Position numbers and translations under genes: made by a program | The notes under the pieces: model-generated | Databases searched by the model: none | The model's input: only the letters and a program-made list of their open reading frames with translations | What the model was told of the DNA's origin: nothing | Assembly: GCF_017357825.1 (NCBI RefSeq) | Contig: NZ_CP046072.1 | Location: forward strand, 186,001-250,000 | Reading direction: 5' to 3' | Length of the DNA stretch: 64,000 bases | Source of the DNA: Sulfurimonas aquatica | GTDB taxonomy: Bacteria; Campylobacterota; Campylobacteria; Campylobacterales; Sulfurimonadaceae | Shown here: in pieces, positions 1 through 64,000 of the stretch | How positions within the stretch are numbered: position 1 is the stretch's first letter | How the letters are laid out: every line of letters starts with the position of its first letter

Positions 1-938
1 GCGCCAACGGCTTCTTGAGCTAAGTTAAGTGAATCCGTTCTCATGTAAGTGATAACACCAGAAGTTCCATCTGGTGTTTTTACACCTTCATAGAGTGCTT
101 GAGCAACCATCATTGTCTTTTTAGGAGTAAATCCAAGTTTTGATGAAGCGGTTTGTTGCAACGTTGAAGTCATAAATGGTGGTGGTGTTGAGCTCTTTCT
201 CTGCTTAGTTTCTATCTTAGTGATTTTATAACTGTCAGCTTTAGCGCTTGAAGTAATTGCTTCTGCCTGAGACTTATTTTCTATAGACATTTTAGAGAGT
301 TTATCACCCTTATGTAAGATGAGATTTGCATCTATATCTTTTTTAAATGCTGTGTCTATAGTCCAAAATTCTACTGGAATAAAAGCTTTTATCTCACGCT
401 CGCGTTCAACTACAAGCTTAAGCGTAGATGACTGTACACGACCGCCAGAGAGTCCTTTTTGAATCTTTGACGCAAGAAGTGGTGAGAGCTTATAACCCAC
501 AACGCGGTCAAGCATACGACGAGCTTGCTGTGCGTTTACCATATCCATGTCTATCTTACGCGCTGACTCTAGGGCATGCTTAATAGCTGTTTTTGTAATC
601 TCGTGAAATACAATACGAGGAAGTTCCTCTGGGTCTTTTTTGATAGCATGTGCAATATGCCATCCAATAGCTTCTCCCTCACGGTCCTCATCGGTCGCGA
701 TATAGATAGTATCAGCTTTTTTTGCAAGAGCTTTTATCTCTTTAACAGTTGGAGCGTTCTCTTTTGCTACGGAGTAAGCAGGTACAAGATGATTTGTCTC
801 TTCATCTATTGTAATTCCAAAGCGTGATTTAGGAAGATCACGGATATGTCCTTTAGAAGCTATAACTTCATAACCTTTGCCTAAAAAGTTTTTTATAGTT
901 CTAGCTTTAGCCGGTGACTCGACGATTATTAAATCCAA
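1..938 (-). CDS. topA: DNA topoisomerase I (C-terminally truncated by window edge)
   Basis: Type IA topoisomerase that relaxes negative supercoils by transient single-strand cleavage. The N-terminus reads LDLIIVESPAKARTI, the Toprim start of TopA, followed by SKGHIRDLPKSRFGI. A TTG codon at 938 falls exactly where family members have their Met, so I take it as the start. The window cuts the gene just past the active-site segment GVITYMRTDS, which places the catalytic tyrosine near residue 298. About 312 codons are visible; the rest (end of the cleavage domain and zinc-finger region) lies outside. The gene is divergent from the flagellin array. Confidence 0.93.
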   Translation of the reverse strand, partial: MDLIIVESPAKARTIKNFLGKGYEVIASKGHIRDLPKSRFGITIDEETNHLVPAYSVAKENAPTVKEIKALAKKADTIYIATDEDREGEAIGWHIAHAIKKDPEELPRIVFHEITKTAIKHALESARKIDMDMVNAQQARRMLDRVVGYKLSPLLASKIQKGLSGGRVQSSTLKLVVEREREIKAFIPVEFWTIDTAFKKDIDANLILHKGDKLSKMSIENKSQAEAITSSAKADSYKITKIETKQRKSSTPPPFMTSTLQQTASSKLGFTPKKTMMVAQALYEGVKTPDGTSGVITYMRTDSLNLAQEAVG

Positions 939-1035
939 ATAGTATCCCTATATATATAGTATAGTTGTTTTTTAATTGCGCAAGTGTATCGAAAAAAGAT
1001 TAAATATTAAAATCTATAAAAATTTGCTAATTTCC

Positions 1036-1062
1036 TAAAGTTATTTTTGTGAGTGTCGATAA
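1036..1062 (+). promoter_or_regulatory. sigma-28 (FliA) promoter of flagellin gene 1
   Basis: TAAA at 1036-1039 and CGATAA at 1057-1062 are separated by 17 bases, the spacing of the flagellar sigma-28 consensus (TAAA-N15-GCCGATAA). Confidence 0.85.
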
Positions 1063-1074
1063 TATAAATATCAA

Positions 1075-1119
1075 GGCAAGGAAGCCAAGATTAATTAAAC
1101 AAAAGAGCGAAAGGCTCTT
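1075..1119 (+). promoter_or_regulatory. Two-hairpin flagellin leader 1 (candidate CsrA site)
   Basis: Hairpin A at 1075-1086 is GGC-AAGGAA-GCC, with an ANGGA sequence in the loop. Hairpin B at 1103-1119 is AAGAGC-GAAAG-GCTCTT. A Shine-Dalgarno AAGGA follows just before the ATG at 1138. The stems co-vary with those of flagellin genes 2, 3 and 5 while the loops are kept. Loop-presented ANGGA is the known CsrA recognition motif; binding here is inferred. Confidence 0.6.
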
Positions 1120-1137
1120 ACCCAAAAAGGATTTATT

Positions 1138-1956
1138 ATGGGATTTAGAATAAATACAAATGTTGCGGCAATGAACGCACACAGAAATGCTACAAACAAC
1201 AATGTTGGACTTGATAAAAGTCTCTCTGCACTCTCTTCAGGTCTTAGAATTACTAAAGCTGCTGATGATTCATCAGGACTAGCAATAGCAAACAAACTTT
1301 CAGCTCAGTCAAATGGTTTAGGTCAAGCGATTCGTAATGCAAATGATGGAATTGGACTTATCCAAACTGCAGATGGAGCTTTAGAGGAATATGGAAATCT
1401 TTTAAATAGAGTCCGTACACTTGCAGTTCAAGGTGCCAATGATACTCAAGATAGTGATTCAAGAGCTTTTATCTCTAAAGAGATGTTAAGACTTCAGAGT
1501 GAAATGACACATATCGCTGCTGAGACAAAGTTTAATGGTAAACAACTTTTAAATGCAACAACTACATATACTTTTCAAGTAGGTGCTTTTAATGGTGATA
1601 CTACATCAACTCAAATCAGTGGTATGTTGCCTGCTGCTGTTATAGGAACTGCATTAGCAACTTTCTCAACTCAAGCAACCGCAGCGATAATTATATCTGC
1701 TATGGATGATGCTATTACTGTTGTTGATACACTAAGAGCAACACTGGGTGCTGCACAAAACCAACTTGAATCAACTGTTAGAAATATATCAGTAACACAA
1801 GTAAATGTTAAAGCAGCAGAATCACAAATTCGTGATGTTGACTTTGCAGCAGAATCTGCTACATTTGCTAAACATAATATACTTGCACAATCAGGTTCAT
1901 ATGCTATGAGTCAGGCTAATGCCGTTCAGCAAAATGTTCTTAGATTACTTCAATAA
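1138..1956 (+). CDS. Flagellin 1
   Basis: Structural subunit of the flagellar filament, secreted through the flagellar type III system. The 272-residue protein has the N-terminal D0/D1 segment (MGFRINTN start, DDSSGLAIANKL around residues 42-54) and the C-terminal D1/D0 segment ending NVLRLLQ. It has only a short variable middle (about residues 140-190) and no outer D2/D3 domain, so it is shorter than most flagellins. Its middle, with SGMLPAAVIGTALATF, is nearly the same as in flagellin 4. ATG at 1138 is preceded by AAAAAGGATTTATT. It is probably glycosylated, given the neighbouring Maf and legionaminic acid genes. Confidence 0.96.
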   Translation: MGFRINTNVAAMNAHRNATNNNVGLDKSLSALSSGLRITKAADDSSGLAIANKLSAQSNGLGQAIRNANDGIGLIQTADGALEEYGNLLNRVRTLAVQGANDTQDSDSRAFISKEMLRLQSEMTHIAAETKFNGKQLLNATTTYTFQVGAFNGDTTSTQISGMLPAAVIGTALATFSTQATAAIIISAMDDAITVVDTLRATLGAAQNQLESTVRNISVTQVNVKAAESQIRDVDFAAESATFAKHNILAQSGSYAMSQANAVQQNVLRLLQ

Positions 1957-1994
1957 CCTAAATAACTTTTAACAATCGGTACATTTTATCTAAC

Positions 1995-2022
1995 TATTTA
2001 GAGGGTGAAAGCCCTCTAAATA
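1995..2022 (+). terminator. Hairpin after flagellin 1
   Basis: Perfect inverted repeat TATTTAGAGGG / CCCTCTAAATA with a 6-base loop, 39 bases after the stop codon. The T-tract after it is weak, so it could end the transcript or protect its 3' end. Confidence 0.6.
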
Positions 2023-2039
2023 CTTTAATGTAAGATGTT

Positions 2040-2067
2040 TAAAGTTCATTTTTTTGATAGCCGATAT
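2040..2067 (+). promoter_or_regulatory. sigma-28 promoter of flagellin gene 2
   Basis: TAAAG at 2040 and GCCGATAT with its CGATAT at 2062-2067. The -35/-10 gap is 18 bases, one more than in the other copies. Confidence 0.78.
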
Positions 2068-2075
2068 AGTTAATA

Positions 2076-2123
2076 TATAGGCAAGGATGCCTATAAAAAT
2101 AAATTAAAGAGTGAAAGGCTCTT
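2076..2123 (+). promoter_or_regulatory. Two-hairpin flagellin leader 2 (candidate CsrA site)
   Basis: Hairpin A at 2076-2095 is TATAGGC-AAGGAT-GCCTATA, the longest version of the first hairpin. Hairpin B at 2107-2123 is AAGAGT-GAAAG-GCTCTT, with a G-U pair closing the loop. Compared with leader 1, the outer stem bases differ in compensating pairs. Confidence 0.6.
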
Positions 2124-2141
2124 TCCCGAAAAGGATTTATT

Positions 2142-2987
2142 ATGGGATTTAGAATAAACACGAATGTCGCGGCGATGAACGCGCACAGGAATGCTTCAAA
2201 CAATAATGTAGGACTTGACAAAAGTTTAAGTGCATTATCTTCAGGTCTTAGAATTACTAAAGCTGCTGATGATTCATCAGGATTAGCGATAGCAAACAAA
2301 CTTTCAGCTCAGTCAAATGGTTTAGGTCAAGCGATTCGTAATGCAAATGATGGAATTGGACTTATCCAAACTGCAGATGGAGCTTTAGATGAGTATGGAA
2401 ACATTTTAAATAGAATTCGTACACTTGCAGTTCAAGGTGCCAATGATACTCAAGATAGTGACTCAAGAGCTTTTATTGGTAAAGAGATGTTAAGACTTCA
2501 AAGTGAGTTGACACATATCGCTACGGAGACAAAGTTTAATGGTAAAGCATTATTAGCTACTACGGCTACATATACTTTCCAGGTAGGTGCATTTAATGGT
2601 GATGTCTCAAAAACGGTTATAAGTAATGTTGCTCTTGCCTCTATGCTAGCAACAGCAATGACGGCTTCTGCTGGACATGGTACAGCTACAGCTGCATTTA
2701 CTCAAGCTGAATTTGCAGCACTTATTAATGGAATGGACAGTGCAATTTCAACAGTAGATACTATTAGAGCAACTCTGGGTGCTGCGCAAAATCAACTTGA
2801 ATCAACTGTTAGAAATATATCAGTAACACAAGTAAATGTTAAAGCGGCAGAATCACAAATTCGTGATGTTGACTTTGCAGCAGAATCTGCAAACTTCGCT
2901 AAACACAACATTTTAGCTCAATCAGGTTCATATGCTATGAGTCAAGCTAATGCCGTTCAACAAAATGTATTGAGACTGTTACAGTAA
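2142..2987 (+). CDS. Flagellin 2
   Basis: Filament subunit of 281 residues, the longest of the five. The first 135 or so residues and last 75 are almost identical to flagellins 1, 3 and 5. The middle (about residues 140-205) is its own, Ala/Thr-rich, with TASAGHGTATAAFTQAEF. It ends NVLRLLQ. The gene is monocistronic, with its own sigma-28 promoter and leader; ATG at 2142 follows AAAAGGATTTATT. The sharp switch between conserved and unique segments suggests exchange among the paralogues. Confidence 0.96.
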   Translation: MGFRINTNVAAMNAHRNASNNNVGLDKSLSALSSGLRITKAADDSSGLAIANKLSAQSNGLGQAIRNANDGIGLIQTADGALDEYGNILNRIRTLAVQGANDTQDSDSRAFIGKEMLRLQSELTHIATETKFNGKALLATTATYTFQVGAFNGDVSKTVISNVALASMLATAMTASAGHGTATAAFTQAEFAALINGMDSAISTVDTIRATLGAAQNQLESTVRNISVTQVNVKAAESQIRDVDFAAESANFAKHNILAQSGSYAMSQANAVQQNVLRLLQ

Positions 2988-3011
2988 GGACAAATGACGA
3001 CATATTAAAGG

Positions 3012-3039
3012 TTTTAGATCTATTAAAATCGACCGATAT
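3012..3039 (+). promoter_or_regulatory. Probable sigma-28 promoter of flagellin gene 3
   Basis: A good -10 (ACCGATAT, CGATAT at 3034-3039). The best-spaced -35 is only TTTTAGA near 3012; the clear TTAAAGG at 3005 is 24 bases away from the -10. The promoter should be weaker than those of genes 1, 2 and 5. Confidence 0.55.
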
Positions 3040-3044
3040 TTTAG

Positions 3045-3087
3045 TTTAGCAAGGAAGCTAAAGAACACTATGAAACGAAAGGTTTCA
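3045..3087 (+). promoter_or_regulatory. Two-hairpin flagellin leader 3 (candidate CsrA site)
   Basis: Hairpin A at 3045-3062 is TTTAGC-AAGGAA-GCTAAA. Hairpin B at 3071-3087 is TGAAAC-GAAAG-GTTTCA. Both stems differ in sequence from those of leaders 1 and 2 yet keep full pairing, while the loops AAGGA and GAAAG stay fixed. Confidence 0.62.
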
Positions 3088-3106
3088 CCATAAAAAAGGA
3101 TTTATT

Positions 3107-3940
3107 ATGGGATTTAGAATAAATACAAATGTTGCGGCAATGAACGCACACAGAAATGCTACAAACAATAATGTAGGACTTGATAAAAGTTTAAGTGCAT
3201 TATCTTCAGGTCTTAGAATTACTAAAGCTGCTGATGACTCATCAGGACTAGCAATAGCAAACAAACTTTCAGCTCAATCAAATGGTTTAGGTCAAGCGAT
3301 TCGTAATGCAAATGATGGAATTGGTCTTATCCAAACTGCAGATGGAGCACTAGATGAGTATGGAAATATCTTAAATAGAATTCGTACACTTGCGGTTCAA
3401 GGTGCCAATGATACTCAAGATAGTGATTCAAGAACTTTCATTGGTAAAGAGATGCTTAGACTTCAAAGTGAGTTGACACATATCGCTGCCGAGACTAAGT
3501 TTAATGGCAAGTCTTTATTATCAGGAGCTACTACATTTACTTTTCAAGTAGGAGCATTTAATGGAGACACATCACAAACTGTGATTGGAGATATGAATAT
3601 AGCTACTGTAATATCTGCAAATGGGATTATTACTTCAGGTGCAGAGTTTGATACTCAAGCTGAAATGGCATCTATGATAGCATATATGGATAATGCAATT
3701 ACTTTAGTTGATACTCAAAGAGCAACTCTGGGTGCTGCGCAAAATCAACTTGAATCAACTGTTAGAAATATATCAGTAACACAAGTAAATGTTCAAGCGG
3801 CAGAATCACAAATACGTGATGTTGACTTTGCAGCAGAATCAGCAAACTTTGCTAAACATAACATACTTGCGCAATCAGGTTCATATGCTATGAGTCAGGC
3901 TAACGCCGTTCAGCAAAATGTACTAAGATTACTACAGTAA
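3107..3940 (+). CDS. Flagellin 3
   Basis: Filament subunit of 277 residues with the same conserved ends as its neighbours. Its middle, around residues 150-205, is unique (DMNIATVISANGIITSGAEF). Small differences include NVQAAES where the others have NVKAAES, and DTQRATLG instead of DTLRATLG or DTIRATLG. It ends NVLRLLQ. ATG at 3107 follows AAAAAGGATTTATT. A strong terminator follows, separating it from the sigma-54-driven gene 4. Confidence 0.96.
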   Translation: MGFRINTNVAAMNAHRNATNNNVGLDKSLSALSSGLRITKAADDSSGLAIANKLSAQSNGLGQAIRNANDGIGLIQTADGALDEYGNILNRIRTLAVQGANDTQDSDSRTFIGKEMLRLQSELTHIAAETKFNGKSLLSGATTFTFQVGAFNGDTSQTVIGDMNIATVISANGIITSGAEFDTQAEMASMIAYMDNAITLVDTQRATLGAAQNQLESTVRNISVTQVNVQAAESQIRDVDFAAESANFAKHNILAQSGSYAMSQANAVQQNVLRLLQ

Positions 3941-3947
3941 GTTAACA

Positions 3948-3976
3948 AAAGATAGCTACTTTTAGCTATCTTTTTA
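3948..3976 (+). terminator. Rho-independent terminator after flagellin 3
   Basis: Stem GATAGCTA (3951-3958) and TAGCTATC (3963-3970) with loop CTTT, preceded by AAA and followed by TTTTT. Confidence 0.88.
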
Positions 3977-4044
3977 TTAAATCAAAGCTTCTTGATTTAG
4001 ATTAGAAACCCCCTTTGTTATGTAGCCTTACATTTAATTATTTA

Positions 4045-4061
4045 TATGGAACAATAGTTGC
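4045..4061 (+). promoter_or_regulatory. sigma-54 (RpoN) promoter of flagellin gene 4
   Basis: TATGGAACAATAGTTGC contains the essential GG (4048-4049) and GC (4060-4061) exactly 10 bases apart, with TTGC at 4058-4061, as in the -24/-12 consensus. No CGATAT box is present here, unlike the other four flagellin genes. A 10-bp inverted repeat (TTTTATTGTA / TACAATAAAA) lies between promoter and start codon, near 4065-4092. Confidence 0.8.
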
Positions 4062-4101
4062 TTTTTTTATTGTAGTTTAAAATACAATAAAAGGATTTAC
4101 T

Positions 4102-4920
4102 ATGGGATTTAGAATAAATACCAATATAGGTGCAATGAATGCCCACCGAAATGCTTCGATGAATAATATCGGACTTGATAAAAGTTTAAGTGCATTATCT
4201 TCAGGTCTTAGAATTACTAAAGCTGCTGATGATTCAGCTGGTCTTGCAATAGCAAACAAACTTTCAGCTCAGGCAAATGGTTTAGGTCAAGCGATTCGTA
4301 ATGCAAATGATGGAATTGGACTTATCCAAACTGCAGATGGAGCACTAGATGAGTATGGAAATATCTTAAATAGAATTCGTACACTTGCGGTTCAAGGTGC
4401 CAATGATACTCAAGATAGTGATTCAAGAGCTTTTATCTCTAAAGAGATATTAAGACTTCAGAGTGAATTAACACATATCGCTGCTGAGACAAAGTTTAAT
4501 GGTAAACAACTTTTAAATGCGACAACAGCATATACTTTTCAAGTAGGTGCATTTAATGGTGATACTACATCAACTACAATTAGTGGTATGTTGCCTGGAT
4601 CAGTTATAGGAACTGCATTAGCAACTTTCTCTACACAAGCAACTGCAGCGATAATTATATCTGCTATGGATGATGCAATTACATTGGTTGATACACTAAG
4701 AGCAACACTGGGTGCTGCACAAAACCAACTTGAGTCAACTGTTAGAAATATATCAGTTACACAAGTAAATGTTAAAGCAGCAGAATCACAAATTCGTGAT
4801 GTTGACTTTGCAGCAGAATCTGCTACATTTGCTAAACATAATATACTTGCACAATCAGGTTCATATGCTATGAGTCAGGCTAATGCCGTTCAGCAAAATG
4901 TTATGAGATTATTACAGTAA
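4102..4920 (+). CDS. Flagellin 4 (sigma-54 class)
   Basis: Filament subunit of 272 residues. Its first 35 residues are the most divergent of the set (MGFRINTNIGAMNAHRNASMNNIGL split here only by short changes), with DDSAGLAIAN and AQANGLGQ instead of DDSSGLAIAN and AQSNGLGQ. The middle is nearly that of flagellin 1 (SGMLPGSVIGTALATF). It ends NVMRLLQ. The sigma-54 promoter places it in the middle flagellar gene class, like flaB of Campylobacter, so it probably forms the hook-proximal filament. The short leader lacks the two hairpins. ATG at 4102 follows AAAAGGATTTACT. Confidence 0.95.
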   Translation: MGFRINTNIGAMNAHRNASMNNIGLDKSLSALSSGLRITKAADDSAGLAIANKLSAQANGLGQAIRNANDGIGLIQTADGALDEYGNILNRIRTLAVQGANDTQDSDSRAFISKEILRLQSELTHIAAETKFNGKQLLNATTAYTFQVGAFNGDTTSTTISGMLPGSVIGTALATFSTQATAAIIISAMDDAITLVDTLRATLGAAQNQLESTVRNISVTQVNVKAAESQIRDVDFAAESATFAKHNILAQSGSYAMSQANAVQQNVMRLLQ

Positions 4921-4935
4921 CAGTTAGTTTTTAAT

Positions 4936-4963
4936 AAACATACTCTCATTTTAGAGTATGTTT
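4936..4963 (+). terminator. Terminator-like hairpin after flagellin 4
   Basis: Perfect 11-bp stem AAACATACTCT / AGAGTATGTTT with a 6-base loop. The T-run is short. Confidence 0.7.
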
Positions 4964-5004
4964 ACCCCATTTTCTCTCTACATTTCAATTCTTTTCACAT
5001 ACTC

Positions 5005-5031
5005 TAAAGTTATATATATTTTTACCGATAT
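5005..5031 (+). promoter_or_regulatory. sigma-28 promoter of flagellin gene 5
   Basis: TAAAG at 5005 and CGATAT at 5026-5031, with 17 bases between TAAA and CGATAT. Confidence 0.85.
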
Positions 5032-5044
5032 TAATATCTATAAA

Positions 5045-5084
5045 CAGCATGGAAGCTGGATTAAATTAAGAGCGGAAGGCTCTT
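5045..5084 (+). promoter_or_regulatory. Two-hairpin flagellin leader 5 (candidate CsrA site)
   Basis: Hairpin A at 5045-5058 is CAGC-ATGGAA-GCTG, still presenting ANGGA. Hairpin B at 5068-5084 is AAGAGC-GGAAG-GCTCTT. This is the fourth co-varying copy of the leader architecture. Confidence 0.6.
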
Positions 5085-5102
5085 ACCCAAAAAGGATTTA
5101 TT

Positions 5103-5933
5103 ATGGGATTTAGAATAAATACAAATGTTGCGGCAATGAACGCACACAGAAATGCTACAAACAATAATGTAGGACTTGATAAAAGTTTAAGTGCATTATC
5201 TTCAGGTCTTAGAATTACTAAAGCTGCTGATGACTCATCAGGACTAGCAATAGCAAACAAACTTTCAGCTCAGTCAAATGGTTTAGGTCAAGCGATTCGT
5301 AATGCAAATGATGGAATTGGTCTTATCCAAACTGCAGATGGAGCACTAGATGAGTATGGAAATATCTTAAATAGAATTCGTACACTTGCAGTTCAAGGTG
5401 CCAATGATACTCAAGATAGTGATTCAAGAGCTTTTATTGGTAAAGAGATGGCAAGACTTACTAGTGAGCTTAACCATATCGCTGCAGAGACAAAATTCAA
5501 TGGTAAACAACTTTTAAACGCGACAACTTCATATACTTTTCAAGTAGGTGCATTTAATGGGGACACAACTAAAACAAATATAAGTGGTGTAACTGCAAGT
5601 GCAGTTATTGGTGCTGCCAACCTAGTATCTGCAACTTCATCATTAAATCGTGCTGATTTTTCTGACATGATTGGTCAAATGGATAGTGCGATTACAACAG
5701 TTGATACACTAAGAGCAACTCTGGGTGCTGCACAAAATCAACTTGAGTCAACTGTTAGAAATATATCAGTAACACAAGTAAATGTTAAAGCAGCAGAATC
5801 ACAAATTCGTGATGTTGACTTTGCAGCAGAATCTGCTACATTTGCTAAACATAATATACTTGCACAATCAGGTTCATATGCTATGAGTCAGGCTAATGCC
5901 GTTCAGCAAAATGTTATGAGATTATTACAGTAA
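5103..5933 (+). CDS. Flagellin 5
   Basis: Filament subunit of 276 residues. The N-terminal 110 residues match flagellins 1-3. From about residue 114 it differs (KEMARLTSELNHIAAET), and the middle is its own (SGVTASAVIGAANLVSATSS). The C-terminus ends NVMRLLQ, as in flagellin 4. It is driven by its own sigma-28 promoter and leader, with ATG at 5103 after AAAAAGGATTTATT. It is the last gene of the array and faces the maf gene. Confidence 0.96.
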   Translation: MGFRINTNVAAMNAHRNATNNNVGLDKSLSALSSGLRITKAADDSSGLAIANKLSAQSNGLGQAIRNANDGIGLIQTADGALDEYGNILNRIRTLAVQGANDTQDSDSRAFIGKEMARLTSELNHIAAETKFNGKQLLNATTSYTFQVGAFNGDTTKTNISGVTASAVIGAANLVSATSSLNRADFSDMIGQMDSAITTVDTLRATLGAAQNQLESTVRNISVTQVNVKAAESQIRDVDFAAESATFAKHNILAQSGSYAMSQANAVQQNVMRLLQ

Positions 5934-5960
5934 TAATTAATTAGTCGCTATTTTAACTTC

Positions 5961-5980
5961 ACATACCCTTAGGGGTATGT
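5961..5980. terminator. Bidirectional terminator between flagellin 5 and maf
   Basis: Stem ACATACCC / GGGTATGT with a 4-base loop in the 54-base gap between two converging genes. T-rich sequence follows on the plus strand. Confidence 0.65.
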
Positions 5981-5987
5981 CTCTTCT

Positions 5988-8015
5988 TTATTTATCTTTT
6001 TGATACTCTATGTAATCTTGAATTATTTCTTTAAAGTATTCAATCACTCTTATGATTTGAGGCATTACAACTCTATCTAAATGCTTAATAAGTTTTTTAT
6101 GATTAGTTATCTCTTGTGTGTTTATTAGGTCAAAAATATAACCCGATACAAACTGCATATACATTGTTATAATATAGTCCATATCAGAGGTTGTTGAATC
6201 TGGTGTTTCAGCTAAAAGCTCTTGAAAAACTCCTAAGATATTATAATGATAATGGTCTAGATTGTGATGATTGGACTCTATATGCTTTTGAATGACTTCA
6301 ATTATATCATTACAGTAATCTAAACGTTTTTGTAGGTCTTTCATCTCATCTTCATTTAGAAAGTTTTCAGATTTTTCATTGAAAGTTTTTGTTAGGCTAT
6401 CGTATAATTTATCTTTATTAATCGTCGATAAAGCATCTGTATTAAAGTCGTCAATATTTGTTGCAATTGTATCATCTATATAAGCACCATCGCTAAAATT
6501 ATACGTATGCATATTCTCTTTTTTAAAGTTTCTTGAGAGCATATTACATTCAGTTTTCCACCCATCCATAAGCAGAGTGGTAAAAACTTCTTCTCTTAGA
6601 TTTCCTTTTACTTTAAGAACACTTTTTTTATAAACTAATTCGCCGCCGAGTTCATCATCTTCTTCAAGTTTAATATTACCTACGTACTCGTGTGTGTTCG
6701 AGTGTGTTTGACCGCTCTCTTGATCTAGAGCAAAATCAAGACCAAGTAGATACATCTCTTTTGAATCAAGAGATAACAGTAAAGCAAAAGATAAGGAACC
6801 AATATTGGATGATGTTAATCCACCGTGACCATGTTTATACCTTGAACTCCCTTCAAATATATAAATATTCTCTTGTTTGAAGTATTTTAAAAATGCGGGC
6901 TCGGTAAATCCACCAAATAGAGCAATGGTTTTATCAAAAAAGGAGATGTCTTTTATCTTTTGGATGTGTGGAAGCGCATCACTAAATCCATGAACATGAG
7001 TAATAATATCGGGTTTAATGTTAAGCTCTTCGAGTTTTGAAAGTAAGGCACTGACTGCAACGACTATAAACTTTTTGTGATTTTGTTGAATCCACTCGAT
7101 ATTGTTTTGAAATGATGGTCCAGCACCTAAAAGTAAAACAGGTTTTTTTGCAAGTTGACTAGTCGCATAGGAAGATTTTATGTCTAGAAGCTTATAGCCA
7201 TTTTGGAGATGTATAAGTGGTCTAAGTATACTAATAGACAGCGCGGAGTAGTTAAATGTTAAATAAGTTTGGCCAACTATCGTACTTTGTAGGTGCTTTA
7301 GTTTTTTTTCAGAATGGCTGAGTAAGTGAAAAAATTTGATATAGTGATTGTATACAAACTGTTTATTTAAGAAAATATTAGTTTTCTTTCTAAATTCTGT
7401 ATCTTCATCAAATATTGAAAATACAAGTTCAGCTCCATTATTAGTCAGCTCTTTATAATTAGTGACAAAAAGCGATAGTCTAAAAAGTTCTAAGTCATCC
7501 TCAACGATAAAATATACATTTGAGTTTATCTTTTTATGAACTTCACTTAAGTGTAAACCTAAGCCAGTGCCTAGAAAAATAAATTTATAGAGCTTTTTCA
7601 TATGTGTAGTTTTATCTGCATTTTTATTTGAATAGCTGATAAGGCTTGCAGCTCCAGAATAACTATTGTTAGCGATTCCTTGTTCTTCTAACTCTTTTGC
7701 AAATTCATCTGAGATGGTTACATTGTAAAAAGTTTCGTATACGTTTCCCGTTTTAGTAAAGTCAACACTCTTAGCGATTACTTTGGCATGTTTGATGCTA
7801 TTGAGAGTATAGAGATATTTTTCACTCTTTATCTCCATTACATCAAAATAGTCGTCTTTATATTCTAGGGAGTAGCGCTCATGGTGAAACTTTTTTTCTA
7901 TAGCATGTGTGAGAGAATCTATTTTATTAAACAGTTCTGGTTGAGTAGCTTGAAAAAACATAATATTTTCGTTGTAAGTGTATATGGCTTTTTCTTCTAT
8001 GCTCAAATCTTGCAT
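5988..8015 (-). CDS. Maf-family motility accessory factor (flagellin glycosyltransferase)
   Basis: 675-residue protein of the Maf/DUF115 (MptE-like) family. These proteins transfer nonulosonic acids such as pseudaminic or legionaminic acid to Ser/Thr of flagellin in the cytoplasm before export. The hallmark central domain starts near residue 290 with VLLLGAGPSFQNNIEW and continues with KPDIITHVHGF and LLGLDFAL. An N-terminal region (about 1-280, with FLGTGLGLHL near residue 150) and a helical C-terminus flank it. It sits directly between the flagellins and the sugar-synthesis genes, which fits this role. ATG at 8015 follows AAGGATTTGC. Acceptor sites and exact sugar are inferred. Confidence 0.88.
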   Translation of the reverse strand: MQDLSIEEKAIYTYNENIMFFQATQPELFNKIDSLTHAIEKKFHHERYSLEYKDDYFDVMEIKSEKYLYTLNSIKHAKVIAKSVDFTKTGNVYETFYNVTISDEFAKELEEQGIANNSYSGAASLISYSNKNADKTTHMKKLYKFIFLGTGLGLHLSEVHKKINSNVYFIVEDDLELFRLSLFVTNYKELTNNGAELVFSIFDEDTEFRKKTNIFLNKQFVYNHYIKFFHLLSHSEKKLKHLQSTIVGQTYLTFNYSALSISILRPLIHLQNGYKLLDIKSSYATSQLAKKPVLLLGAGPSFQNNIEWIQQNHKKFIVVAVSALLSKLEELNIKPDIITHVHGFSDALPHIQKIKDISFFDKTIALFGGFTEPAFLKYFKQENIYIFEGSSRYKHGHGGLTSSNIGSLSFALLLSLDSKEMYLLGLDFALDQESGQTHSNTHEYVGNIKLEEDDELGGELVYKKSVLKVKGNLREEVFTTLLMDGWKTECNMLSRNFKKENMHTYNFSDGAYIDDTIATNIDDFNTDALSTINKDKLYDSLTKTFNEKSENFLNEDEMKDLQKRLDYCNDIIEVIQKHIESNHHNLDHYHYNILGVFQELLAETPDSTTSDMDYIITMYMQFVSGYIFDLINTQEITNHKKLIKHLDRVVMPQIIRVIEYFKEIIQDYIEYQKDK

Positions 8016-8069
8016 TGCAAATCCTTATGTATATTGAAAGTAATAAAGCAAAATACATACCGTTATTTC

Positions 8070-8096
8070 TACAAATAAAAAGACTTTAACCGATAG
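8070..8096 (+). promoter_or_regulatory. Possible sigma-28 promoter of the ptmE operon
   Basis: TACA at 8070-8073 and ACCGATAG, with CGATAG at 8091, are 17 bases apart. Each box deviates by one base from the copies before the flagellin genes. It may co-regulate sugar synthesis with the filament; a housekeeping promoter is equally possible. Confidence 0.35.
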
Positions 8097-8125
8097 TATA
8101 TTATATAAAAGAAAAAGACTCAAAA

Positions 8126-9178
8126 ATGAAAAGTATTGACAAGATAAAATTAACTACTGGCTCAACTATTAAAGAAGCTATGAAGGCTATAGATGTTGGT
8201 GCGATGAAAATTGCGTTAGTTGTAGATAAAGATGAGAGACTACTTGGTGTTTTAACTGACGGTGACATTAGACGGGCTCTTTTAGGTGATATGAGTTTTG
8301 ATTCTACGGTTGAGTCTATTGTTCAAAAAAATCCTCTTGTATGTTATATAAATGACTCAAGAGAGGATATATTAGCAAAGGCGGTAGGTAAAAAGATTTA
8401 TCATATGCCTATTTTGGATATGAAAGATAGAGTAGTCGGGATTGAAGACATAGACTCTCTTCTTGAGAGTAGAAATAGAGTAAATAGAGTGGTTTTAATG
8501 GTTGGAGGTCTTGGTTCGCGTTTAAGACCGCTTACCGAAGATACTCCAAAACCAATGCTTAAGGTTGGAAACAAACCAATTTTAGAGACGATAATAAATA
8601 ATTTTAAGCAGTATGGTTTTAAAGATATTATTCTTAGTGTTAATTACAAAGCGGATATAGTTAAATCTCATTTTGGAGATGGCTCTAGATTTGGTGTTAA
8701 TATTGAATATGTATATGAAGACAAGAGAATGGGTACAGCAGGTGCTTTGAGTCTTATGAGTGGAAAGTTTGATGAGCCATTTTTTGTAATGAATGGCGAT
8801 TTACTGACAAATGTAAACTTTGAACATTTTTTAAATTTTCATATGGAAAATGACTCAAGAGCGACAATGGCGGTTCGGGAGTATGAGTATCAAGTTCCTT
8901 ATGGCGTTATTAACCAAGAAGAAGGGGCGATTACCTCTATCGTTGAAAAGCCAATACAGAGATTTTACGTAAATGCGGGAATATATATTCTTGATCCATG
9001 TATATTGAAAAAAATTCCTTACAATATTTTTTATGATATGCCAACACTCTTTGAGGATTTGATAAAGAGTGAAAAACCTCCTATATCTTTTCCTGTACAT
9101 GAGTACTGGCTAGACATTGGACAAATGAATGAACTTAAACAGGCTAGAGATGAGTATGCAACAATTTTTGAGGAGTAA
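8126..9178 (+). CDS. ptmE: CBS-domain nucleotidyltransferase PtmE (glucosamine-1-phosphate guanylyltransferase)
   Basis: 350 residues. Two CBS motifs occupy roughly residues 1-110 (LLGVTDGDIR-like segment, GVLTDGDIRRAL). A sugar nucleotidyltransferase domain follows, with MVGGLGSRLRPLT near residue 127 and PKPMLKVGNKP after it, plus the metal-binding NGDLLT and WLDIG near the end. This is the architecture of Campylobacter jejuni PtmE, which makes GDP-glucosamine, the entry point of GDP-linked legionaminic acid synthesis. It is first in a four-gene plus-strand operon. The match of order and partners (legF, legB, legC, legG, legI nearby) supports the assignment. Confidence 0.85.
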   Translation: MKSIDKIKLTTGSTIKEAMKAIDVGAMKIALVVDKDERLLGVLTDGDIRRALLGDMSFDSTVESIVQKNPLVCYINDSREDILAKAVGKKIYHMPILDMKDRVVGIEDIDSLLESRNRVNRVVLMVGGLGSRLRPLTEDTPKPMLKVGNKPILETIINNFKQYGFKDIILSVNYKADIVKSHFGDGSRFGVNIEYVYEDKRMGTAGALSLMSGKFDEPFFVMNGDLLTNVNFEHFLNFHMENDSRATMAVREYEYQVPYGVINQEEGAITSIVEKPIQRFYVNAGIYILDPCILKKIPYNIFYDMPTLFEDLIKSEKPPISFPVHEYWLDIGQMNELKQARDEYATIFEE

Positions 9179-9181
9179 GTC

Positions 9182-10027
9182 ATGAAGATGAAAAAAAAAG
9201 TTAACTTTGACATCTGTACTTATTGTAATCATAAATGCACATTTTGCTCAAACTCTGATCCAAGAACCATAAAAGATCAGACCTCGCTAGTTGACTTTAA
9301 AAAGGTTATGAGCAATATCTCTAAATATGTAGAGATATCAGAACTAGGTCTTTCTGCAAAAGGCGAAGTTTTGGTAAATAAAGAGTTCGCTTCAATAGTA
9401 GAGTCATGTAAAAAAGATTTTAATGTTCCTTATGTTTACTTTAGCAGTAATGGAGCTCTTCTAAGCAAAGAAAAAGCGATAGAGATTATAGAAGCTGGTG
9501 CGGATAGTATTAAATTTTCTATTAATGCACTCGATAGAGAAAGCTATAAAGATGTACACCTTGTAGATGATTTTGATCTTGTAATAGATAATTTTAAAGA
9601 GTTGCTAAAGCTGAAAAAAGATAGATATCAAGCCTTGAAAGTGACAATATCCTCCGTTATAAATATGGATGAAAATATCTTAAGAGAAGAGTTTAAAAAG
9701 CTATTAGGCGAAAATTTTGATTTAATAGATGGGATATCTGTATATGCTATTAGCTATACACCAAAATTTGATGAGATATCGTCTTCTAAAGTTGTTACAA
9801 AAAAGTGTTCGATACCATTTAAAGAGTTATATATAAACTCTGATGGCTCTCTTGGGCTTTGTTGTAAAGATTATTTTGACGCTATAAACTTTGGTTCACT
9901 TAAAGAGAATGATTTTTTAGATGTTTATAACTCTGAGGAGTTTAGGTCGGTACGGGAGATGCATGAAAAGAGTGCGTTCCCAGATAATCATCTTTGTAAA
10001 AACTGTCTCCTTTATGGTGATCAATAA
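9182..10027 (+). CDS. Radical SAM/SPASM protein 1 of the sugar locus
   Basis: 281-residue radical SAM enzyme. The 4Fe-4S motif CX3CX2C is at C15, C19 and C22 (CNHKCTFC). A SPASM-type Cys cluster lies in the C-terminal third (KKCSIPF, LGLCCKD, LCKNCLLYG). Such enzymes cleave S-adenosylmethionine to a 5'-deoxyadenosyl radical; the substrate here is unknown. It lies 3 bases after ptmE and overlaps legF by one base, so it is translated with the pathway. A role in modifying the nonulosonic acid or its precursor is inferred from position only. A run of nine A follows the start (9191-9199). Confidence 0.8.
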   Translation: MKMKKKVNFDICTYCNHKCTFCSNSDPRTIKDQTSLVDFKKVMSNISKYVEISELGLSAKGEVLVNKEFASIVESCKKDFNVPYVYFSSNGALLSKEKAIEIIEAGADSIKFSINALDRESYKDVHLVDDFDLVIDNFKELLKLKKDRYQALKVTISSVINMDENILREEFKKLLGENFDLIDGISVYAISYTPKFDEISSSKVVTKKCSIPFKELYINSDGSLGLCCKDYFDAINFGSLKENDFLDVYNSEEFRSVREMHEKSAFPDNHLCKNCLLYGDQ

Positions 10028-10734
10028 TGTATGAAGATAGTAAAATATTAGCCATTATCCCTGCTCGTGGCGGGAGTAAACGCCTACCGAATAAAAATAT
10101 ACTACCACTTCAGGGTAAGCCTTTAATAGAGTGGAGTCTTGAAGAGGCTCAAAAATCAAAATATATAGACACTACAATAGTTAGTAGTGATTCTAAAAGT
10201 ATTTTAGATGTAGTCTCTAAATTTGCTCCTAATATGGCGTTTAAAAGACCCTCTGAACTAGCACAAGACGAGACTCGTTCTATTGACGTGGTAATCAATG
10301 CTTTAGAGTTTTATAAAGAGTATGAGTATGTGATTCTTTTACAACCGACTTCTCCGTTACGTGATGTAAAGGATATAGACGGAGCGATAGAGCATTTTTT
10401 TAAAAATAAGGCAACTTCCGTTATAGGCGTTTGCGAGGTTGAACACTCTCCTCTTTGGAGTAATACTTTGGATGAAACTCTGAGTATGGATGAGTTTTTG
10501 GATGATAAGTATAACAATTCGCGTTCACAAGATCTACCACTCTATTATAGGATAAATGGTGCTTTTTATATGAGTAATACCGAGTCCATTAAAGAGAATG
10601 AAACTTTTTTTGTTAAGCAGAATATTTATGCATACATTATGAGTCAAGAGCATTCTGCCGATATAGATACAAAGTTGGACTTTATTGTTGCCGATGCTCT
10701 TTTACGAGAGAGAAAATTAGAAAAAAATAGATAA
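10027..10734 (+). CDS. legF: CMP-legionaminic acid synthetase (cytidylyltransferase)
   Basis: 235-residue CMP-nonulosonate synthetase that activates the sugar with CTP before glycosyl transfer. The nucleotide-binding motif IIPARGGSKRLPNKN is at residues 10-24. LLQPTSPLR, near residue 98, is the second family signature. It is equivalent to LegF/PtmB of C. jejuni and related to NeuA and PseF. The neighbouring LegB/LegC/LegG/PtmE set favours legionaminic over pseudaminic or sialic acid. Its start overlaps the stop of the preceding radical SAM gene (TAATG). Confidence 0.86.
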   Translation: MYEDSKILAIIPARGGSKRLPNKNILPLQGKPLIEWSLEEAQKSKYIDTTIVSSDSKSILDVVSKFAPNMAFKRPSELAQDETRSIDVVINALEFYKEYEYVILLQPTSPLRDVKDIDGAIEHFFKNKATSVIGVCEVEHSPLWSNTLDETLSMDEFLDDKYNNSRSQDLPLYYRINGAFYMSNTESIKENETFFVKQNIYAYIMSQEHSADIDTKLDFIVADALLRERKLEKNR

Positions 10735-10758
10735 TTATTATAGAGAAAAGGAAAAATT

Positions 10759-11781
10759 ATGTCAGCACATCACATAGAAGAGAAAAAAGAAGAGGTAAAC
10801 TACAATGCTAACGAGATAGTCTACTCTAAAGATTGGGAAAAATACCGTGGAGCAGATTATGCAGAGTATAGAGCAAATTGGTCCAAATATCCTAAAGAGA
10901 GGTTTGTCTCTCATTTTCCATTAAATCTTGATATTGAGACAACTGACCTTTGTAATTTAAAATGTCCAATGTGTCCAAGAACCATTATGGATGCAGACGA
11001 AGATAACCATATAGTAAAAAGTCGTTATATAGACAAAGAGACATATATGGACATCATAGACCAAGCAGTCGAACATGGAGTTAAAGCAATCAAACTTCAA
11101 TACCTTGGAGAGCCTTTACTTCATAAAGACATAGTTTTTCAAGTCGAGTATGCGAAGAAAAAAGGCATCATTGACGTAATGTTTAACACAAACGCCGTTC
11201 TTATGACTCCTGAACTATCAGAACAACTACTTGAAGCTGGAATAGATAAGGTTTTTGTATCTTTTGACGCGGTAAACCCAAAGCTCTACCAGCAACAGCG
11301 TGTTGGAACAAGTATCGGGGTGGTTATAGACAACATTCACGAGTTTATAAAACTTCGTAACAAGTCTTACCCACAAACGCACATAAGACTCTCTATGGTT
11401 ATGTATGACGATCCAGTTTGGCAGAGACAGTTTGAATCTATGAAGGTTATGTGGGATGGTCTAGTTGACTCTCTTGGGTATGGCGTTTTTAATGAAAGAC
11501 ATAAAGACTTAAAGCACGAGTATGAAAAAGTAGAAGGTTTTGCATGTGAGCAACTCTTTCAACGTATGTTTTTAAAGTGTAACGGTAATGTTACCGTATG
11601 TTGTGTGGATGGTGATGATGAGTATGTTGTAGGAAACTGGAAAGAAGAAAAACTCATAGATATTTGGAACTCTCCAAAGTATCAAGAGATAAGAGAACTA
11701 CATACAAGTGGAAACTATGATAAAATAGCAATGTGTAGAAAATGTTTTTTACCTGATTTATATAACAAAACATTTAAATAA
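10759..11781 (+). CDS. Radical SAM/SPASM protein 2 of the sugar locus
   Basis: 340-residue radical SAM enzyme. CNLKCPMC near residue 69 gives the CX3CX2C motif, with the glycine-rich YLGEPLLH downstream. The C-terminal SPASM region has FACEQLF, LKCNGNVTVCCVDGD and MCRKCFLP. It has a good ribosome site (AAAAGGAAAAATT before ATG 10759). It ends 8 bases inside the converging legG gene. It is not a close duplicate of the first radical SAM protein: it carries an N-terminal extension of about 60 residues. The substrate is unknown; association with the legionaminic acid operon suggests glycan tailoring. Confidence 0.8.
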   Translation: MSAHHIEEKKEEVNYNANEIVYSKDWEKYRGADYAEYRANWSKYPKERFVSHFPLNLDIETTDLCNLKCPMCPRTIMDADEDNHIVKSRYIDKETYMDIIDQAVEHGVKAIKLQYLGEPLLHKDIVFQVEYAKKKGIIDVMFNTNAVLMTPELSEQLLEAGIDKVFVSFDAVNPKLYQQQRVGTSIGVVIDNIHEFIKLRNKSYPQTHIRLSMVMYDDPVWQRQFESMKVMWDGLVDSLGYGVFNERHKDLKHEYEKVEGFACEQLFQRMFLKCNGNVTVCCVDGDDEYVVGNWKEEKLIDIWNSPKYQEIRELHTSGNYDKIAMCRKCFLPDLYNKTFK

Positions 11782-12943
11782 GTTTCTTCTTTATATACCA
11801 TTTTGGATTATTAAGGTCTATCTTTTCTAAAAATTTTACAATTTTTTTATGAGCACTTCCATCTCCGTAAGGATTCTGTAGTTTTTGTATATTATTTCTG
11901 TATTTTCTATCAAAGCAGGCCTGATTTAAGGCTTTAATAATATCTATTTTATTATGCTCAACAAAGACAACATTACCAGCATTTAATCTCCCTTTTTGTC
12001 TATTGCCAACATTGATAACAGGGAGTTTATATAATGGAGCTTCTAAAATTCCCATACTTGAATTTCCAACTAGTGCAAGGGTATTTCTCATTACATTAAC
12101 AAATATTTCTCTCGGTAAATTTTTATAAAATTTAATATCATCACTTTTATACTCATTAATCTTATCGATTATTTCATATGAACCTGGATCGCTATTTGGG
12201 TATATGCCAATAACCTTTATCTTATTAATGTCAGAAAATTCTTTAACGGCTTCCATAGTGGATTGAATTTGAGTATTAGTATCCTCAACTTCTGATGATA
12301 TTGGATGTTGCAGTACTACAATATATTGACTGTTATAAATGTCAATATTAAGAAAATTACTTAATTTTTTAGCACTAATTTTTTTTGTCTTTATAATATT
12401 ATTTAAAGCAGGATTCCCACTGTTTAGAATCCTAAACTTTTCTTCACCAATTTTTTTAAGATTATTAGCATACTCTTTAGCTGTTGCAAAATGAATATGA
12501 GCAAGCTTGCTACATGATAACCGGATTGGATCATCTGCATTACCATAAACTGGATCCCCTCCACCTATATGAGCAACTAATACATTCATATAATTCCCAA
12601 CTATACATGTTGCTATACTCTCCTCTCTATCTCCAACAAAGATTAACATATTGGGATCTTCTCGTTCAACAGTCTGTGTCAATCCTTCTATTAGTATTCC
12701 AACACCTTTTGATCTTTGGGTTTTTCTATTAGTCATTAACAAGTAATCTATTCTGTCTGCTATGTTAAATCCATCTTCTATAATTTTATTAATAGTTAAG
12801 CCATGAGTATATGACAAATGAGCACCTGTAACTACAACTTTGAGTTCGAAATTTTTATTATTTTCTAGTTCGTTTAAAACAGGAAAAAGTATGTCGTATT
12901 CAGACCTTATACCAGTAACGGCTAAAATTTTCATTGTTTTCAA
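11774..12943 (-). CDS. legG: NDP-sugar hydrolysing 2-epimerase (LegG/NeuC family)
   Basis: 389 residues of the UDP-GlcNAc 2-epimerase fold. In the legionaminic route LegG removes the nucleotide and inverts C2 to give 2,4-diacetamido-2,4,6-trideoxymannose. The N-terminal ILAVTGIRSEYDIL is the NeuC/LegG signature. HIGGGDPVYGN (about 125-135) and GNSSMGILEAP (about 292-302) are further active-site segments. It is last in the minus-strand operon, 20 bases after the metallo-beta-lactamase gene. By eye it is richer in AT, Asn and Ile codons than legB-legI, as are its two upstream neighbours, suggesting a different history. Confidence 0.87.
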   Translation of the reverse strand: MKTMKILAVTGIRSEYDILFPVLNELENNKNFELKVVVTGAHLSYTHGLTINKIIEDGFNIADRIDYLLMTNRKTQRSKGVGILIEGLTQTVEREDPNMLIFVGDREESIATCIVGNYMNVLVAHIGGGDPVYGNADDPIRLSCSKLAHIHFATAKEYANNLKKIGEEKFRILNSGNPALNNIIKTKKISAKKLSNFLNIDIYNSQYIVVLQHPISSEVEDTNTQIQSTMEAVKEFSDINKIKVIGIYPNSDPGSYEIIDKINEYKSDDIKFYKNLPREIFVNVMRNTLALVGNSSMGILEAPLYKLPVINVGNRQKGRLNAGNVVFVEHNKIDIIKALNQACFDRKYRNNIQKLQNPYGDGSAHKKIVKFLEKIDLNNPKWYIKKKLI

Positions 12944-12963
12944 TTTATATCCTTATATAGAAA

Positions 12964-14286
12964 TTATTTAGTTAAGTAATAATATGAAAACATAGTTATA
13001 TACATTAAAATATCTCTGTGATGCACAGTTGAAGGGTGCCTTTCGAATTCTGCAAGTAATCCTACATGTAAATTTTCAAAAATAATTTTTTTACTTAGAA
13101 CACCGGACATGATATTCTTGTCTGTTTTAATAACTAAGTTGGCCTCTCTATGAAATTCTATACAGCCTTCTCCAAACTTTATAGTAATATTTAGATTGAT
13201 GTCTTCAATGATAATCGAGAGTGTTTTCCCTATTATAGAAGGATAAAATTTTCCTTGAGAGACTTTGTCTACTACAAATTTATTAAAAAGAATAGCAAAA
13301 TTATTTAGGGTGTTTTGAATGTTATTAGTATATTCATATATTTTATAAGTTTGGCATTGATCTACAATTCCATATGCATTATAATAATTAATTGCAGCAT
13401 CTTTAATATTCTCTTGAGAGATTTTTTCAAAAAAGTTTTTGATTACTTTATCGAAATTAAACCTATCACCAGGCATCATATTGATTATTTCTAAGTGTTT
13501 TGGTATCTTATCGTGTAAATTACTTTCAATATATTTTTTTGATGGGGATATTATGTTTTCTAGCAGCTCTGGCTTATTTTTTAAAAAGATACCAACATAT
13601 CCAGCATAAGGAAGAAAATATCTTGCACCAACGATATTAGCATTTTTCATTCCTTCAATAAGTCGCATATTTATAACATCATTTTGGATTTCACTTCTAA
13701 TTTTATCGGTTATATTAGTATAAACCGTAGGGAATCCTGATGCCGCATTATTTTGAGACATATAAAATGTATTATTACTGCCAACTATACTTACCTCTTC
13801 TCTCATCATGTTTACTATGTTCTCTGCTAAAATTCTCCAATTATCATTGCAATGAATTATTAGTGCATCTGGTGTTCGTATTGTATACATTGCATCATCT
13901 AAAGATATTTCTTCATTCCTAAAACTTCTAAGATAAAAACTACCTATTTGTAATCCCTTCTCATCAATATTATTGTAATTAGTAAAACCATTTCTTTTAA
14001 CTCGTTTCATCACACTTTTTGATTTAAAATTATTTGAGTAAATGGCTGTGTCTCTATCGAATATTTGTAGAAACTTTTCATCACAATGGTCATCATGGGC
14101 ATGTGAAATTAGTATACTTAATTTATTCTTTATAGAAGCTACATATGCAGGATGAACATACATAGGTGGAATTGGTATCCAACTACCGAATGCTGGAGAT
14201 TGATACCATGGGTCTGTTAAAAAATACTCGTCTTTATATCTAATTAAAATACTAGCATGACTTAAAAAAATAAGTTCTGTTTCCAT
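12964..14286 (-). CDS. CMAH-like metallo-beta-lactamase-fold protein lacking the Rieske domain
   Basis: 440 residues. The metal-binding motif HAHDDH is at residues 62-67. The segments LTDPWYQSPAF (about 23-33), ASGFP (about 178) and RYFLPYAGY (about 225) resemble, in order, the corresponding parts of vertebrate CMP-Neu5Ac hydroxylase (CMAH), which turns N-acetyl into N-glycolyl. The CMAH N-terminal Rieske 2Fe-2S domain is absent: this protein starts directly at the hydrolase fold. Residues about 330-440 form a separate C-terminal domain, perhaps SCP2-like. It lies between the methyltransferase and legG genes, so modification of an acyl group of legionaminic acid is a reasonable but unproven guess. 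The CMAH resemblance is from remembered motifs. Confidence 0.65.
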   Translation of the reverse strand: METELIFLSHASILIRYKDEYFLTDPWYQSPAFGSWIPIPPMYVHPAYVASIKNKLSILISHAHDDHCDEKFLQIFDRDTAIYSNNFKSKSVMKRVKRNGFTNYNNIDEKGLQIGSFYLRSFRNEEISLDDAMYTIRTPDALIIHCNDNWRILAENIVNMMREEVSIVGSNNTFYMSQNNAASGFPTVYTNITDKIRSEIQNDVINMRLIEGMKNANIVGARYFLPYAGYVGIFLKNKPELLENIISPSKKYIESNLHDKIPKHLEIINMMPGDRFNFDKVIKNFFEKISQENIKDAAINYYNAYGIVDQCQTYKIYEYTNNIQNTLNNFAILFNKFVVDKVSQGKFYPSIIGKTLSIIIEDINLNITIKFGEGCIEFHREANLVIKTDKNIMSGVLSKKIIFENLHVGLLAEFERHPSTVHHRDILMYITMFSYYYLTK

Positions 14287-14300
14287 CTTGACCTCTCTTT

Positions 14301-14993
14301 TTATCTTAATTTTTTAACTACAACATGATATCTGGCATGATTTATATTATTGAGTATATCTTGTTTTTCTATTAAAGTTATCTCTTGTATTTGAAAGAGT
14401 TTACCTAATAGTAGATTTATTTTATGTAAATCAAAATATGATTGTATAGTCCCTAGTTCATGTGCTTCATCAATTTCTTTTTCTAAATTCCCATTAAATG
14501 AACTATCTTTTGTTGAAATTAGGTCAAAATAAATATAACCATCATTTTGTATACATCTATGTAGTTCAGACATGCCAATTTTTGCAATTTCAAAAGGCAT
14601 ACTATCCAATACTCCATGTGAAAGCATGAAATCAAATTTATTATCATCATATGGTAAATTGGTAATGTTGGCTTGAATAACTTTATTGCCTAAATATGAT
14701 AAATTTTGTTGTTGGAAAATTTCTTTAGCATATGAAATTGCATCAGTTGATAAATCAAACCCATATGCATCGAGTTTAAATTCATTGATAAGTTTAACAT
14801 GTCTACCTATACCGCAACCAAAATCTAGTACTTTAGGTAAATGATGAAAATTGTATTGTTTTTTGAAATCATTAAAACCAATACGCTTCTTTATGTATTT
14901 GGATATAAACCTGATGATTTCTTCATGGGGGTAGAATACAAAGTTATCTTTATTCTTATAAGAATTGTTCCATTGACTTATGTGATTATTCAT
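14301..14993 (-). CDS. Class I SAM-dependent methyltransferase of the sugar locus
   Basis: 230-residue methyltransferase. Motif I is VLDFGCGIGRH near residue 56, followed by an acidic YGFDLS and the post-motif LPYDDNKFDFML. It overlaps the end of legI by 8 bases and precedes the metallo-beta-lactamase gene by 14, so it is translated within the legionaminic acid operon. C. jejuni makes N-methylated legionaminic acid derivatives, so a sugar O- or N-methyltransferase is likely. The acceptor cannot be read from the sequence. Confidence 0.75.
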   Translation of the reverse strand: MNNHISQWNNSYKNKDNFVFYPHEEIIRFISKYIKKRIGFNDFKKQYNFHHLPKVLDFGCGIGRHVKLINEFKLDAYGFDLSTDAISYAKEIFQQQNLSYLGNKVIQANITNLPYDDNKFDFMLSHGVLDSMPFEIAKIGMSELHRCIQNDGYIYFDLISTKDSSFNGNLEKEIDEAHELGTIQSYFDLHKINLLLGKLFQIQEITLIEKQDILNNINHARYHVVVKKLR

Positions 14994-15999
14994 TTGATTG
15001 CTCCAATATTAATTCATCTTGTATGTAGTATTTACTTGCGATAGTGCCTACAATACAATCCCATTTCATAGGATTTATACCATTACCTGGGCGTTTAGTT
15101 GTGATGTTTTTCTCACTTAAAACATCGCCTTTTTTTATGTCGCACTTGGCTACTATAGATTTTCTAGCTATTTCTATGTTTGGAGTCTCGCTTGGAGTCG
15201 GTTTTTTCTCAAAACTTCCAAGAGCTACCTCTATATTTCGTATGGCGTTTACCATTGCATGAAGCTCCTGAGGTTCTAGCGAAGCTTTATGGTCGGGTCC
15301 TTGCATAGTTTTGTCAAGTGTGAAGTGTTTCTCTATGATAGTAGCACCTAAAGCAACAGCGGCAATGTCTACCTCTATGCCAAGAGTGTGGTCACTATAG
15401 CCATAGGCTATGTCAAACTCTCCCGTAATGCTAAGCATGGCATTTAGGTTGACATCGGACATAGGTGTCGGGTACTGAGTATTTGCATGAAGCACTGTGA
15501 TATTTTCTTTGTTCGTCCCAGCTTTTATTAACACTTGTAGAGCATCTCCTATCTCTCTCATCTCGGACATACCTGTTGAGAGGATGACATTTTTATTCAG
15601 AGAGCCTATTTTTCGTAGAATTGGAAGATTTGTTATCTCCCCACTTGGTATTTTAAAGGTATCTAGTCCTAAGTTGTGGAGCATATCTACACTATCTAAA
15701 TCAAAAGGAGTAGAGAGAAAGATGATGCTTTTCTCTTTGGCGTAACTGATAAGTTCTTTGTGAGTCTCTAGGTCAAGTTCGAGTTTTTTTATCATCTCAA
15801 ACTGAGACTCGTTTCTGTCTGTAGTCTCTTTTTGGTACTGGGCCTTCTGAGCACTCTTGCTTACCAAGTTTTCTGTTTTAAATGTTTGAAATTTAACAGC
15901 ATCTGCTCCTGCACTACTAGCCACATCTATGAGTTTCCTAGCTAGTTCAACTGAGCCGTTATGGTTTACTCCGGCTTCAGCTATTATAAAAACACTCAT
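14986..15999 (-). CDS. legI: Legionaminic acid synthase (NeuB family)
   Basis: 337 residues. The enzyme condenses phosphoenolpyruvate with 2,4-diacetamido-2,4,6-trideoxymannose to form the nine-carbon sugar. A TIM barrel spans residues 1-250, with EAGVNHNG at 7-14, VKFQTF, FSTPFD-like FLSTPFD, YSDHT and EKHFTLD. A C-terminal SAF/antifreeze-like domain (RKSIVAKCDIKKGDVLS, about 277 on) caps the neighbouring subunit in this family. It overlaps legH by 4 bases. NeuB, PseI and LegI share the fold; LegI is chosen by pathway context. Confidence 0.88.
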   Translation of the reverse strand: MSVFIIAEAGVNHNGSVELARKLIDVASSAGADAVKFQTFKTENLVSKSAQKAQYQKETTDRNESQFEMIKKLELDLETHKELISYAKEKSIIFLSTPFDLDSVDMLHNLGLDTFKIPSGEITNLPILRKIGSLNKNVILSTGMSEMREIGDALQVLIKAGTNKENITVLHANTQYPTPMSDVNLNAMLSITGEFDIAYGYSDHTLGIEVDIAAVALGATIIEKHFTLDKTMQGPDHKASLEPQELHAMVNAIRNIEVALGSFEKKPTPSETPNIEIARKSIVAKCDIKKGDVLSEKNITTKRPGNGINPMKWDCIVGTIASKYYIQDELILEQSNE

Positions 16000-16571
16000 T
16001 TGACAATACTTCCAGCTTTTATGAAACCCTCCGCACCACTGTACTCCTTTATAGTTGACCCACTACCAAAAAATGTATTTTTCTTGATAATTGATCCGCC
16101 ATTAATAATAGCTCCAGTGGAGATATGTACATTGTCTTCAATAATAACGTCATGTTCTATAAGAGCTTTAGAATTAACAATGCAGTTTCGACCAACTTTT
16201 GCATTGGCGTTTACAAGTGCATGATGCATAATAACAGTCCCTTCTGCTATACTCGCATGTTGAGAGACATAAGCATAAGGTGATACTATAGTGGGAGTGA
16301 AAAACGTTAATTTCTTTAAGAGGCTAAAAAGTTTAATCCTTAAAGTATTTGCTTGAATATGCCCAATAGTAACTACGGCATTAGGGATTTTTTTTCTTAA
16401 CTCTGGTAGATCTTCATCGCAGCCAATAATCCTATAACCTAATACTCTTTGATCAATCAGCTCTTTTTTGTCTATTATTCCGATTATCCTGTACTTTTGT
16501 TCTTGCTCAATTACATCTATTACAGCTTTACAGTGGCCACCACCACCAATTAGTAAAATATCTTTCATCAT
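15996..16571 (-). CDS. legH: NeuD/PglD-family sugar N-acetyltransferase (LegH)
   Basis: 191 residues. An N-terminal Rossmann-like segment (ILLIGGGGHCKAVID, residues 4-18) binds the nucleotide sugar. A left-handed beta-helix of hexapeptide repeats follows from about residue 95 (SPYAYVSQHASIAEGTVI on). Family members acetylate the C4 amino group installed by the preceding aminotransferase. Adjacent order legB-legC-legH-legI with 4-base overlaps matches the biosynthetic order. It could instead O-acetylate, as some NeuD proteins do. Confidence 0.8.
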   Translation of the reverse strand: MMKDILLIGGGGHCKAVIDVIEQEQKYRIIGIIDKKELIDQRVLGYRIIGCDEDLPELRKKIPNAVVTIGHIQANTLRIKLFSLLKKLTFFTPTIVSPYAYVSQHASIAEGTVIMHHALVNANAKVGRNCIVNSKALIEHDVIIEDNVHISTGAIINGGSIIKKNTFFGSGSTIKEYSGAEGFIKAGSIVK

Positions 16572-17707
16572 AACCTCACTCCACTTGGAATATTAAGAAC
16601 TCTCTCGCTTAAATATTTTGAGTTCTTTAGTGTATCTTTTTGGCACTTTTTAAACATCTTTAACTCGCTCAATAGTTTCCAAACCGGTCTACTCATAACT
16701 ATATTATCATTTGAAATTTTTAAAAAATTATCCCTAGAACTTTTATCTTTAAAAATAAGAGCATTTAACCAGTAATTTGACTGTGCATTCTTTGGCTCTT
16801 TTATAAATTCTATATCGTCAATATTTGTGAAAAATGTTTTATATTTTTGAGCCAAATCTCTTTTATCTTCTAAAAATATTTTGAGTTGTTCAAGTTGTGC
16901 GCATAGAAGTGCCGCGTTTAGGTTTGGCATTCGGTAGTTGTAGCCTATTTCATCGTGCTCATATTCGTAAGGGTGCGGTACTTTTGCTGTCGTGGTAAGG
17001 TGTTTAGCCCTCTTGGCTAACTCTTTATTATCCGTAACAATAACTCCACCACCACCCGACGTAATTATTTTATTTCCATTAAAGCTAAATACGCCAAGAG
17101 AACCAAAGGTTCCCGTGTGCTTATCTTGATAGTGACTGCCAAGAGATTCTGCAGCATCTTCAACTAATTTTATATGCCAATTTTGACATATCTCTTTTAG
17201 CTCATCAATTTTGCAAGGGTGACCAAAGGTGTGCATCGGTACACAAGCTTTGATTATGTTGTTTGTATTTTTATTGATACATTTTTGCTCAATAATTTCA
17301 CAGTTTAGGCTTAAAAAACTTTTTAACGAGTCTGGACTTAGCCCCAGTGTATCCATATCAACATCAAGAAATATAGGCGATGCACCAGTATAGCTGATGG
17401 CATTACTAGTAGCTACAAAACTAAGAGCTTGTGTTATAACTTCGTCGTCTCTTTTTACATCTGCTAAGAGTAGGGCAATGTGTAGAGCTGAGCTTCCATT
17501 TACTGTAGCTACTGCATATTTACTCCCGACATAAGCGGCAAAATCTTTCTCAAATCTATCTACAAAGGCACCGACACTTGAGACATAAGTAGAGTCTATA
17601 CATTCGGTTAGATACTTTTTCTCATTCCCTATAAATTTTGGCTCATGCAGAGCTATAAACTCGTCTGTATCGTAAAGTTTTTTGATGAAGTTGATAATCT
17701 CAATCAC
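16568..17707 (-). CDS. legC: PLP-dependent sugar aminotransferase (LegC)
   Basis: 379-residue DegT/DnrJ/EryC1-family aminotransferase that converts the 4-keto sugar made by LegB to a 4-amino sugar using glutamate. Visible motifs: VNGSSALHIALLLA near residue 70; VEDAAESLGSHY near 174-185; and FSFNGNKIITSGGGG near 197-211, whose Lys forms the PLP imine. The first residues (INFIKKLYDTDEFIALHEP) are typical of the LegC branch. Start and stop overlap neighbours by 1 and 4 bases, in a tightly coupled operon. Confidence 0.88.
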   Translation of the reverse strand: MIEIINFIKKLYDTDEFIALHEPKFIGNEKKYLTECIDSTYVSSVGAFVDRFEKDFAAYVGSKYAVATVNGSSALHIALLLADVKRDDEVITQALSFVATSNAISYTGASPIFLDVDMDTLGLSPDSLKSFLSLNCEIIEQKCINKNTNNIIKACVPMHTFGHPCKIDELKEICQNWHIKLVEDAAESLGSHYQDKHTGTFGSLGVFSFNGNKIITSGGGGVIVTDNKELAKRAKHLTTTAKVPHPYEYEHDEIGYNYRMPNLNAALLCAQLEQLKIFLEDKRDLAQKYKTFFTNIDDIEFIKEPKNAQSNYWLNALIFKDKSSRDNFLKISNDNIVMSRPVWKLLSELKMFKKCQKDTLKNSKYLSERVLNIPSGVRL

Positions 17708-18894
17708 TACATTTTCCCATCAAGGTATTTACCTGTTTCAATATGTCCAAAGTCAGGTATTAGTTTTAAAAACTCTTGTTTTATATCATCTTTTGACCAC
17801 TTGAGACTCTTTTTAAATGAGGCTATTTTGGAGCTAAAGTTGTTGAGTCTGTTTTCATCATACTCTGGGTCGTTTTTAATAATGCCAATATTCTCAAAAC
17901 TCTTCATATCGAGGCTCTCTTTATCTGTATAGAACTCTTCAAAATCTTTCTCGCCACTTGTATCGCTAGATGTAAAAAGGCAGGGCCATTTTCCTTCTGT
18001 AGGAAGAGTTTTTACAAGTTCCCTCGCTTCATCTTCATCTTTGCACTCGTGTACTTCATAGCCTTTTGTTTTAAGATACTTAACTGCTATGTCTGCAAAA
18101 GAGATGAGGTGTAGCTCCTCGGAGAGTTTAGGGAAAAAAATATCCCTATTTTTACCAAAGATACAGCTCATTAAACATAATTCACCAGACTCTTGAGCCG
18201 TGACAAAATAGCGTTTAACATCGTTTGGTGCGACGATAGGCTGAGCTTTTTCTATACGTTTATTAAAGCTATGTAAGAGTGAACCATCACTAAACGCCAC
18301 GTTTGCAAAACGAGCTGTAGAGATTTGAATGTATTTGCTTCTTCGCATCAAAAACATCTCCATAATTCGCTTTGATGCTCCCATCATGTTTACTGGATTT
18401 GCCGCTTTGTCTGTTGAAACACAGAAGTATTTTTTCGTTCTTTTAGAAATGGCCTGTGCTATTGTTTTGTCAGTGTTAAAGATGTTGACATCACACATTC
18501 TCATAAGAGTATACTCATCCTCTTCGCTTCGTACATGTTTAAGAGCTGAAAGGTTTAGAACATAGTCATACTTTCCATCGTTGGCTATAAAAGAATCATA
18601 CTCAATAGAACCGATGTCTAAAGCATATGTTTTAAACTCACCATCTATGTATCCAAAAGAGCTTCGTATATCACGAACTAGTTCAACAAGATTGTTCTCA
18701 CTTATGTCAACTACATGAAGCTTCTTAGGTTGGCGTTTAAATATTTCTTTAACAACAGCTTGACCTATGCTACCAGCTCCACCAATGACAAGAAATGTAG
18801 AACTTGTTACTATCTCTAAAAGTTCGTTTGAATGGTTTAATATGTCATCCTTAAAGAGTAGTTTATCTCTGCCAATTAGATTGAGTATATTCAC
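17707..18894 (-). CDS. legB: NDP-N-acetylglucosamine 4,6-dehydratase (LegB)
   Basis: First gene of the minus-strand operon. I start it at GTG 18894, giving NILNLIGRDKLLF as the LegB-type N-terminus and AAGG six bases upstream; an in-frame ATG at 18957 would add 21 untypical residues. The 396-residue SDR protein has FLVIGGAGSIGQAV for NAD(P) near residue 34 and STDKAANPVN. MMGASKR has Met in place of the usual catalytic Tyr, as in large CapD/PglF-type dehydratases that retain C5 configuration. That fits legionaminic rather than pseudaminic acid, whose PseB inverts C5. Confidence 0.82.
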   Translation of the reverse strand: MNILNLIGRDKLLFKDDILNHSNELLEIVTSSTFLVIGGAGSIGQAVVKEIFKRQPKKLHVVDISENNLVELVRDIRSSFGYIDGEFKTYALDIGSIEYDSFIANDGKYDYVLNLSALKHVRSEEDEYTLMRMCDVNIFNTDKTIAQAISKRTKKYFCVSTDKAANPVNMMGASKRIMEMFLMRRSKYIQISTARFANVAFSDGSLLHSFNKRIEKAQPIVAPNDVKRYFVTAQESGELCLMSCIFGKNRDIFFPKLSEELHLISFADIAVKYLKTKGYEVHECKDEDEARELVKTLPTEGKWPCLFTSSDTSGEKDFEEFYTDKESLDMKSFENIGIIKNDPEYDENRLNNFSSKIASFKKSLKWSKDDIKQEFLKLIPDFGHIETGKYLDGKM

Positions 18895-18965
18895 ATGTAG
18901 CCTTAGTATGGAATGATATTTGTTATAATTTTCTATATAAAGCAAGTAAAGTACCATTAAATCAT

Positions 18966-18992
18966 TAAAAAAATAGAATAGTTTGTCGATAT
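18966..18992 (+). promoter_or_regulatory. sigma-28 promoter of fliD
   Basis: TAAA at 18966-18969 and CGATAT at 18987-18992 with 17 bases between them. It is about 55 bases upstream of the fliD start codon. Confidence 0.85.
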
Positions 18993-19045
18993 AGTTATAC
19001 TTAAAAATATATAATGATGAAAGATTATTTACAAAAGGATTTGTT

Positions 19046-20467
19046 ATGGCAATTAGTTCATTGGGTGTGGGATCAGGTATATTGACACAAGATGTTATAG
19101 ATCAGCTGCGTAAAGCAGATGAGGCTGGACGTATTCAGCCAATAGAACTAAGTATTGTAAACGAAAATGATAGAAAAGATGCATTTGGAGTTATGGATGC
19201 TCATATGACTAATCTTACTGATAGTATAGAGGCTATGAGTGGTCAGCTTCTTTATAATGAACGTTCATCAGATGTTTTAGGAACGTCTGTAGAAGTAACT
19301 GCAGATGAAAATACTGATATCCAAGACTTTACCCTTAATGTAGTAAGCCTTGCTACAAAACAGATTGAACAATCAGGTTCATTTGCACTAGATACTACAA
19401 CAGTTGCTACAGGAGTAGGATCTTTTGACTTTAATGTTGGCACACAAAGTCTAAATATTGCTTATGATGGGACTACAACACTAGATGATTTAAAAGATTT
19501 AATTAACGAACAAGCAGGTGATTTAGTCGATGCAACTATAGTGCAGGTAAGTAGTGGAGATTTTCGATTATTTATAAGTTCCGCAGAGACTGGCGATGGA
19601 CAAGATATTAGTATAGTTGATGGTGTTGGTGGAAGTCTGAGTAATCTGCTGACAACAGATACGAGTTTGAGTACAGCTCCAACAAATGATCCAGAAACAG
19701 GCTTACCTTATGCTGCTGTACAGTCAGGTGTAAATGCTGAGTTTAAGTTTAATGGTCAAACTGTATTTCGTGAAAGTAATGATGTTAATGATTTAATTAC
19801 TGGACTCGATATTACACTTAAAGAAGTAGGTATATCAGTAGTTAGCATTGCTCAAAACCGTGAAGGTATTTTAGAAAAAATTGACAACTTTGTAAAACAT
19901 TATAATGAGACAATGACAGAGTTAGATAAACTAACAAAATCAAGTACTGATGCAGACGAGAGAGGAATCTTTTCAGTTGATAGCACGATTAAGAGTATGA
20001 AAAGAGATATAGAAAATATGCTTATAAATATCAGCAGTGGAGCTGGAGCGATGGAAGATTATGGCTTTGAAATTGATAAGGATGGTAAGATGAGCATCGA
20101 TAAAACATTACTTGAAGATCAACTTGATACAAATGCTGTAAATGTACAATCCTTTTTTGCGGGAGGGACTTTTATTACTAATGATCCTAATGTAGGTGAT
20201 AGTGTTGAACTTGAGGGTGCTTTTGTTCAGATGTTTACAACAATGGATGCTTATGCTGGATACAATGGAACATTAGATCAATTTGAGGCGGACATAACCG
20301 ATAAAATATCAACACTTGAAGATCGAAAAATGATTGCTACAGAAAGACTTGATTCAAAATATGAAATAATGGCAAAGCAATTTGCAGCTTATGATAGCTT
20401 GATTAACAAATTTAATGCAGCTTCTGATGTGTTTACTCAATTAGTAGCTGCACAAAGTGATAGTTAA
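19046..20467 (+). CDS. fliD: Flagellar filament cap protein FliD
   Basis: 473 residues. FliD forms the pentameric cap under which exported flagellin folds. The N-terminus (ISSLGVGSGILTQDVIDQLRKAD) and the C-terminal coiled coil (KMIATERLDSKYEIMAKQFAAYDSLI then FTQLVAAQ, each a family signature) are clear. The middle (about 95-270) is the variable outer domain. ATG at 19046 follows AAAAGGATTTGTT, the same ribosome-site sequence as the flagellins. It is separately transcribed from a sigma-28 promoter and followed by fliS. Confidence 0.94.
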   Translation: MAISSLGVGSGILTQDVIDQLRKADEAGRIQPIELSIVNENDRKDAFGVMDAHMTNLTDSIEAMSGQLLYNERSSDVLGTSVEVTADENTDIQDFTLNVVSLATKQIEQSGSFALDTTTVATGVGSFDFNVGTQSLNIAYDGTTTLDDLKDLINEQAGDLVDATIVQVSSGDFRLFISSAETGDGQDISIVDGVGGSLSNLLTTDTSLSTAPTNDPETGLPYAAVQSGVNAEFKFNGQTVFRESNDVNDLITGLDITLKEVGISVVSIAQNREGILEKIDNFVKHYNETMTELDKLTKSSTDADERGIFSVDSTIKSMKRDIENMLINISSGAGAMEDYGFEIDKDGKMSIDKTLLEDQLDTNAVNVQSFFAGGTFITNDPNVGDSVELEGAFVQMFTTMDAYAGYNGTLDQFEADITDKISTLEDRKMIATERLDSKYEIMAKQFAAYDSLINKFNAASDVFTQLVAAQSDS

Positions 20468-20488
20468 GTAATATTTGACTTGAAACCC

Positions 20489-20515
20489 TAAATAAAACTG
20501 GGTTCTTGCCGATAT
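20489..20515 (+). promoter_or_regulatory. sigma-28 promoter of fliS
   Basis: TAAA at 20489-20492 and GCCGATAT with CGATAT at 20510-20515; spacing 17. Transcription would begin near 20523, which excludes the upstream in-frame ATG at 20523 as a normal start. Confidence 0.86.
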
Positions 20516-20561
20516 ATTTTACATGAAAGATTTTAACGATAGTAGTCAAAAAGGACCTAAA

Positions 20562-20933
20562 ATGTATGGTAGTACAGCTCATAATATTTATGCACAAAAC
20601 AATGTAGGGATAGAATCTCCTGCAAAACTTATAGAGATGCTTTACGAGGGTGTTTTACGTTTTAATGCTCAAGCAAAAAAAGCTATTAAAGATGGTGATA
20701 TAGAGAAAAGAGTACATTGGATAAACCGCTCAACAGCAATTATCACAGAGCTCATATCCATCTTAGATATGAAGCAAGGAAATGTGTCGGAATATCTAGA
20801 AGGACTCTATAATTACGAAATAAAACTTCTTGCTGAAGCCGGAGCTCTAAATAGCATAGAAAAAATGGATGAAGTAAGTAATGTTTTTAAAGGCCTACTT
20901 GAAGCTTGGAGAGAATCCACAGATGTGGCTTAA
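20562..20933 (+). CDS. fliS: Flagellar export chaperone FliS
   Basis: FliS binds the C-terminal helix of flagellin and keeps it unpolymerised in the cytoplasm until export. I start at ATG 20562 (MYGSTAHNIYAQNNV), which has AAGGAC upstream and the usual FliS beginning. The in-frame ATG at 20523 sits at the predicted transcription start. The 123-residue all-helical protein has SPAKLIEMLYEGVLRF and the later GLYNYEIKLL, both conserved in FliS. It overlaps the next small ORF by 11 bases. Confidence 0.92.
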   Translation: MYGSTAHNIYAQNNVGIESPAKLIEMLYEGVLRFNAQAKKAIKDGDIEKRVHWINRSTAIITELISILDMKQGNVSEYLEGLYNYEIKLLAEAGALNSIEKMDEVSNVFKGLLEAWRESTDVA

Positions 20934-21177
20934 TCAGCTTAAAATTGCCATAATAGAAAAAAATACAGATAATTTAAATAGACTATTAGACAATCTCCCT
21001 CAGTTAAAAGATAAAAAAGAGATAGAGGAAGCTCTGTTTCTGCTCCAAGCGGCAACTGATTTAGTCCAAGGACTAAAGAGTGAGACACAAGCTTCAATGA
21101 TACAGATGAAAAAAAATATAACTTTTTTAAAAGCTACACAAGAAAAACCTACTTCAAAATTTGATATAAAATCATAA
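20923..21177 (+). CDS. Small helical protein downstream of fliS (FliT-like candidate)
   Basis: 84 residues if started at ATG 20923 (MWLNQLKIAIIEKN), which overlaps the fliS stop and has GGAGAG upstream; a longer frame opens at 20881. It is predicted all-helical and charged, with an EEALFLLQAATDLVQGL helix. Position directly after fliS, and size, match the FliT-type chaperone that serves FliD in other bacteria, but no clear motif proves it. It could be a lineage-specific flagellar regulator. Confidence 0.6.
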   Translation: MWLNQLKIAIIEKNTDNLNRLLDNLPQLKDKKEIEEALFLLQAATDLVQGLKSETQASMIQMKKNITFLKATQEKPTSKFDIKS

Positions 21178-21178
21178 T

Positions 21179-21874
21179 TTATCTTTTTTTAGCAATTCCA
21201 AACTTCAAGCTTCTTATTGTATAGTCACTTACAACAGCCCCTTTTCTCATACCTAATATATGCTCAACTGCATCGGCAATATCTGAAGCAAAAAGCTTTT
21301 CATCATCTTTTTTACTTGTCTCAAAACGCAGATCATCATAAAATGGACTCTGCGTCATATCTGGATTTATATTTGAAATACTAAGTCCACTTTTTCTTGT
21401 CTCTTCAAAAAGAGAGTCTGAAAAAGCTTTAAGTCCACTTTTTGTAGCACTATAAACAGCTGAAAACTTACTTGCACGCACAGCTTCTATGGAGTTTATA
21501 TTTATAAGGTAGCCATCATTTTTTTTTAAATCTCTTAGCAGGGCATTTGTTAAAAGCATGGGAGCAGTAAGGTTTAAGAAGGTCATTTCTATGATAGTTT
21601 GAGCATTAAGTTCTTCGTGTGGCTCAAACCGACCAAATCCCGCAGCGTTTATAAGAATGGATATATCTTCTTTTTTGAGCTCTTCACACACTACCTTTGT
21701 TTCATTCTCTTTGGAAAGATCTGCTTGAATAGGACGAAAATTTTCATCATTAAAGCACTCTAGGCTTACTGATCTACTTATTCCTATAACACTATATCCT
21801 AGCGATAATAGCCTATGTGTAATTTCTTTGCCTATTCCACTACTTGCACCAGTTACAACCACTTTTTTAATCAT
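21179..21874 (-). CDS. Short-chain dehydrogenase/reductase
   Basis: 231-residue classical SDR. NAD(P) motif TGASSGIG is at residues 8-15, the NAAGFG segment follows, and the catalytic Ser/Tyr/Lys appears as NINSIEA and YSATKSG near residues 145-162. The C-terminus (FASDIADAVEHIL) resembles the YqjQ/SDR5-like group of soluble oxidoreductases. Substrate is not predictable. It is convergent with the flagellar genes and divergent from the HAD phosphatase, which begins 31 bases away. Confidence 0.85.
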   Translation of the reverse strand: MIKKVVVTGASSGIGKEITHRLLSLGYSVIGISRSVSLECFNDENFRPIQADLSKENETKVVCEELKKEDISILINAAGFGRFEPHEELNAQTIIEMTFLNLTAPMLLTNALLRDLKKNDGYLININSIEAVRASKFSAVYSATKSGLKAFSDSLFEETRKSGLSISNINPDMTQSPFYDDLRFETSKKDDEKLFASDIADAVEHILGMRKGAVVSDYTIRSLKFGIAKKR

Positions 21875-21904
21875 TATATCACTCTTTTTAGTTATACTAT
21901 TATC

Positions 21905-22732
21905 ATGAAAAATACATACATAACAGATTTAGACCATACTTTTTTACGATCGGATTTATCCATAAGCGATTATACTAAAAAAATATGGAACTCCTATGAG
22001 AATGAGTCTATTTTAAGTGTGGCAACGGCTAGAACATATAAAAAAACGATGCAGTTTTTAGATGGTGTAAGCATAAATGCCCCTATGATTCTTTTAGATG
22101 GTGCGCTTGTTGTAACAAAAGATAAAAAGATTATTGACACAAAGTTTATCTCAAAAAATATCTCTGATGAGATAATTTTTGAGGGTTCTAAGCTTGGTAT
22201 ATACCCTTTCATAATAGCCTTAGCCGATCAAAACCTAAATGAGGCGTTTTTATACTCAGATATCTTAAACCCTCATCAAAAAGAGGTTTTAACTCGCTAT
22301 GCTAAAGATGATAACCTGCAAGAGATGAAAAATATAAAAGCATTGGATGAAAACTTTAAGCTTGTTTATATGGGTGAAGAGCTCCTTTTAAGGGAGTTAG
22401 CACAAAGTATAGAAGATATTTTTGGTGATTCGCTTAAATATATTTTAGCTCCAGAAGATTATATAGGTTGCTATTTTTTAACTATCCTGCACAAAGATGC
22501 TGATAAGTCTCATGGTATAAAAAGTGTTCGTGAATATATGGATTTTGACTTAAAGAAGTTGACTGTATTTGGAGACAACTTGAATGATATAGGGATGTTT
22601 GAACTTGCAGGAGTCTCAGTAGCTGTTAAGAATGCACAACAGAAGGTGAAAGATTTGGCTCATATTGTTTTAAGAGATTCCAACAATGAAGATGGCGTGG
22701 CAAAATATTTAGAAGGATTAAAGAATGCGTGA
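21905..22732 (+). CDS. HAD-family (Cof-type) sugar phosphatase
   Basis: 275 residues from ATG 21905, chosen because the catalytic motif DLDHT (DxDxT) then begins at residue 8; an in-frame start at 21815 would add 30 residues with no similarity. Later motifs are KSHGIKSV (the conserved Lys) and GDNLNDIGMF (GDxxND). This is the HAD-IIB/Cof group, which usually dephosphorylates sugar phosphates or pyridoxal phosphate. It overlaps the sugar transporter gene by 8 bases, so carbohydrate metabolism is likely. Confidence 0.85.
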   Translation: MKNTYITDLDHTFLRSDLSISDYTKKIWNSYENESILSVATARTYKKTMQFLDGVSINAPMILLDGALVVTKDKKIIDTKFISKNISDEIIFEGSKLGIYPFIIALADQNLNEAFLYSDILNPHQKEVLTRYAKDDNLQEMKNIKALDENFKLVYMGEELLLRELAQSIEDIFGDSLKYILAPEDYIGCYFLTILHKDADKSHGIKSVREYMDFDLKKLTVFGDNLNDIGMFELAGVSVAVKNAQQKVKDLAHIVLRDSNNEDGVAKYLEGLKNA

Positions 22733-23999
22733 AAAATCTAGTTTAATACCAATGTTGATTATTGGTGTTTTATTTTTTATATTTGGTTTTGTTACTTGGC
22801 TAAATGGCTCTTTAATCCCTTTCTTAAAAGTAATATGCGATCTAAATGAGTTTGAAGCACTTTTTGTGACTTTTGCTTTTTACATAGCCTACACAGTGAT
22901 GGCGTACCCTATGGCTATAGTACTTGAGAAGACTGGTTATAAGGTTGGAATGCAACTTGGACTTTTGGTTATGGCGGTAGGAAGTTTACTTTTTATCCCG
23001 GCGGCACTTAGTGCAGAATTTCTACTCTTTTTAGTGGCTCTTTTTACCTTAGGAACAGGTCTAACCATACTCCAAACCGCATCAAACCCTTACATAGTTC
23101 TGGTAGGTCCACTTGAGAGTGCTGCAATGAGAATTAGTATAATGGGTCTAATAAACAAAAGTGCTGGAGTACTTGCTCCTCTTGCTTTTACAGCTTATAT
23201 TCTTTCTGGAATAGGCCCAGTTGAAAATATTGCTTCAGATCAGTTAGAGCTAGTGGCTATCAAATTAGTAGAGCCATATATCCTTATGGCTGGTATTTTA
23301 AGTAGCCTATATCTTCTTGTTAAGTACTCCTCTTTACAAGAGTTAGAGTTTACAAGCGACCCCTATGACAACAACTCAATTTTTACATTTCCAAAAGTTG
23401 TTTTAGGTGCTGTAGCACTCTTTTTTTATGTGGGTATAGAGGTTATTGCTGGAGATACTATAGGTCTGTACGCTCAAAGTTTAGGAGTGCAAAATGCCAC
23501 GGCATTGACATCTTACACAATGGCGTTTATGGTTATAGGTTATATCGTAGGAGTGGTGTTTATCCCAAAGTATCTTTCACAAGAAAATGCACTTATAGGC
23601 TCATCTCTTCTAGGAATAGCTCTCTTAGCAGGAGTCACTTTTAGCTCTACAAGTTCAAGTGGAATTTCTGAAGTTCTATGGGGGTGGAGTGGTATAGGAA
23701 CTATTCCTGATTCCATAACATTTGTGGCTTTGCTTGGCCTATCAAATGCTCTTGTTTGGCCTAGCATTTGGCCTTTAGTACTAGAAGACCTAGGCAAACA
23801 TACAGCAAAAGCTAGTGCTTTACTTATAATGGCGATAGCGGGTGGCGCAATCTTACCACTTCTTTTTGGTAAAATTTCTGAGCTTAGCGGAAATATGCAA
23901 AGTACTTATGCCTATGCAACTGTATGTTATCTTTTCATACTAATGTATGCAGTAAAGTGGCACAAAATGATCTCATGGAATGGTGATGAGAGAGAATAA
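22725..23999 (+). CDS. MFS sugar transporter (FucP/GluP type)
   Basis: 424-residue inner-membrane transporter with about twelve hydrophobic segments. It matches the glucose/galactose (GluP) and fucose (FucP) proton or sodium symporter group: the N-terminal FFIFGFVTWLNGSLIPFLK and the loop TILQTASNPYIVLVGP are signatures. It lies in a three-gene unit with a HAD phosphatase and a hexose-6-phosphate mutarotase, overlapping both, which suggests hexose uptake. That is unusual for an autotrophic-type epsilonproteobacterium. Confidence 0.88.
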   Translation: MREKSSLIPMLIIGVLFFIFGFVTWLNGSLIPFLKVICDLNEFEALFVTFAFYIAYTVMAYPMAIVLEKTGYKVGMQLGLLVMAVGSLLFIPAALSAEFLLFLVALFTLGTGLTILQTASNPYIVLVGPLESAAMRISIMGLINKSAGVLAPLAFTAYILSGIGPVENIASDQLELVAIKLVEPYILMAGILSSLYLLVKYSSLQELEFTSDPYDNNSIFTFPKVVLGAVALFFYVGIEVIAGDTIGLYAQSLGVQNATALTSYTMAFMVIGYIVGVVFIPKYLSQENALIGSSLLGIALLAGVTFSSTSSSGISEVLWGWSGIGTIPDSITFVALLGLSNALVWPSIWPLVLEDLGKHTAKASALLIMAIAGGAILPLLFGKISELSGNMQSTYAYATVCYLFILMYAVKWHKMISWNGDERE

Positions 24000-24825
24000 A
24001 AAAATCAATGAGATAGAGTATGTGGAGATAAAGAATAGTTCTGCCTCTGCTAAAATAGCCCTGCAAGGCGCTCATATTTTTGAATTCAAAACAAGAGATA
24101 AAGATGAACTTTTGTGGCTGAGCGGTGAGAGTGATTTTCTCTTGGGTAAAGCCATTAGGGGAGGAATTCCTTTGTGTTGGCCAAGATTTGGAAATCTTGA
24201 CAAAAATATGCCTCAACATGGTTTTGCACGCGAAGCAATTTTTGAGCTTGTTGATATCAAAGAGTTGAATGAAAACTTGACAGAAGTGCTTTTTAAGTTG
24301 AAAGAGTCTAAAGAGAGTCGTAAGATTTGGGACTATAAGTTTGAGCTAGAAGTTAAGTTCAGTATATCGGACATACTGGAGATTGAATTAAAGACAAGAA
24401 ATTGTGACTCAAAAGAGTTTATGATAACGCAGGCTTTTCATACATACTTTAAGATATCAAACATCTCAAACATAAGCATAAATAATTTAGATAAAAAATA
24501 TTATCTCGATACACTTGATGACAAAGTAAAAGTTCAAAATAGAGAGATAACCATTGAGCAAGAGGTTGATAGGGTTTATCAAGGTGTAGAGAATGATATA
24601 GTTTTAAAAGACTTAGATAGAACTATAAATATAAAAAGTAGTGGTTCAAAATCAGTTATCGTTTGGAATCCATGGATAGAGAAATCTGCAAGTATGAGTG
24701 GAATGTCAAGCGAGGCCTATAAGGAGTTTGTCTGCATAGAGTCTGCAAATGCTTTTGAAGATTTTGTTACTCTGCTTCCAGGAGAGAGTACAGAACTAAA
24801 AGTATCTTACTCACAAGAGGATTAA
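23980..24825 (+). CDS. D-hexose-6-phosphate mutarotase (YeaD family)
   Basis: 281-residue aldose-1-epimerase-fold protein that interconverts alpha and beta anomers of hexose-6-phosphates. Family motifs: GGIPLCWPRFG near residue 60, PQHGFAR with a catalytic His, AFHTYFKI with the second His, and FVCIESANA with the catalytic Glu. It starts inside the transporter gene (20-base overlap; ATG at 23980 or 23986) and ends overlapping the convergent PAS/GGDEF gene by 4 bases. Confidence 0.88.
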   Translation: MVMRENKKINEIEYVEIKNSSASAKIALQGAHIFEFKTRDKDELLWLSGESDFLLGKAIRGGIPLCWPRFGNLDKNMPQHGFAREAIFELVDIKELNENLTEVLFKLKESKESRKIWDYKFELEVKFSISDILEIELKTRNCDSKEFMITQAFHTYFKISNISNISINNLDKKYYLDTLDDKVKVQNREITIEQEVDRVYQGVENDIVLKDLDRTINIKSSGSKSVIVWNPWIEKSASMSGMSSEAYKEFVCIESANAFEDFVTLLPGESTELKVSYSQED

Positions 24826-25622
24826 ATTTTTAGTCTTGATAGAAGTGTAGTGATGCTCTCTTTATCTTTTTGCCATGTTGAAGAGAGGAGATAAGAAACA
24901 CCGGAAATAGTTTTATTTGTTGCGATTGATTTTAACTTAGAGCGTACTTTTGTTGCTGTAGTAGCATCTTTTGCAAGATAAATAAGTAAAAATTGTTTAC
25001 TACTCCATCTTATGAGCATGTCATCTTCACGAATAAACTGTTTAAAGTTCTCTACAAACTCTCTAAGAGTAGTTTCGCTTACTTCCTTATCAGATTTAAT
25101 CTCTATAGCACTGGCTCCAATGATCTTTTCGTTAAAGAGTGATGCATCTTCATAGCTTTTCATAATATGTAAAAAATAACTTTTAGAGTAGGCTCCACTT
25201 TTAGCATCTACACTAGCATTGTTCTCTATCATTAAGCGTTTGATGAGGCTTTGCGTTATATTCACAAAGGTGACAACTTTAAGCTCTCCCAAACTCATAT
25301 CTACATTTACAGAGAATGCTTGAGGTTCATAATTTTGGTTGAGTATACTTACAACTCTATCAATCTCAGGTAAATTCATAATAGACTCAAACCAAGAGAG
25401 TTCAGGAGTAATCTTCTCCTTGTTGAAGTAAGATGGATGTGGTACAAAATGGTCTAGAAATGGGCCAAAATTGCTTTTGTACTCATCTAAGGATGATGCT
25501 CCGAAAAAATGGTTAAAAGAGTTGTTTGTTAATAAAATTTCCTCTTTGTCAAAAATGACGACTAGATTTTCTTGGCTATTTATGACACTCTTTACTAAAT
25601 CTAAGTATTTTTCTTCTAACAT
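24822..25622 (-). CDS. PAS domain protein with degenerate GGDEF domain
   Basis: 266 residues. An N-terminal PAS-like sensor (about 10-130, with NSFNHFFGAS) is followed by a GGDEF fold (about 140-266) in which the active-site loop reads RWSSKQFLLIYL instead of RxGGDEF. It should not make c-di-GMP. It may bind a ligand or a partner; the next gene upstream encodes an intact diguanylate cyclase 30 bases away, so the pair may form a complex or regulatory unit. Confidence 0.75.
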   Translation of the reverse strand: MLEEKYLDLVKSVINSQENLVVIFDKEEILLTNNSFNHFFGASSLDEYKSNFGPFLDHFVPHPSYFNKEKITPELSWFESIMNLPEIDRVVSILNQNYEPQAFSVNVDMSLGELKVVTFVNITQSLIKRLMIENNASVDAKSGAYSKSYFLHIMKSYEDASLFNEKIIGASAIEIKSDKEVSETTLREFVENFKQFIREDDMLIRWSSKQFLLIYLAKDATTATKVRSKLKSIATNKTISGVSYLLSSTWQKDKESITTLLSRLKI

Positions 25623-25652
25623 GGTACTCTTCCTTCAATTGTATTATTTATC

Positions 25653-26573
25653 TTAACTGGTTGGTAAAGGTAACACACTATCTCGACCTGATGCTTTAGC
25701 ATCGTATAAAAGATTATCTGCTTTTTTAATAAGAGTATTTAAGTCTTCATTGGGTTCATATTCTGCAACACCAAAGCTAGCCGTAATCTGTAGTTTTTTA
25801 CTACTATGGATTTTTTCTTTGATAGCAATACGAAATTTTTCAGCAATCTTGAGTGCACTTTTAAGTGTGGTGTTTGAGAGAAAAATAAAAAACTCTTCAC
25901 CGCCAAAACGAACGAGTGAGTCATTTACTCGTATGGAGTCTTTTAAAAGTGATGAGATAGAAATAAGTACTTCATCTCCCGTATGATGACCATAAGTATC
26001 GTTAACTTTTTTGAAGTGGTCAATATCAAGCATAACTAAGCAAAAGGGCTCTGCATATGCCTTAAACCTTGATGTTAAGAAGTGGAACTTATCCTCAGCA
26101 CCATATCTGTTATAAGCATCAGTAAGAGGGTCGTGCACATTTCTGTCTTCACTTTGGAAAAGTTCCTCTTCAAGGTCTAGGGAGCCCAATACATGTGACT
26201 GTAAAAGTTTTAGGAGGTTTTTGAGTTGATAGGTGTAGTTAGGGTATGCAATAATGGAGATAACGTTAAAATCAATAGTACTTTGAATCAATGTATCATT
26301 ATTGTCTAAATTTGAAATAATAATAATTGGAGTCTCTTGATTTTCTATATCTTCATGCATAATCTCAAGAAATTCAATTATCTCTTCAACATCAAGAGAA
26401 GTGTGTAAAATAAGCATGTTTACTGAGTTGTCCATAAGGTACTCTAGGGCATCTATCTTATTTGTGCTTTGTTCAAATGCTATGTTTAATTCTGAAAATA
26501 GTGAATGTAGTTGAGTATTGTTTTGTGTAGTGGAGTCTATATTGAGAATGTTGTATTTTTGAGTATTGAGCAC
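25653..26573 (-). CDS. Diguanylate cyclase with pseudo-receiver domain
   Basis: 306 residues. The C-terminal GGDEF domain (about 140-300) has RFGGEEFFIFL and an upstream RVND, the RxxD inhibitory site five residues before GGEEF. It should synthesise c-di-GMP with product inhibition. The N-terminal 120 residues fold like a response-regulator receiver, but the phosphoacceptor position reads MLILHTSL, with His instead of Asp, so it is probably not phosphorylated. It may be controlled by binding the degenerate partner encoded just downstream. Confidence 0.83.
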   Translation of the reverse strand: MLNTQKYNILNIDSTTQNNTQLHSLFSELNIAFEQSTNKIDALEYLMDNSVNMLILHTSLDVEEIIEFLEIMHEDIENQETPIIIISNLDNNDTLIQSTIDFNVISIIAYPNYTYQLKNLLKLLQSHVLGSLDLEEELFQSEDRNVHDPLTDAYNRYGAEDKFHFLTSRFKAYAEPFCLVMLDIDHFKKVNDTYGHHTGDEVLISISSLLKDSIRVNDSLVRFGGEEFFIFLSNTTLKSALKIAEKFRIAIKEKIHSSKKLQITASFGVAEYEPNEDLNTLIKKADNLLYDAKASGRDSVLPLPTS

Positions 26574-26640
26574 AATATTTATCCAAGTGATTAAAAGTAA
26601 ATTGATTATATAGTAATAGGTTTAAATTTTTGTTAAATTA

Positions 26641-27786
26641 CTATTTATTAAAGTTAATTGTTACCGTTGTTCCTTTGCCCTCAGTGGAGTCTATTTTAAC
26701 TTGATAATTGTATTCAGCTGCTATACTTTGTACAATATTTAGCCCGATTCCAAACCCTCCAGCATAAGAGTTTGCCCTGACAAACCTTTTAAAAATATCC
26801 TTAAGTTTATCTTTTGCAATACCTATACCTTCATCCTTTATACTGAAGCTATTCTCACTGCAGTAGAGGTAAATAGTACTCTTTGGAGTTGAGTATTTTA
26901 TACTATTGCTCAGAAGGTTGTTGATAAGCATTTTTGCTTTTGTTTTTGTGATATTTATAGGGCACTCTTGGAGATCCTCAACTACTGTAATCTGCTTTTT
27001 ATCAAGTAGCTCTCTTAGATAATTTATATCTTCTTTTACGACATGGCAAAAGTCAATACTCTCCTCTTTTTCACTAGAGTTGTCAAAACTCAAAAAGCTA
27101 AGAGAGGAGTAAATGTCATAAAGTTGTTTCGTACTAATTGAGATATTATTAATTGTTTTTTCATCATAAACTTGTTTGTTTTTAAGTCTTGATGTACTCA
27201 TCATTAATGCCGTGATGGGGGTGTTTAACTCATGTGTTGTGTCTTTAACAAACTCCTCAATCTCTTTCATCTTATCTCTTAGGGGAATGAGAAAAATATA
27301 GGACATAACTACTGAGATTATAATAATAAAGATAGCAGTAATGATAACCGCATAAGCGACCCTGTTTTTTAAGACTTTTATGTTTTCATTACACTGGCTA
27401 CTTTGCACAATTACATAGGCAACATCGAGGTGTCCTACAGCACGTTTTGAGATAAGTGTAAAAGAGCCATCTTTATTATAAAAGTCTTGAGTAGGGTCTA
27501 TTGGGCTCTCTATTTTTCCATCTAAAAGAGTATAGTTCTCATCAAGTAGAGCTACTGAAGCATTAGGAAACTCTTCAAGTTTAAAGGGAGTGTTACTCAT
27601 ATGTGCATGAATAATTTTAGAACTTACTTTATCTGCTATATGATTCATTTTATAAAAGTTGTTATTCATCTCCATAGAGACTTGAGAAGTGAAAAACCAG
27701 TATGCAGCAAGAGTTAAAAAAATAAATGAAGAGGTTAGATAAAGGGCTAAAAATGAGAAAAAGGATTTTTGTGTAATCTTATTCAT
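26641..27786 (-). CDS. Membrane sensor histidine kinase
   Basis: 381 residues. Two transmembrane segments (about residues 9-34 and 145-170) enclose a periplasmic sensor of about 110 residues. The H-box TTHELNTPITAL holds the phosphorylated His near residue 190. ATP-binding boxes follow: NNLLSNSIKYS, DEGIGIAKD and GGFGIGLNIV. It is translationally coupled to the response regulator upstream (8-base overlap). The stimulus is unknown. Confidence 0.88.
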   Translation of the reverse strand: MNKITQKSFFSFLALYLTSSFIFLTLAAYWFFTSQVSMEMNNNFYKMNHIADKVSSKIIHAHMSNTPFKLEEFPNASVALLDENYTLLDGKIESPIDPTQDFYNKDGSFTLISKRAVGHLDVAYVIVQSSQCNENIKVLKNRVAYAVIITAIFIIIISVVMSYIFLIPLRDKMKEIEEFVKDTTHELNTPITALMMSTSRLKNKQVYDEKTINNISISTKQLYDIYSSLSFLSFDNSSEKEESIDFCHVVKEDINYLRELLDKKQITVVEDLQECPINITKTKAKMLINNLLSNSIKYSTPKSTIYLYCSENSFSIKDEGIGIAKDKLKDIFKRFVRANSYAGGFGIGLNIVQSIAAEYNYQVKIDSTEGKGTTVTINFNK

Positions 27787-28432
27787 ATATATAGCCTTGA
27801 CCTCGAACGGTTGTGATACTGTCCTTACCTATAAGTTCTCTTAGGGTTCGTATGTGTGAACGCAGGGTTGCATCTGATGGGAGAGAGTCAAAGTCCCATA
27901 TGTTTTGTGCAAGCTCCTCGGTTGTGATTAACCTTTTTTTATTATTTAAAAAGTAAGAGAGTAGCATGCTGTTTTTTGTGCCTAAGGAGATTTTTACTCC
28001 ATTGCTGAGTATCTCTTTTGTAAGGGGTATAAATGTGATAGATGGACTAAGTTGAACTTCATCCCTCGTGCCAATGTTGAAAAGTCTTTTAGTATTTTCT
28101 ATTCTGGCATTTAGCTCTTCAAGCTCAAAGGGTTTTTTTATATAATCATGAGCACCAAGAGTAAAAGCTTTCTTTAAATAGTTAGTGTCAGTATAAGCAG
28201 TAATAAATATAGTCGGAGTATGATTGCAAAACTCACGTAACTCAGCTAAGAGTTCAAGTCCATTTTTCCCAGTTACATTGATGTCAAAGATAAAAAGATC
28301 ATACTTCTTTGACTCTAAACATTTATATACTTCATCCGAATTAAACGCATAATCAACACTCCATGACTCTCGTAAATAGTCAAGTAAAATATCAGATAAA
28401 ACAGCATCATCTTCCATGAGAAGTATATTCAT
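27779..28432 (-). CDS. OmpR-family response regulator
   Basis: 217 residues. The receiver domain (1-120) has acidic EDD at 7-9, the phosphoacceptor in LFIFDINV near residue 52, and KKPF. The winged-helix DNA-binding domain (about 130-217) has DATLRSHIRTLRELIG and ends TTVRGQGYIYE. It is the partner of the histidine kinase encoded immediately downstream. It is divergent from the EAL/HDOD gene, so the 97-base gap carries promoters for both directions. Confidence 0.9.
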   Translation of the reverse strand: MNILLMEDDAVLSDILLDYLRESWSVDYAFNSDEVYKCLESKKYDLFIFDINVTGKNGLELLAELREFCNHTPTIFITAYTDTNYLKKAFTLGAHDYIKKPFELEELNARIENTKRLFNIGTRDEVQLSPSITFIPLTKEILSNGVKISLGTKNSMLLSYFLNNKKRLITTEELAQNIWDFDSLPSDATLRSHIRTLRELIGKDSITTVRGQGYIYE

Positions 28433-28529
28433 AACAAAGCCTTTGGTAAAATCTTATCATATTTTGTACAACTCACTATTAAGTCATTATAATTTGATAC
28501 AATAGTAAATAATAAAGTTGGACGGAAAG

Positions 28530-29759
28530 ATGAAACATATATCAATAGGTAGACAACCAATTCTAGATTCAGATTCAAACCTTTGCTCATATGAGATACT
28601 TTACCAGGGTTCTGATGCGGCAATGAGCAGGTTTAGTACAGCCTCTGTAATAAATAGTGTGCTTAACAAGTTTGGTACACATGCTCTTCTTGGCGACAGA
28701 CGCGCTTTCGTTAAAATAGATGAAAAATTTTTAATGCACGATATCATATTTTCAATTCCTGGTGAGTTTTTTGTATTTTCTATTTTAGACAGTGTAGATA
28801 TGAATGAAAGAGTAGTAGAGCGAATTGAGCAACTCTATGAAAAAGGTTATATACTATCTATTGATAATTTTACATTAACTGATAATGCAAGAGAAAAATA
28901 CGAGTGCGTAATGAGTAAATTATCATTTGTAAAACTAAATATTATGAACTCTACTGCATCCAATATCACAGAGATGGTTCAAGGACTAAAATCTTGCGGA
29001 GTCACAATCGTCGCAGATAACATTGACACTTTGGAGCTTTATGACAAAGCAAGTGAACTAGGCTGTGACTGGTTTCAAGGTTACTTTTTTGCTGAGCCAA
29101 AAATCATTGAAAATGCTAAGTACGAACCATCACAGATGGCAGTTTTAAAACTTTACAATTTACTTATGCAAGATACAAATATAGACGAAATAACAAAAGA
29201 GTTTGAAAATAATCATGAAATTACAGTGCAACTCTTACAGTTTATAAACTCTGGGGCATTCCACTTTAGACATAAGATATCTTCTGTACATCATATTTTA
29301 ACGCTTGTTGGAAGAATACCACTTGCTCAGTGGCTTATGCTTATGATTTACTCCAAGTCTGTTTCAAACTCTGGACAGAGCCCTATTATGTTAATGGTTA
29401 AAAACAGAACGGAACTGATGCAAAATATTTTAAAAGTAGTTGATCCTAAGGCAGGTAGTAATCTTTTGGGTGAAGCGTACTTTGTTGGAGTAATTTCACT
29501 TATAGACACTGTTTTTAGCGTTAAACTTGAAGATATACTAGAACAACTCGATATATCCGATGAGGTTGAAGACGCAGTGCTTAATGATGCGGGGATACTT
29601 GGAGAAATTTTTGCACTTGTAAGAGATATAGAGTCTTTTAATGTAGCTTCAAGATCTAGATTTGAGAAGGCTCATGGTTTAGAGATGGGCACAATAGAAA
29701 ATGTTATCTTTCAATCAATAGAAGATGTAAATAAATTTGAAACTCCATTCGTAGCATGA
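28530..29759 (+). CDS. EAL/HDOD signal-transduction protein (YuxH-like)
   Basis: 409 residues from ATG 28530; an in-frame TTG at 28518 is also possible but GGA-rich sequence before 28530 fits a ribosome site. The N-terminal half is a degenerate EAL fold (IGRQPILDSDSNLCSYEILYQG-like start, truncated here to its key parts IGRQPI and YEILYQ). The C-terminal half is an HDOD domain (FINSGAFHFRHKISSVHHIL, LVGRIPLAQWL). Such proteins lack phosphodiesterase activity and act in signalling, in some species controlling motility. It overlaps the methyltransferase gene by 4 bases. Confidence 0.84.
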   Translation: MKHISIGRQPILDSDSNLCSYEILYQGSDAAMSRFSTASVINSVLNKFGTHALLGDRRAFVKIDEKFLMHDIIFSIPGEFFVFSILDSVDMNERVVERIEQLYEKGYILSIDNFTLTDNAREKYECVMSKLSFVKLNIMNSTASNITEMVQGLKSCGVTIVADNIDTLELYDKASELGCDWFQGYFFAEPKIIENAKYEPSQMAVLKLYNLLMQDTNIDEITKEFENNHEITVQLLQFINSGAFHFRHKISSVHHILTLVGRIPLAQWLMLMIYSKSVSNSGQSPIMLMVKNRTELMQNILKVVDPKAGSNLLGEAYFVGVISLIDTVFSVKLEDILEQLDISDEVEDAVLNDAGILGEIFALVRDIESFNVASRSRFEKAHGLEMGTIENVIFQSIEDVNKFETPFVA

Positions 29760-30532
29760 TTATAAATGTAAGTGATATTGATATTGCTGAGTTAGAGATA
29801 TATAAAAACTTGCGAGATGCTGCATTTAGAAGTGATAATAGTTTTATCGCAGATAGCCCCAAAGTGGTGAATATACTTTTAGAACAAGATATAGAAGTAA
29901 AAAGCATTTTAGCTACGCCTGAGTACTATGATGAGTTTAAAAGTTTTCTTACGACTAAAAATATCCCTAAAATTTATCTGACTTCAAACGCAGAGATGCA
30001 AAAGATAGTTGGGCATAGAGTGCATCACAACTGTATGATGCATGGCGTTCGCCCCTTAGATAAGCCCCTAGATGAGTTGGGAGATAAAATCATAATGCTT
30101 GATAACATAACTTCAAGTGAAAACGTAGGCTCCATCGCTAGAAGTGCTGCTGCTCTTGGAGTAGACTCTTATCTTTTACCAAAAGAGTCTCCACATCCAT
30201 TTAGCAGGCGCTCACTTCGTGTTTCTATGGGACATAGCTCTCTGCTTAAAACTCATATATACGATGACGTTAAAGAGGCTATAAAGAACTTACAAAAGAG
30301 TGGGTATAGAGTATATGCGGCTGAGGTAAAAGAGAATGCAACGCCACTCTCAAAACTACAGGTTGCACAAAAATGGGTTTTACTTATGGGACATGAAGGA
30401 CACGGAATCGCAGATGAGATATTAGCCCTTTGTGATGAGGTTGTAACTATTGAGATGCAAGAGGGCATAAAAAGTTTTAACGTAGGCGTTGCCGCTTCAA
30501 TTATGATGTATCAATTTCTACATCAGAGATAA
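29756..30532 (+). CDS. TrmH/SpoU-family RNA 2'-O-methyltransferase
   Basis: 258 residues. The SPOUT catalytic domain (about 105-255) shows the three knot motifs: NITSSENVGSIARSA, LLMGHEGHGI and EGIKSFNVGVAASIMMY. The N-terminal 95 residues form the substrate-binding domain. It methylates a ribose in tRNA or rRNA; the exact target is not predictable. It is followed 31 bases later by a DEAD-box helicase, so both may serve ribosomal RNA. Confidence 0.88.
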   Translation: MIINVSDIDIAELEIYKNLRDAAFRSDNSFIADSPKVVNILLEQDIEVKSILATPEYYDEFKSFLTTKNIPKIYLTSNAEMQKIVGHRVHHNCMMHGVRPLDKPLDELGDKIIMLDNITSSENVGSIARSAAALGVDSYLLPKESPHPFSRRSLRVSMGHSSLLKTHIYDDVKEAIKNLQKSGYRVYAAEVKENATPLSKLQVAQKWVLLMGHEGHGIADEILALCDEVVTIEMQEGIKSFNVGVAASIMMYQFLHQR

Positions 30533-30563
30533 AGCGTTATACTTCTAAAAAAGATTTTAAAAG

Positions 30564-31922
30564 ATGAACTTCTCACAACTTCCCCTAACGCCAGAAATGG
30601 TAAAAACTCTCGATTCACTTGGTTATAAAGAAACTACACCTATTCAAGAAGAAGCACTTCCTTTCATACTAGAAGGCAAAGACGTTATCGCTGAAGCTAA
30701 AACAGGTAGTGGAAAAACCGCTGCATTTGGCATAGGGCTTTTGAGTAAGCTAAATGTCAAAAAATTTCGTGTTCAGTGTTTAGTACTCTGTCCTACACGC
30801 GAGTTAGCCGATCAAGTAGCGAAAGAGCTTAGACGCATCGCAAGATTTAAGCATAACATTAAAATACTGATGCTTACAGGTGGTGAATCTTTTGGAAGAC
30901 AACTAGGCTCGCTTGAGCACCAAGCACATATTATAGTTGGAACTCCAGGACGTGTTTTAAAGCATCTCAATAAAGAGAGTTTAGACCTTTCAAACTTAGA
31001 GACTTTAGTTCTTGATGAAGCGGATAGAATGCTTGACATGGGTTTCATTGAAGAGATACAAAGCCTTTTGGCCTTTGCTCCTAAAGAGAGACAAACGCTA
31101 CTCTTTTCCGCTACTTATGATGATGAGATTAAAAAGATAAGTAAAGAGATACAAAAAGACGCCGTGAGTATAAAAACAACACACCAAGAAGTAGCCAATA
31201 AGATAACGCAAGAGTTTTATCACACAAGTAAGAAGATGGACACTCTTGTAAAAGTTCTTAGTCACTACAAACCTGAGAATGTTATTGTCTTTACAAATAC
31301 AAAAATAGAAGCAAAAGAGTTGGCAGAGAACTTGCAAAATATAAATATAGATGCACTTGCTATTCATGGAGATTTAGAGCAGTATGAACGCAATGACGTC
31401 CTTGTTCAGTTTGCAAATAAATCTTGCTCTATTTTAGTAGCAACGGACGTAGCCGCACGAGGTATTGATATAAAAGAGTTGAGCATGGTGGTTAACTATG
31501 ATTTACCTCATGGAAAAGAGACTTATACACATAGAATAGGGCGAACAGGTCGCGCTGGAAATGAGGGTTTAGCTATAACGCTTTATGGCTCTTATGAAGT
31601 AGAAAAAGTTGAAGATTATAAAGATGATAGTCGTGACTTTTTAGAAGATAGTGACCTTCAAGAGAGTACAAACTTTGAAATGAGACCAGAGTTTGTAACT
31701 CTAGTTATAGAGGGTGGAAAAAAAGATAAAGTGAGAGCTGGAGACCTGCTTGGAGCACTTACTGGTGATGCTGGACTTGCCGGAAGTTCAATAGGAAAAA
31801 TCGATATTTACGATAGACAATCATATGTCGCGATAGAGAGTAAATTTATAGATGATGCCCACAAAAGACTCAACTCTGGAAAGATTAAAGGTAAAAAATT
31901 TAGTGTTTGGATTTTAAAATAA
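30564..31922 (+). CDS. dbpA: DEAD-box ATP-dependent RNA helicase, DbpA-like
   Basis: 452 residues. The helicase core has TPIQEEALPF (Q motif), AKTGSGKTAAF (motif I), PTRELADQV, VLDEADRML (DEAD box), LLFSATYD (SAT), and VATDVAARGIDI plus HRIGRTGRAG (motifs V and VI). The last 75 residues match the DbpA RNA-binding domain (GDLLGALTGDAGL, IGKIDIYDRQSYVAI), which targets hairpin 92 of 23S rRNA in E. coli DbpA. It probably acts in large-subunit assembly. Confidence 0.88.
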   Translation: MNFSQLPLTPEMVKTLDSLGYKETTPIQEEALPFILEGKDVIAEAKTGSGKTAAFGIGLLSKLNVKKFRVQCLVLCPTRELADQVAKELRRIARFKHNIKILMLTGGESFGRQLGSLEHQAHIIVGTPGRVLKHLNKESLDLSNLETLVLDEADRMLDMGFIEEIQSLLAFAPKERQTLLFSATYDDEIKKISKEIQKDAVSIKTTHQEVANKITQEFYHTSKKMDTLVKVLSHYKPENVIVFTNTKIEAKELAENLQNINIDALAIHGDLEQYERNDVLVQFANKSCSILVATDVAARGIDIKELSMVVNYDLPHGKETYTHRIGRTGRAGNEGLAITLYGSYEVEKVEDYKDDSRDFLEDSDLQESTNFEMRPEFVTLVIEGGKKDKVRAGDLLGALTGDAGLAGSSIGKIDIYDRQSYVAIESKFIDDAHKRLNSGKIKGKKFSVWILK

Positions 31923-31966
31923 TTAAGAGTATAATAATTTAATGAACTTTTACAAAGGGCAAGAGC

Positions 31967-33325
31967 ATGAATGAAACTTCTTTGGAAACACTCGATAAGT
32001 CTGAACTTATAGCTATGCTAAAAGAGAGTCAAGAGCAGAAAAAAGATCTTGAGTATCTACTTGAAAATATTAATGGAATCAGTTGGGAATTTGATTTAGT
32101 AAAAGATAAATTTACATATGTCTCCGCTAATGCAAAAAGTATACTAGGTTATGAGAGAGAAGAGTGGGGTAGTTTTGAATCATGGGCAAATATGATCTAT
32201 GAAGAGGATAGAAAAGATGCTGTTGAGTATTGCTCTATAGAGACTAAAAAGGGTAAAAACCATTTTATGGAGTATAGAATGGTTAAAAAAAGCGGTGAGC
32301 CTATATGGATCTTAGACATAATAACCGTAAGTAAAGATGAAAACGACAATCCAATAAAACTACATGGATTTAATATTGACATTGATGAGAAAAAAAAGAC
32401 TAGCTTAGCACTTGAAAAAAATCATAAATACTTAGAGTCTATTATTAACAACATTGATGAGCCAATCATGGTTATTCGTGATGATTACACTATAGACCTT
32501 ATGAACGATGCTTTGAAAAAGAATCTCCATAAAATAGAGATAGCTGATCCAGAACATCCAAAGTGTTATGAGGTGTCACATCATAGATCTACTCCTTGTG
32601 ATACAACTGAGCACCCTTGTCCTTTAAAAAATGTTCTCCAAAGTAAAAAAGCTGAAACTGTCATCCATACACATACTGATTTTGATAAGAATGATTATTT
32701 TGTTGAATTAAGAGCTACTCCTTTATTTGATGAGCATAAAAATTGTGTTGGTATTATAGAGTCCGCTCATAATATTACAGAACACCTAAATCTTGTTAAA
32801 GAGTTAGAAGACAAAAGTGAAATGTTAGATTATAAAGCACACCATGATTGTCTCACAGCTTTACCAAATAGAGTACTGTTTGATGATAGACTAGAACAAG
32901 CAGTAGCAACTTGCAATAGAGAAAACACTAAATTGGCTCTTATGTTTTTAGATTTAGATAACTTTAAAACTATTAATGACACTTTAGGGCATGACGTAGG
33001 TGATATAGTCCTTAAAGAAGTAGCGACTAGAGTTAGTTCGCTCCTTAGAGCAACAGATACACTTTCGCGTTTAGGTGGAGATGAATTTACGGCAATCATA
33101 AAAAATGTAAATACAAAAGAGGATGTTTCTAAGCTTGCAAAAAAGATTATTAAAGCTTTTAAAGCACCTTTAATTATAAATGAAAATGAAGTTGAACTCT
33201 CCGGAAGTATAGGGATAAGTCTCTATCCAGAATCTTCATATAGTGATCTTCTAAGGCATGCAGATATAGCGATGTATAGAGCGAAAAAGAAAGGAAAAGA
33301 TAATTTCCAACACTATTATGAATAA
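31967..33325 (+). CDS. PAS-PAS diguanylate cyclase with Cys/His-rich sensor segment
   Basis: 452 residues. A PAS-3 type domain (about 30-145) is followed by a second PAS (about 155-285) and a GGDEF domain (about 295-450) with SRLGGDEFTAII and the inhibitory RATD five residues before it, so it should be active. The second PAS contains C200, H205, H206, C211, H216 and C218 in a short stretch. This may bind metal or an iron-sulfur cluster and sense redox or oxygen. No transmembrane segment is seen. It overlaps the next gene by 8 bases. Confidence 0.85.
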   Translation: MNETSLETLDKSELIAMLKESQEQKKDLEYLLENINGISWEFDLVKDKFTYVSANAKSILGYEREEWGSFESWANMIYEEDRKDAVEYCSIETKKGKNHFMEYRMVKKSGEPIWILDIITVSKDENDNPIKLHGFNIDIDEKKKTSLALEKNHKYLESIINNIDEPIMVIRDDYTIDLMNDALKKNLHKIEIADPEHPKCYEVSHHRSTPCDTTEHPCPLKNVLQSKKAETVIHTHTDFDKNDYFVELRATPLFDEHKNCVGIIESAHNITEHLNLVKELEDKSEMLDYKAHHDCLTALPNRVLFDDRLEQAVATCNRENTKLALMFLDLDNFKTINDTLGHDVGDIVLKEVATRVSSLLRATDTLSRLGGDEFTAIIKNVNTKEDVSKLAKKIIKAFKAPLIINENEVELSGSIGISLYPESSYSDLLRHADIAMYRAKKKGKDNFQHYYE

Positions 33326-33863
33326 ACTTTTATTATTAATACTACTATTACTTACAACTCTTTACTCGGGAGAGAAAAATATGGATATTTATGATTTTAA
33401 TGTACAGAGTATAGATGCTAAAAGCATCTCGTTAGAGAAATATAAGGGGAAAGTTCTTCTTATAGTAAACGTAGCAAGTGAATGTGGTTTTACTCCGCAG
33501 TATGAAGGTTTAGAAGAACTTTATCAAGAGTATAAAGAGCAAGGTTTTATGGTTTTAGGTTTTCCCTCAAATCAGTTTGGCTCTCAAGAGCCAAAAAGTA
33601 ATGAAGAGATTAAATTTTTCTGCCAAGGGACCTATGATGTTCACTTTGATATGTTTGCAAAAATAGATGTAAATGGGGATAACGCAGACCCACTTTACAA
33701 GTATCTCAAAGAGGAACAAGGTGGATTTTTAGGGCTAGATAGTATCAAGTGGAATTTTACAAAGTTTCTCGTAGATAGAGAAGGAAATATAATTGATAGA
33801 TTCGCATCAATGACTAAACCAAAAGATTTAAAACCAAGCATAGAAAAACTGTTAGCTAAATGA
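33318..33863 (+). CDS. Glutathione peroxidase family protein, exported
   Basis: 181 residues. A hydrophobic signal peptide (about residues 1-17, LLLLILLLLTTLYSG) precedes a thioredoxin-fold peroxidase. The catalytic tetrad is visible: Cys in VASECGFTPQY, Gln in FPSNQFGSQEP, and Trp/Asn in KWNFTKFL. A normal Cys codon is used, not selenocysteine. It probably reduces peroxides in the periplasm with thioredoxin-like donors. Confidence 0.87.
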   Translation: MNKLLLLILLLLTTLYSGEKNMDIYDFNVQSIDAKSISLEKYKGKVLLIVNVASECGFTPQYEGLEELYQEYKEQGFMVLGFPSNQFGSQEPKSNEEIKFFCQGTYDVHFDMFAKIDVNGDNADPLYKYLKEEQGGFLGLDSIKWNFTKFLVDREGNIIDRFASMTKPKDLKPSIEKLLAK

Positions 33864-34369
33864 AGTTAAAGTATCTAAATCACTACCCACAAGGGATTCA
33901 AAATCAAGTTTTAACTTTAATTGAAAAAGATAAACTCTCTTCGCATCTTTTAAATAAATATCCCAAACCTCACAATATAACTAATGATAAAAACCTTTTT
34001 AATTTTGCCATGGATATTAAAAATGAGTATATGAAAAAGTCTGCACCACTAAGTAAAACTATTTACGATGGAAAGATAAACGTTATTCATAATGCATTGG
34101 GAACGCACCACTTTATATCTCGCGTTCAAGGTGGAAAGCTTAAAGCAAAAAATGAGATAAAAATTGCTTCTATGTTTAAGAGCGTGCCTGAAGATTTTCT
34201 AGAGATGATAGTGGTACATGAGTTAGCTCACTTTAAAGAAAAGGAACACAATAAAGCCTTTTATAAACTTTGTGAATATATGCAACCCTCTTATCATCAA
34301 GTAGAGTTTGATCTGCGTTTATATCTCACTCATGTAGATATGAGTGGTAAGTTAGAGGAGTGGAGTTAA
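33860..34369 (+). CDS. YgjP-like zinc metallopeptidase-domain protein
   Basis: 169 residues of the YgjP/DUF45 (M48-like) family. The zinc motif VVHELAHFKEKEHN gives HExxH plus a third His. YMQPSYHQVEFDLRLYL closes the family signature. Function of the family is poorly defined; proteolysis is not shown. It overlaps the peroxidase by 4 bases and the convergent acetyltransferase gene by 4. Confidence 0.82.
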   Translation: MKLKYLNHYPQGIQNQVLTLIEKDKLSSHLLNKYPKPHNITNDKNLFNFAMDIKNEYMKKSAPLSKTIYDGKINVIHNALGTHHFISRVQGGKLKAKNEIKIASMFKSVPEDFLEMIVVHELAHFKEKEHNKAFYKLCEYMQPSYHQVEFDLRLYLTHVDMSGKLEEWS

Positions 34370-34938
34370 TCCATCCATCTTCTTGGGTCATATCCATCGC
34401 TAGGACGAACTAACTCTTTTTTGTCTAGCTTCTTGAGCATTATTAAAATTTCGCGTTTATGTATTTTACTCTTTTTATGAGATCCCTCTACAATCTCAAA
34501 TCCGAACTTTTCATAAAATAAAATGGCAGTAGAATCACTAAGAAGAGCAATACTTATCTGCTCATAACAAGTAGAAGCTTCGAGTAAAAACTGCTCCATC
34601 ATTGTGGTGCCTACTTTCTTCTCTCTAAACTCTGGAAATATGCTCATACTCAGTACTGGTGTATTTTCATCTATAAAACCACTAGCACCATGCTCTTTAC
34701 AGAGTTGTCGACACCATAGTGCACCCGCTATTTTATTGTCTACAAGAGCATAGAGACCTAAGTCTTTTGGAGTTACTCCATACAACTCACTATATATATT
34801 GAGTTCTGGGTAGAAATCTAGAACATTTTCTTTATCGTCAAGTCCATAAGCATACTTTATCATATCTGTGATGATTTTTTGCTCGCTTGAACGCAAGAAA
34901 TAGAGGATGGGAGTAGAGTTCATTTTAGCTTCCTTCAT
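34366..34938 (-). CDS. GNAT-family N-acetyltransferase
   Basis: 190 residues. The acetyl-CoA binding segment is FREKKVGTTMMEQFL (the R/QxxGxG/A-like loop), followed by ALLSDSTAILFYEKFGFEIVEG, typical for the C-terminal half of GNAT enzymes. The acceptor is unknown. It overlaps tex by 14 bases and is probably co-transcribed with it. Confidence 0.82.
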   Translation of the reverse strand: MKEAKMNSTPILYFLRSSEQKIITDMIKYAYGLDDKENVLDFYPELNIYSELYGVTPKDLGLYALVDNKIAGALWCRQLCKEHGASGFIDENTPVLSMSIFPEFREKKVGTTMMEQFLLEASTCYEQISIALLSDSTAILFYEKFGFEIVEGSHKKSKIHKREILIMLKKLDKKELVRPSDGYDPRRWMD

Positions 34939-37030
34939 TTAGGCTAAGTCCAACTTTGCCTTTTTCATTGTCAACCGAGATAACTTCTATCTGTGGTAGA
35001 TATTGATTAAGAGAGAGTACTTCAAGTGGATGAGAAACTCTCTTGTGACTCATTTTAGATATATGTATCATACCATCATTTTTAAGTCCGATGTCGACAA
35101 ATGCACCAAAGTCGGTAATATTCCTTACGACTCCAGAGACAAAACTTCCCTCTTTGAGCATTTTAATATCTGTTACAGAGTCCTTAAATGGGATGGATGG
35201 CAACTCTTTTCTTGGGTCAAATCCAGGTTTTAGAAGTTCGTTAATGATATCTTGTAGCGTTTGCTCACCAATGCCAAGTTCTTTCGATTTTGATAAGATA
35301 TCTATTTTTTTTAACTCAAGGCCATCTAATTTCTTAGCTATTTCATAACTCTCGGGATGGATTCCGCTATTGTCAAAACTATTTTTTCCATTCTTTATAC
35401 GGATAAAACCCGCTGCTTGCTCATAAGCTTTTTTACCTAAGCCTTTTACTTTTAAGAGTTCTGATTTTGTTGTGAAGTTACCATTTATATCTCTATAGTC
35501 AGTTATGTTTTTAGCGATTTTTTTGCCAATCCCCGCCACATGGGAAAGTAGTGAGATTGAAGCTGAGTTTATATCAACGCCAACCCGATTTACCAAATCA
35601 CATGTGACATCATCTAGTTTCTTTTCTAAAAGCTTTTGATTGACATCGTGTTGGTATTGTCCTATTCCTAAAGATTTTGGGTCAATCTTTACAAGTGTCG
35701 CCAGAGGGTCACGTAAGCGCTGAGCAATGGAAATAGCGCCTCGTATGGTCACGTCAAGCTGTGGATACTCCTCTTGCGCTAATGCAGACGCTGAGTAAAC
35801 GGAAGCTCCCGCTTCACTAACAACCGTGTAGTTGAGTTTTACATTCTCTTCTTTGTTTATTTTTGCAAAGAACTCTTGCGTTTCTCTAGATGCCGTTCCA
35901 TTGCCTATGGCCACACCATCTATATGGTACTTTTTGTTAAGCTCTAAAATCTTTTTTGACGCGTTTGCATAATCATTTTTTGGCGCGGTTGGGTAGATTA
36001 CTGCTGATTCTAAATAGTTTCCATTTTCATCTATAACGGCAAGTTTACATCCACTCACAAACGCAGGGTCAACGGCAAGAAGAACTCTCGAAGTTACGGG
36101 TGGCGTCATAAGCAGTTGATTTAGGTTTTTTCCAAATACGCCAATGGCAGCTAAGTCGGCTTTTTCTTTTATTATACTTTGAACTTCTCTCTCTATGGAA
36201 GGAAGTAGAAGTCTTTTTAGTCCATCTTTATAAGCATCAAAAAGTAGCTCTTTTGAGCTTGACGCGTTTTTTGGCAACTTATAGGTTCTAATGTTTTCAT
36301 GAATTCTCTCTACATCTATAGTTATTTTAACTGAAAGTTCTTTCTCACTTACTCCACGCATGATTGCAAGATAACGATGTGATGGTATGTAAGCCACTTT
36401 TTCGCTTTTGCCTGCAAGGTTTTTAAAAACACCATTTTCATTGAAAGTTTTTGTTTTTTTAGTCTCAATACTTCCTTGGCGGAGCATGCTGTTTCGTATA
36501 CCCTCGCGTTCACGAGGATTTTCAGCATATCTTTCAGCAAGTATGTCTTGAGTGCCTTTTATCGCCTCTTTGATTGAACTTACCTTGGCGTTTAGAAACT
36601 TTTTTGCCTCAGTTTTGAATTCATGTTCAGTTAATTTAGCTGACTGTAGGGTATTTGCTAAGCCTTTAAGACCATTGTCTATGGCAGTGGTTGCTCTCGT
36701 ATTTTTTTTCTCTTTGTAGGGTCTGTATATATCTTCAAGCTCCTGGAGTGTTTGCACTTTTTCTATTGCTTTTTTGAGTGCATCACTGAGTGTTGCTCTC
36801 TCCTCTATAAGCCTACTTACATCCTCTTTACGAGAGAGCAATTTTTGAGCACTCTCATAAATAGTCTCAAATGCTCTAAGGGTTTCATCATCAGCCCCAC
36901 CAGTCATCTCCTTACGGTATCTTGCGATAAATGGAATGGTGGAGCCATCTTCTAAAAGTTTTAATATATTTTTTATATGTTCATTTTTGAGTTGTGTTTT
37001 GTTATGAAGCAGTTCTATCAAGTTTGTCAT
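34925..37030 (-). CDS. tex: Tex-family RNA-binding transcription accessory protein
   Basis: 701 residues, close to the usual Tex length. N-terminal helical region (STIPFIARYRKEMTGG, residues 30-45), a YqgF/RNase H-like domain (about 320-450, with DPAFVSGCKLAVID), helix-hairpin-helix motifs (LSHVAGIGKKIAKNI, LLKVKGLGKKAYEQ), and a C-terminal S1 RNA-binding domain (SGVVRNITDFGAFVDIGL). Tex is a conserved nucleic-acid-binding protein linked to transcription and RNA turnover. Confidence 0.93.
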   Translation of the reverse strand: MTNLIELLHNKTQLKNEHIKNILKLLEDGSTIPFIARYRKEMTGGADDETLRAFETIYESAQKLLSRKEDVSRLIEERATLSDALKKAIEKVQTLQELEDIYRPYKEKKNTRATTAIDNGLKGLANTLQSAKLTEHEFKTEAKKFLNAKVSSIKEAIKGTQDILAERYAENPREREGIRNSMLRQGSIETKKTKTFNENGVFKNLAGKSEKVAYIPSHRYLAIMRGVSEKELSVKITIDVERIHENIRTYKLPKNASSSKELLFDAYKDGLKRLLLPSIEREVQSIIKEKADLAAIGVFGKNLNQLLMTPPVTSRVLLAVDPAFVSGCKLAVIDENGNYLESAVIYPTAPKNDYANASKKILELNKKYHIDGVAIGNGTASRETQEFFAKINKEENVKLNYTVVSEAGASVYSASALAQEEYPQLDVTIRGAISIAQRLRDPLATLVKIDPKSLGIGQYQHDVNQKLLEKKLDDVTCDLVNRVGVDINSASISLLSHVAGIGKKIAKNITDYRDINGNFTTKSELLKVKGLGKKAYEQAAGFIRIKNGKNSFDNSGIHPESYEIAKKLDGLELKKIDILSKSKELGIGEQTLQDIINELLKPGFDPRKELPSIPFKDSVTDIKMLKEGSFVSGVVRNITDFGAFVDIGLKNDGMIHISKMSHKRVSHPLEVLSLNQYLPQIEVISVDNEKGKVGLSLNEGS

Positions 37031-37150
37031 TTATTCTCTTATGATATAAAGTTTTGATTATTATACTCTAGTAGCTATTAATCCAAAAATTTTATTTAAC
37101 TAAATTAATTTATATGATATAATTATCAAAAGTTCAATGAGGAGGAAGTT

Positions 37151-37363
37151 ATGCAAGTCAAGCAGTACACTTTTCAATCACCCTCATCTTCTCAGGTACA
37201 GGTCGGAAGACCGGACATGAGTACTAAATCTGAGACGAGCTCAAGTGGTGATTTAAAAAATACAAATCAGACTTTAGCAAAAGCTGAAAGTTTTGCTCAA
37301 ACACAAGTAAGTGAAGTAAAACCTACAGTGAGTTCAAATCAACTTTTAGATGTTTATGCTTAA
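37151..37363 (+). CDS. Small Ser/Gln/Thr-rich hypothetical protein
   Basis: 70 residues with no recognised domain. Low-complexity composition (Ser, Thr, Gln, Val), no signal peptide or transmembrane segment. GAGGAGG lies just before the ATG (ends about 7 bases upstream), an unusually strong ribosome site for this window, which is the main reason to believe it is real. It is divergent from tex. No function can be given. Confidence 0.6.
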   Translation: MQVKQYTFQSPSSSQVQVGRPDMSTKSETSSSGDLKNTNQTLAKAESFAQTQVSEVKPTVSSNQLLDVYA

Positions 37364-37387
37364 ATATCTAAAAGCCATCCATAAGTT

Positions 37388-37927
37388 TTAAAGTTTTTTC
37401 TTTAGCTCTTCTTTTATCCAAGGCCATTCGCCATATCCACTATCACCGTTAATATGTCCTGCGTTTTCAAGAATTTCCATAGGTATGTTTAACTTCTTTT
37501 GTAATCGTTTTGCTTCATCTTCGCTCATATAAGGGTCGTTTGTAGACGCTATTAAAAGGGCTTCTTTTGCATAAAGGTTCTGTGGCAAACTAAGCGGAAA
37601 GAAAGTAGCTAGTTCTGGTATGTAAGTCGTCAGACTTGGTGGTGCTACAAGATAGAGGGTCTCTATGCTTTGCACCTCTTGAGTATTACACAGATGAAAC
37701 CAAAGCGTTGTAGCTAGAGAGTGACAAATAACAATGTCTGGCTTAAACTCTTCAAGTTCTTTTATGAGTTCACCCATCCAAATATCAAGGTTCGGATTTT
37801 CAAAATCACTAAAAGAGAAAAAGCTAACTTTTCCATACTCTTTAGCAATTTCTCCCGCTAGCCAACTCTGCCAATGAGGAAAATTACTCCCACCCCAACC
37901 ATGAAGTAGTAAGACTTTTTTACTCAT
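37388..37927 (-). CDS. RBBP9/YdeN-family alpha/beta hydrolase
   Basis: 179 residues. LLLHGWGGSNFPHWQSWLA at the N-terminus and the nucleophile loop VICHSLATTLW (Ser in CHSLA, a variant of GxSxG) are family signatures. The catalytic His is in NAGHINGDSGYGEWP near the end, and the Asp probably in ASTNDPYMS. Substrate unknown. It overlaps the DUF234 gene by one base. Confidence 0.87.
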   Translation of the reverse strand: MSKKVLLLHGWGGSNFPHWQSWLAGEIAKEYGKVSFFSFSDFENPNLDIWMGELIKELEEFKPDIVICHSLATTLWFHLCNTQEVQSIETLYLVAPPSLTTYIPELATFFPLSLPQNLYAKEALLIASTNDPYMSEDEAKRLQKKLNIPMEILENAGHINGDSGYGEWPWIKEELKKKL

Positions 37928-38739
37928 TACTCTGCTAGCTTCTTAAAGTTTTTTAGTGAGAGTAGTTTTAGATTTTCGCCCTTAAGAGTTTTGAGCTCAT
38001 TAGAAAATCCATTTTTGGAAACGATTACAAATACGTCTGCTTTTATACCTGCTTTTTCACATAGCTCTTCAAGTCGTTTAAGTTCACTTTTTTTGACCTT
38101 GGCGTTTGTGTATTTACAACTTCCAACAACAATCTTTCCAGAAGTAGTAGTTGCATAGATATCTAACTCTATTTCTCTATCCCAATAGCTTGAGATTTCT
38201 TTTATTTTGTCATCAACGAATGTAAGTTTGAGTAGTTCATGGGAGAGTTCTATATAGGTTAAGTTGACAAACTCAGCTTCTCTATTAGCAAATCTTTTAA
38301 TGATTTCATCATAATTTCCATCACGAATACCTTTAAAAAGAGGAGAAACAAATGCGAACCAAAAACGTAGAAAAGGCGTTGTAAAAAAGAGTTTGTTGTC
38401 TATCTTCTCGTTTTCACTCCAAGAGGTAAAAACTTTTTTAGATTTCTCAACTCTAATGATACCTCTTTGTACGAGTTCCTCAACAGCGTTTAATCCAGCT
38501 TCTTCATCAATTTTTGCGCGTTTAAACGTAGAGTGAGTTTTACCATCACCCATAGATATACCCGTTAAAATAGAGTGGTAAACTGGCGCTCCAGAAGTTA
38601 GTTCACTCACATCATTTCGTATGTATCTATAATCACTCAGTATAAGCTCTTGTATAAGATCCATAGACGCTTTAGAAGTGTCAACTTTACCCCAACCAAC
38701 GCCACCAAAGATGGCAAACTTTTCTACTGCGTCTTCCAT
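37927..38739 (-). CDS. Stand-alone DUF234-type (PD-(D/E)XK-like) protein without its ATPase domain
   Basis: 270 residues matching the C-terminal half of archaeal-type ATPases: a winged-helix region (about 20-115) followed by a DUF234 domain. The putative nuclease core appears as REIELDIYATTTSGKIVVGSCKY, i.e. E-(x)-ELDI-(x)-CKY, similar to the PD-(D/E)XK pattern. The usual N-terminal P-loop ATPase is missing; no upstream fragment remains in the 100-base gap. Function unknown; the nuclease label is inference. Confidence 0.7.
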   Translation of the reverse strand: MEDAVEKFAIFGGVGWGKVDTSKASMDLIQELILSDYRYIRNDVSELTSGAPVYHSILTGISMGDGKTHSTFKRAKIDEEAGLNAVEELVQRGIIRVEKSKKVFTSWSENEKIDNKLFFTTPFLRFWFAFVSPLFKGIRDGNYDEIIKRFANREAEFVNLTYIELSHELLKLTFVDDKIKEISSYWDREIELDIYATTTSGKIVVGSCKYTNAKVKKSELKRLEELCEKAGIKADVFVIVSKNGFSNELKTLKGENLKLLSLKNFKKLAE

Positions 38740-38841
38740 GCTTTTTGGTTGGTGTTCTTTATAAAAAATAGAAAATTGCTCTTTGAGTGTTTGGTTAGCT
38801 GTTATGATGATAGCTCCTTTTTGATATTATGGTAAATAAGA

Positions 38842-39237
38842 TTATACAGGAATATTACTCTCTTTTTTGAGATAAGGATTCATCTGAGAAACTGCTTCTA
38901 ACGCTAGGGGAAGCTGTTGCGGTTCCAATAAAAAAGAGTTTACCCCTAAGTCAATCAATCCTCCGATTTTTTCTTCATCACTCGTTAAAACAAATGCAAC
39001 TTGTACTTGTGTAGGTTTCATCTGTTTAATTTGCTTTATAAAAGTTGTTCCATAAATAGGGTCTGTACCAATATCTTGAATAATAATATCATACTCATTA
39101 GCAAAAATAAGTTTGAGTGCCTTATGTCTATCTGGAGCAACATCAGCCTTATTAAACAAATCAGCAAATACGTCTGAAGATGTATCAAAGATAGAGTTTT
39201 CATCTTTTATAAAAAGTATATTCCATTTTTTATTCAT
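38842..39237 (-). CDS. Single-domain response regulator beside the AAA fusion gene
   Basis: 131-residue receiver-like protein. Phosphoacceptor Asp in YDIIIQDIGTDP near residue 56; the conserved Thr/Ser in AFVLTSDEE. The last conserved Lys of receivers appears replaced in FLLEPQQL. No output domain. It starts 29 bases after the end of the AAA fusion gene on the same strand and is probably co-transcribed, so it may report a signal to that machine. Confidence 0.72.
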   Translation of the reverse strand: MNKKWNILFIKDENSIFDTSSDVFADLFNKADVAPDRHKALKLIFANEYDIIIQDIGTDPIYGTTFIKQIKQMKPTQVQVAFVLTSDEEKIGGLIDLGVNSFLLEPQQLPLALEAVSQMNPYLKKESNIPV

Positions 39238-39265
39238 TCATTTTCCTTTATTCTTCAAGCGAGCC

Positions 39266-41965
39266 TTATCTCGCTAATATCTCATCAAGCTCATCTGCAT
39301 AAATAATCTCTTTTTCAAGAAGTAATTTTGATAAGTTTTCTATAGTTTCCCAATTCTCATTTACTAAGTCTATAATGCTTTTTTCACCCTCAAGCATCCA
39401 ACGCTCAAGTGCGGCATCAATCTTTGAATGATAATGTTCAGTTGATTTAGTACTGATAGTATGACCTTGAGCATCCATAACGCCATTGATATTGATGTAT
39501 CCTACCTCTTTATCCATGCCATAGTGTGCTATAGCTTTATAAGCATCACGTGTCGCTTGTTGTAAGTCGTTTGCCGCACCGGTGTCTATTCCGTCAATCT
39601 CACCAAAACGTTTAATCTGTGCGGTTCTTCCCGCTAAAGAGACAGATATTTTGTCTTTAAAGTCTTTAACCGTCATGTTGTCTTGAACGTCATTATAGTT
39701 ATTTGAAATAAAGTGTTCGTTATTATCTCTTGGCGTTAAACTAACGTGTTCTATATGCACATGAGGCATTAAGATTTTAGAAGCAACGGCACGTCCAGCT
39801 TCATAGACTGATGTCTCTTCAAATATCTGCTCAAGTGATAAGTAAGTCTGCTTCTCACCATACTTGATTGCGTTTATCTGCTCTATTAGTATCTCCTGCG
39901 TTATAGCAGGTAGAGCATTACGTAGACAGTAAAATGAAGCCTCTTTACTAAGGAGTTCTAGTTGTGCGCCTGTAAATCCCGCAGTATACATTAGGAGTTT
40001 ATTCATATCAAATAAACCAGTGGAAGGTTTGTTTTCAATAGTCTGATCTAGAAAGTATTGTCTTGCATCTTTATCAAGATTGTTTATTTCTATGTGAATC
40101 TCTATTCGCCCTGGTCTTATGATTGCGTCATCAATATTCTCTTTATAGTTTGTCGCAGCTACAACAAAAACATTTTCACCTTTAACATCAGAAAAGCCAT
40201 CCATCTCTGCTAGAAGTTTATTAATAGGCACTTCTCTCTCATTGCCACCACCGCGTTTTCCGATGGTGTCTATCTCATCTATAAATACAATAGAAGGTGC
40301 ATACTCTTTTGCTTTAGAGAATACTTTTTTTGTTTTCGTAGGATCAAGAAGTTCTAATCCTGTAATAGAGATAAATGGAAGTTCTGCTTCTCTAGCAAAA
40401 GCTTTTGCAAGCATTGTTTTACCTGTTCCTGGAGGTCCATAAAGAAGCATACCTTTTGGCGGTGCGATATTAAAGCTTTCAAGGAGTTTTGGCTCTTTAA
40501 AGAAGTTTATGACTTCTCGCAGTCTCTCTTTAGCTTTATAATGACCTGCTATATCATTAAAAGAGACTTTAGGTATGTCAAAAACAAGTCCATCTTCACT
40601 AAAGTCTTTGATTTTCGTCACTTGTTTAAACTTACAAGAAAATACTTTATAACTAATAACTCCGCGTTTATCACTTATGCTATCTTCTAGATCAAGGGTT
40701 ATGTTTTTTCTAAAAAGTTCTTTAACTAGTTTTTCCTCTTCTATAAGAGGATTGACCATATCGTTTAAGAAGTTTATACATGTTTTAGATATAGATACTT
40801 TTATCTCTGTAAATTTATTTACAGGAATCCCAGAATCCATGATATATGCTGTGATTCTATTGAAAAATGTAGTGCTTACCTTATCTTTTATACGTCTAGC
40901 ATCCAGCTCTGGCGCAAAGTTAAGTATCTGCATTTTTAAAAAATCATTGAAGTTTTCACCCGGAGAAAATTCAATGCGATACTTCTCGCTAAAACCATCT
41001 TTATATTTTAAAAATCCTTTTTCTGCTATCTTCTCATATGCATCATAATTTAGCTTGTTAAAAAGACAGATGTTTGCTTGAGAAAACCTAGAAACAAGCT
41101 CTGGTAAAATCGCTTCTTGCCAACCACCACTTCTACTATCGCGTTTAACTTCTCGTCTAATAGCTTCAAGTATCATCGACTCAGCTTGGATGTAGTCTTC
41201 TTTTATAAGATCCTTAAAGCGGTTATCTAGATAGAGTTCTTTACCTAAACTCGTTGTAATGATAAATATAGCTTCTGTGAAATCAACCATATAATTGGCG
41301 TTTTCATCATTGTAGATGATGTCAAGATCTTCGCTACATGCTGCATCTGTGACCTTATCCCAACCACAGTTGTCACGCATCTGGCCACCCTCAAAGATTC
41401 CAAGAAGGTTACTTTGAATGGTGTTATCACACTTCTCAAAAGCGTCGAGTACAATTACGGCCTTTGGGTTTCTGTGGACAAAGCCTGTTAACTGACCAAC
41501 GCCATAGCCTTTCCATCCAGCTGGATAACCATAAAGCTCTCCACCATTTTGTTGGTGGTATTGCGTCATGTCAAATTTCATAATTTTATATTTTGGTAGA
41601 TGCTCACTCATAAGCTCAGCTAAGAATGTCTTACCAGTTGCGGGAGAACCTAAGAAAAGATATGTCGCCTTAGGCGCTTTTTTATTCTCAGTAATGTCAT
41701 TTTTCATACTGTTGACAACAGAATTGATTGCTTGTTCTTGTCCAAAGAGCTCTTTAGAGAGTTGTTCTTTGAGTGTTTTGGCAAATTCTAGTTTGTTATG
41801 CGTTTGGGCAACTGCTAACGCTTCTGCTTCATCTTCTTCGTCTTTGTCTTCAAACTTCTCTACTGCTGATTGGGCTAACTCTTTTAAAGCTTTTTGCTTA
41901 TTTTCTTTTTCTTCTCTTTCATGTTTTTCTACTGCAGCTTGGGCAAGTTCTCTTAAATTTGGCAT
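39266..41965 (-). CDS. Double AAA+ protein: ClpB-like domain fused to FtsH-like AAA and inactive peptidase
   Basis: 899 residues, no transmembrane segment. Residues 1-50 contain a repeated ELAQxAVEK motif. A ClpB/Clp-D2-like AAA domain spans about 70-350: Walker A GSPATGKT at 106-113 is intact, but Walker B reads VLDAFEK at 173-179, with Ala for the catalytic Glu. A second AAA domain of FtsH type spans about 465-690, with Walker A GPPGTGKT (510-517), IVFIDEID and IRPGR intact. The FtsH peptidase fold follows, but HEAGH is YEAGR at 721-725, so both zinc His are lost while the later GAANDL remains. It likely remodels or binds proteins without degrading them; function is inferred. Confidence 0.85.
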   Translation of the reverse strand: MPNLRELAQAAVEKHEREEKENKQKALKELAQSAVEKFEDKDEEDEAEALAVAQTHNKLEFAKTLKEQLSKELFGQEQAINSVVNSMKNDITENKKAPKATYLFLGSPATGKTFLAELMSEHLPKYKIMKFDMTQYHQQNGGELYGYPAGWKGYGVGQLTGFVHRNPKAVIVLDAFEKCDNTIQSNLLGIFEGGQMRDNCGWDKVTDAACSEDLDIIYNDENANYMVDFTEAIFIITTSLGKELYLDNRFKDLIKEDYIQAESMILEAIRREVKRDSRSGGWQEAILPELVSRFSQANICLFNKLNYDAYEKIAEKGFLKYKDGFSEKYRIEFSPGENFNDFLKMQILNFAPELDARRIKDKVSTTFFNRITAYIMDSGIPVNKFTEIKVSISKTCINFLNDMVNPLIEEEKLVKELFRKNITLDLEDSISDKRGVISYKVFSCKFKQVTKIKDFSEDGLVFDIPKVSFNDIAGHYKAKERLREVINFFKEPKLLESFNIAPPKGMLLYGPPGTGKTMLAKAFAREAELPFISITGLELLDPTKTKKVFSKAKEYAPSIVFIDEIDTIGKRGGGNEREVPINKLLAEMDGFSDVKGENVFVVAATNYKENIDDAIIRPGRIEIHIEINNLDKDARQYFLDQTIENKPSTGLFDMNKLLMYTAGFTGAQLELLSKEASFYCLRNALPAITQEILIEQINAIKYGEKQTYLSLEQIFEETSVYEAGRAVASKILMPHVHIEHVSLTPRDNNEHFISNNYNDVQDNMTVKDFKDKISVSLAGRTAQIKRFGEIDGIDTGAANDLQQATRDAYKAIAHYGMDKEVGYININGVMDAQGHTISTKSTEHYHSKIDAALERWMLEGEKSIIDLVNENWETIENLSKLLLEKEIIYADELDEILAR

Positions 41966-42139
41966 ATTGTACTCTTCATATATTTATAGTTTATTATTTC
42001 GTATAATACTTAATTGTTATTGAGTTTAAGCATAAAATAATGCTTAGAGAATAAAGCAGAAAGACTACTTAAAGTTACTACTCTTCTTAATTAAAAAGAA
42101 GAATCCTAATCGACTCAAGTAATTCTGTTTTAATCGGCG

Positions 42140-42541
42140 TTAGTGAGCATGTCCAAGATGAAGAGCAGCCTCTGTATCCCATTTTGAGATATGTAAAATT
42201 AACCACTTTTTAAACTCGTTTTCTAAAAAGCCCTGAAGCTCAATAGGACTTTTAATAGCTAACCATCTCTCAAAATATTTTGCTAGTTTTTCTCTCATAG
42301 TATCATGGTCGCTTTTATGTACTTGATAATAGCCATAATTATTTTGCAACATCATATTCTCTTCTTCTTGAAAGTGGTCTTCTACGTCAAATAAAACAAC
42401 TTTGAAAAGTTCATCGATTTTTTCTATATCTTTTGCAACGACTGCATCGTGAAAATCATTGATAACCTCTATCTCTTCTTCATGTAACATATTCATTACT
42501 TCATTTGCAACTTGTTGTATATCTTGTATTTTAATTAGCAT
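42140..42541 (-). CDS. Bacteriohemerythrin 1
   Basis: 133-residue four-helix protein that binds O2 at a di-iron site. Ligand motifs: NDFHDAV near residue 31, DVEDHFQEEENMM (HxxxE) near 56, VHKSDHD near 74, and HISKWD near 116. Hemerythrins are common in epsilonproteobacteria for oxygen storage or sensing. It is single-domain and monocistronic, 167 bases from the upstream hypothetical gene. Confidence 0.85.
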   Translation of the reverse strand: MLIKIQDIQQVANEVMNMLHEEEIEVINDFHDAVVAKDIEKIDELFKVVLFDVEDHFQEEENMMLQNNYGYYQVHKSDHDTMREKLAKYFERWLAIKSPIELQGFLENEFKKWLILHISKWDTEAALHLGHAH

Positions 42542-42612
42542 TTTTTCTCCAGAAAATAAAGTTTTAGTGAAGCATTATATCTATAAACAGTTTAAAAATT
42601 ATATTTCAATAC

Positions 42613-42708
42613 TTATAGCCAATAACGCGGATAGTGTCTTTTAGGTTGTGCATGCTCTGCTTGTGGCATGTCATAAATGAAGATTGCCGTTGTTTCAAAA
42701 GAACCCAC
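42613..42708 (-). CDS. Possible 31-residue peptide coupled to the upstream gene
   Basis: GTG at 42708 overlaps the TAG stop of the preceding gene (TAGTG). The frame runs GSFETTAIFIYDMPQ, then a His/Pro/Arg-rich end (PKRHYPRYWL). The composition and the start-stop coupling hint at real coding, but there is no homologue I recognise and no good ribosome site. Confidence 0.28.
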   Translation of the reverse strand: MGSFETTAIFIYDMPQAEHAQPKRHYPRYWL

Positions 42709-43169
42709 TAAGCGTACTCTTGCTCTAGCTTTTTTATTAACTCAATCTCCCTTTGTGATGCTACGGTTGCTTTTAAATAGTTCCAAAATTTTTTTGCTTC
42801 AAGAGTTACTTCTATCCATTCTGGATCTTCTAAAATGTCTCTAGGGTCTTCACTCGGCTCAATGTATAGATATGCAAGTTGGTGAAACTTACTGGCATTA
42901 TCGACCTCTTCTTGTGAAACATTAGCACTTTTAAGGGCTTTTGCATAAGTGTCATCTAGTGCTAATATGTCAAAGTAAGAAGAGAGACACTCTTCAAATG
43001 AAGAAAACCAAGGTTCATCATTAGGCCAAGTAGTCTCAGAAGCTTCAATCCATGACATCTTTTGCAGTTTTAAATTTGAGAATTCAAAAACAGAATGAAT
43101 CCAAAAAAGTCTCCATCTCTGTTTTAGTTCTACATCACTGATATCATCTTGCATATTTGCCATTAACAT
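42708..43169 (-). CDS. Hypothetical protein, Trp-rich, helical
   Basis: 153 residues. I do not recognise a family. It is acidic, with many Trp and Phe (RWRLFWIHSVFEFSNL, WNYLKATV), predicted mostly helical and soluble. Starts are possible at 43169 or a few codons in (MLMANM). It lies between two hemerythrin/repeat-protein genes and is divergent from the repeat-protein gene. No function assigned. Confidence 0.65.
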   Translation of the reverse strand: MLMANMQDDISDVELKQRWRLFWIHSVFEFSNLKLQKMSWIEASETTWPNDEPWFSSFEECLSSYFDILALDDTYAKALKSANVSQEEVDNASKFHQLAYLYIEPSEDPRDILEDPEWIEVTLEAKKFWNYLKATVASQREIELIKKLEQEYA

Positions 43170-43370
43170 TTAGTACTTTTCTCCATGCTTTTTTTTATGT
43201 TTTAAAAATTATAGCACTTTAACATATTCCTAATTCTTTATACAGTACTTTTATCTTTTTAAATATTTTTGACTACTATATCTCATCCTTAAATATTTAA
43301 GAGATTAAAAGCTACAATTGCTCAATTGATTCATATAAAAATAAATAAAAACTATAAGGGTAAAAATACA

Positions 43371-43895
43371 ATGAACATGGAAGCTTTACAATTAGTACAA
43401 GATGAAAATGCATCTGCTGAGACTTTAGAAAAACTGAGTGAAGAAGAAAATCCATTTGTGAGAGTAAGAGTAGCTGCTCATGCAAATGTATCTGCACAAA
43501 CACTAGAAAAGTTGGGTAGAGATGAGACACCTTTAGTAAAACAGTTTGTTGCAGAGCATTTAAACACACCAAAAGATACATTGGTGGAACTAAGTAAAGA
43601 TAGTGATTATGGGTATTGGGTTGGTGGAAATCCAAACACTCCTGTAGATATTTTAAATAAACTTAGTAAGCATGAGGATGAAAATGTTCGTTCATCAGTT
43701 GCAGTGAATCCAAATATACCTGTAACTACCTTAGCTATACTCTGTTGTGATGAAAATGAAGATGTTAGAGCAGCCGTTGCAAAAAATCTAGAAACGCCAG
43801 TTGCAATTTTAGGTAAGTTAAGTCAAGATGACTCGTTAAGTGTAAGAGAAGCCGTGAGTAAAAATCCAAATAGACCATCTAAAACAAAGGAATAA
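43371..43895 (+). CDS. Variant leucine-rich (LRV/HEAT-like) repeat protein
   Basis: 174 residues from ATG 43371 (AAGGG upstream; an in-frame TTG at 43326 is less likely). Nearly the whole protein is six repeats of about 24-25 residues, with the pattern d..VR..VA.NpnxP...L..Ls.De, for example NEDVRAAVAKN and DENVRSSVAVN. This matches the LRV alpha-helical solenoid, likely a protein-binding scaffold. The iron-sulfur N-terminus of the Azotobacter LRV protein is missing. The hemerythrin gene begins 4 bases after its stop, so both are co-translated. Confidence 0.78.
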   Translation: MNMEALQLVQDENASAETLEKLSEEENPFVRVRVAAHANVSAQTLEKLGRDETPLVKQFVAEHLNTPKDTLVELSKDSDYGYWVGGNPNTPVDILNKLSKHEDENVRSSVAVNPNIPVTTLAILCCDENEDVRAAVAKNLETPVAILGKLSQDDSLSVREAVSKNPNRPSKTKE

Positions 43896-43899
43896 TATT

Positions 43900-44337
43900 T
43901 TGATTTCACCAGATAAATTACCAATGGTAGAAACAGCGAGTATGAATGATACTCATTTTGATACGATTTTACTTATAAATAAACTCTCTACTGCAGTAGA
44001 TGCTAAAGATATCAATAGCATAAGTGAACTTTTTATAGAACTAATAGAACATACTGAGCAGCATTGCAAAAATGAAGAAGAGATGATGATAGAGAAAAAA
44101 TTCCCTCCTTATCCTGCACATAAAGAAGAGCATGACTTAGCTCTAGATGATATGCGAAATGCCGCGTTAAAGTTCACTGAGACAAAAGACATAGATGCAG
44201 TTAAGAAGTATGTGGATCTAAATTTAGCTCCTTGGTTTTTACAGCACACTGAAACTATGGATGCTGTTACTTCAATGTTTTTAGAAAATAGTGAGCTTCA
44301 CCGTGTCTATTGGGATCGATTAGTACCAAGAAAATAA
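43900..44337 (+). CDS. Bacteriohemerythrin 2
   Basis: 145 residues. Di-iron ligand motifs: NDTHFDTILLI near residue 18, IEHTEQHCKNEEEMM near 50, AHKEEHD near 72, and LQHTETMD near 112. TTG at 43900 has AAAGGA nine bases upstream, while the in-frame ATG at 43924 has none, so I prefer the TTG start. It is co-transcribed with the LRV repeat protein, suggesting a shared oxygen-related function. It is a distant paralogue of the hemerythrin at 42140. Confidence 0.82.
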   Translation: MISPDKLPMVETASMNDTHFDTILLINKLSTAVDAKDINSISELFIELIEHTEQHCKNEEEMMIEKKFPPYPAHKEEHDLALDDMRNAALKFTETKDIDAVKKYVDLNLAPWFLQHTETMDAVTSMFLENSELHRVYWDRLVPRK

Positions 44338-44344
44338 GATTTAG

Positions 44345-45604
44345 TTACATCGCATCAAATGAGTTAAATATATCTACCTCAATGTTGTTTATAGCTTCAT
44401 TAGTGTCGAGTAACTCTTGTTTTACATCTGAAGATAAGTCTACATTTAAATCAGACTCTTCATGTTTTTTAATTACATCAAGTGTTGACATATTGATTTT
44501 TTTGAGATTACTATATAGCTCTTCATGCTCGTTACTTGTAGGAATAACTATAATTCTATTTTTTTCAAAGTATCCTATGAAAGCATCTGCCATACAGGTG
44601 TCTCTAATCTCTTTTATAGCAGTTGCAAATGCCCTTTCAACCTCTATGGCGTCTTTTTTCCCACACCATTTCTCAACTCTATTAAAGTGATGTAGACTTA
44701 TGAGTATGATGCTTAATTTACTAACCTTCTGTTTTAAGATTTCTATTTTTTCTAGTGTAAATTTTTTCGTTGGAAGCTGAGTATGCTCCTCTCTAAAAAG
44801 AGCATTATGAATAGCAGTTATATCTGTAAAAGTAACTATATAGGTATCTTCTTCATCAAGTTGAGTGAGATTTACCTGATACTCTATTGTTTTTGTCTCC
44901 TTCATAATTCTTACTTTAGAGTTCTCTTTCTCCGTTGTTTTGAGTGCTTCTATAAGCTCTTGGTTTGTTGCAACACTAATACAATGGGACGACTCTTCAA
45001 ATAGGACACCAATCTCAGGCATCTCTAGCAGTAGTGTTTCAAATGAATCAAATCCACCAATTTCTAAAAAGGAGTTATTAGCCATATCTATCTTATTCTC
45101 TTTAATAATAAGTATCGCTACCTCTACTTCATCAAGAATTTTTTGTGCTCTATTTGAGAGAGCTAAGACCTTATTTTCAAGCTCTTTATTCTCCCTTGTA
45201 AAACTTAATTCTTCAGCAATTTTATAAATAACATAGAGAAATTGTTTGTTATTAAAAGGTTTATGAACAAAGCGCATAACATTTAGGTTGATAAGTTTCA
45301 TAAGGTTTTCACTATCATTATAAGCAGAAGTTACTAAAACAATTTGCTCATAGCTAATCTCTCTTATTGCTACAATCAACTCTATCCCATTCATATTTGG
45401 CATGTTAATGTCTGTGATGACTATATCAAACTTTCGCTCTTTGTATTTAGCTAGGCCAATTGCACCATCTTCTGCTAATACTACATCTGGAAAAAAACGC
45501 CCCAAAAAACTAGCTGTTTGTGAACGAATGAGTTCATCATCTTCAACATATAAAACAGAACATTCTGAAGCATATTTTTTTAATTTTACTATATTTATAT
45601 CCAT
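44345..45604 (-). CDS. Response regulator with PAS-like and degenerate GGDEF output
   Basis: 419 residues. Receiver (about 10-130): YVEDDELIRSQT, phosphoacceptor in IVITDINMPNMNG, VTSAYND and VHKPFNN. A PAS-like middle (about 160-270) follows, then a GGDEF-like fold (about 275-390) in which the active loop reads GYFEKNRIIVI, so cyclase activity is not expected. It is encoded one base after the heme-binding kinase gene, hence its partner. Confidence 0.8.
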   Translation of the reverse strand: MDINIVKLKKYASECSVLYVEDDELIRSQTASFLGRFFPDVVLAEDGAIGLAKYKERKFDIVITDINMPNMNGIELIVAIREISYEQIVLVTSAYNDSENLMKLINLNVMRFVHKPFNNKQFLYVIYKIAEELSFTRENKELENKVLALSNRAQKILDEVEVAILIIKENKIDMANNSFLEIGGFDSFETLLLEMPEIGVLFEESSHCISVATNQELIEALKTTEKENSKVRIMKETKTIEYQVNLTQLDEEDTYIVTFTDITAIHNALFREEHTQLPTKKFTLEKIEILKQKVSKLSIILISLHHFNRVEKWCGKKDAIEVERAFATAIKEIRDTCMADAFIGYFEKNRIIVIPTSNEHEELYSNLKKINMSTLDVIKKHEESDLNVDLSSDVKQELLDTNEAINNIEVDIFNSFDAM

Positions 45605-45605
45605 G

Positions 45606-47057
45606 TTAAATACCCTTTTTGATTAATGCAATTTTAAATGTAGTACTCGGAGCTTCTGATTCAACATCCAAGTAACCGGAGAGATGACTTTCTGTAATCA
45701 TCTTTGACATATATAGACCAAGCCCAGTACCAGTTTTTTTATCTTTTGTACTAAAGTAAGGGTCAAAGATTTTGTCGATAATCTCTTTGCTTATCCCTCC
45801 TGCATAGTCTTTAAAGTAGAGTTCAATTCTCTTTGGTTTATTTACAACTTTTATCTCAATAGTTCTATCACTGATTTTATTGTTTTCATATGCATCCATA
45901 GAGTTTTTTATTAGGTTTAAGATTATCTGCATGACATCATTTTTGAGTGTTACGATAGTTAACTTCTCATCAATTTCAGTTTCTATTTTCATGCCGGCGC
46001 TTTTAATAGAACTATCAATTACCATACATGCTTCTTTTACAAGAGCTGCTATATTTACCTCTTCAGGTTTATGGTCGGGCCTAAAAAAGTTTTTAAAATC
46101 ATCAATAGTATGAGAGAGATACTCAACTTGTTTATTAACTATCTCTAGATTATCTTGAAGTACTTTTTCATCCACCGCACCTAGTTCTATATCTAAGAGC
46201 AAGTTGTTTGTTGTCATGCTAATACCCGTTAAAGGCTGTCTCCACTGATGAGCTATCATACTTATCATCTCTCCCATAGCTGCAAACTTTGACTGTTTAG
46301 CGATAAACTTATCTTTATCATTGAGTTGAATTACAAAATATCTCACTGTAAAGTATATACCTAGAAATACAATAAACATCATTGCTTCAACAAGAAAATA
46401 TACCTTTAGCATAGCATTGTTGGCATCAAGAGTAGAATACATTGCGTTTATGGCACGTATTTCGCCTATGTTCTCATAAAATCCATTCTCACTTCCGTAT
46501 ATATCTAGCATATCCCTAGGAGCATCTTTTGGATCACCATGGCATTGTAAACAATCTGTTGAATTTCTTGTAACTGGTATAGCAAAAAAGAGAGTCTCCT
46601 TCCCTTTATACTCTATAGTCTCTTTGTAGGAAGATATGTTTGATTCGTTAAATTTTTTTAAGATTTTAGATTCAAATGGAGTGGCTTTGTTATTTATGTT
46701 TGTAGGATTGTTACTTGCAAACTTATAATTTACATCTTCATAGATATGTATCCCAGCTGCCGCGTAGTTTTTTTGATATATGTTGTGAACATGATCAACT
46801 ATGTAGGTTGAAGACATAAGAGCGGGGTCAAATAAATCTTCAGAGAGTTTATTCTCTTTGACTATCTTGGCTATAGCTGGTTTTTGGTACTTAGATATAT
46901 ACTCTCTCATCGCTTGTGAGGTTAACAGAGCACTTTGAACACTTTTATCCGCTTTTTCTTTATGAAAGTCTTTTAGTATTAGATAAAATAATATAGATCC
47001 AATAAGAAATGTCACTCCTAGCAATAGTTGTAACTTCTTCAATAAACTATCTAGCAT
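45606..47057 (-). CDS. Heme-binding (DUF3365-type) membrane histidine kinase
   Basis: 483 residues. Transmembrane segments at about 8-28 and 218-242 enclose a periplasmic DUF3365/Tll0287-like sensor with a c-type heme motif: C169, C172 and H173 (CLQCH). Kinase part: H-box AHQWRQPL with His270, then NLIKNSMDAYENN, YAGGISKE and GTGLGLYMSK. It probably senses redox state or a gas such as O2 or NO at the heme and phosphorylates the response regulator encoded next. Family knowledge supports heme binding; ligand is inferred. Confidence 0.87.
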   Translation of the reverse strand: MLDSLLKKLQLLLGVTFLIGSILFYLILKDFHKEKADKSVQSALLTSQAMREYISKYQKPAIAKIVKENKLSEDLFDPALMSSTYIVDHVHNIYQKNYAAAGIHIYEDVNYKFASNNPTNINNKATPFESKILKKFNESNISSYKETIEYKGKETLFFAIPVTRNSTDCLQCHGDPKDAPRDMLDIYGSENGFYENIGEIRAINAMYSTLDANNAMLKVYFLVEAMMFIVFLGIYFTVRYFVIQLNDKDKFIAKQSKFAAMGEMISMIAHQWRQPLTGISMTTNNLLLDIELGAVDEKVLQDNLEIVNKQVEYLSHTIDDFKNFFRPDHKPEEVNIAALVKEACMVIDSSIKSAGMKIETEIDEKLTIVTLKNDVMQIILNLIKNSMDAYENNKISDRTIEIKVVNKPKRIELYFKDYAGGISKEIIDKIFDPYFSTKDKKTGTGLGLYMSKMITESHLSGYLDVESEAPSTTFKIALIKKGI

Positions 47058-47207
47058 TATAAATCCTTATATTGATTGGTAAATATTACGACAAACAATC
47101 TGTGTAAAAGATAAAAGTTATAATTTAATATGCTTATTTTTAATTATGGATGTAGATAATAGAATATTAGTAGGAAAATGTTGATTTTTTGATGTTATAT
47201 TTGTTGG

Positions 47208-47263
47208 TGGTGCGGATGAGAGGACTTGAACCTCCACGCCTTGCGGCACCAGATCCTAAGTCT
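47208..47263 (-). repeat. Left attachment repeat (tRNA-Leu 3' fragment, attL/attR)
   Basis: 56 bases identical to 56798-56853, the 3' part of the tRNA-Leu(UAG) gene from its encoded CCA end through the anticodon loop. The match stops abruptly at both edges. No 5' half of a tRNA follows, so it is a non-functional copy and marks the distal end of the integrated element. Confidence 0.92.
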
Positions 47264-47584
47264 ATTTTTTAGTGTTTTTCATCTTTCCTTATTTTTTTTT
47301 CATTCCCTCTCAGAGTACCTATATAAAGGACTTAGTAGGAGGCTTTTAATTTTCAAGTCGTAACATCTCTTTTCATCACTTTTCAAGTTTTGTAGTAAAA
47401 ACTGTAGTAAAAATAGTTATTTTACCACAACACTATTTATAAGGGTCTATTTATAGTGGCAAATATAAAATCAATATTAAATATTGTATTTCTGTCGTAA
47501 TAAGTCGTAAATAGTGTATAATATTAAAAAATAATAAAAATATATTATTTTGTCGTAATATGTCGTAGTGAAAAGGTAGATGAA
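47264..47584 (+). promoter_or_regulatory. Regulatory region before the HipA-like gene: five GTCGTAA motifs
   Basis: This AT-rich gap holds GTCGTAA at 47358, then two pairs spaced 10 bases apart: 47494 and 47504, and 47552 with GTCGTAG at 47562. A TATAAT at 47517-47522 lies between the pairs. Helically phased repeats around a promoter look like an operator, probably for the winged-helix domain of the gene that follows. GTAGTAAAAA repeats at 47392 and 47404 are possible integrase sites. Confidence 0.55.
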
Positions 47585-49174
47585 TTGAAGAACCAACTCA
47601 ACCAAACACAAGAGAGTATTCTTGCACTTGTGAATAAGCATCAAGAAATCATATCTGCACAAATTATTGAACTAACAGGTTTTAATGCAAGAAATGTACA
47701 AAGAGCATTAAAGAAGCTTGCAGAATTAGAACTCATAGAAGCACTAGGCTCGACAAGAAATAGACGTTATAGGCGTGTATATATACAAGGAGAAGCTCCA
47801 TATCAGTATATTGTATTTAATAGTGGAGAAAAGGCGGGAAAATTATCTTTCGGTAATGGCGAATATATTTTTAAATATGATCAAAACTATAAAAATGAGT
47901 CTTTTGAAGGTTTAGTTAAAGGTCAAGAAAATAGAAGTGCCGAACTTTTTGCCTTTTTCGAAAACTTAATACCTGAATATGAGCGTCGAGAGAGACTTTT
48001 ACAAAATAGAGATGAATTAGGACAAGTGCTTGAAGAATTAAATAACTCTCACGGTGCTTTAGATTTTATACCTCTAGAAGAAGTATATAAGTATAAATCA
48101 ACATACGGCAAAAGAGATAACTGGATAAGTGTTAAAAATGAGATTTTAGGGGGAAACAACTTCCCTAATTTGCTCGATTTTGAACTTTTAATAGATGATG
48201 AGATAATTGATGCTGAATCAAATACTGAACATTCAGATCTTAGTGGTTTTCAAACAAAAATAGATGTAAATATAAATTTTGATACGAAAACAATAGTAGA
48301 GTCTAAAGATGCTGAGTACCTTTTAAAACCCCGCAATAAGAATAAACACAACTATTTTCATATTGAGGAAGATTCAAAAAAAAGATATTTTCCATATATA
48401 GCATTAAATGAGCATCTTTTTATGAGCTTCGCAAAGAATGAACTTGGATTTAATGTGCCATATACTGCTATAGTTAAAGCAAAAGATGTAGATTTTCATT
48501 ATGTTACAAAAAGATATGATAGATATAAAGGCTTAAAGTATCCTCAAAAGGACTTTGCCCAAGTACTCAATATTTTGAGTAAAGATAAATATAAAAGTGA
48601 TAGCCAAACACTCTTTAAAGTTCTTAATAATATTTTGATGAACAAAGAACAAAAAATGGAGGCCTTAAAATTCTATTTTTATAGTTATTTAATAAAGCAT
48701 GCCGATCTACACCTTAAAAATATAGCTGCACTCAATATTGGAAATAGTAAATATATTCTCTCACCACTTTATGATCTCATCTCTATAGGTATTTACAATG
48801 GAGATGCATATGATTTAGGATTAGGTATGAAGCAACCGTTTAAAAAACCTAAAAACTGGAAAATGGATGATTTTTATATGTTGGCATCTATCGTTGGAGT
48901 TTCATCTATTTCGTTTAAAAAAGAGGCTAGAAAAATTGTAAAAATATTTCTTCAAAAGTTACCAGAATATATAGAAAAAATTCAAGAACTTGAAAAAACA
49001 CATCCTTTAGAGATGCAAAAAACAAGAAGTTCTCATAGTAATGTGGTCTTCTCTCAAAGAGTTTTAACTATGTATAGGGAAAAGATTATACAACTCAAAA
49101 AGCATGGCATAATCCAAGAGCTTGAACTCATTGATGAAGCTGGAGGCTTACTCAAATGCAATGAAAAAAGTTAA
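47585..49174 (+). CDS. Winged-helix/HipA-like kinase fusion protein
   Basis: 529 residues from TTG 47585 (AAAAGG upstream). Residues 1-70 are a winged helix (ARNVQRALKKLAELELIEALG). The rest is a HipA-like Ser/Thr kinase: GFQTKIDV (about 221), YVTKRYDR (306-313), KDFAQVL (322-328), the catalytic loop HADLHLKN (372-379, Asp374 and Asn379) and LSPLYDL with the metal-binding Asp397. In classic HipBA the DNA-binding antitoxin is separate; here both functions may be in one chain. The gene sits next to the att site and ahead of the integrase. Toxicity is not shown. Confidence 0.78.
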   Translation: MKNQLNQTQESILALVNKHQEIISAQIIELTGFNARNVQRALKKLAELELIEALGSTRNRRYRRVYIQGEAPYQYIVFNSGEKAGKLSFGNGEYIFKYDQNYKNESFEGLVKGQENRSAELFAFFENLIPEYERRERLLQNRDELGQVLEELNNSHGALDFIPLEEVYKYKSTYGKRDNWISVKNEILGGNNFPNLLDFELLIDDEIIDAESNTEHSDLSGFQTKIDVNINFDTKTIVESKDAEYLLKPRNKNKHNYFHIEEDSKKRYFPYIALNEHLFMSFAKNELGFNVPYTAIVKAKDVDFHYVTKRYDRYKGLKYPQKDFAQVLNILSKDKYKSDSQTLFKVLNNILMNKEQKMEALKFYFYSYLIKHADLHLKNIAALNIGNSKYILSPLYDLISIGIYNGDAYDLGLGMKQPFKKPKNWKMDDFYMLASIVGVSSISFKKEARKIVKIFLQKLPEYIEKIQELEKTHPLEMQKTRSSHSNVVFSQRVLTMYREKIIQLKKHGIIQELELIDEAGGLLKCNEKS

Positions 49175-49253
49175 TGCTTCAGTATGATTAAGCTTTTCTA
49201 TATCAATAATGCTTAATTGATGAAATAATAAAGTTTGAATAAAAGGTTGATTT

Positions 49254-50402
49254 ATGGCATTAAAACCAGCAGGTGGAAAATATGAAGGTGTTTGGATTAA
49301 TAAACTCAAAAATGGAGATATCTCTTATTATATAAATTATAGAGATGAGAATGGTAAACCTGTTAAAGTTCAAGTAGGTAAAAAAACTATTGCTTCTGAT
49401 TTTAGTGCTAGAGATGCTTATGCAAAACTTATAGAAGTGAAGTATAAACTTCAGCATGACCAAGAACCTACAATTAAAGGTGGAAGAACTTCAAAAATAA
49501 AACTCGATGATCTCTGGCAAGAGTTTTTTATTTATGCAAAAGCGAATAAGAAGTCATGGACAATTGATGAACAAAACTACAACAAGCATATTAAGCCTGC
49601 ATTTGGCAATAAAGCTGTAAAGAATTTAAAGTCTTTAGAGTTTGAGAAATTTAAAAGTGATTTAGTGGATAAGGGATTAAAAGCCCAAACAGTAAAACAT
49701 CAACTCACCTTGATTCGAACAATTATAAATTATGCAATCAAGCATGATATACTCAAAAACTTTACTAATCCACTCAGTAATGGTAAGGTTAAAATGCCTG
49801 ATATAGATAATAAACGTCTTGCATACTTGACAAAAGATGAAGCAAAAGAGATATTAGCAATATTGCAATCGACTCACACCCTAACATATCACTTAACTGT
49901 TTTACTACTTTTTACGGGAGCTAGGTTTAGCGAAATTACTGGAGCTTCTGCTCAAAAGAATAAAGCAGGAGAAGCAATTCCTCTTAAGTGGTCGGATGTT
50001 AATTTAAATAATAAAACAATCTTTTTCAAAAAAACAAAAAATGGAAATGAGTGTCATATTGCCATGAATGATACACTTGTTGAAACTATTCAATATCTAT
50101 ATGATAATAAAGTAAATGATAATGTTATTACAAATAGTGTTGGTGGAATTATTTTGCGTATGCCAGACTATTTTATGAGTGCTGTTGAAAGTGTAATTGG
50201 AGGAAATAAAATTAAAGATAGCAAAAATAAGATTACCGCTCATTCGCTTAGACATACACATGCAAGTTGGCTTGCAGAAGCTGGCCTAGATATTTTGCAG
50301 ATTAAAGAACAACTTGGTCATAAGAATATTGAAATGACTATGAGATATGCACACCTTATACCAAATATTAGACATGAAGCAACAAGAGAACTGTCTCTAT
50401 AA
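49254..50402 (+). CDS. Tyrosine-type integrase
   Basis: 382 residues. N-terminal DUF4102-like/arm-binding part, core-binding SAM-like domain (about 80-175), and catalytic domain (about 190-382). The catalytic set is visible: Arg in LLFTGARFSEI, HSLRHTHASWL, LGHKN and the nucleophile Tyr in MTMRYAHL. It should catalyse site-specific recombination between the 56-bp repeats at the ends of this element. It is intact in sequence. Confidence 0.92.
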   Translation: MALKPAGGKYEGVWINKLKNGDISYYINYRDENGKPVKVQVGKKTIASDFSARDAYAKLIEVKYKLQHDQEPTIKGGRTSKIKLDDLWQEFFIYAKANKKSWTIDEQNYNKHIKPAFGNKAVKNLKSLEFEKFKSDLVDKGLKAQTVKHQLTLIRTIINYAIKHDILKNFTNPLSNGKVKMPDIDNKRLAYLTKDEAKEILAILQSTHTLTYHLTVLLLFTGARFSEITGASAQKNKAGEAIPLKWSDVNLNNKTIFFKKTKNGNECHIAMNDTLVETIQYLYDNKVNDNVITNSVGGIILRMPDYFMSAVESVIGGNKIKDSKNKITAHSLRHTHASWLAEAGLDILQIKEQLGHKNIEMTMRYAHLIPNIRHEATRELSL

Positions 50403-50509
50403 GCTAAATAAGCTTACCTTTTAGGATTTAAAAATAGTAAAAGGACTAAGACAGTTGTTTGTGTACTCTATACTAAGCCTCTTATAACTTTTTATAGTCA
50501 TATGTAAAA

Positions 50510-51859
50510 TTATCTAAATGGTATCTGTGGAGGTGAATATAAGCCAACATCGGCTGAAGTGCTCATATCAATCTTATAATAGTCTATATCTCCAACATGT
50601 AAATAAGAGACAATGCTTTCATCAGGTCTAATAGTAGTTGCTTCACTCTCAATATTATTTGGCTCATGTGCACCAGTTTCTTGAAAAGTATCAAAGGCGA
50701 GAGTAGGTACATCTATGCCTATTGAATATGGTGTTTCATTTTGAACATCTGGATTCGACAATACTAAATAATAAACCTTTCCTGCTCTATACGGAACTGT
50801 AAGAGTTGCATTACTCGCATTTATTTTAGTTAATTCATTTCCAGGTGCGACAATATAGCCATTTACATTTGCTTGTTTAGATTTTACATATACATTCATT
50901 GGTGTCTGATAAACATGGAAAAAGACTGTATCAATCCACTCATTATTATTTACATCTTTAATAATAATATCTAAAGAGACAGTTTCTGTTACTTTATCAA
51001 GTACATTAAAAGAGATACTAAATGGTATATCAATACTTTGATTAACATCAACTGTACCTAAAATAATCTCATTTGTAAGGTTTGCAACATATCCACTATC
51101 TGTTTTAAATGTATAATTTAGACCTGTCCCAAGTTTTGTACCGATATTTTTTATTTTTAACTTTCCAGTATATGTAGTCAAGTTACCATAAAAGTATCCA
51201 CTATCACTATTGTCTATCACAAATTCTGTCTTAAAGTTATAACCATCATCACCAACAAGTTTAAAACTACCAAGGCTAATCTCTTCACCTTTAACATCAA
51301 CTTTCGTTTCTACAGATAGGTTAGTATCGGTTGTAGCTTTTAAAACATATTTCCCAGATTTAACATTGGAAAAAGAAAATTGACCAGCAGTATTAATATT
51401 TTGCTCTTTTTTATTTTTTGCATCTGTTAAATGTTTCAAGATTACATTTATATTACCTATTTTATTTTGAGATTTTTTTATATTACGTCCTATAGCCCTA
51501 GCAATACTCTTAGAGACTACTGTACCTTCTTCATATAGATTTCCATTCACATTTGTACTATCTATTCCTGAGCGCATGAGATGATAAGTTTTAGAATCCT
51601 TCACAATACTGATTAATGTAGAGCTTTGTTCAGTAATTGGGTAGACGAAGTTTTCATCAATATATACAATGGTTCCATCATTTATATACATCCATTCACC
51701 TCTTAATGAGTCTTTTATAGTGACAGGAGTTACATTTGAACTGTTGCTAATGTCGGAAGTTGTTGACTTAGTAGTTTCAGAAGAAGTTGCTTCAGAACCT
51801 CCACCTCCGCAAGCAATAAATATAAATGGCATTAAAATTATAAAAAGTATATTTTTCAT
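50510..51859 (-). CDS. Lipoprotein with CARDB/PPC-like domains
   Basis: 449 residues from ATG 51859, chosen because it starts a lipoprotein signal (MKNILFIILMPFIFIAC, Cys17 as lipid site); a frame start at 51889 adds ten charged residues. A Ser/Thr-rich linker is followed by a carboxypeptidase-regulatory-like segment (NTAGQFSFSNVKSGKYVLKA), a CARDB-like region and a terminal PPC-like motif (EPNNIESEAT, GDIDYYKIDM). It probably lies on the cell surface. Its end looks short for a full PPC domain. It is cotranscribed with the broken surface protein, 11 bases upstream. Confidence 0.75.
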   Translation of the reverse strand: MKNILFIILMPFIFIACGGGGSEATSSETTKSTTSDISNSSNVTPVTIKDSLRGEWMYINDGTIVYIDENFVYPITEQSSTLISIVKDSKTYHLMRSGIDSTNVNGNLYEEGTVVSKSIARAIGRNIKKSQNKIGNINVILKHLTDAKNKKEQNINTAGQFSFSNVKSGKYVLKATTDTNLSVETKVDVKGEEISLGSFKLVGDDGYNFKTEFVIDNSDSGYFYGNLTTYTGKLKIKNIGTKLGTGLNYTFKTDSGYVANLTNEIILGTVDVNQSIDIPFSISFNVLDKVTETVSLDIIIKDVNNNEWIDTVFFHVYQTPMNVYVKSKQANVNGYIVAPGNELTKINASNATLTVPYRAGKVYYLVLSNPDVQNETPYSIGIDVPTLAFDTFQETGAHEPNNIESEATTIRPDESIVSYLHVGDIDYYKIDMSTSADVGLYSPPQIPFR

Positions 51860-52501
51860 TCTTATTTTCCTTATTTCACATACACCCAAAAAGCACTGTT
51901 TGATCCAATGCTCTCTAGAGGTGTAATTTCTCTTTTTGTGATATTTGCTATAAAGTCTGCTTCAGTGGCTGTCGCTAACCATTTTTTTGTATCATAGCTC
52001 CACAGAGATACTATGTTTGTATTTAAAGATTTTATCTCATTCACTGTTATTGATTTATTGGTACCAAGTAGATGCCAGCCAGAGCTTAGATTTTCGATAA
52101 TATTTAAATCTTTAATAGAATAATTATCTCCTTTTGGAAAGAGAAGTGTCTGATTTACTATAGAGTTGATTATTATTCCTTCACCTTTTGATATGCTTTC
52201 AATTCTTGAAATATTATCTTCAGTTAATTTTGAAACCTTTTCACTATTTGTACTAAACCCTTTCCACTCCTCATTATTGTATACCCATACTGTAGTTATG
52301 TTATTTGGGAATAGATTCTCCATAGTACTTATATTTAAATCTTGTGTATTTGGAAGAGCTATGAAGTTCATTCCTGCTTTTACATCAAAGTAGTAATAAC
52401 TATTATCTAGATATTCAGTATATGTTAAAAGAGAACCTGTTTGATAGCTTGTATTATATATTTCTTGACTTGTATAGAGTTTACCATATGCTGTTGTTGC
52501 T

Positions 52502-52898
52502 TGATCAAAAACCACACCATCAAAAGAGCTGTTTAATATTTCAATATCTATAAACCTACTGTTACTAGGTTTTTGAAAATTAACTGTCTGCTTCGTTGTA
52601 CCGTTAAATACGACTTTATGAGAGCCTGAAGGACAAAATGAATAACCATTATCTGCATAGTGACTATAAGTACTACTTGAGTAACTACTAGAATCAACAT
52701 ATTTATCACCTACTTGATGGAAGTCACCAGTTAACTCTATAACACCATTGGTCAGATAATTATATGTTGATGCACCGCCAAATGTAACATCACCATTTAC
52801 TATCAACTTATCGTCTGCTTTTAGCATCTGCAGTCTTCCTGAATTAGTAGCCGTAGCAAAGTCTCCATTTACAGTGAGTGTGTAGCCGTTTAGGTTTA
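52502..52898 (-). repeat. 397-bp direct repeat, copy A
   Basis: Near-identical to 53018-53414 (offset 516). I see one protein-level difference, a His codon here against Tyr in the other copy. It lies inside the surface-protein gene, in frame. Confidence 0.9.
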
Positions 52899-53017
52899 AA
52901 AGACTATTTACACTAATACTGTTTGGTATGACCATGTCTTCTGTCAGTGTCCAATTATCAATATAGGATATAGCAACATTATTGTTATTTCTAATTAACT
53001 TTCCATGAATGTCTAAA

Positions 53018-53414
53018 TGATCAAAAACCACACCATCAAAAGAGCTGTTTAATATTTCAATATCTATAAACCTACTGTTACTAGGTTTTTGAAAATTAAC
53101 TGTCTGCTTCGTTGTACCGTTAAATACGACTTTATGAGAGCCTGAAGGACAAAATGAATAACCATTATCTGCATAGTGACTATAAGTACTACTTGAGTAA
53201 CTACTAGAATCAACATATTTATCACCTACTTGATAGAAGTCACCAGTTAACTCTATAACACCATTGGTCAGATAATTATATGTTGATGCACCGCCAAATG
53301 TAACATCACCATTTACTATCAACTTATCGTCTGCTTTTAGCATCTGCAGTCTTCCTGAATTAGTAGCCGTAGCAAAGTCTCCATTTACAGTGAGTGTGTA
53401 GCCGTTTAGGTTTA
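53018..53414 (-). repeat. 397-bp direct repeat, copy B
   Basis: Second copy of the surface-protein repeat. Period of 516 bases equals 172 codons, so loss or gain of a unit keeps the frame. Confidence 0.9.
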
Positions 53415-53516
53415 GTGTAGCACCTTGAACTATAATGCCCCTAAAATCTAAGACAGCAATTCAGTAAGATTTATTTTCAAAAAAGTTAAAATAATTACGA
53501 ATTATGGAGATAAATT

Positions 53517-54719
53517 ATGAGTAGAAAAAAAGGGCAAACTTACACTGCCGAACAAAAAACTAAAATAGTCTTAGAAATGTTAAGAGAAGAGATGACAACA
53601 AGTCAGATAGCGACTAAGTATAAAATCACTTCTCAATCATTGGGAAAGTGGAAAACTCAATTTTTAGAAAATGCATCTTTAGCGTTTGATGTTAGTGGTG
53701 CTACTAAAGCTTACCGTGATGAGATAGAAGAGTTAAAAACTGAAAATGATGGACTTGCTAAAGCACTTGGTAAAGCAACTATTAAAGCGGAGTGGGCAGC
53801 GGGAAAGTTAAAGAGCTTGGACTTGATAAATAAAAAGTCTCTGATAGAGTCTAAGCATAATAAAATATCTGTGTCAGAGCAGTGTGAAGTGATAGGTATA
53901 AGTAGAAGTCATTACTATTACAGACCAGCACCAATGAGCCAAGATGATATAAAACTACTCCACAGAATAGATGAAGTAGCTACTGAAAATTCAGAGTATG
54001 GTTATAGATTTATCCATGAGCAATTAAAAGAGGATGGCTTCAGTATTGGAAAGCATCGAGTGCTGAAGTATATGGGAATACTTGGCATACAAGCTATCTA
54101 TCCAACTAAAAAGAAACTAACAAGCCTCAAGAATCAAGCACATCCAATTTATGAGTATCTACTCAAACAATATTGGACTAAGATTGGAAGAAAAAAGAGT
54201 GTTTATGTGCCAACTCCAAACGAAGTGTGGAGTGGAGATATTACTTACATCCGTATCAATGGTGGCTTTATGTATTTAGCAGCCGTTATAGACTGGCACA
54301 GCAAGGCTATTCTCTCATATAAAATATCAAACTCAATGGATGCAACACTAGCTACTGATGTTCTTGAAGATGCACTCAGTAAATATCCTAAGCCTAAAAT
54401 ATTCAATTCAGACCAGGGCAGCCAATATACAAGTCATGAACATACACGGTTACTTAAAAAACACGATATTCAAATATCAATGAATGGCAAAGGAAGAAGC
54501 ATAGATAATATTGTCATTGAGAGATTTTTCAGAACTCTCAAGCATGGAAATATTTATATAAATGATTATGAAACAATTAAAGATTTAAAAGAAGGAGTTA
54601 AAGCATATATTTACAAATACAATTTTAAGAGATTTCATTCAAGTTTAGATTATAGAAAACCCATGGTAGTGTTCAATAATCTGTGTCAGTATCGAGTAAT
54701 TCCTAAAATTGTATCATAA
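53517..54719 (+). pseudogene. IS3-family transposase, C-terminus replaced by nested IS
   Basis: Single frame combining the OrfA helix-turn-helix (MTTSQIATKYKITSQSLGKW) and OrfB DDE integrase core: Asp in WSGDITYI, Asp in NSDQGSQYTS, Glu in IERFFRTL. Most IS3 elements need a -1 frameshift to join these; here they are in one ORF. The last 17 residues come from the IS256 end. Joining 54664 to 55984 gives the native end YRKPMNVYLEYLKNVG and a stop at 56018-56020. The truncated product may or may not be active. Confidence 0.85.
54657..54664 (+). repeat. 8-bp target duplication, left (IS256)
   Basis: AAACCCAT, repeated at 55976-55983 on the other side of the IS256-family element. Confidence 0.85.
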
Positions 54720-55975
54720 ATTAAGAGCTTTATCTAATCTCCCCTCAAAGTGAATTGAGAGTTGAGAGATAGTTAAGCTCCAGTTTCTAACTGGCATAGT
54801 CCATTTTTTTGAGGCATTCTGGATGCCCATATAGAGTAATTTTAATAAGCTATTATCATTAGGGAAAGCACCTTTAGTCTTAGTCAGTGTTCTGAACTGT
54901 CGATGCACAGACTCAATGATATTGGTGGTATAGATTACTTTTCTAATATCAGCTGGATATTTAAAATATACAGACAGATTATCCCATTTATTTCTCCAAG
55001 AAGTAAAAACGATTGGATATTTTTTACCCCATTTTTCTTCAAGCTTATCGAGTTCAATTTCAGCTTCTTCTTTCGTAAAGGCTTGATAGACTTTCTTCAA
55101 CTCTTTTGCGAACTGCTTTTGATTAGCGGAACCTACATATTTAAGTGAATTTCGGATTTGATGAACAATACAGAGTTGTACTTCTGTGTCAGGATAGACT
55201 GAGTTTATGGCTTCAGGAAAGCCTTTTAAACCATCAACGGAAGCGATGAGTATATCTTTAACACCACGATGAGATAAATCAGTAAGTACCTGTAGCCAGA
55301 ACTTAGCACCTTCACTCTCATTGAGATAGAGACCAAGTATCTCTTTCTTCCCATCAATGCCGACACCGAGAACGGTATAAAATGCTTTTGAGATATATCT
55401 TCCATCCTCTTTTACTTTATAGTGAATCGCATCTAAAAATATAAAAGGATATACTTCTTCAAGAGGACGAACTTTCCACTCTTGAAGCATAGGTATTATT
55501 TTATCTGTTACTGTACTGATTGCACCCTTAGAAAAGCCTACACCGTAAATATCTTCGATAAGCTTTGCTATTTGAGAGTAGCTGTTACCATGAGAGTAAA
55601 GAGCAAGTATTTTATCTTCTATCTCACCTGACATAGTTCGTTGATTTTTCTTTACAATCTCAGGCTCAAAACTACCACTACGGTCTCTTGGAACATCAAG
55701 TTCAAATTCACCATGTTCACTTTTCATAGTTTTAGTGGCATAGCCATTTTTACGGTTCTTTGAGATATCTTGTGTTAAATGGGAATCTATTTCTGCGGAG
55801 AGAGCAGCTTCTGTAAGTTGCTTTATTAAAGAGCTTAATGCTCCATCTTTACCACTGATACTCTTACCAGCCTTTATATCACGAGCAAATTGCTCTGCAT
55901 CTATTTCTATCTTCATCTGTGTGTCCTTGAGTAATTGTTATTTTACCCGATTGACACAGATTTTTAAACGGTCCC
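54665..55975 (-). mobile_element. IS256-family insertion sequence nested in the IS3 element
   Basis: 1311 bp. Inverted ends read inward as GGTAGTGTTCAATAATCTG and GGGACCGTTTAAAAATCTG, both continuing TGTCA; 19 of the 24 terminal bases match. An 8-bp direct repeat AAACCCAT flanks it. Excision rejoins the IS3 transposase reading frame exactly. Confidence 0.9.
54714..55916 (-). CDS. IS256-family (mutator type) transposase
   Basis: 400 residues, full length. DDE residues are visible: Asp in FIFLDAIHYKV, Asp in ASVDGLKGFPEAI, and Glu in TTNIIESVHRQFRTLTK. CIVHQIRNSLKYV is the conserved family block. The stop codon lies 49 bases from the left end of the element. The gene is intact, so this insertion may be recent and active. 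Confidence 0.93.
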   Translation of the reverse strand: MKIEIDAEQFARDIKAGKSISGKDGALSSLIKQLTEAALSAEIDSHLTQDISKNRKNGYATKTMKSEHGEFELDVPRDRSGSFEPEIVKKNQRTMSGEIEDKILALYSHGNSYSQIAKLIEDIYGVGFSKGAISTVTDKIIPMLQEWKVRPLEEVYPFIFLDAIHYKVKEDGRYISKAFYTVLGVGIDGKKEILGLYLNESEGAKFWLQVLTDLSHRGVKDILIASVDGLKGFPEAINSVYPDTEVQLCIVHQIRNSLKYVGSANQKQFAKELKKVYQAFTKEEAEIELDKLEEKWGKKYPIVFTSWRNKWDNLSVYFKYPADIRKVIYTTNIIESVHRQFRTLTKTKGAFPNDNSLLKLLYMGIQNASKKWTMPVRNWSLTISQLSIHFEGRLDKALNL

Positions 55976-55983
55976 AAACCCAT
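55976..55983 (+). repeat. 8-bp target duplication, right (IS256)
   Basis: AAACCCAT, identical to 54657-54664. Confidence 0.85.
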
Positions 55984-56083
55984 GAATGTCTATCTTGAAT
56001 ATCTGAAAAATGTAGGGTAAGGTAACAAGTACTTATGAAATTAAATCTTTAGAATAGTTGTCTTGATTTTTAGGGGCATTATA

Positions 56084-56797
56084 TACCATCAACTGTCGGT
56101 TGTGCTGTACAGTTTGTTCCTTGTCCAATATGTCAGAGTTTTGGATTTAGGTCGGTATGAGAAGGTGATCAGAGCATAGTATCATCTACAGCGCCCATCT
56201 ATGTCTAAGTACTTCTTAAACATATTTATCTGCATGTAGTCGATTCCTCTTTTAGTTTCCCTGTGAGAACCAGCCGCAGCTGTATCAATTTCTACTTTTT
56301 TTTCAATACTTGAGTACTATTTTGCTTACCTTAACTATGATAGCTTGCAAACAGAGTATCTACTTCACCAGACGCTTGATAATACGCCTTTCAATTTTTT
56401 TAACAATGAAATGTGCTTGAGTGAGGAACAGGTACCAGGTGCCCCAGTTGAATTACTCAACGGAAAGCCAAAGAAAGCTTCCTTCACTTTGGGAGTGAAA
56501 AACACTTGGTACCCCGTTGAATAATTTGAACGGGATAATAATATTAGAATTGCGGGGAAAAGACCATAAAGGAAATGGCAGTGTTTTCAATATGTTTTTG
56601 GTTTCAAAAGTTTGCATAACTATTCATACAATTTCATTTCATTGAAATGTATAAGAAATATGCTGAATATAAAAAATTAGTATAAAAGAATTATGTTTAG
56701 TAAAGATTAAGGGTTGTAGTAAAAAAGTAGTAAAAAACTGTTTTTGAAGTTTTCTTAAAGTGAGAGTAAAATCTCTTGAAGTCCCGTATTTAAGGGA
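56084..56797. other. Gene-free stretch with decayed coding traces and hairpins
   Basis: Holds the short remnant of the surface-protein gene (to 56130). On the minus strand around 56200-56310, an open run (VEIDTAAAGSHRETKRG and following) looks like a fragment of an unidentified gene. From 56431 to 56534 come three small hairpins framed by GGTACC (GTTGA-5-TCAAC, TTCACT-5-AGTGAA, CCCGTT-10-AACGGG), resembling a REP-type cluster. GTAGTAAAAA occurs twice at 56715-56736 near the att repeat. No intact gene is present. Confidence 0.55.
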
Positions 56798-56882
56798 TGG
56801 TGCGGATGAGAGGACTTGAACCTCCACGCCTTGCGGCACCAGATCCTAAGTCTGGCGTGTATACCAATTTCACCACATCCGC
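56798..56882 (-). tRNA. tRNA-Leu (anticodon UAG)
   Basis: 85 bases including encoded CCA. Acceptor GCGGATG pairs with CATCCGC; anticodon stem-loop CCAGA-CTTAGGA-TCTGG; class II variable arm (TGCCGCAAGGCGT). Its 3' 56 bases are duplicated at 47208, so it is the insertion target of the adjacent element, whose integration regenerated an intact 3' end. Confidence 0.95.
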
Positions 56883-56938
56883 ATGTGATTATTAATAAGA
56901 GTAGAATTATAGTTAAACTTTCTTTACGTAAGTTTAAA

Positions 56939-57015
<77 letters not shown>

Positions 57016-57028
57016 ATATTTCTAAAGG

Positions 57029-57105
57029 TGGTACGCCCGATAGGATTCGAACCTATAACCCTCGGAGCCGAAATCCGAAACTCTATCCAGTTGAGCCACG
57101 AACGC
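57029..57105 (-). tRNA. tRNA-Arg (anticodon UCG)
   Basis: 77 bases with encoded CCA. Acceptor GCGTTCG / CGGGCGT; anticodon stem-loop TCGGA-TTTCGGC-TCCGA. Confidence 0.92.
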
Positions 57106-57154
57106 TACTACTTTATTAGTTGTTATTGTTTTTAAGTTTTATATTTTATTTCAT

Positions 57155-57231
57155 GGGGTGGGATACGGGATTCGAACCCGCGACCCCCGGCACCACAAAC
57201 CAGTGCTCTAACCAACTGAGCTAATCCCACC
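57155..57231 (-). tRNA. tRNA-His (anticodon GUG)
   Basis: Encoded CCA, discriminator C and the extra 5' G (G-1) pairing with it, diagnostic of tRNA-His. Anticodon loop TTGTGGT. Confidence 0.92.
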
Positions 57232-57271
57232 ATGTTGATACTCAAATATAAATCTTATTAATTTTTAAAAG

Positions 57272-57349
57272 TGGTCGGGGTGAAAGGACTCGAACCTTCG
57301 GCCCCCTGGTCCCAAACCAGGTACTCTAACCATACTGAGCTACACCCCG
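57272..57349 (-). tRNA. tRNA-Pro (anticodon UGG)
   Basis: 78 bases with encoded CCA. Acceptor CGGGGTG / CACCCCG; anticodon stem-loop CCTGG-TTTGGGA-CCAGG. It is the first gene of the five-tRNA minus-strand cluster. Confidence 0.94.
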
Positions 57350-57491
57350 ACCTACACAAAAACCAGAGACAAGTTCTGACTAATGAGGCGGAATTATAGT
57401 TAATTACTCTGAAAATGTCAATAGTATTTAGAAGATTCTTTTATATCTTCTACTTTTTAAGTATAATAAGCCCAATAAAAGGGATATATAG

Positions 57492-58829
57492 ATGAAAATA
57501 GCTAGATTTAGTAGGATTGGATTTATACTTGCGGCGGCCGGAAGTGCTGTAGGTCTTGGTAATATTTGGAAGTTTCCATACATTGCGGGAGAATATGGGG
57601 GTGGTGCATTTGTTTTAGTCTATCTCTTAACAGTATTACTTATAGGCTTTTCTATTATGATTGCTGAGATGCTTATAGGATACTTGGGTCGAAAAGATAC
57701 GGTGACGTCTTTTGAAAAACTTGCACCAAAGAATAAAAAGCTATGGAAGCTTGGTGGTTTTCAAGGCTTAGCTGGCCTTTTTATTATGATTTTCTACTCA
57801 GTTGTAATAGGTTGGATATTTAACTACATCGTAACATCATTAATAGCCCTTCCTACTACAGTGAAAGAAGCAGAATCTACATTTAATGCTATGCTTCATA
57901 GTGATTTTACTACACAGATGCTCTATCATACATTAGCGTTTATATGTATTACGTATGTACTAAACAGAGGTATTAAAGGTGGTATTGAAAAGATGAACAT
58001 GATTTTGATGCCATCTTTAATGATAATACTGGCAGGAATGTTTGCATATGCTACTACCCTTGGTGCCTTTACACAAGCTGTTTCATTTATGTTTTCACCC
58101 GATTGGGCTAAGATAGATTCCGATGCTTTTGTGACGGCAGTTGGACATGCATTTTTTACTCTCAGTCTTGGTATGGGTTCGATTATGACATACTCTGCTT
58201 CGCTTGAAAAAGATTCTAACATTGTTAAAAACGCTTTTTGGGTGGTTTTTTTAGATACTACGATTGCAATAGTGGCGGGACTAATGCTTTTTACATTTTT
58301 ATATGAGTATGGCTCAGCCCCAGCAAAAGGGCCAGGTTTAGTATTTATCTCTCTTCCTGCAGTTTTTTATGAGATGGGCATACTAGGCAATGTCTTTGCA
58401 GTTCTCTTTTTTGTAGCTCTAGCGTTTGCTGGTCTTACGTCATCTGTTTCCTTGGTTGAGCCAATGGTACAGTACTTCATAGATAGGTTTAGTTGGAGTA
58501 GACTCAAATCATCTATTTCTATGGGACTTTTCTTCTGGCTTTTTGGAATTATTGCAATTCTCTCAAACATTGATGGCTTTAAAGAGTCTCTAACCTGGGG
58601 AGGAAAGAACTTCTTTGACTGGGTTGATTATGTGACTGCAGCTATTATGCTGCCTCTAGGTGGTCTTATTATGGCGGTATTTGTTGGTTTTATCATTCCC
58701 AAATCACAGGTTGAGTCTGTAATGAAGCCGCATCTTGGATGGGCTTTTGAGATTTGGTTATTTTCTCTGCGTTATATAACGCCAGTGGCTATGTTTGTCG
58801 TTATGTTGTCTCTCATAGGAGTCATATAA
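57492..58829 (+). CDS. Neurotransmitter:sodium symporter (NSS/SNF) family transporter
   Basis: 445-residue inner-membrane protein with about eleven transmembrane segments. The N-terminal AAAGSAVGLGNIWKFPYIAGEYGGGAF region carries the family signature (GSAVGLGNIWKFP). TLSLGMGSIMTYSASL is in the sodium/substrate site region. Bacterial members import amino acids with Na+; 445 residues is usual for them. Substrate unknown. The next small gene starts at the base after its stop. Confidence 0.92.
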   Translation: MKIARFSRIGFILAAAGSAVGLGNIWKFPYIAGEYGGGAFVLVYLLTVLLIGFSIMIAEMLIGYLGRKDTVTSFEKLAPKNKKLWKLGGFQGLAGLFIMIFYSVVIGWIFNYIVTSLIALPTTVKEAESTFNAMLHSDFTTQMLYHTLAFICITYVLNRGIKGGIEKMNMILMPSLMIILAGMFAYATTLGAFTQAVSFMFSPDWAKIDSDAFVTAVGHAFFTLSLGMGSIMTYSASLEKDSNIVKNAFWVVFLDTTIAIVAGLMLFTFLYEYGSAPAKGPGLVFISLPAVFYEMGILGNVFAVLFFVALAFAGLTSSVSLVEPMVQYFIDRFSWSRLKSSISMGLFFWLFGIIAILSNIDGFKESLTWGGKNFFDWVDYVTAAIMLPLGGLIMAVFVGFIIPKSQVESVMKPHLGWAFEIWLFSLRYITPVAMFVVMLSLIGVI

Positions 58830-59105
58830 ATGAGTAAGGCTTCAGACGCATGTAAAAAGATTTTACTAGAAGAGAGCGTCGATAGCTTATCTTCTATAGA
58901 TTATGAGATAAATGGAGAGGTTCACTCTTTGACATTTGAGTATATTATAGATACATATATGAAAGCATCAGATGAGTCGCAACTTGTATTTCTTGCAGCT
59001 TTACAAAAGGCTGTAAAAGCAAAAGATATGGGTATAGATAAGTTTTTTGAAGGGATGGGCCAACTTTTATTGATGACCCATCTATCAGATAAGATAGAAG
59101 TCTAG
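58830..59105 (+). CDS. Small hypothetical protein coupled to the NSS transporter
   Basis: 91 acidic, helical residues; no family recognised. ATG directly follows the transporter stop, so translation is probably coupled. It contains EGMGQLLLMTHLSDKIE at the end and has no transmembrane segment. It may be a partner of the transporter, but only the position suggests that. Confidence 0.65.
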   Translation: MSKASDACKKILLEESVDSLSSIDYEINGEVHSLTFEYIIDTYMKASDESQLVFLAALQKAVKAKDMGIDKFFEGMGQLLLMTHLSDKIEV

Positions 59106-59130
59106 TCTCTAGTGATAGGAGGGGGTTGAA

Positions 59131-59457
59131 TTGAAAAGAGAGATATACTTGAAAAATCTTAAAGATTTAGAGACTTTTTTCAATTACTACTGTGAAAATG
59201 AGCACTCAAAGTCTCATAAGAATATCATAAATGTTAATGATGATGCAGAGCTTCATTTATGCTTAGAGTGTGCAGAACTATTTGAATATGCTCATGATAG
59301 ATTAGGTCATTGCAAGCTAGATCCAAAGCCAAAATGTAGAACATGCGAAGATAAGTGTTATGATAAACAAGAGTGGAAAAAAATGGCTAAACTGATGAAG
59401 TACTCGGGGATTAGGTTAGGGCTTATAAAGTTAAAGAATAAACTACTCTTTAAGTAG
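59131..59457 (+). CDS. Nitrous oxide-stimulated promoter family protein (Cys-rich)
   Basis: 108 residues from TTG 59131, which has a very strong AGGAGG eight bases upstream. Family features: LCLECAELFEYAHDRLGHC, then KCRTCEDKCY (Cys cluster likely to bind metal), and MKYSGIRL near the end. The family name comes from a Pseudomonas denitrification gene context; its biochemical role is undefined. It ends 15 bases before the convergent thiG. Confidence 0.78.
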   Translation: MKREIYLKNLKDLETFFNYYCENEHSKSHKNIINVNDDAELHLCLECAELFEYAHDRLGHCKLDPKPKCRTCEDKCYDKQEWKKMAKLMKYSGIRLGLIKLKNKLLFK

Positions 59458-59472
59458 CTTATTCTTTAGGTA

Positions 59473-60252
59473 TTAAAACTGAATCATTCCATTTACTGGT
59501 GAAGATGCAGTTGCATATGGTTTTTTAGGGATTCTACCCGCTAGGTAACTCATACGACCAGATATTACAGCATGCTTCATCGCTTCTGCCATCATCATAG
59601 GGTTTTGCGCTTGAGCTATAGCCGTGTTAGTTAAAACACCATCAGCACCTAACTCCATAGCATATGCCGCATCACTCGCACAACCAATTCCAGCGTCAAC
59701 TATGATAGGAAGATTTACAGCTTCACGAACAAAAACAATGTTGTATGGGTTTTGAATACCAAGACCAGAGCCAATAGGTGCCGCTAGAGGCATAATAGCA
59801 TGTGCTCCAGCGTCTTCAAGACGTTTTGCCATGATTGGATCATCTGAAGTGTAAGCCATGATCGTAAAGCCCTCTTTTGAGAGTACTTCACAAGCTTTGA
59901 TAGTCTCTAGAACATCGGGGTAAAGAGTCTTAGTCGTATCACCGATAACTTCTAGTTTTATTAAATCAATTCCAGTAGCTTCTCGCGTTAGACGAAATGT
60001 TGTTATAGCTTCTTCTGCTGTTACACATCCAGCTGAATTTGGAAGAAACTTTACATTAGTTCCTGCAAAAGTATCACGAAGGTTTTCTTTGTCTGGATCA
60101 GTAATATTTAAACGACGTACAGCAACAGTGATAAGTTCACTACCAGATACTAAAGTAGCTGCTTTTGTAGTTTCAAAAGAGTCATACTTTCCACTTCCAA
60201 CGATTAAACGCGAGCCTAGTTCATATTTTCCAATTTTTAGTGTATTATCCAT
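59473..60252 (-). CDS. thiG: Thiazole synthase ThiG
   Basis: 259 residues, full length. ThiG forms the thiazole phosphate moiety of thiamine from deoxyxylulose phosphate, dehydroglycine and ThiS thiocarboxylate. The TIM-barrel motifs are clear: RLIVGSGKY, the Schiff-base Lys in [22 protein letters not shown] and [19 protein letters not shown]. No thiS, thiH or thiF is adjacent, so the gene stands alone here. Its 5' leader holds a long inverted repeat. Confidence 0.94.
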
Positions 60253-60280
60253 AATTTATCATTCCTATGTAGTAGTAAGT

Positions 60281-60350
60281 CTTGGAAAAACTAGAAACAG
60301 AGGCTCAGACCGCAGGGAGGATTTGTCCTCTTTTTCTAGTTTTATCCAAG
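60281..60350. promoter_or_regulatory. Long inverted repeat in the thiG leader
   Basis: Arms of 23-24 bases (60281-60303 and 60327-60350), differing at only two places, enclose a 23-base loop. On the plus strand the right half includes GAGGA-TTTG-TCCTC-TTTTT, which looks like a terminator. It is not a TPP riboswitch: the conserved CUGAGA and the second half of that aptamer are missing. It may be an attenuator, an unknown RNA element or a small mobile repeat. Confidence 0.55.
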
Positions 60351-60439
60351 AGTGTTAATTTTATTGTTTTGGTTTATAACATAAGCTTTCTTAGAACTTA
60401 CCTCAAATTAATCTTTATGCTCTATTTTTTAAGTTGAGA

Positions 60440-61837
60440 CTATAGCTCTTGTATATATCTACAGTAAGTTTCACCACTTTTTTTACACTTATACATGGCG
60501 TTATCAGCCTTAAGAAGTAAAATATCTCCATCATCCCCATCATCTGGATAAAGGCTAATCCCAACTGAAGCTTTCATCTTTAACGAGTGCTCGCCAAAAC
60601 GGAACTCCTCTTTTAAAGATTCAGTAATTTTATTTAGAATAGTTTCTATTTGATCAAAGCCTTTCATATTTGATAGGATTGCAACAAACTCATCACCACC
60701 CAATCTTGCACAAGTGTCTGATGCTCTTAGAGCTTTAGAGACCCTCTTGCTAAATTCTATCAGGTAGGCATCTCCAAGTTGATGGCCATAAGTATCGTTT
60801 ATCACTTTAAATTTATCTAAGTCAAAAAACAGAAGTGCAAATGTTTTCTCTAATCTTTGCGATTTTTTTATTTCACTCTCAAGTCTATCTAAAAACAGAG
60901 TCCTGTTTGGAAGATTTGTTAAGGAGTCATGAAGTGCTTTATGCTGTATATCTTTGTGCTTTTTATATAAAGTTGTAATATCACCAATAATAACTCCAAA
61001 GCCATCATGAACATGAATAAGTTTTATCTCATAATGATTAAGTGAATCTCCAAGTGAGTCAACAAAAATTATCTCATCTATTTTATTGGCTTTAAGGTCT
61101 GGAGACTTTAGTTGTAGTAGTGCTACATTCTTTTGACTAATGTAGTTTAGAAAATTAGTACTCTGTTTTTGGTAGTTTTTCCAAGGTTTATTACTCTCTT
61201 CTATATGAAATTCATAACTTAACTCAAGAACAATCTCGTTTAACTTCTCTAAAGTTTTAAAGAGTTTCTCTTTTGTATCTATCGCAAGTAGATTTTCACT
61301 CATTAGCTCTTTAGTATGAAGACAAATTTTAGATATTTCATCATCATAACTACTCAGTTGAGAACAAATCTCTTTATTGATAGTTGCATGTGTAAAGTAC
61401 TCATTTAAAAAATTCTCTATAAGTGTTAGTCTGGTGAGTGCCTTAGTTAAAATAGAGCGAAACAAAAAGTCTATGATTAAGAATATAATGACAAATGATA
61501 TAAGTGGTCGTATGAGAAACATATAGTAGTTAGATACTTGAGTGTAGTATAACTTATACTGTTTTTGATGAATAGTGGGGTAAATAACAATATCTTTTAG
61601 TTGTATAGAAGAGCTTAGAATATCGAGTTTGGTAACAAATGGAACTCTCTCCATCCCTTTATAGATATCTTCAGGAGTATAACTGTTGTTTTTTTCTAAC
61701 TCAATTCTATAATTTTTCAACCTCTCTTCAGTGAGTATAATATAAGTTATAGTTGCCATACTAAAGATCGCAACAAATATAACAAGATAGATAGAAAAGA
61801 GTCTTTTTTTCATCTCTTTTTTATATGAGTTTTGCAT
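60440..61837 (-). CDS. Membrane-bound diguanylate cyclase
   Basis: 465 residues. Transmembrane segments at about 12-33 and 103-127 flank a short periplasmic loop. A helical linker leads to a GGDEF domain (about 295-460) with ARLGGDEFVAIL and the RASD inhibitory site five residues earlier, so it should make c-di-GMP under product inhibition. The gap to thiG is 187 bases, so the genes are probably separate units. Confidence 0.88.
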   Translation of the reverse strand: MQNSYKKEMKKRLFSIYLVIFVAIFSMATITYIILTEERLKNYRIELEKNNSYTPEDIYKGMERVPFVTKLDILSSSIQLKDIVIYPTIHQKQYKLYYTQVSNYYMFLIRPLISFVIIFLIIDFLFRSILTKALTRLTLIENFLNEYFTHATINKEICSQLSSYDDEISKICLHTKELMSENLLAIDTKEKLFKTLEKLNEIVLELSYEFHIEESNKPWKNYQKQSTNFLNYISQKNVALLQLKSPDLKANKIDEIIFVDSLGDSLNHYEIKLIHVHDGFGVIIGDITTLYKKHKDIQHKALHDSLTNLPNRTLFLDRLESEIKKSQRLEKTFALLFFDLDKFKVINDTYGHQLGDAYLIEFSKRVSKALRASDTCARLGGDEFVAILSNMKGFDQIETILNKITESLKEEFRFGEHSLKMKASVGISLYPDDGDDGDILLLKADNAMYKCKKSGETYCRYIQEL

Positions 61838-61867
61838 TTCAATAGCCTTTAGTAATATGAAAAAACA

Positions 61868-63268
61868 TTATAACATTTTTATATTATCAATTAAATCATC
61901 AGGAGTTAAAGTAAAGTCAGCTCCTAGATGCTTACATGAGAGAGTAGTGTGAGCAAGAGAAGCATTTATAGTCGCATCTATAGGCTCAAAACCTTGCGCA
62001 AGAAGCGATGCAATTAATCCACTTAAAACATCACCACTTCCAGCTTTTGCTAATGCTGATGTTCCGTGGGGATTTATAAAAAAGCTATCTTTATGCCCTA
62101 TAATGACATTCACACCTTTTAAGAGAAGTATAACATGAGGATATAGCAGACAAAACTCTTCGCAATATTTAAAACGATTTTTTTGTAATTCAGTTATACT
62201 TATATTAGCTATATTTAGAGCTTTTAATAGTGAGATAAACTCTTTTGGATGAGGCGTAATGACAAGCTTTTCTCTTTTTAAAATATCTGAAATAATTGGC
62301 ATATGAAAAATATCTGCATCAACTACCGTAGGTAAATCATTATCTAAAAAGTTTTGAAGTTCTAAGTCGCTAAACGCATCTCCTAAACCCATGCCACATG
62401 CTAACGCAGTAATATTTTTTGGAACTCCATGCGAGTACATTAGAGAGTGAGGAATATTTAGACTTTTCTCATCTTCATAACCAACTAGCGTTACAAGCCC
62501 AGCTCCAAATCTTAACGCAGCCAGTGCACTAATGACACTCGCACCACTCTTTTGACCGCTTGCTACGGCGAGATGGCCATAGCTGCCTTTATGAGAATTT
62601 TTTTTATCTCGAAAAGGAAGTTGTAAATCGTCTAAATCTAAAAGATGCCAGTTTGAACTTGTTTCATACAGATCTCTTGAAATGCCAAGGTTCAAAACTT
62701 CTATCTTTCCTATAAACTCTTTGGCCTCATCAAGAAACATAGACTTTTTCAATGCACCCATTGTGAGAGAGACATCCGCTTGAAAGGTCTCTTTGGCACA
62801 AACACCATGAGGGTTGATACCAGATGGAATATCACAAGCAATTTTAAATGCATTAAGAGAATTTATTTGTTTCATCAGTTTTTCTAACTCATCACTAAAT
62901 TCACCACTGAAACCTGTCCCAACAAGAGCATCTACGACAATGTCACACTCAAAGAGTTCACTGCACTCTTTGACACCAACACTTTTAGTGCGTTTATTCT
63001 GAAGTATTGCCATTTTTGATTTGGGTGCTTTCGCATAGTAAATTCTCACATTGAAATCAGGGTGAAGTAAACGCGAGAGTGCTAAACCATCTGCCCCATT
63101 GTTACCGCTCCCACAGACAATGATAATGGTGGATTTTTTATTAAAATTTTTTTGAATATGTTGAGCCATGCCATTGGCAGCATGCTCCATTAATATATCT
63201 TCACTCAAATAAAAATCACTATAACAGCGTTTATCTAGCGAGTTTACTTCATCAAAGAGTTTTTGCAT
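61868..63268 (-). CDS. nnr: Bifunctional NAD(P)H-hydrate epimerase / ADP-dependent dehydratase
   Basis: 466 residues. The N-terminal YjeF_N epimerase domain (about 1-205) has VCGSGNNGADGLALSRLL and DALVGTGFSG. The C-terminal ribokinase-like dehydratase domain (about 215-466) has KGSYGHLAVASGQKSGAS, VITPHPKEF and AKAGSGDVLSGLIASLLAQG. Together they repair hydrated NADH and NADPH. It is one base after the P-loop gene on the same strand. Confidence 0.92.
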   Translation of the reverse strand: MQKLFDEVNSLDKRCYSDFYLSEDILMEHAANGMAQHIQKNFNKKSTIIIVCGSGNNGADGLALSRLLHPDFNVRIYYAKAPKSKMAILQNKRTKSVGVKECSELFECDIVVDALVGTGFSGEFSDELEKLMKQINSLNAFKIACDIPSGINPHGVCAKETFQADVSLTMGALKKSMFLDEAKEFIGKIEVLNLGISRDLYETSSNWHLLDLDDLQLPFRDKKNSHKGSYGHLAVASGQKSGASVISALAALRFGAGLVTLVGYEDEKSLNIPHSLMYSHGVPKNITALACGMGLGDAFSDLELQNFLDNDLPTVVDADIFHMPIISDILKREKLVITPHPKEFISLLKALNIANISITELQKNRFKYCEEFCLLYPHVILLLKGVNVIIGHKDSFFINPHGTSALAKAGSGDVLSGLIASLLAQGFEPIDATINASLAHTTLSCKHLGADFTLTPDDLIDNIKML

Positions 63269-64000
63269 CTACTCGTCCGGAATATACTCATCAACTGTCA
63301 CAAGGTTACTCTCTATTTTATTAAACAAAAGAGTAGGACTATCAGTTCTTGCTTGATAGTAAAATCTATTTTTATCTAAAGTTTTTAAAATAGAAGTGTT
63401 AAAGTAATTAAGGTTTGAACATCTACCAAGATAAAGAAAAGAAAACAGTAGTTTTATATTTTGATTTTCAAAGATTGAATGAGGCTGTGCTAAAAATGTA
63501 AAGCCATATTTTTGCATATTCATAAGTCCAAGCATGTAGAGTAGAAAATCTTCAAATTTTGTATAAAAGCCATTTAGGTTCTCTATGTCATGAAAAAAGT
63601 AGTAGTAGTTTTGAAGTAGATCTGTATTTGCTATTGTTTTTGATAGCTTACTTCTTTCATCTTTTTTATTAGAAAAGTATTCTGGACTCACAGCCATATA
63701 AATATGTTTTTTTTCTTTTATAAGCTCTGCAAGTTGTTTATCAAACTCTTCAGATTCACTAAATTGTATATAATTAAAATAACTATCTTTGTAACGTAGT
63801 TCTATATTTTCTTCAAATGAATTTGAAAAGTCCATATAAAAAGTTGGCACATTACTATCTATCGCAAAGTTACGAATTTTACAAGCAAGATTAGTCTTTC
63901 CAGATCCCTGTTCTGCTAAGATTAAGGTGTTTAAGCACAGCATTCTATCTTTTAGCTCAAGAGCATTTATTTTGTTGTCATATTTACCAATTTTGTTTCG
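63269..64000 (-). CDS. P-loop ATPase-like protein (5' end outside window)
   Basis: The frame is open to the window edge: 19 further codons (ending NALELKDR) precede the internal Met at 63943, so the true start lies outside. The P-loop is ILAEQGSGKTNL. MDFSNSF and AQPHS could be strand segments of an AAA/HerA-like or Zot-like ATPase, but I cannot name the family. It is followed by nnr without a gap. Confidence 0.6.
   Translation of the reverse strand, partial: RNKIGKYDNKINALELKDRMLCLNTLILAEQGSGKTNLACKIRNFAIDSNVPTFYMDFSNSFEENIELRYKDSYFNYIQFSESEEFDKQLAELIKEKKHIYMAVSPEYFSNKKDERSKLSKTIANTDLLQNYYYFFHDIENLNGFYTKFEDFLLYMLGLMNMQKYGFTFLAQPHSIFENQNIKLLFSFLYLGRCSNLNYFNTSILKTLDKNRFYYQARTDSPTLLFNKIESNLVTVDEYIPDE

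Follow-up and report, generated by a model that had tools for sequence, protein, structure and literature searches.

A doubly dead fusion of two AAA+ rings and a peptidase fold is strongly associated, in Sulfurimonas, Sulfuricurvum and Sulfurovum, with divergent 2-oxoacid:ferredoxin oxidoreductases (OFOR) of what appears to be the five-subunit type. The chances seem to us evenly balanced that this conserved two-ring AAA+ pseudoprotease serves the aerobic reverse TCA (rTCA) cycle by holding or remodelling proteins, with OFOR clients the most likely. It is still to be explained how some bacteria manage to run the reverse TCA cycle, despite its oxygen sensitivity, in fully oxic water, and the co-occurrence suggests that the fusion helps to build, hold or protect O2-tolerant CO2-fixing enzymes. 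What is new is a conserved accessory that tracks these enzymes in the three genera and, along with it, a set of small uncharacterised proteins that travel with the dead fusion. The member considered most closely is encoded by Sulfurimonas aquatica (NZ_CP046072.1) within a window of 64,000 nucleotides, the whole stretch of DNA analysed, to which the coordinates below refer.

Architecture of the fusion protein

The 899-amino acid fusion (39266..41965, minus strand, as are all its parts) is delimited by its open reading frame, profile matches and an AlphaFold (AF2) model built from a 44-sequence alignment (mean pLDDT 81, pTM 0.52). It begins with an extension (residues 1-56; 41798..41965) that carries a repeated ELAQ[AS]AVEK motif and is predicted to form a long helix. 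There follow D1, a AAA ring of the ClpA/B D2 type recognized by profile match and alignment (residues 57-372; 40850..41797), D2, an FtsH-type AAA ring identified by profile, alignment and structure match with its catalytic residues present (residues 456-705; 39851..40600), and a pseudo-M41 domain known from profile and alignment (residues 706-899; 39269..39850). The supporting Pfam-level matches are AAA_2 (PF07724) at residues 98-295 (3.2e-22), AAA at residues 506-628 (5e-41) and Peptidase_M41 (PF01434) at residues 718-896 (1e-23, 84 bits with a cut-off of 29.9). D1 also matches the ClpA model TIGR02639 (1.5e-29), and there is no Clp_N domain among the 25 profile matches listed. In the AF2 model residues ~40-435, that is D1, match the second-ring structures of ClpB, ClpC and Skd3 (Z about 24.6), and residues 467-889, comprising D2 and M41, match FtsH (7zbh_A, Z 32.5).

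An initial annotation, made from the DNA letters, had taken this to be a Clp-AAA/FtsH-AAA/M41 fusion outside the named families and lacking a membrane anchor. Both points hold. Among the matches listed no NCBIfam model reaches its cut-off, the FtsH equivalog TIGR01241 gaining 300.9 bits over residues 465-893 and remaining far from the 600 required, and the domain order is conserved; the highest 19-residue hydropathy is 0.92 versus 2.88 for the FtsH of the same genome.

Lost and kept motifs, descent and selection

A D1-plus-linker alignment scanned against 84,980 species genomes yielded 66 loci, which fall mainly into three clades. Clade A (Sulfurimonas, Sulfuricurvum and some Sulfurovum) mostly has YE[AS]GR at the HEXXH site and possesses the N-terminal extension; clade B (Sulfurovum) reads [RK]EA[AS][HQ] there and is without the extension; clade C consists of HEXXH-bearing fusions in Campylobacterota and marine Gammaproteobacteria. 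The dead members are the 25 sequences of clade A and the 17 of clade B (n = 42), a few entries being near-duplicates from MAGs or partial.

In the window protein the D1 Walker B motif is VIVLDAFEK (41432..41458), Ala175 of its VLDAFEK occupying the position where the catalytic Glu is expected, and the alignment has Ala or Ser at this position in 42/42 dead members. Clade A has lost the sensor-1 Asn of D1 as well, as have 13 of the 17 clade B members. Kept in every one of the 42 are the Walker A Lys, the Arg finger, the sensor 2 Arg and the aromatic residue of the D1 pore loop, a Trp within GWKG or GWSG. D1 should consequently bind ATP yet hydrolyse it poorly, as the initial annotation had proposed. 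Its dead peptidase is likewise borne out: YEAGR replaces HEXXH in the alignment (residues 721-725; 39791..39805), and the first His is gone in all 40 dead members that cover the site. As read from these residues the M41 domain of the dead fusion is without zinc ligands, the second Asp ligand (ANDL) retained in the window protein aside.

The suggestion that the second AAA is active fares differently in its two parts. Walker A, Walker B, sensor 1 and the Arg fingers are intact in D2 of the window protein, and the Walker B DE is retained in all 41 dead members covering it; D2 should thus hydrolyse ATP. It would do so without its threading loop, since pore loop 1 (the FVG loop of FtsH) is deleted, which shows as an alignment gap at 40331..40366 in the window and as a gap of seven columns in 42/42 dead members, and a threading role for D2 is doubtful.

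Recurrence of these features across clades A and B excludes chance and with it the assembly error that had been entertained, their 42 members being spread over Sulfurimonas, Sulfuricurvum and Sulfurovum. Is the gene then simply decaying? Loss of catalytic residues is what a pseudogene might display, but the frame is open in many genomes, Walker A, the Arg finger and the pore Trp are invariant, and dN/dS lies between 0.03 and 0.09, so that decay, like misassembly, is refuted. By domain the ratios for close pairs, which are approximate because synonymous distances exceed 1, are about 0.03 for D1 (residues 57-310), 0.04 for D2, 0.08 for the linker and 0.09 for M41; the lowest is that of the ring predicted not to hydrolyse ATP. 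Judged by these values, purifying selection acts on every ordered domain of the dead fusion.

Clades A and B together form a single clade (SH-aLRT 100) nested inside the HEXXH-bearing enzymes, for which the simplest account is that the losses occurred once and that two dead lines then diverged; the dead clade thus has a single origin in the tree, among relatives that are soluble and apparently active as proteases. Of the 23 clade C members, 20 likewise lack pore loop 1 of D2, whose loss was probably older than that of catalysis. Clade C shares domain order and this deletion with the dead fusion, and differs in that all 23 members retain HEXXH and 18 of them the D1 Walker B Glu. Homologues with both an intact HEXXH and a membrane segment had been foreseen as evidence against the idea. 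Ones with HEXXH intact exist, two of them in the window genome, but these too are without a membrane segment, and so they reveal ancestry and do not refute the idea. A literature search found no published name for clade C and no published Clp/FtsH fusion.

The two intact homologues of the window genome, the full-length paralogues L006 and L007, have HEAGH and an intact D1 Walker B and are 43% and 37% identical to the dead fusion. Their presence would allow the dead protein to poison or tune active soluble paralogues through mixed hexamers, but none of the other eight fusion-bearing relatives shows an active paralogue; mixing cannot be the general role, and we regard it as most improbable. TIR/STAND genes adjoin only active paralogues.

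Oxidoreductases, hemerythrins and other company

Five-subunit OOR/POR were described by Molari et al. 2023 in oxic-plume Sulfurimonas, with synteny shown in Sulfurovum AR and Aquificales, and were proposed, as a potentially O2-tolerant type, to permit rTCA in oxygen (PMC10066037). The paper points to oxidases and hemerythrins alongside the five-subunit oxidoreductases, and FtsH and Clp go unmentioned in its text (PMC10066037). Our route to OFOR operons was via the neighbourhoods of an unlinked partner protein of the fusion. Their subunit content, and the fact that both data sets include Sulfurovum AR, lead us to infer that the operons seen here are of the five-subunit type. A literature search for papers that combine at least four of Sulfurovum, hemerythrin, AAA, oxygen tolerance and reductive TCA found none.

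With a PF02552-like subunit of these divergent operons as marker, the 60 relatives searched divide into 9 fusion genomes, of which 8 are positive, and 51 others, of which none is (Fisher test 3.5e-9, uncorrected for kinship). The one fusion genome without it, G003, is a MAG of 82% completeness, and the marker is present in its close relative G009. In the genomes behind the loci of the family search, which had been collected through the fusion itself, the marker is present in 33/33 with a dead fusion versus 0/15 with an active one, clade C differing from the dead clades in this respect too. Both sets combined give 41/42 dead-fusion genomes versus 0/66 without a dead fusion. A scan of 397 Campylobacterota genomes, in which the best three candidates per genome were scored and weak matches could escape, detected the marker in two only, both with the dead fusion. 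Mapped on a gene tree of the genus built from FtsH, the fusion state changes five times, three or more of these changes falling on well-supported branches, with the marker never moving against it; a kinship-corrected pair test gives p 0.25 from three pairs, a number that cannot reach significance.

OFOR subunit genes lie within 10 kb of the fusion in about five clade A loci. In Sulfurovum sp. AR the fusion sits between both OFOR operons, with hemerythrin, globin and ClpS-like genes beside it, in the order OFOR operon, trigger factor, LRR, globin, LRV, ribbon-helix-helix (RHH), fusion, hemerythrin, ClpS-like, globin, receiver, a carbon-uptake-like gene pair (which we take to be of the DabA/DabB type) and second OFOR operon. 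There is no such linkage in the window genome, where some 0.75 to 2 Mb, depending on the arc, separate the fusion and the OFOR operons. Patchy co-occurrence, the contrast between dead and active clades, and linkage, taken together, make the association of the dead fusion with five-subunit OFOR a strong one, though it could stem from a shared niche or from island transfer. Aquificales share the OFOR type, yet no Aquificota relative of the fusion turned up in the contig scan of the 84,980 species genomes; the fusion is therefore no general requirement.

Among the companions of the fusion is a hemerythrin. In the window a bacteriohemerythrin gene, identified by profile and family search, lies upstream (42140..42541, minus strand). 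In clade A, 21 of the 25 loci have a member of its family no more than 1 kb from the fusion, and the arrangement takes at least three forms. Among the 60 relatives close members occur in 9/9 fusion genomes versus 0/51 others, that of G006 being on a different contig from the fusion. Beyond it in the window are a 153-aa protein of the gene set known from genome comparison (42708..43169, minus strand; 4/5 fusion genomes versus 0/32 others and 9/25 clade A loci), an LRV/HEAT-like repeat protein recognized by profile match, with an uncertain start codon (43326..43895, plus strand; 11/25 clade A loci), and, from neighbourhood comparison, a second hemerythrin type (43900..44337, plus strand). An RHH protein is found in 5/5 fusion genomes versus 0/32 others, unlinked in three. 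A protein of ~100 aa (cluster 4) adjoins the fusion in clade B and is present in 8/9 fusion genomes versus 0/51 others, mostly away from the fusion, including in most Sulfurimonas; its model is alpha-beta-beta-beta-alpha (pLDDT 74), with no meaningful PDB match (best E-value 0.096). Fusion neighbourhoods also repeatedly contain truncated globins, SelO, LRV repeats and a receiver. The hemerythrin partner, the OFOR link and the D2 pore-loop deletion all go beyond the initial annotation.

Does this company point to oxidoreductases in particular? The main rival, which we think unlikely while giving it real weight, accepts the aerobic-rTCA gene set and makes of the fusion a general proteostasis or aggregate-holding factor of cells that live at high oxygen, OFOR being no particular client of it. 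A set that numbers hemerythrins, truncated globins, LRV/LRR proteins, a ClpS-like protein, trigger factor and SelO, and whose pieces are scattered in the window genome, would suit such a role, but the almost perfect tracking of fusion and five-subunit OFOR marker, and the operons flanking the fusion in Sulfurovum sp. AR, tell against it.

A different role is suggested by the atypical lone receiver encoded 28 nt downstream of the fusion (38842..39237, minus strand; profile, alignment), which retains the phospho-acceptor Asp and has Glu for the Lys of the KPF motif. Its close relatives are in 7/9 fusion-bearing genomes, and a related receiver is near the fusion in 15/25 clade A loci, within 1 kb in six. 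Clade B loci have none near it, save one generic receiver. The earlier proposal that the receiver controls the fusion is thus weakly supported, as a possibility favoured by clade A proximity and disfavoured by clade B and by the missing Lys. More broadly the fusion might have travelled horizontally with an aerobic island, as a passenger or a regulator: an O2-responsive signalling scaffold with hemerythrin, receiver and, in clade B, a PP2C-kinase, acting on expression and not on enzyme assembly. The receivers of clade A, a PP2C-Ser/Thr kinase fusion directly upstream in 6/17 clade B loci and the membership of an RHH protein in the gene set would agree with this; the loss of the receiver's conserved Lys, the finding by profile search of no DNA-binding domain in the fusion, and D1 being its most conserved part all speak against it, and we deem it improbable.

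Other functions were considered and set aside. Nitrogen fixation was prompted by the LRV and hemerythrin neighbours, but nifH is absent from the window genome and does not track the fusion; the PADLOC matches relating to anti-phage defence (IetA, DolB) are generic AAA matches; and for plasmid mobility PLSDB gave no match.

A possible holding machine and its likenesses

Mutants of the Walker B Glu in Clp rings are stable ATP-bound substrate traps. A D1 without this Glu, a D2 without its threading loop and a dead M41 lead us to infer a machine for holding or remodelling. The fusion would probably form a hexamer in which D1, in its ATP-bound state, grips a client via the Trp pore loops in the manner of the trap mutants, D2 hydrolyses ATP and, without pore loop 1, resets or releases with no threading, and the dead M41 disc serves as a base. 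The clients would most likely be subunits or assembly intermediates of the five-subunit pyruvate and 2-oxoglutarate:ferredoxin oxidoreductases. Hemerythrin and globin might lower local oxygen, and the ClpS-like protein (PF02617, 3.6e-19), encoded near the fusion in 11/25 clade A loci, is a possible adaptor.

Rubisco activases, CbbX and CbbQO, are AAA+ proteins devoted to a CO2-fixing enzyme. By analogy, and tentatively, since we rate it somewhat short of an even chance, the dead fusion may be their counterpart as a dedicated factor for OFOR assembly, holding or repair that enables the reverse TCA cycle in oxygen, its dead FtsH base carrying a ring naturally fixed as a Walker-B trap. The analogy is one of role only, the activases belonging to other AAA clades and acting on another enzyme. 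Should the oxidoreductases prove to be what the fusion serves, a second major class of CO2-fixing enzymes would have a remodelling factor.

Structurally the kinship lies elsewhere. With FtsH, i-AAA and m-AAA (M41) proteins the fusion has in common the D2 and M41 folds and motif layout, and it differs from them in its extra Clp-type ring and in lacking a membrane segment, pore loop 1 and HEXXH. D1 resembles the second ring of ClpA, ClpB and ClpC, and Skd3, in sequence and fold, but ClpA and ClpB have a Clp N domain and two Clp-type rings where the fusion has one Clp-type and one FtsH-type ring, nor have they lost the Walker B Glu. The chloroplast Ycf2-FtsHi motor (8xku, 8xqw) is also among the structural matches. 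Its FtsHi1,2,4,5 pseudoproteases, found with FtsH12, have mutated HEXXH and are kept for a non-proteolytic ATPase task (PMC8197885); the fusion is like them in its mutated HEXXH and in the conservation of the domain under selection. Ycf2-FtsHi is a membrane-bound hetero-oligomeric import motor, whereas the fusion is bacterial, predicted to be soluble, and has a Clp-type ring. On these features the dead fusion may be at once a natural instance of the Walker-B trap and, in soluble form, the bacterial equivalent of the FtsHi pseudoproteases. In clade C, 11 members have a YbjN-like partner directly upstream.

Active paralogues and their surroundings

Two soluble Clp/FtsH fusion proteases that bear HEXXH are encoded elsewhere in the S. 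aquatica genome, at about 1.816 Mb (L006:6782-9328, in that locus's own coordinates, as for all L-numbered loci below) and about 1.851 Mb (L007:7583-10492) of the window's contig. TIR, STAND/NACHT and DUF4062 proteins adjoin both, surroundings like those in candidate defence islands. Directly upstream of the active fusion at 11 of the 23 loci is a YbjN-like protein of ~170 aa (for example L102:3220-3738, with equivalents in other active-fusion loci), likely a partner or adaptor.

Dead fusions: neighbours and co-occurring genes

At six clade B loci the gene directly upstream of the dead fusion encodes a PP2C phosphatase-Ser/Thr kinase fusion protein (L082:8126-9805 and five further loci). A ~100-aa family without assigned function (L126:7647-7952 and relatives), frequently in tandem pairs, co-occurs with the dead fusion, yet in Sulfurimonas is mostly unlinked to it. 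In the window, a DUF234/weak Mrr-like nuclease fragment (37927-38739, minus strand) has the receiver on one side and a serine hydrolase on the other. One S. aquatica oxidoreductase operon is present as two near-identical copies (L158, L159; 2216000-2250000 of the contig), about 25 kb from each other.

Other relatives with altered motifs

The distant relatives L050:6582-8945 and L051:6926-9310 have decayed in the opposite pattern: they retain HEXXH, but the D2 Walker B has become EG and their D1 pore loop is deleted. A second FtsH-like paralogue in S. aquatica (L009:4169-5845; about 1.27 Mb), with YQAAK and without HEXXH, has an N-terminal hydrophobic stretch, and most of the 60 relatives have matches similar to it in length.
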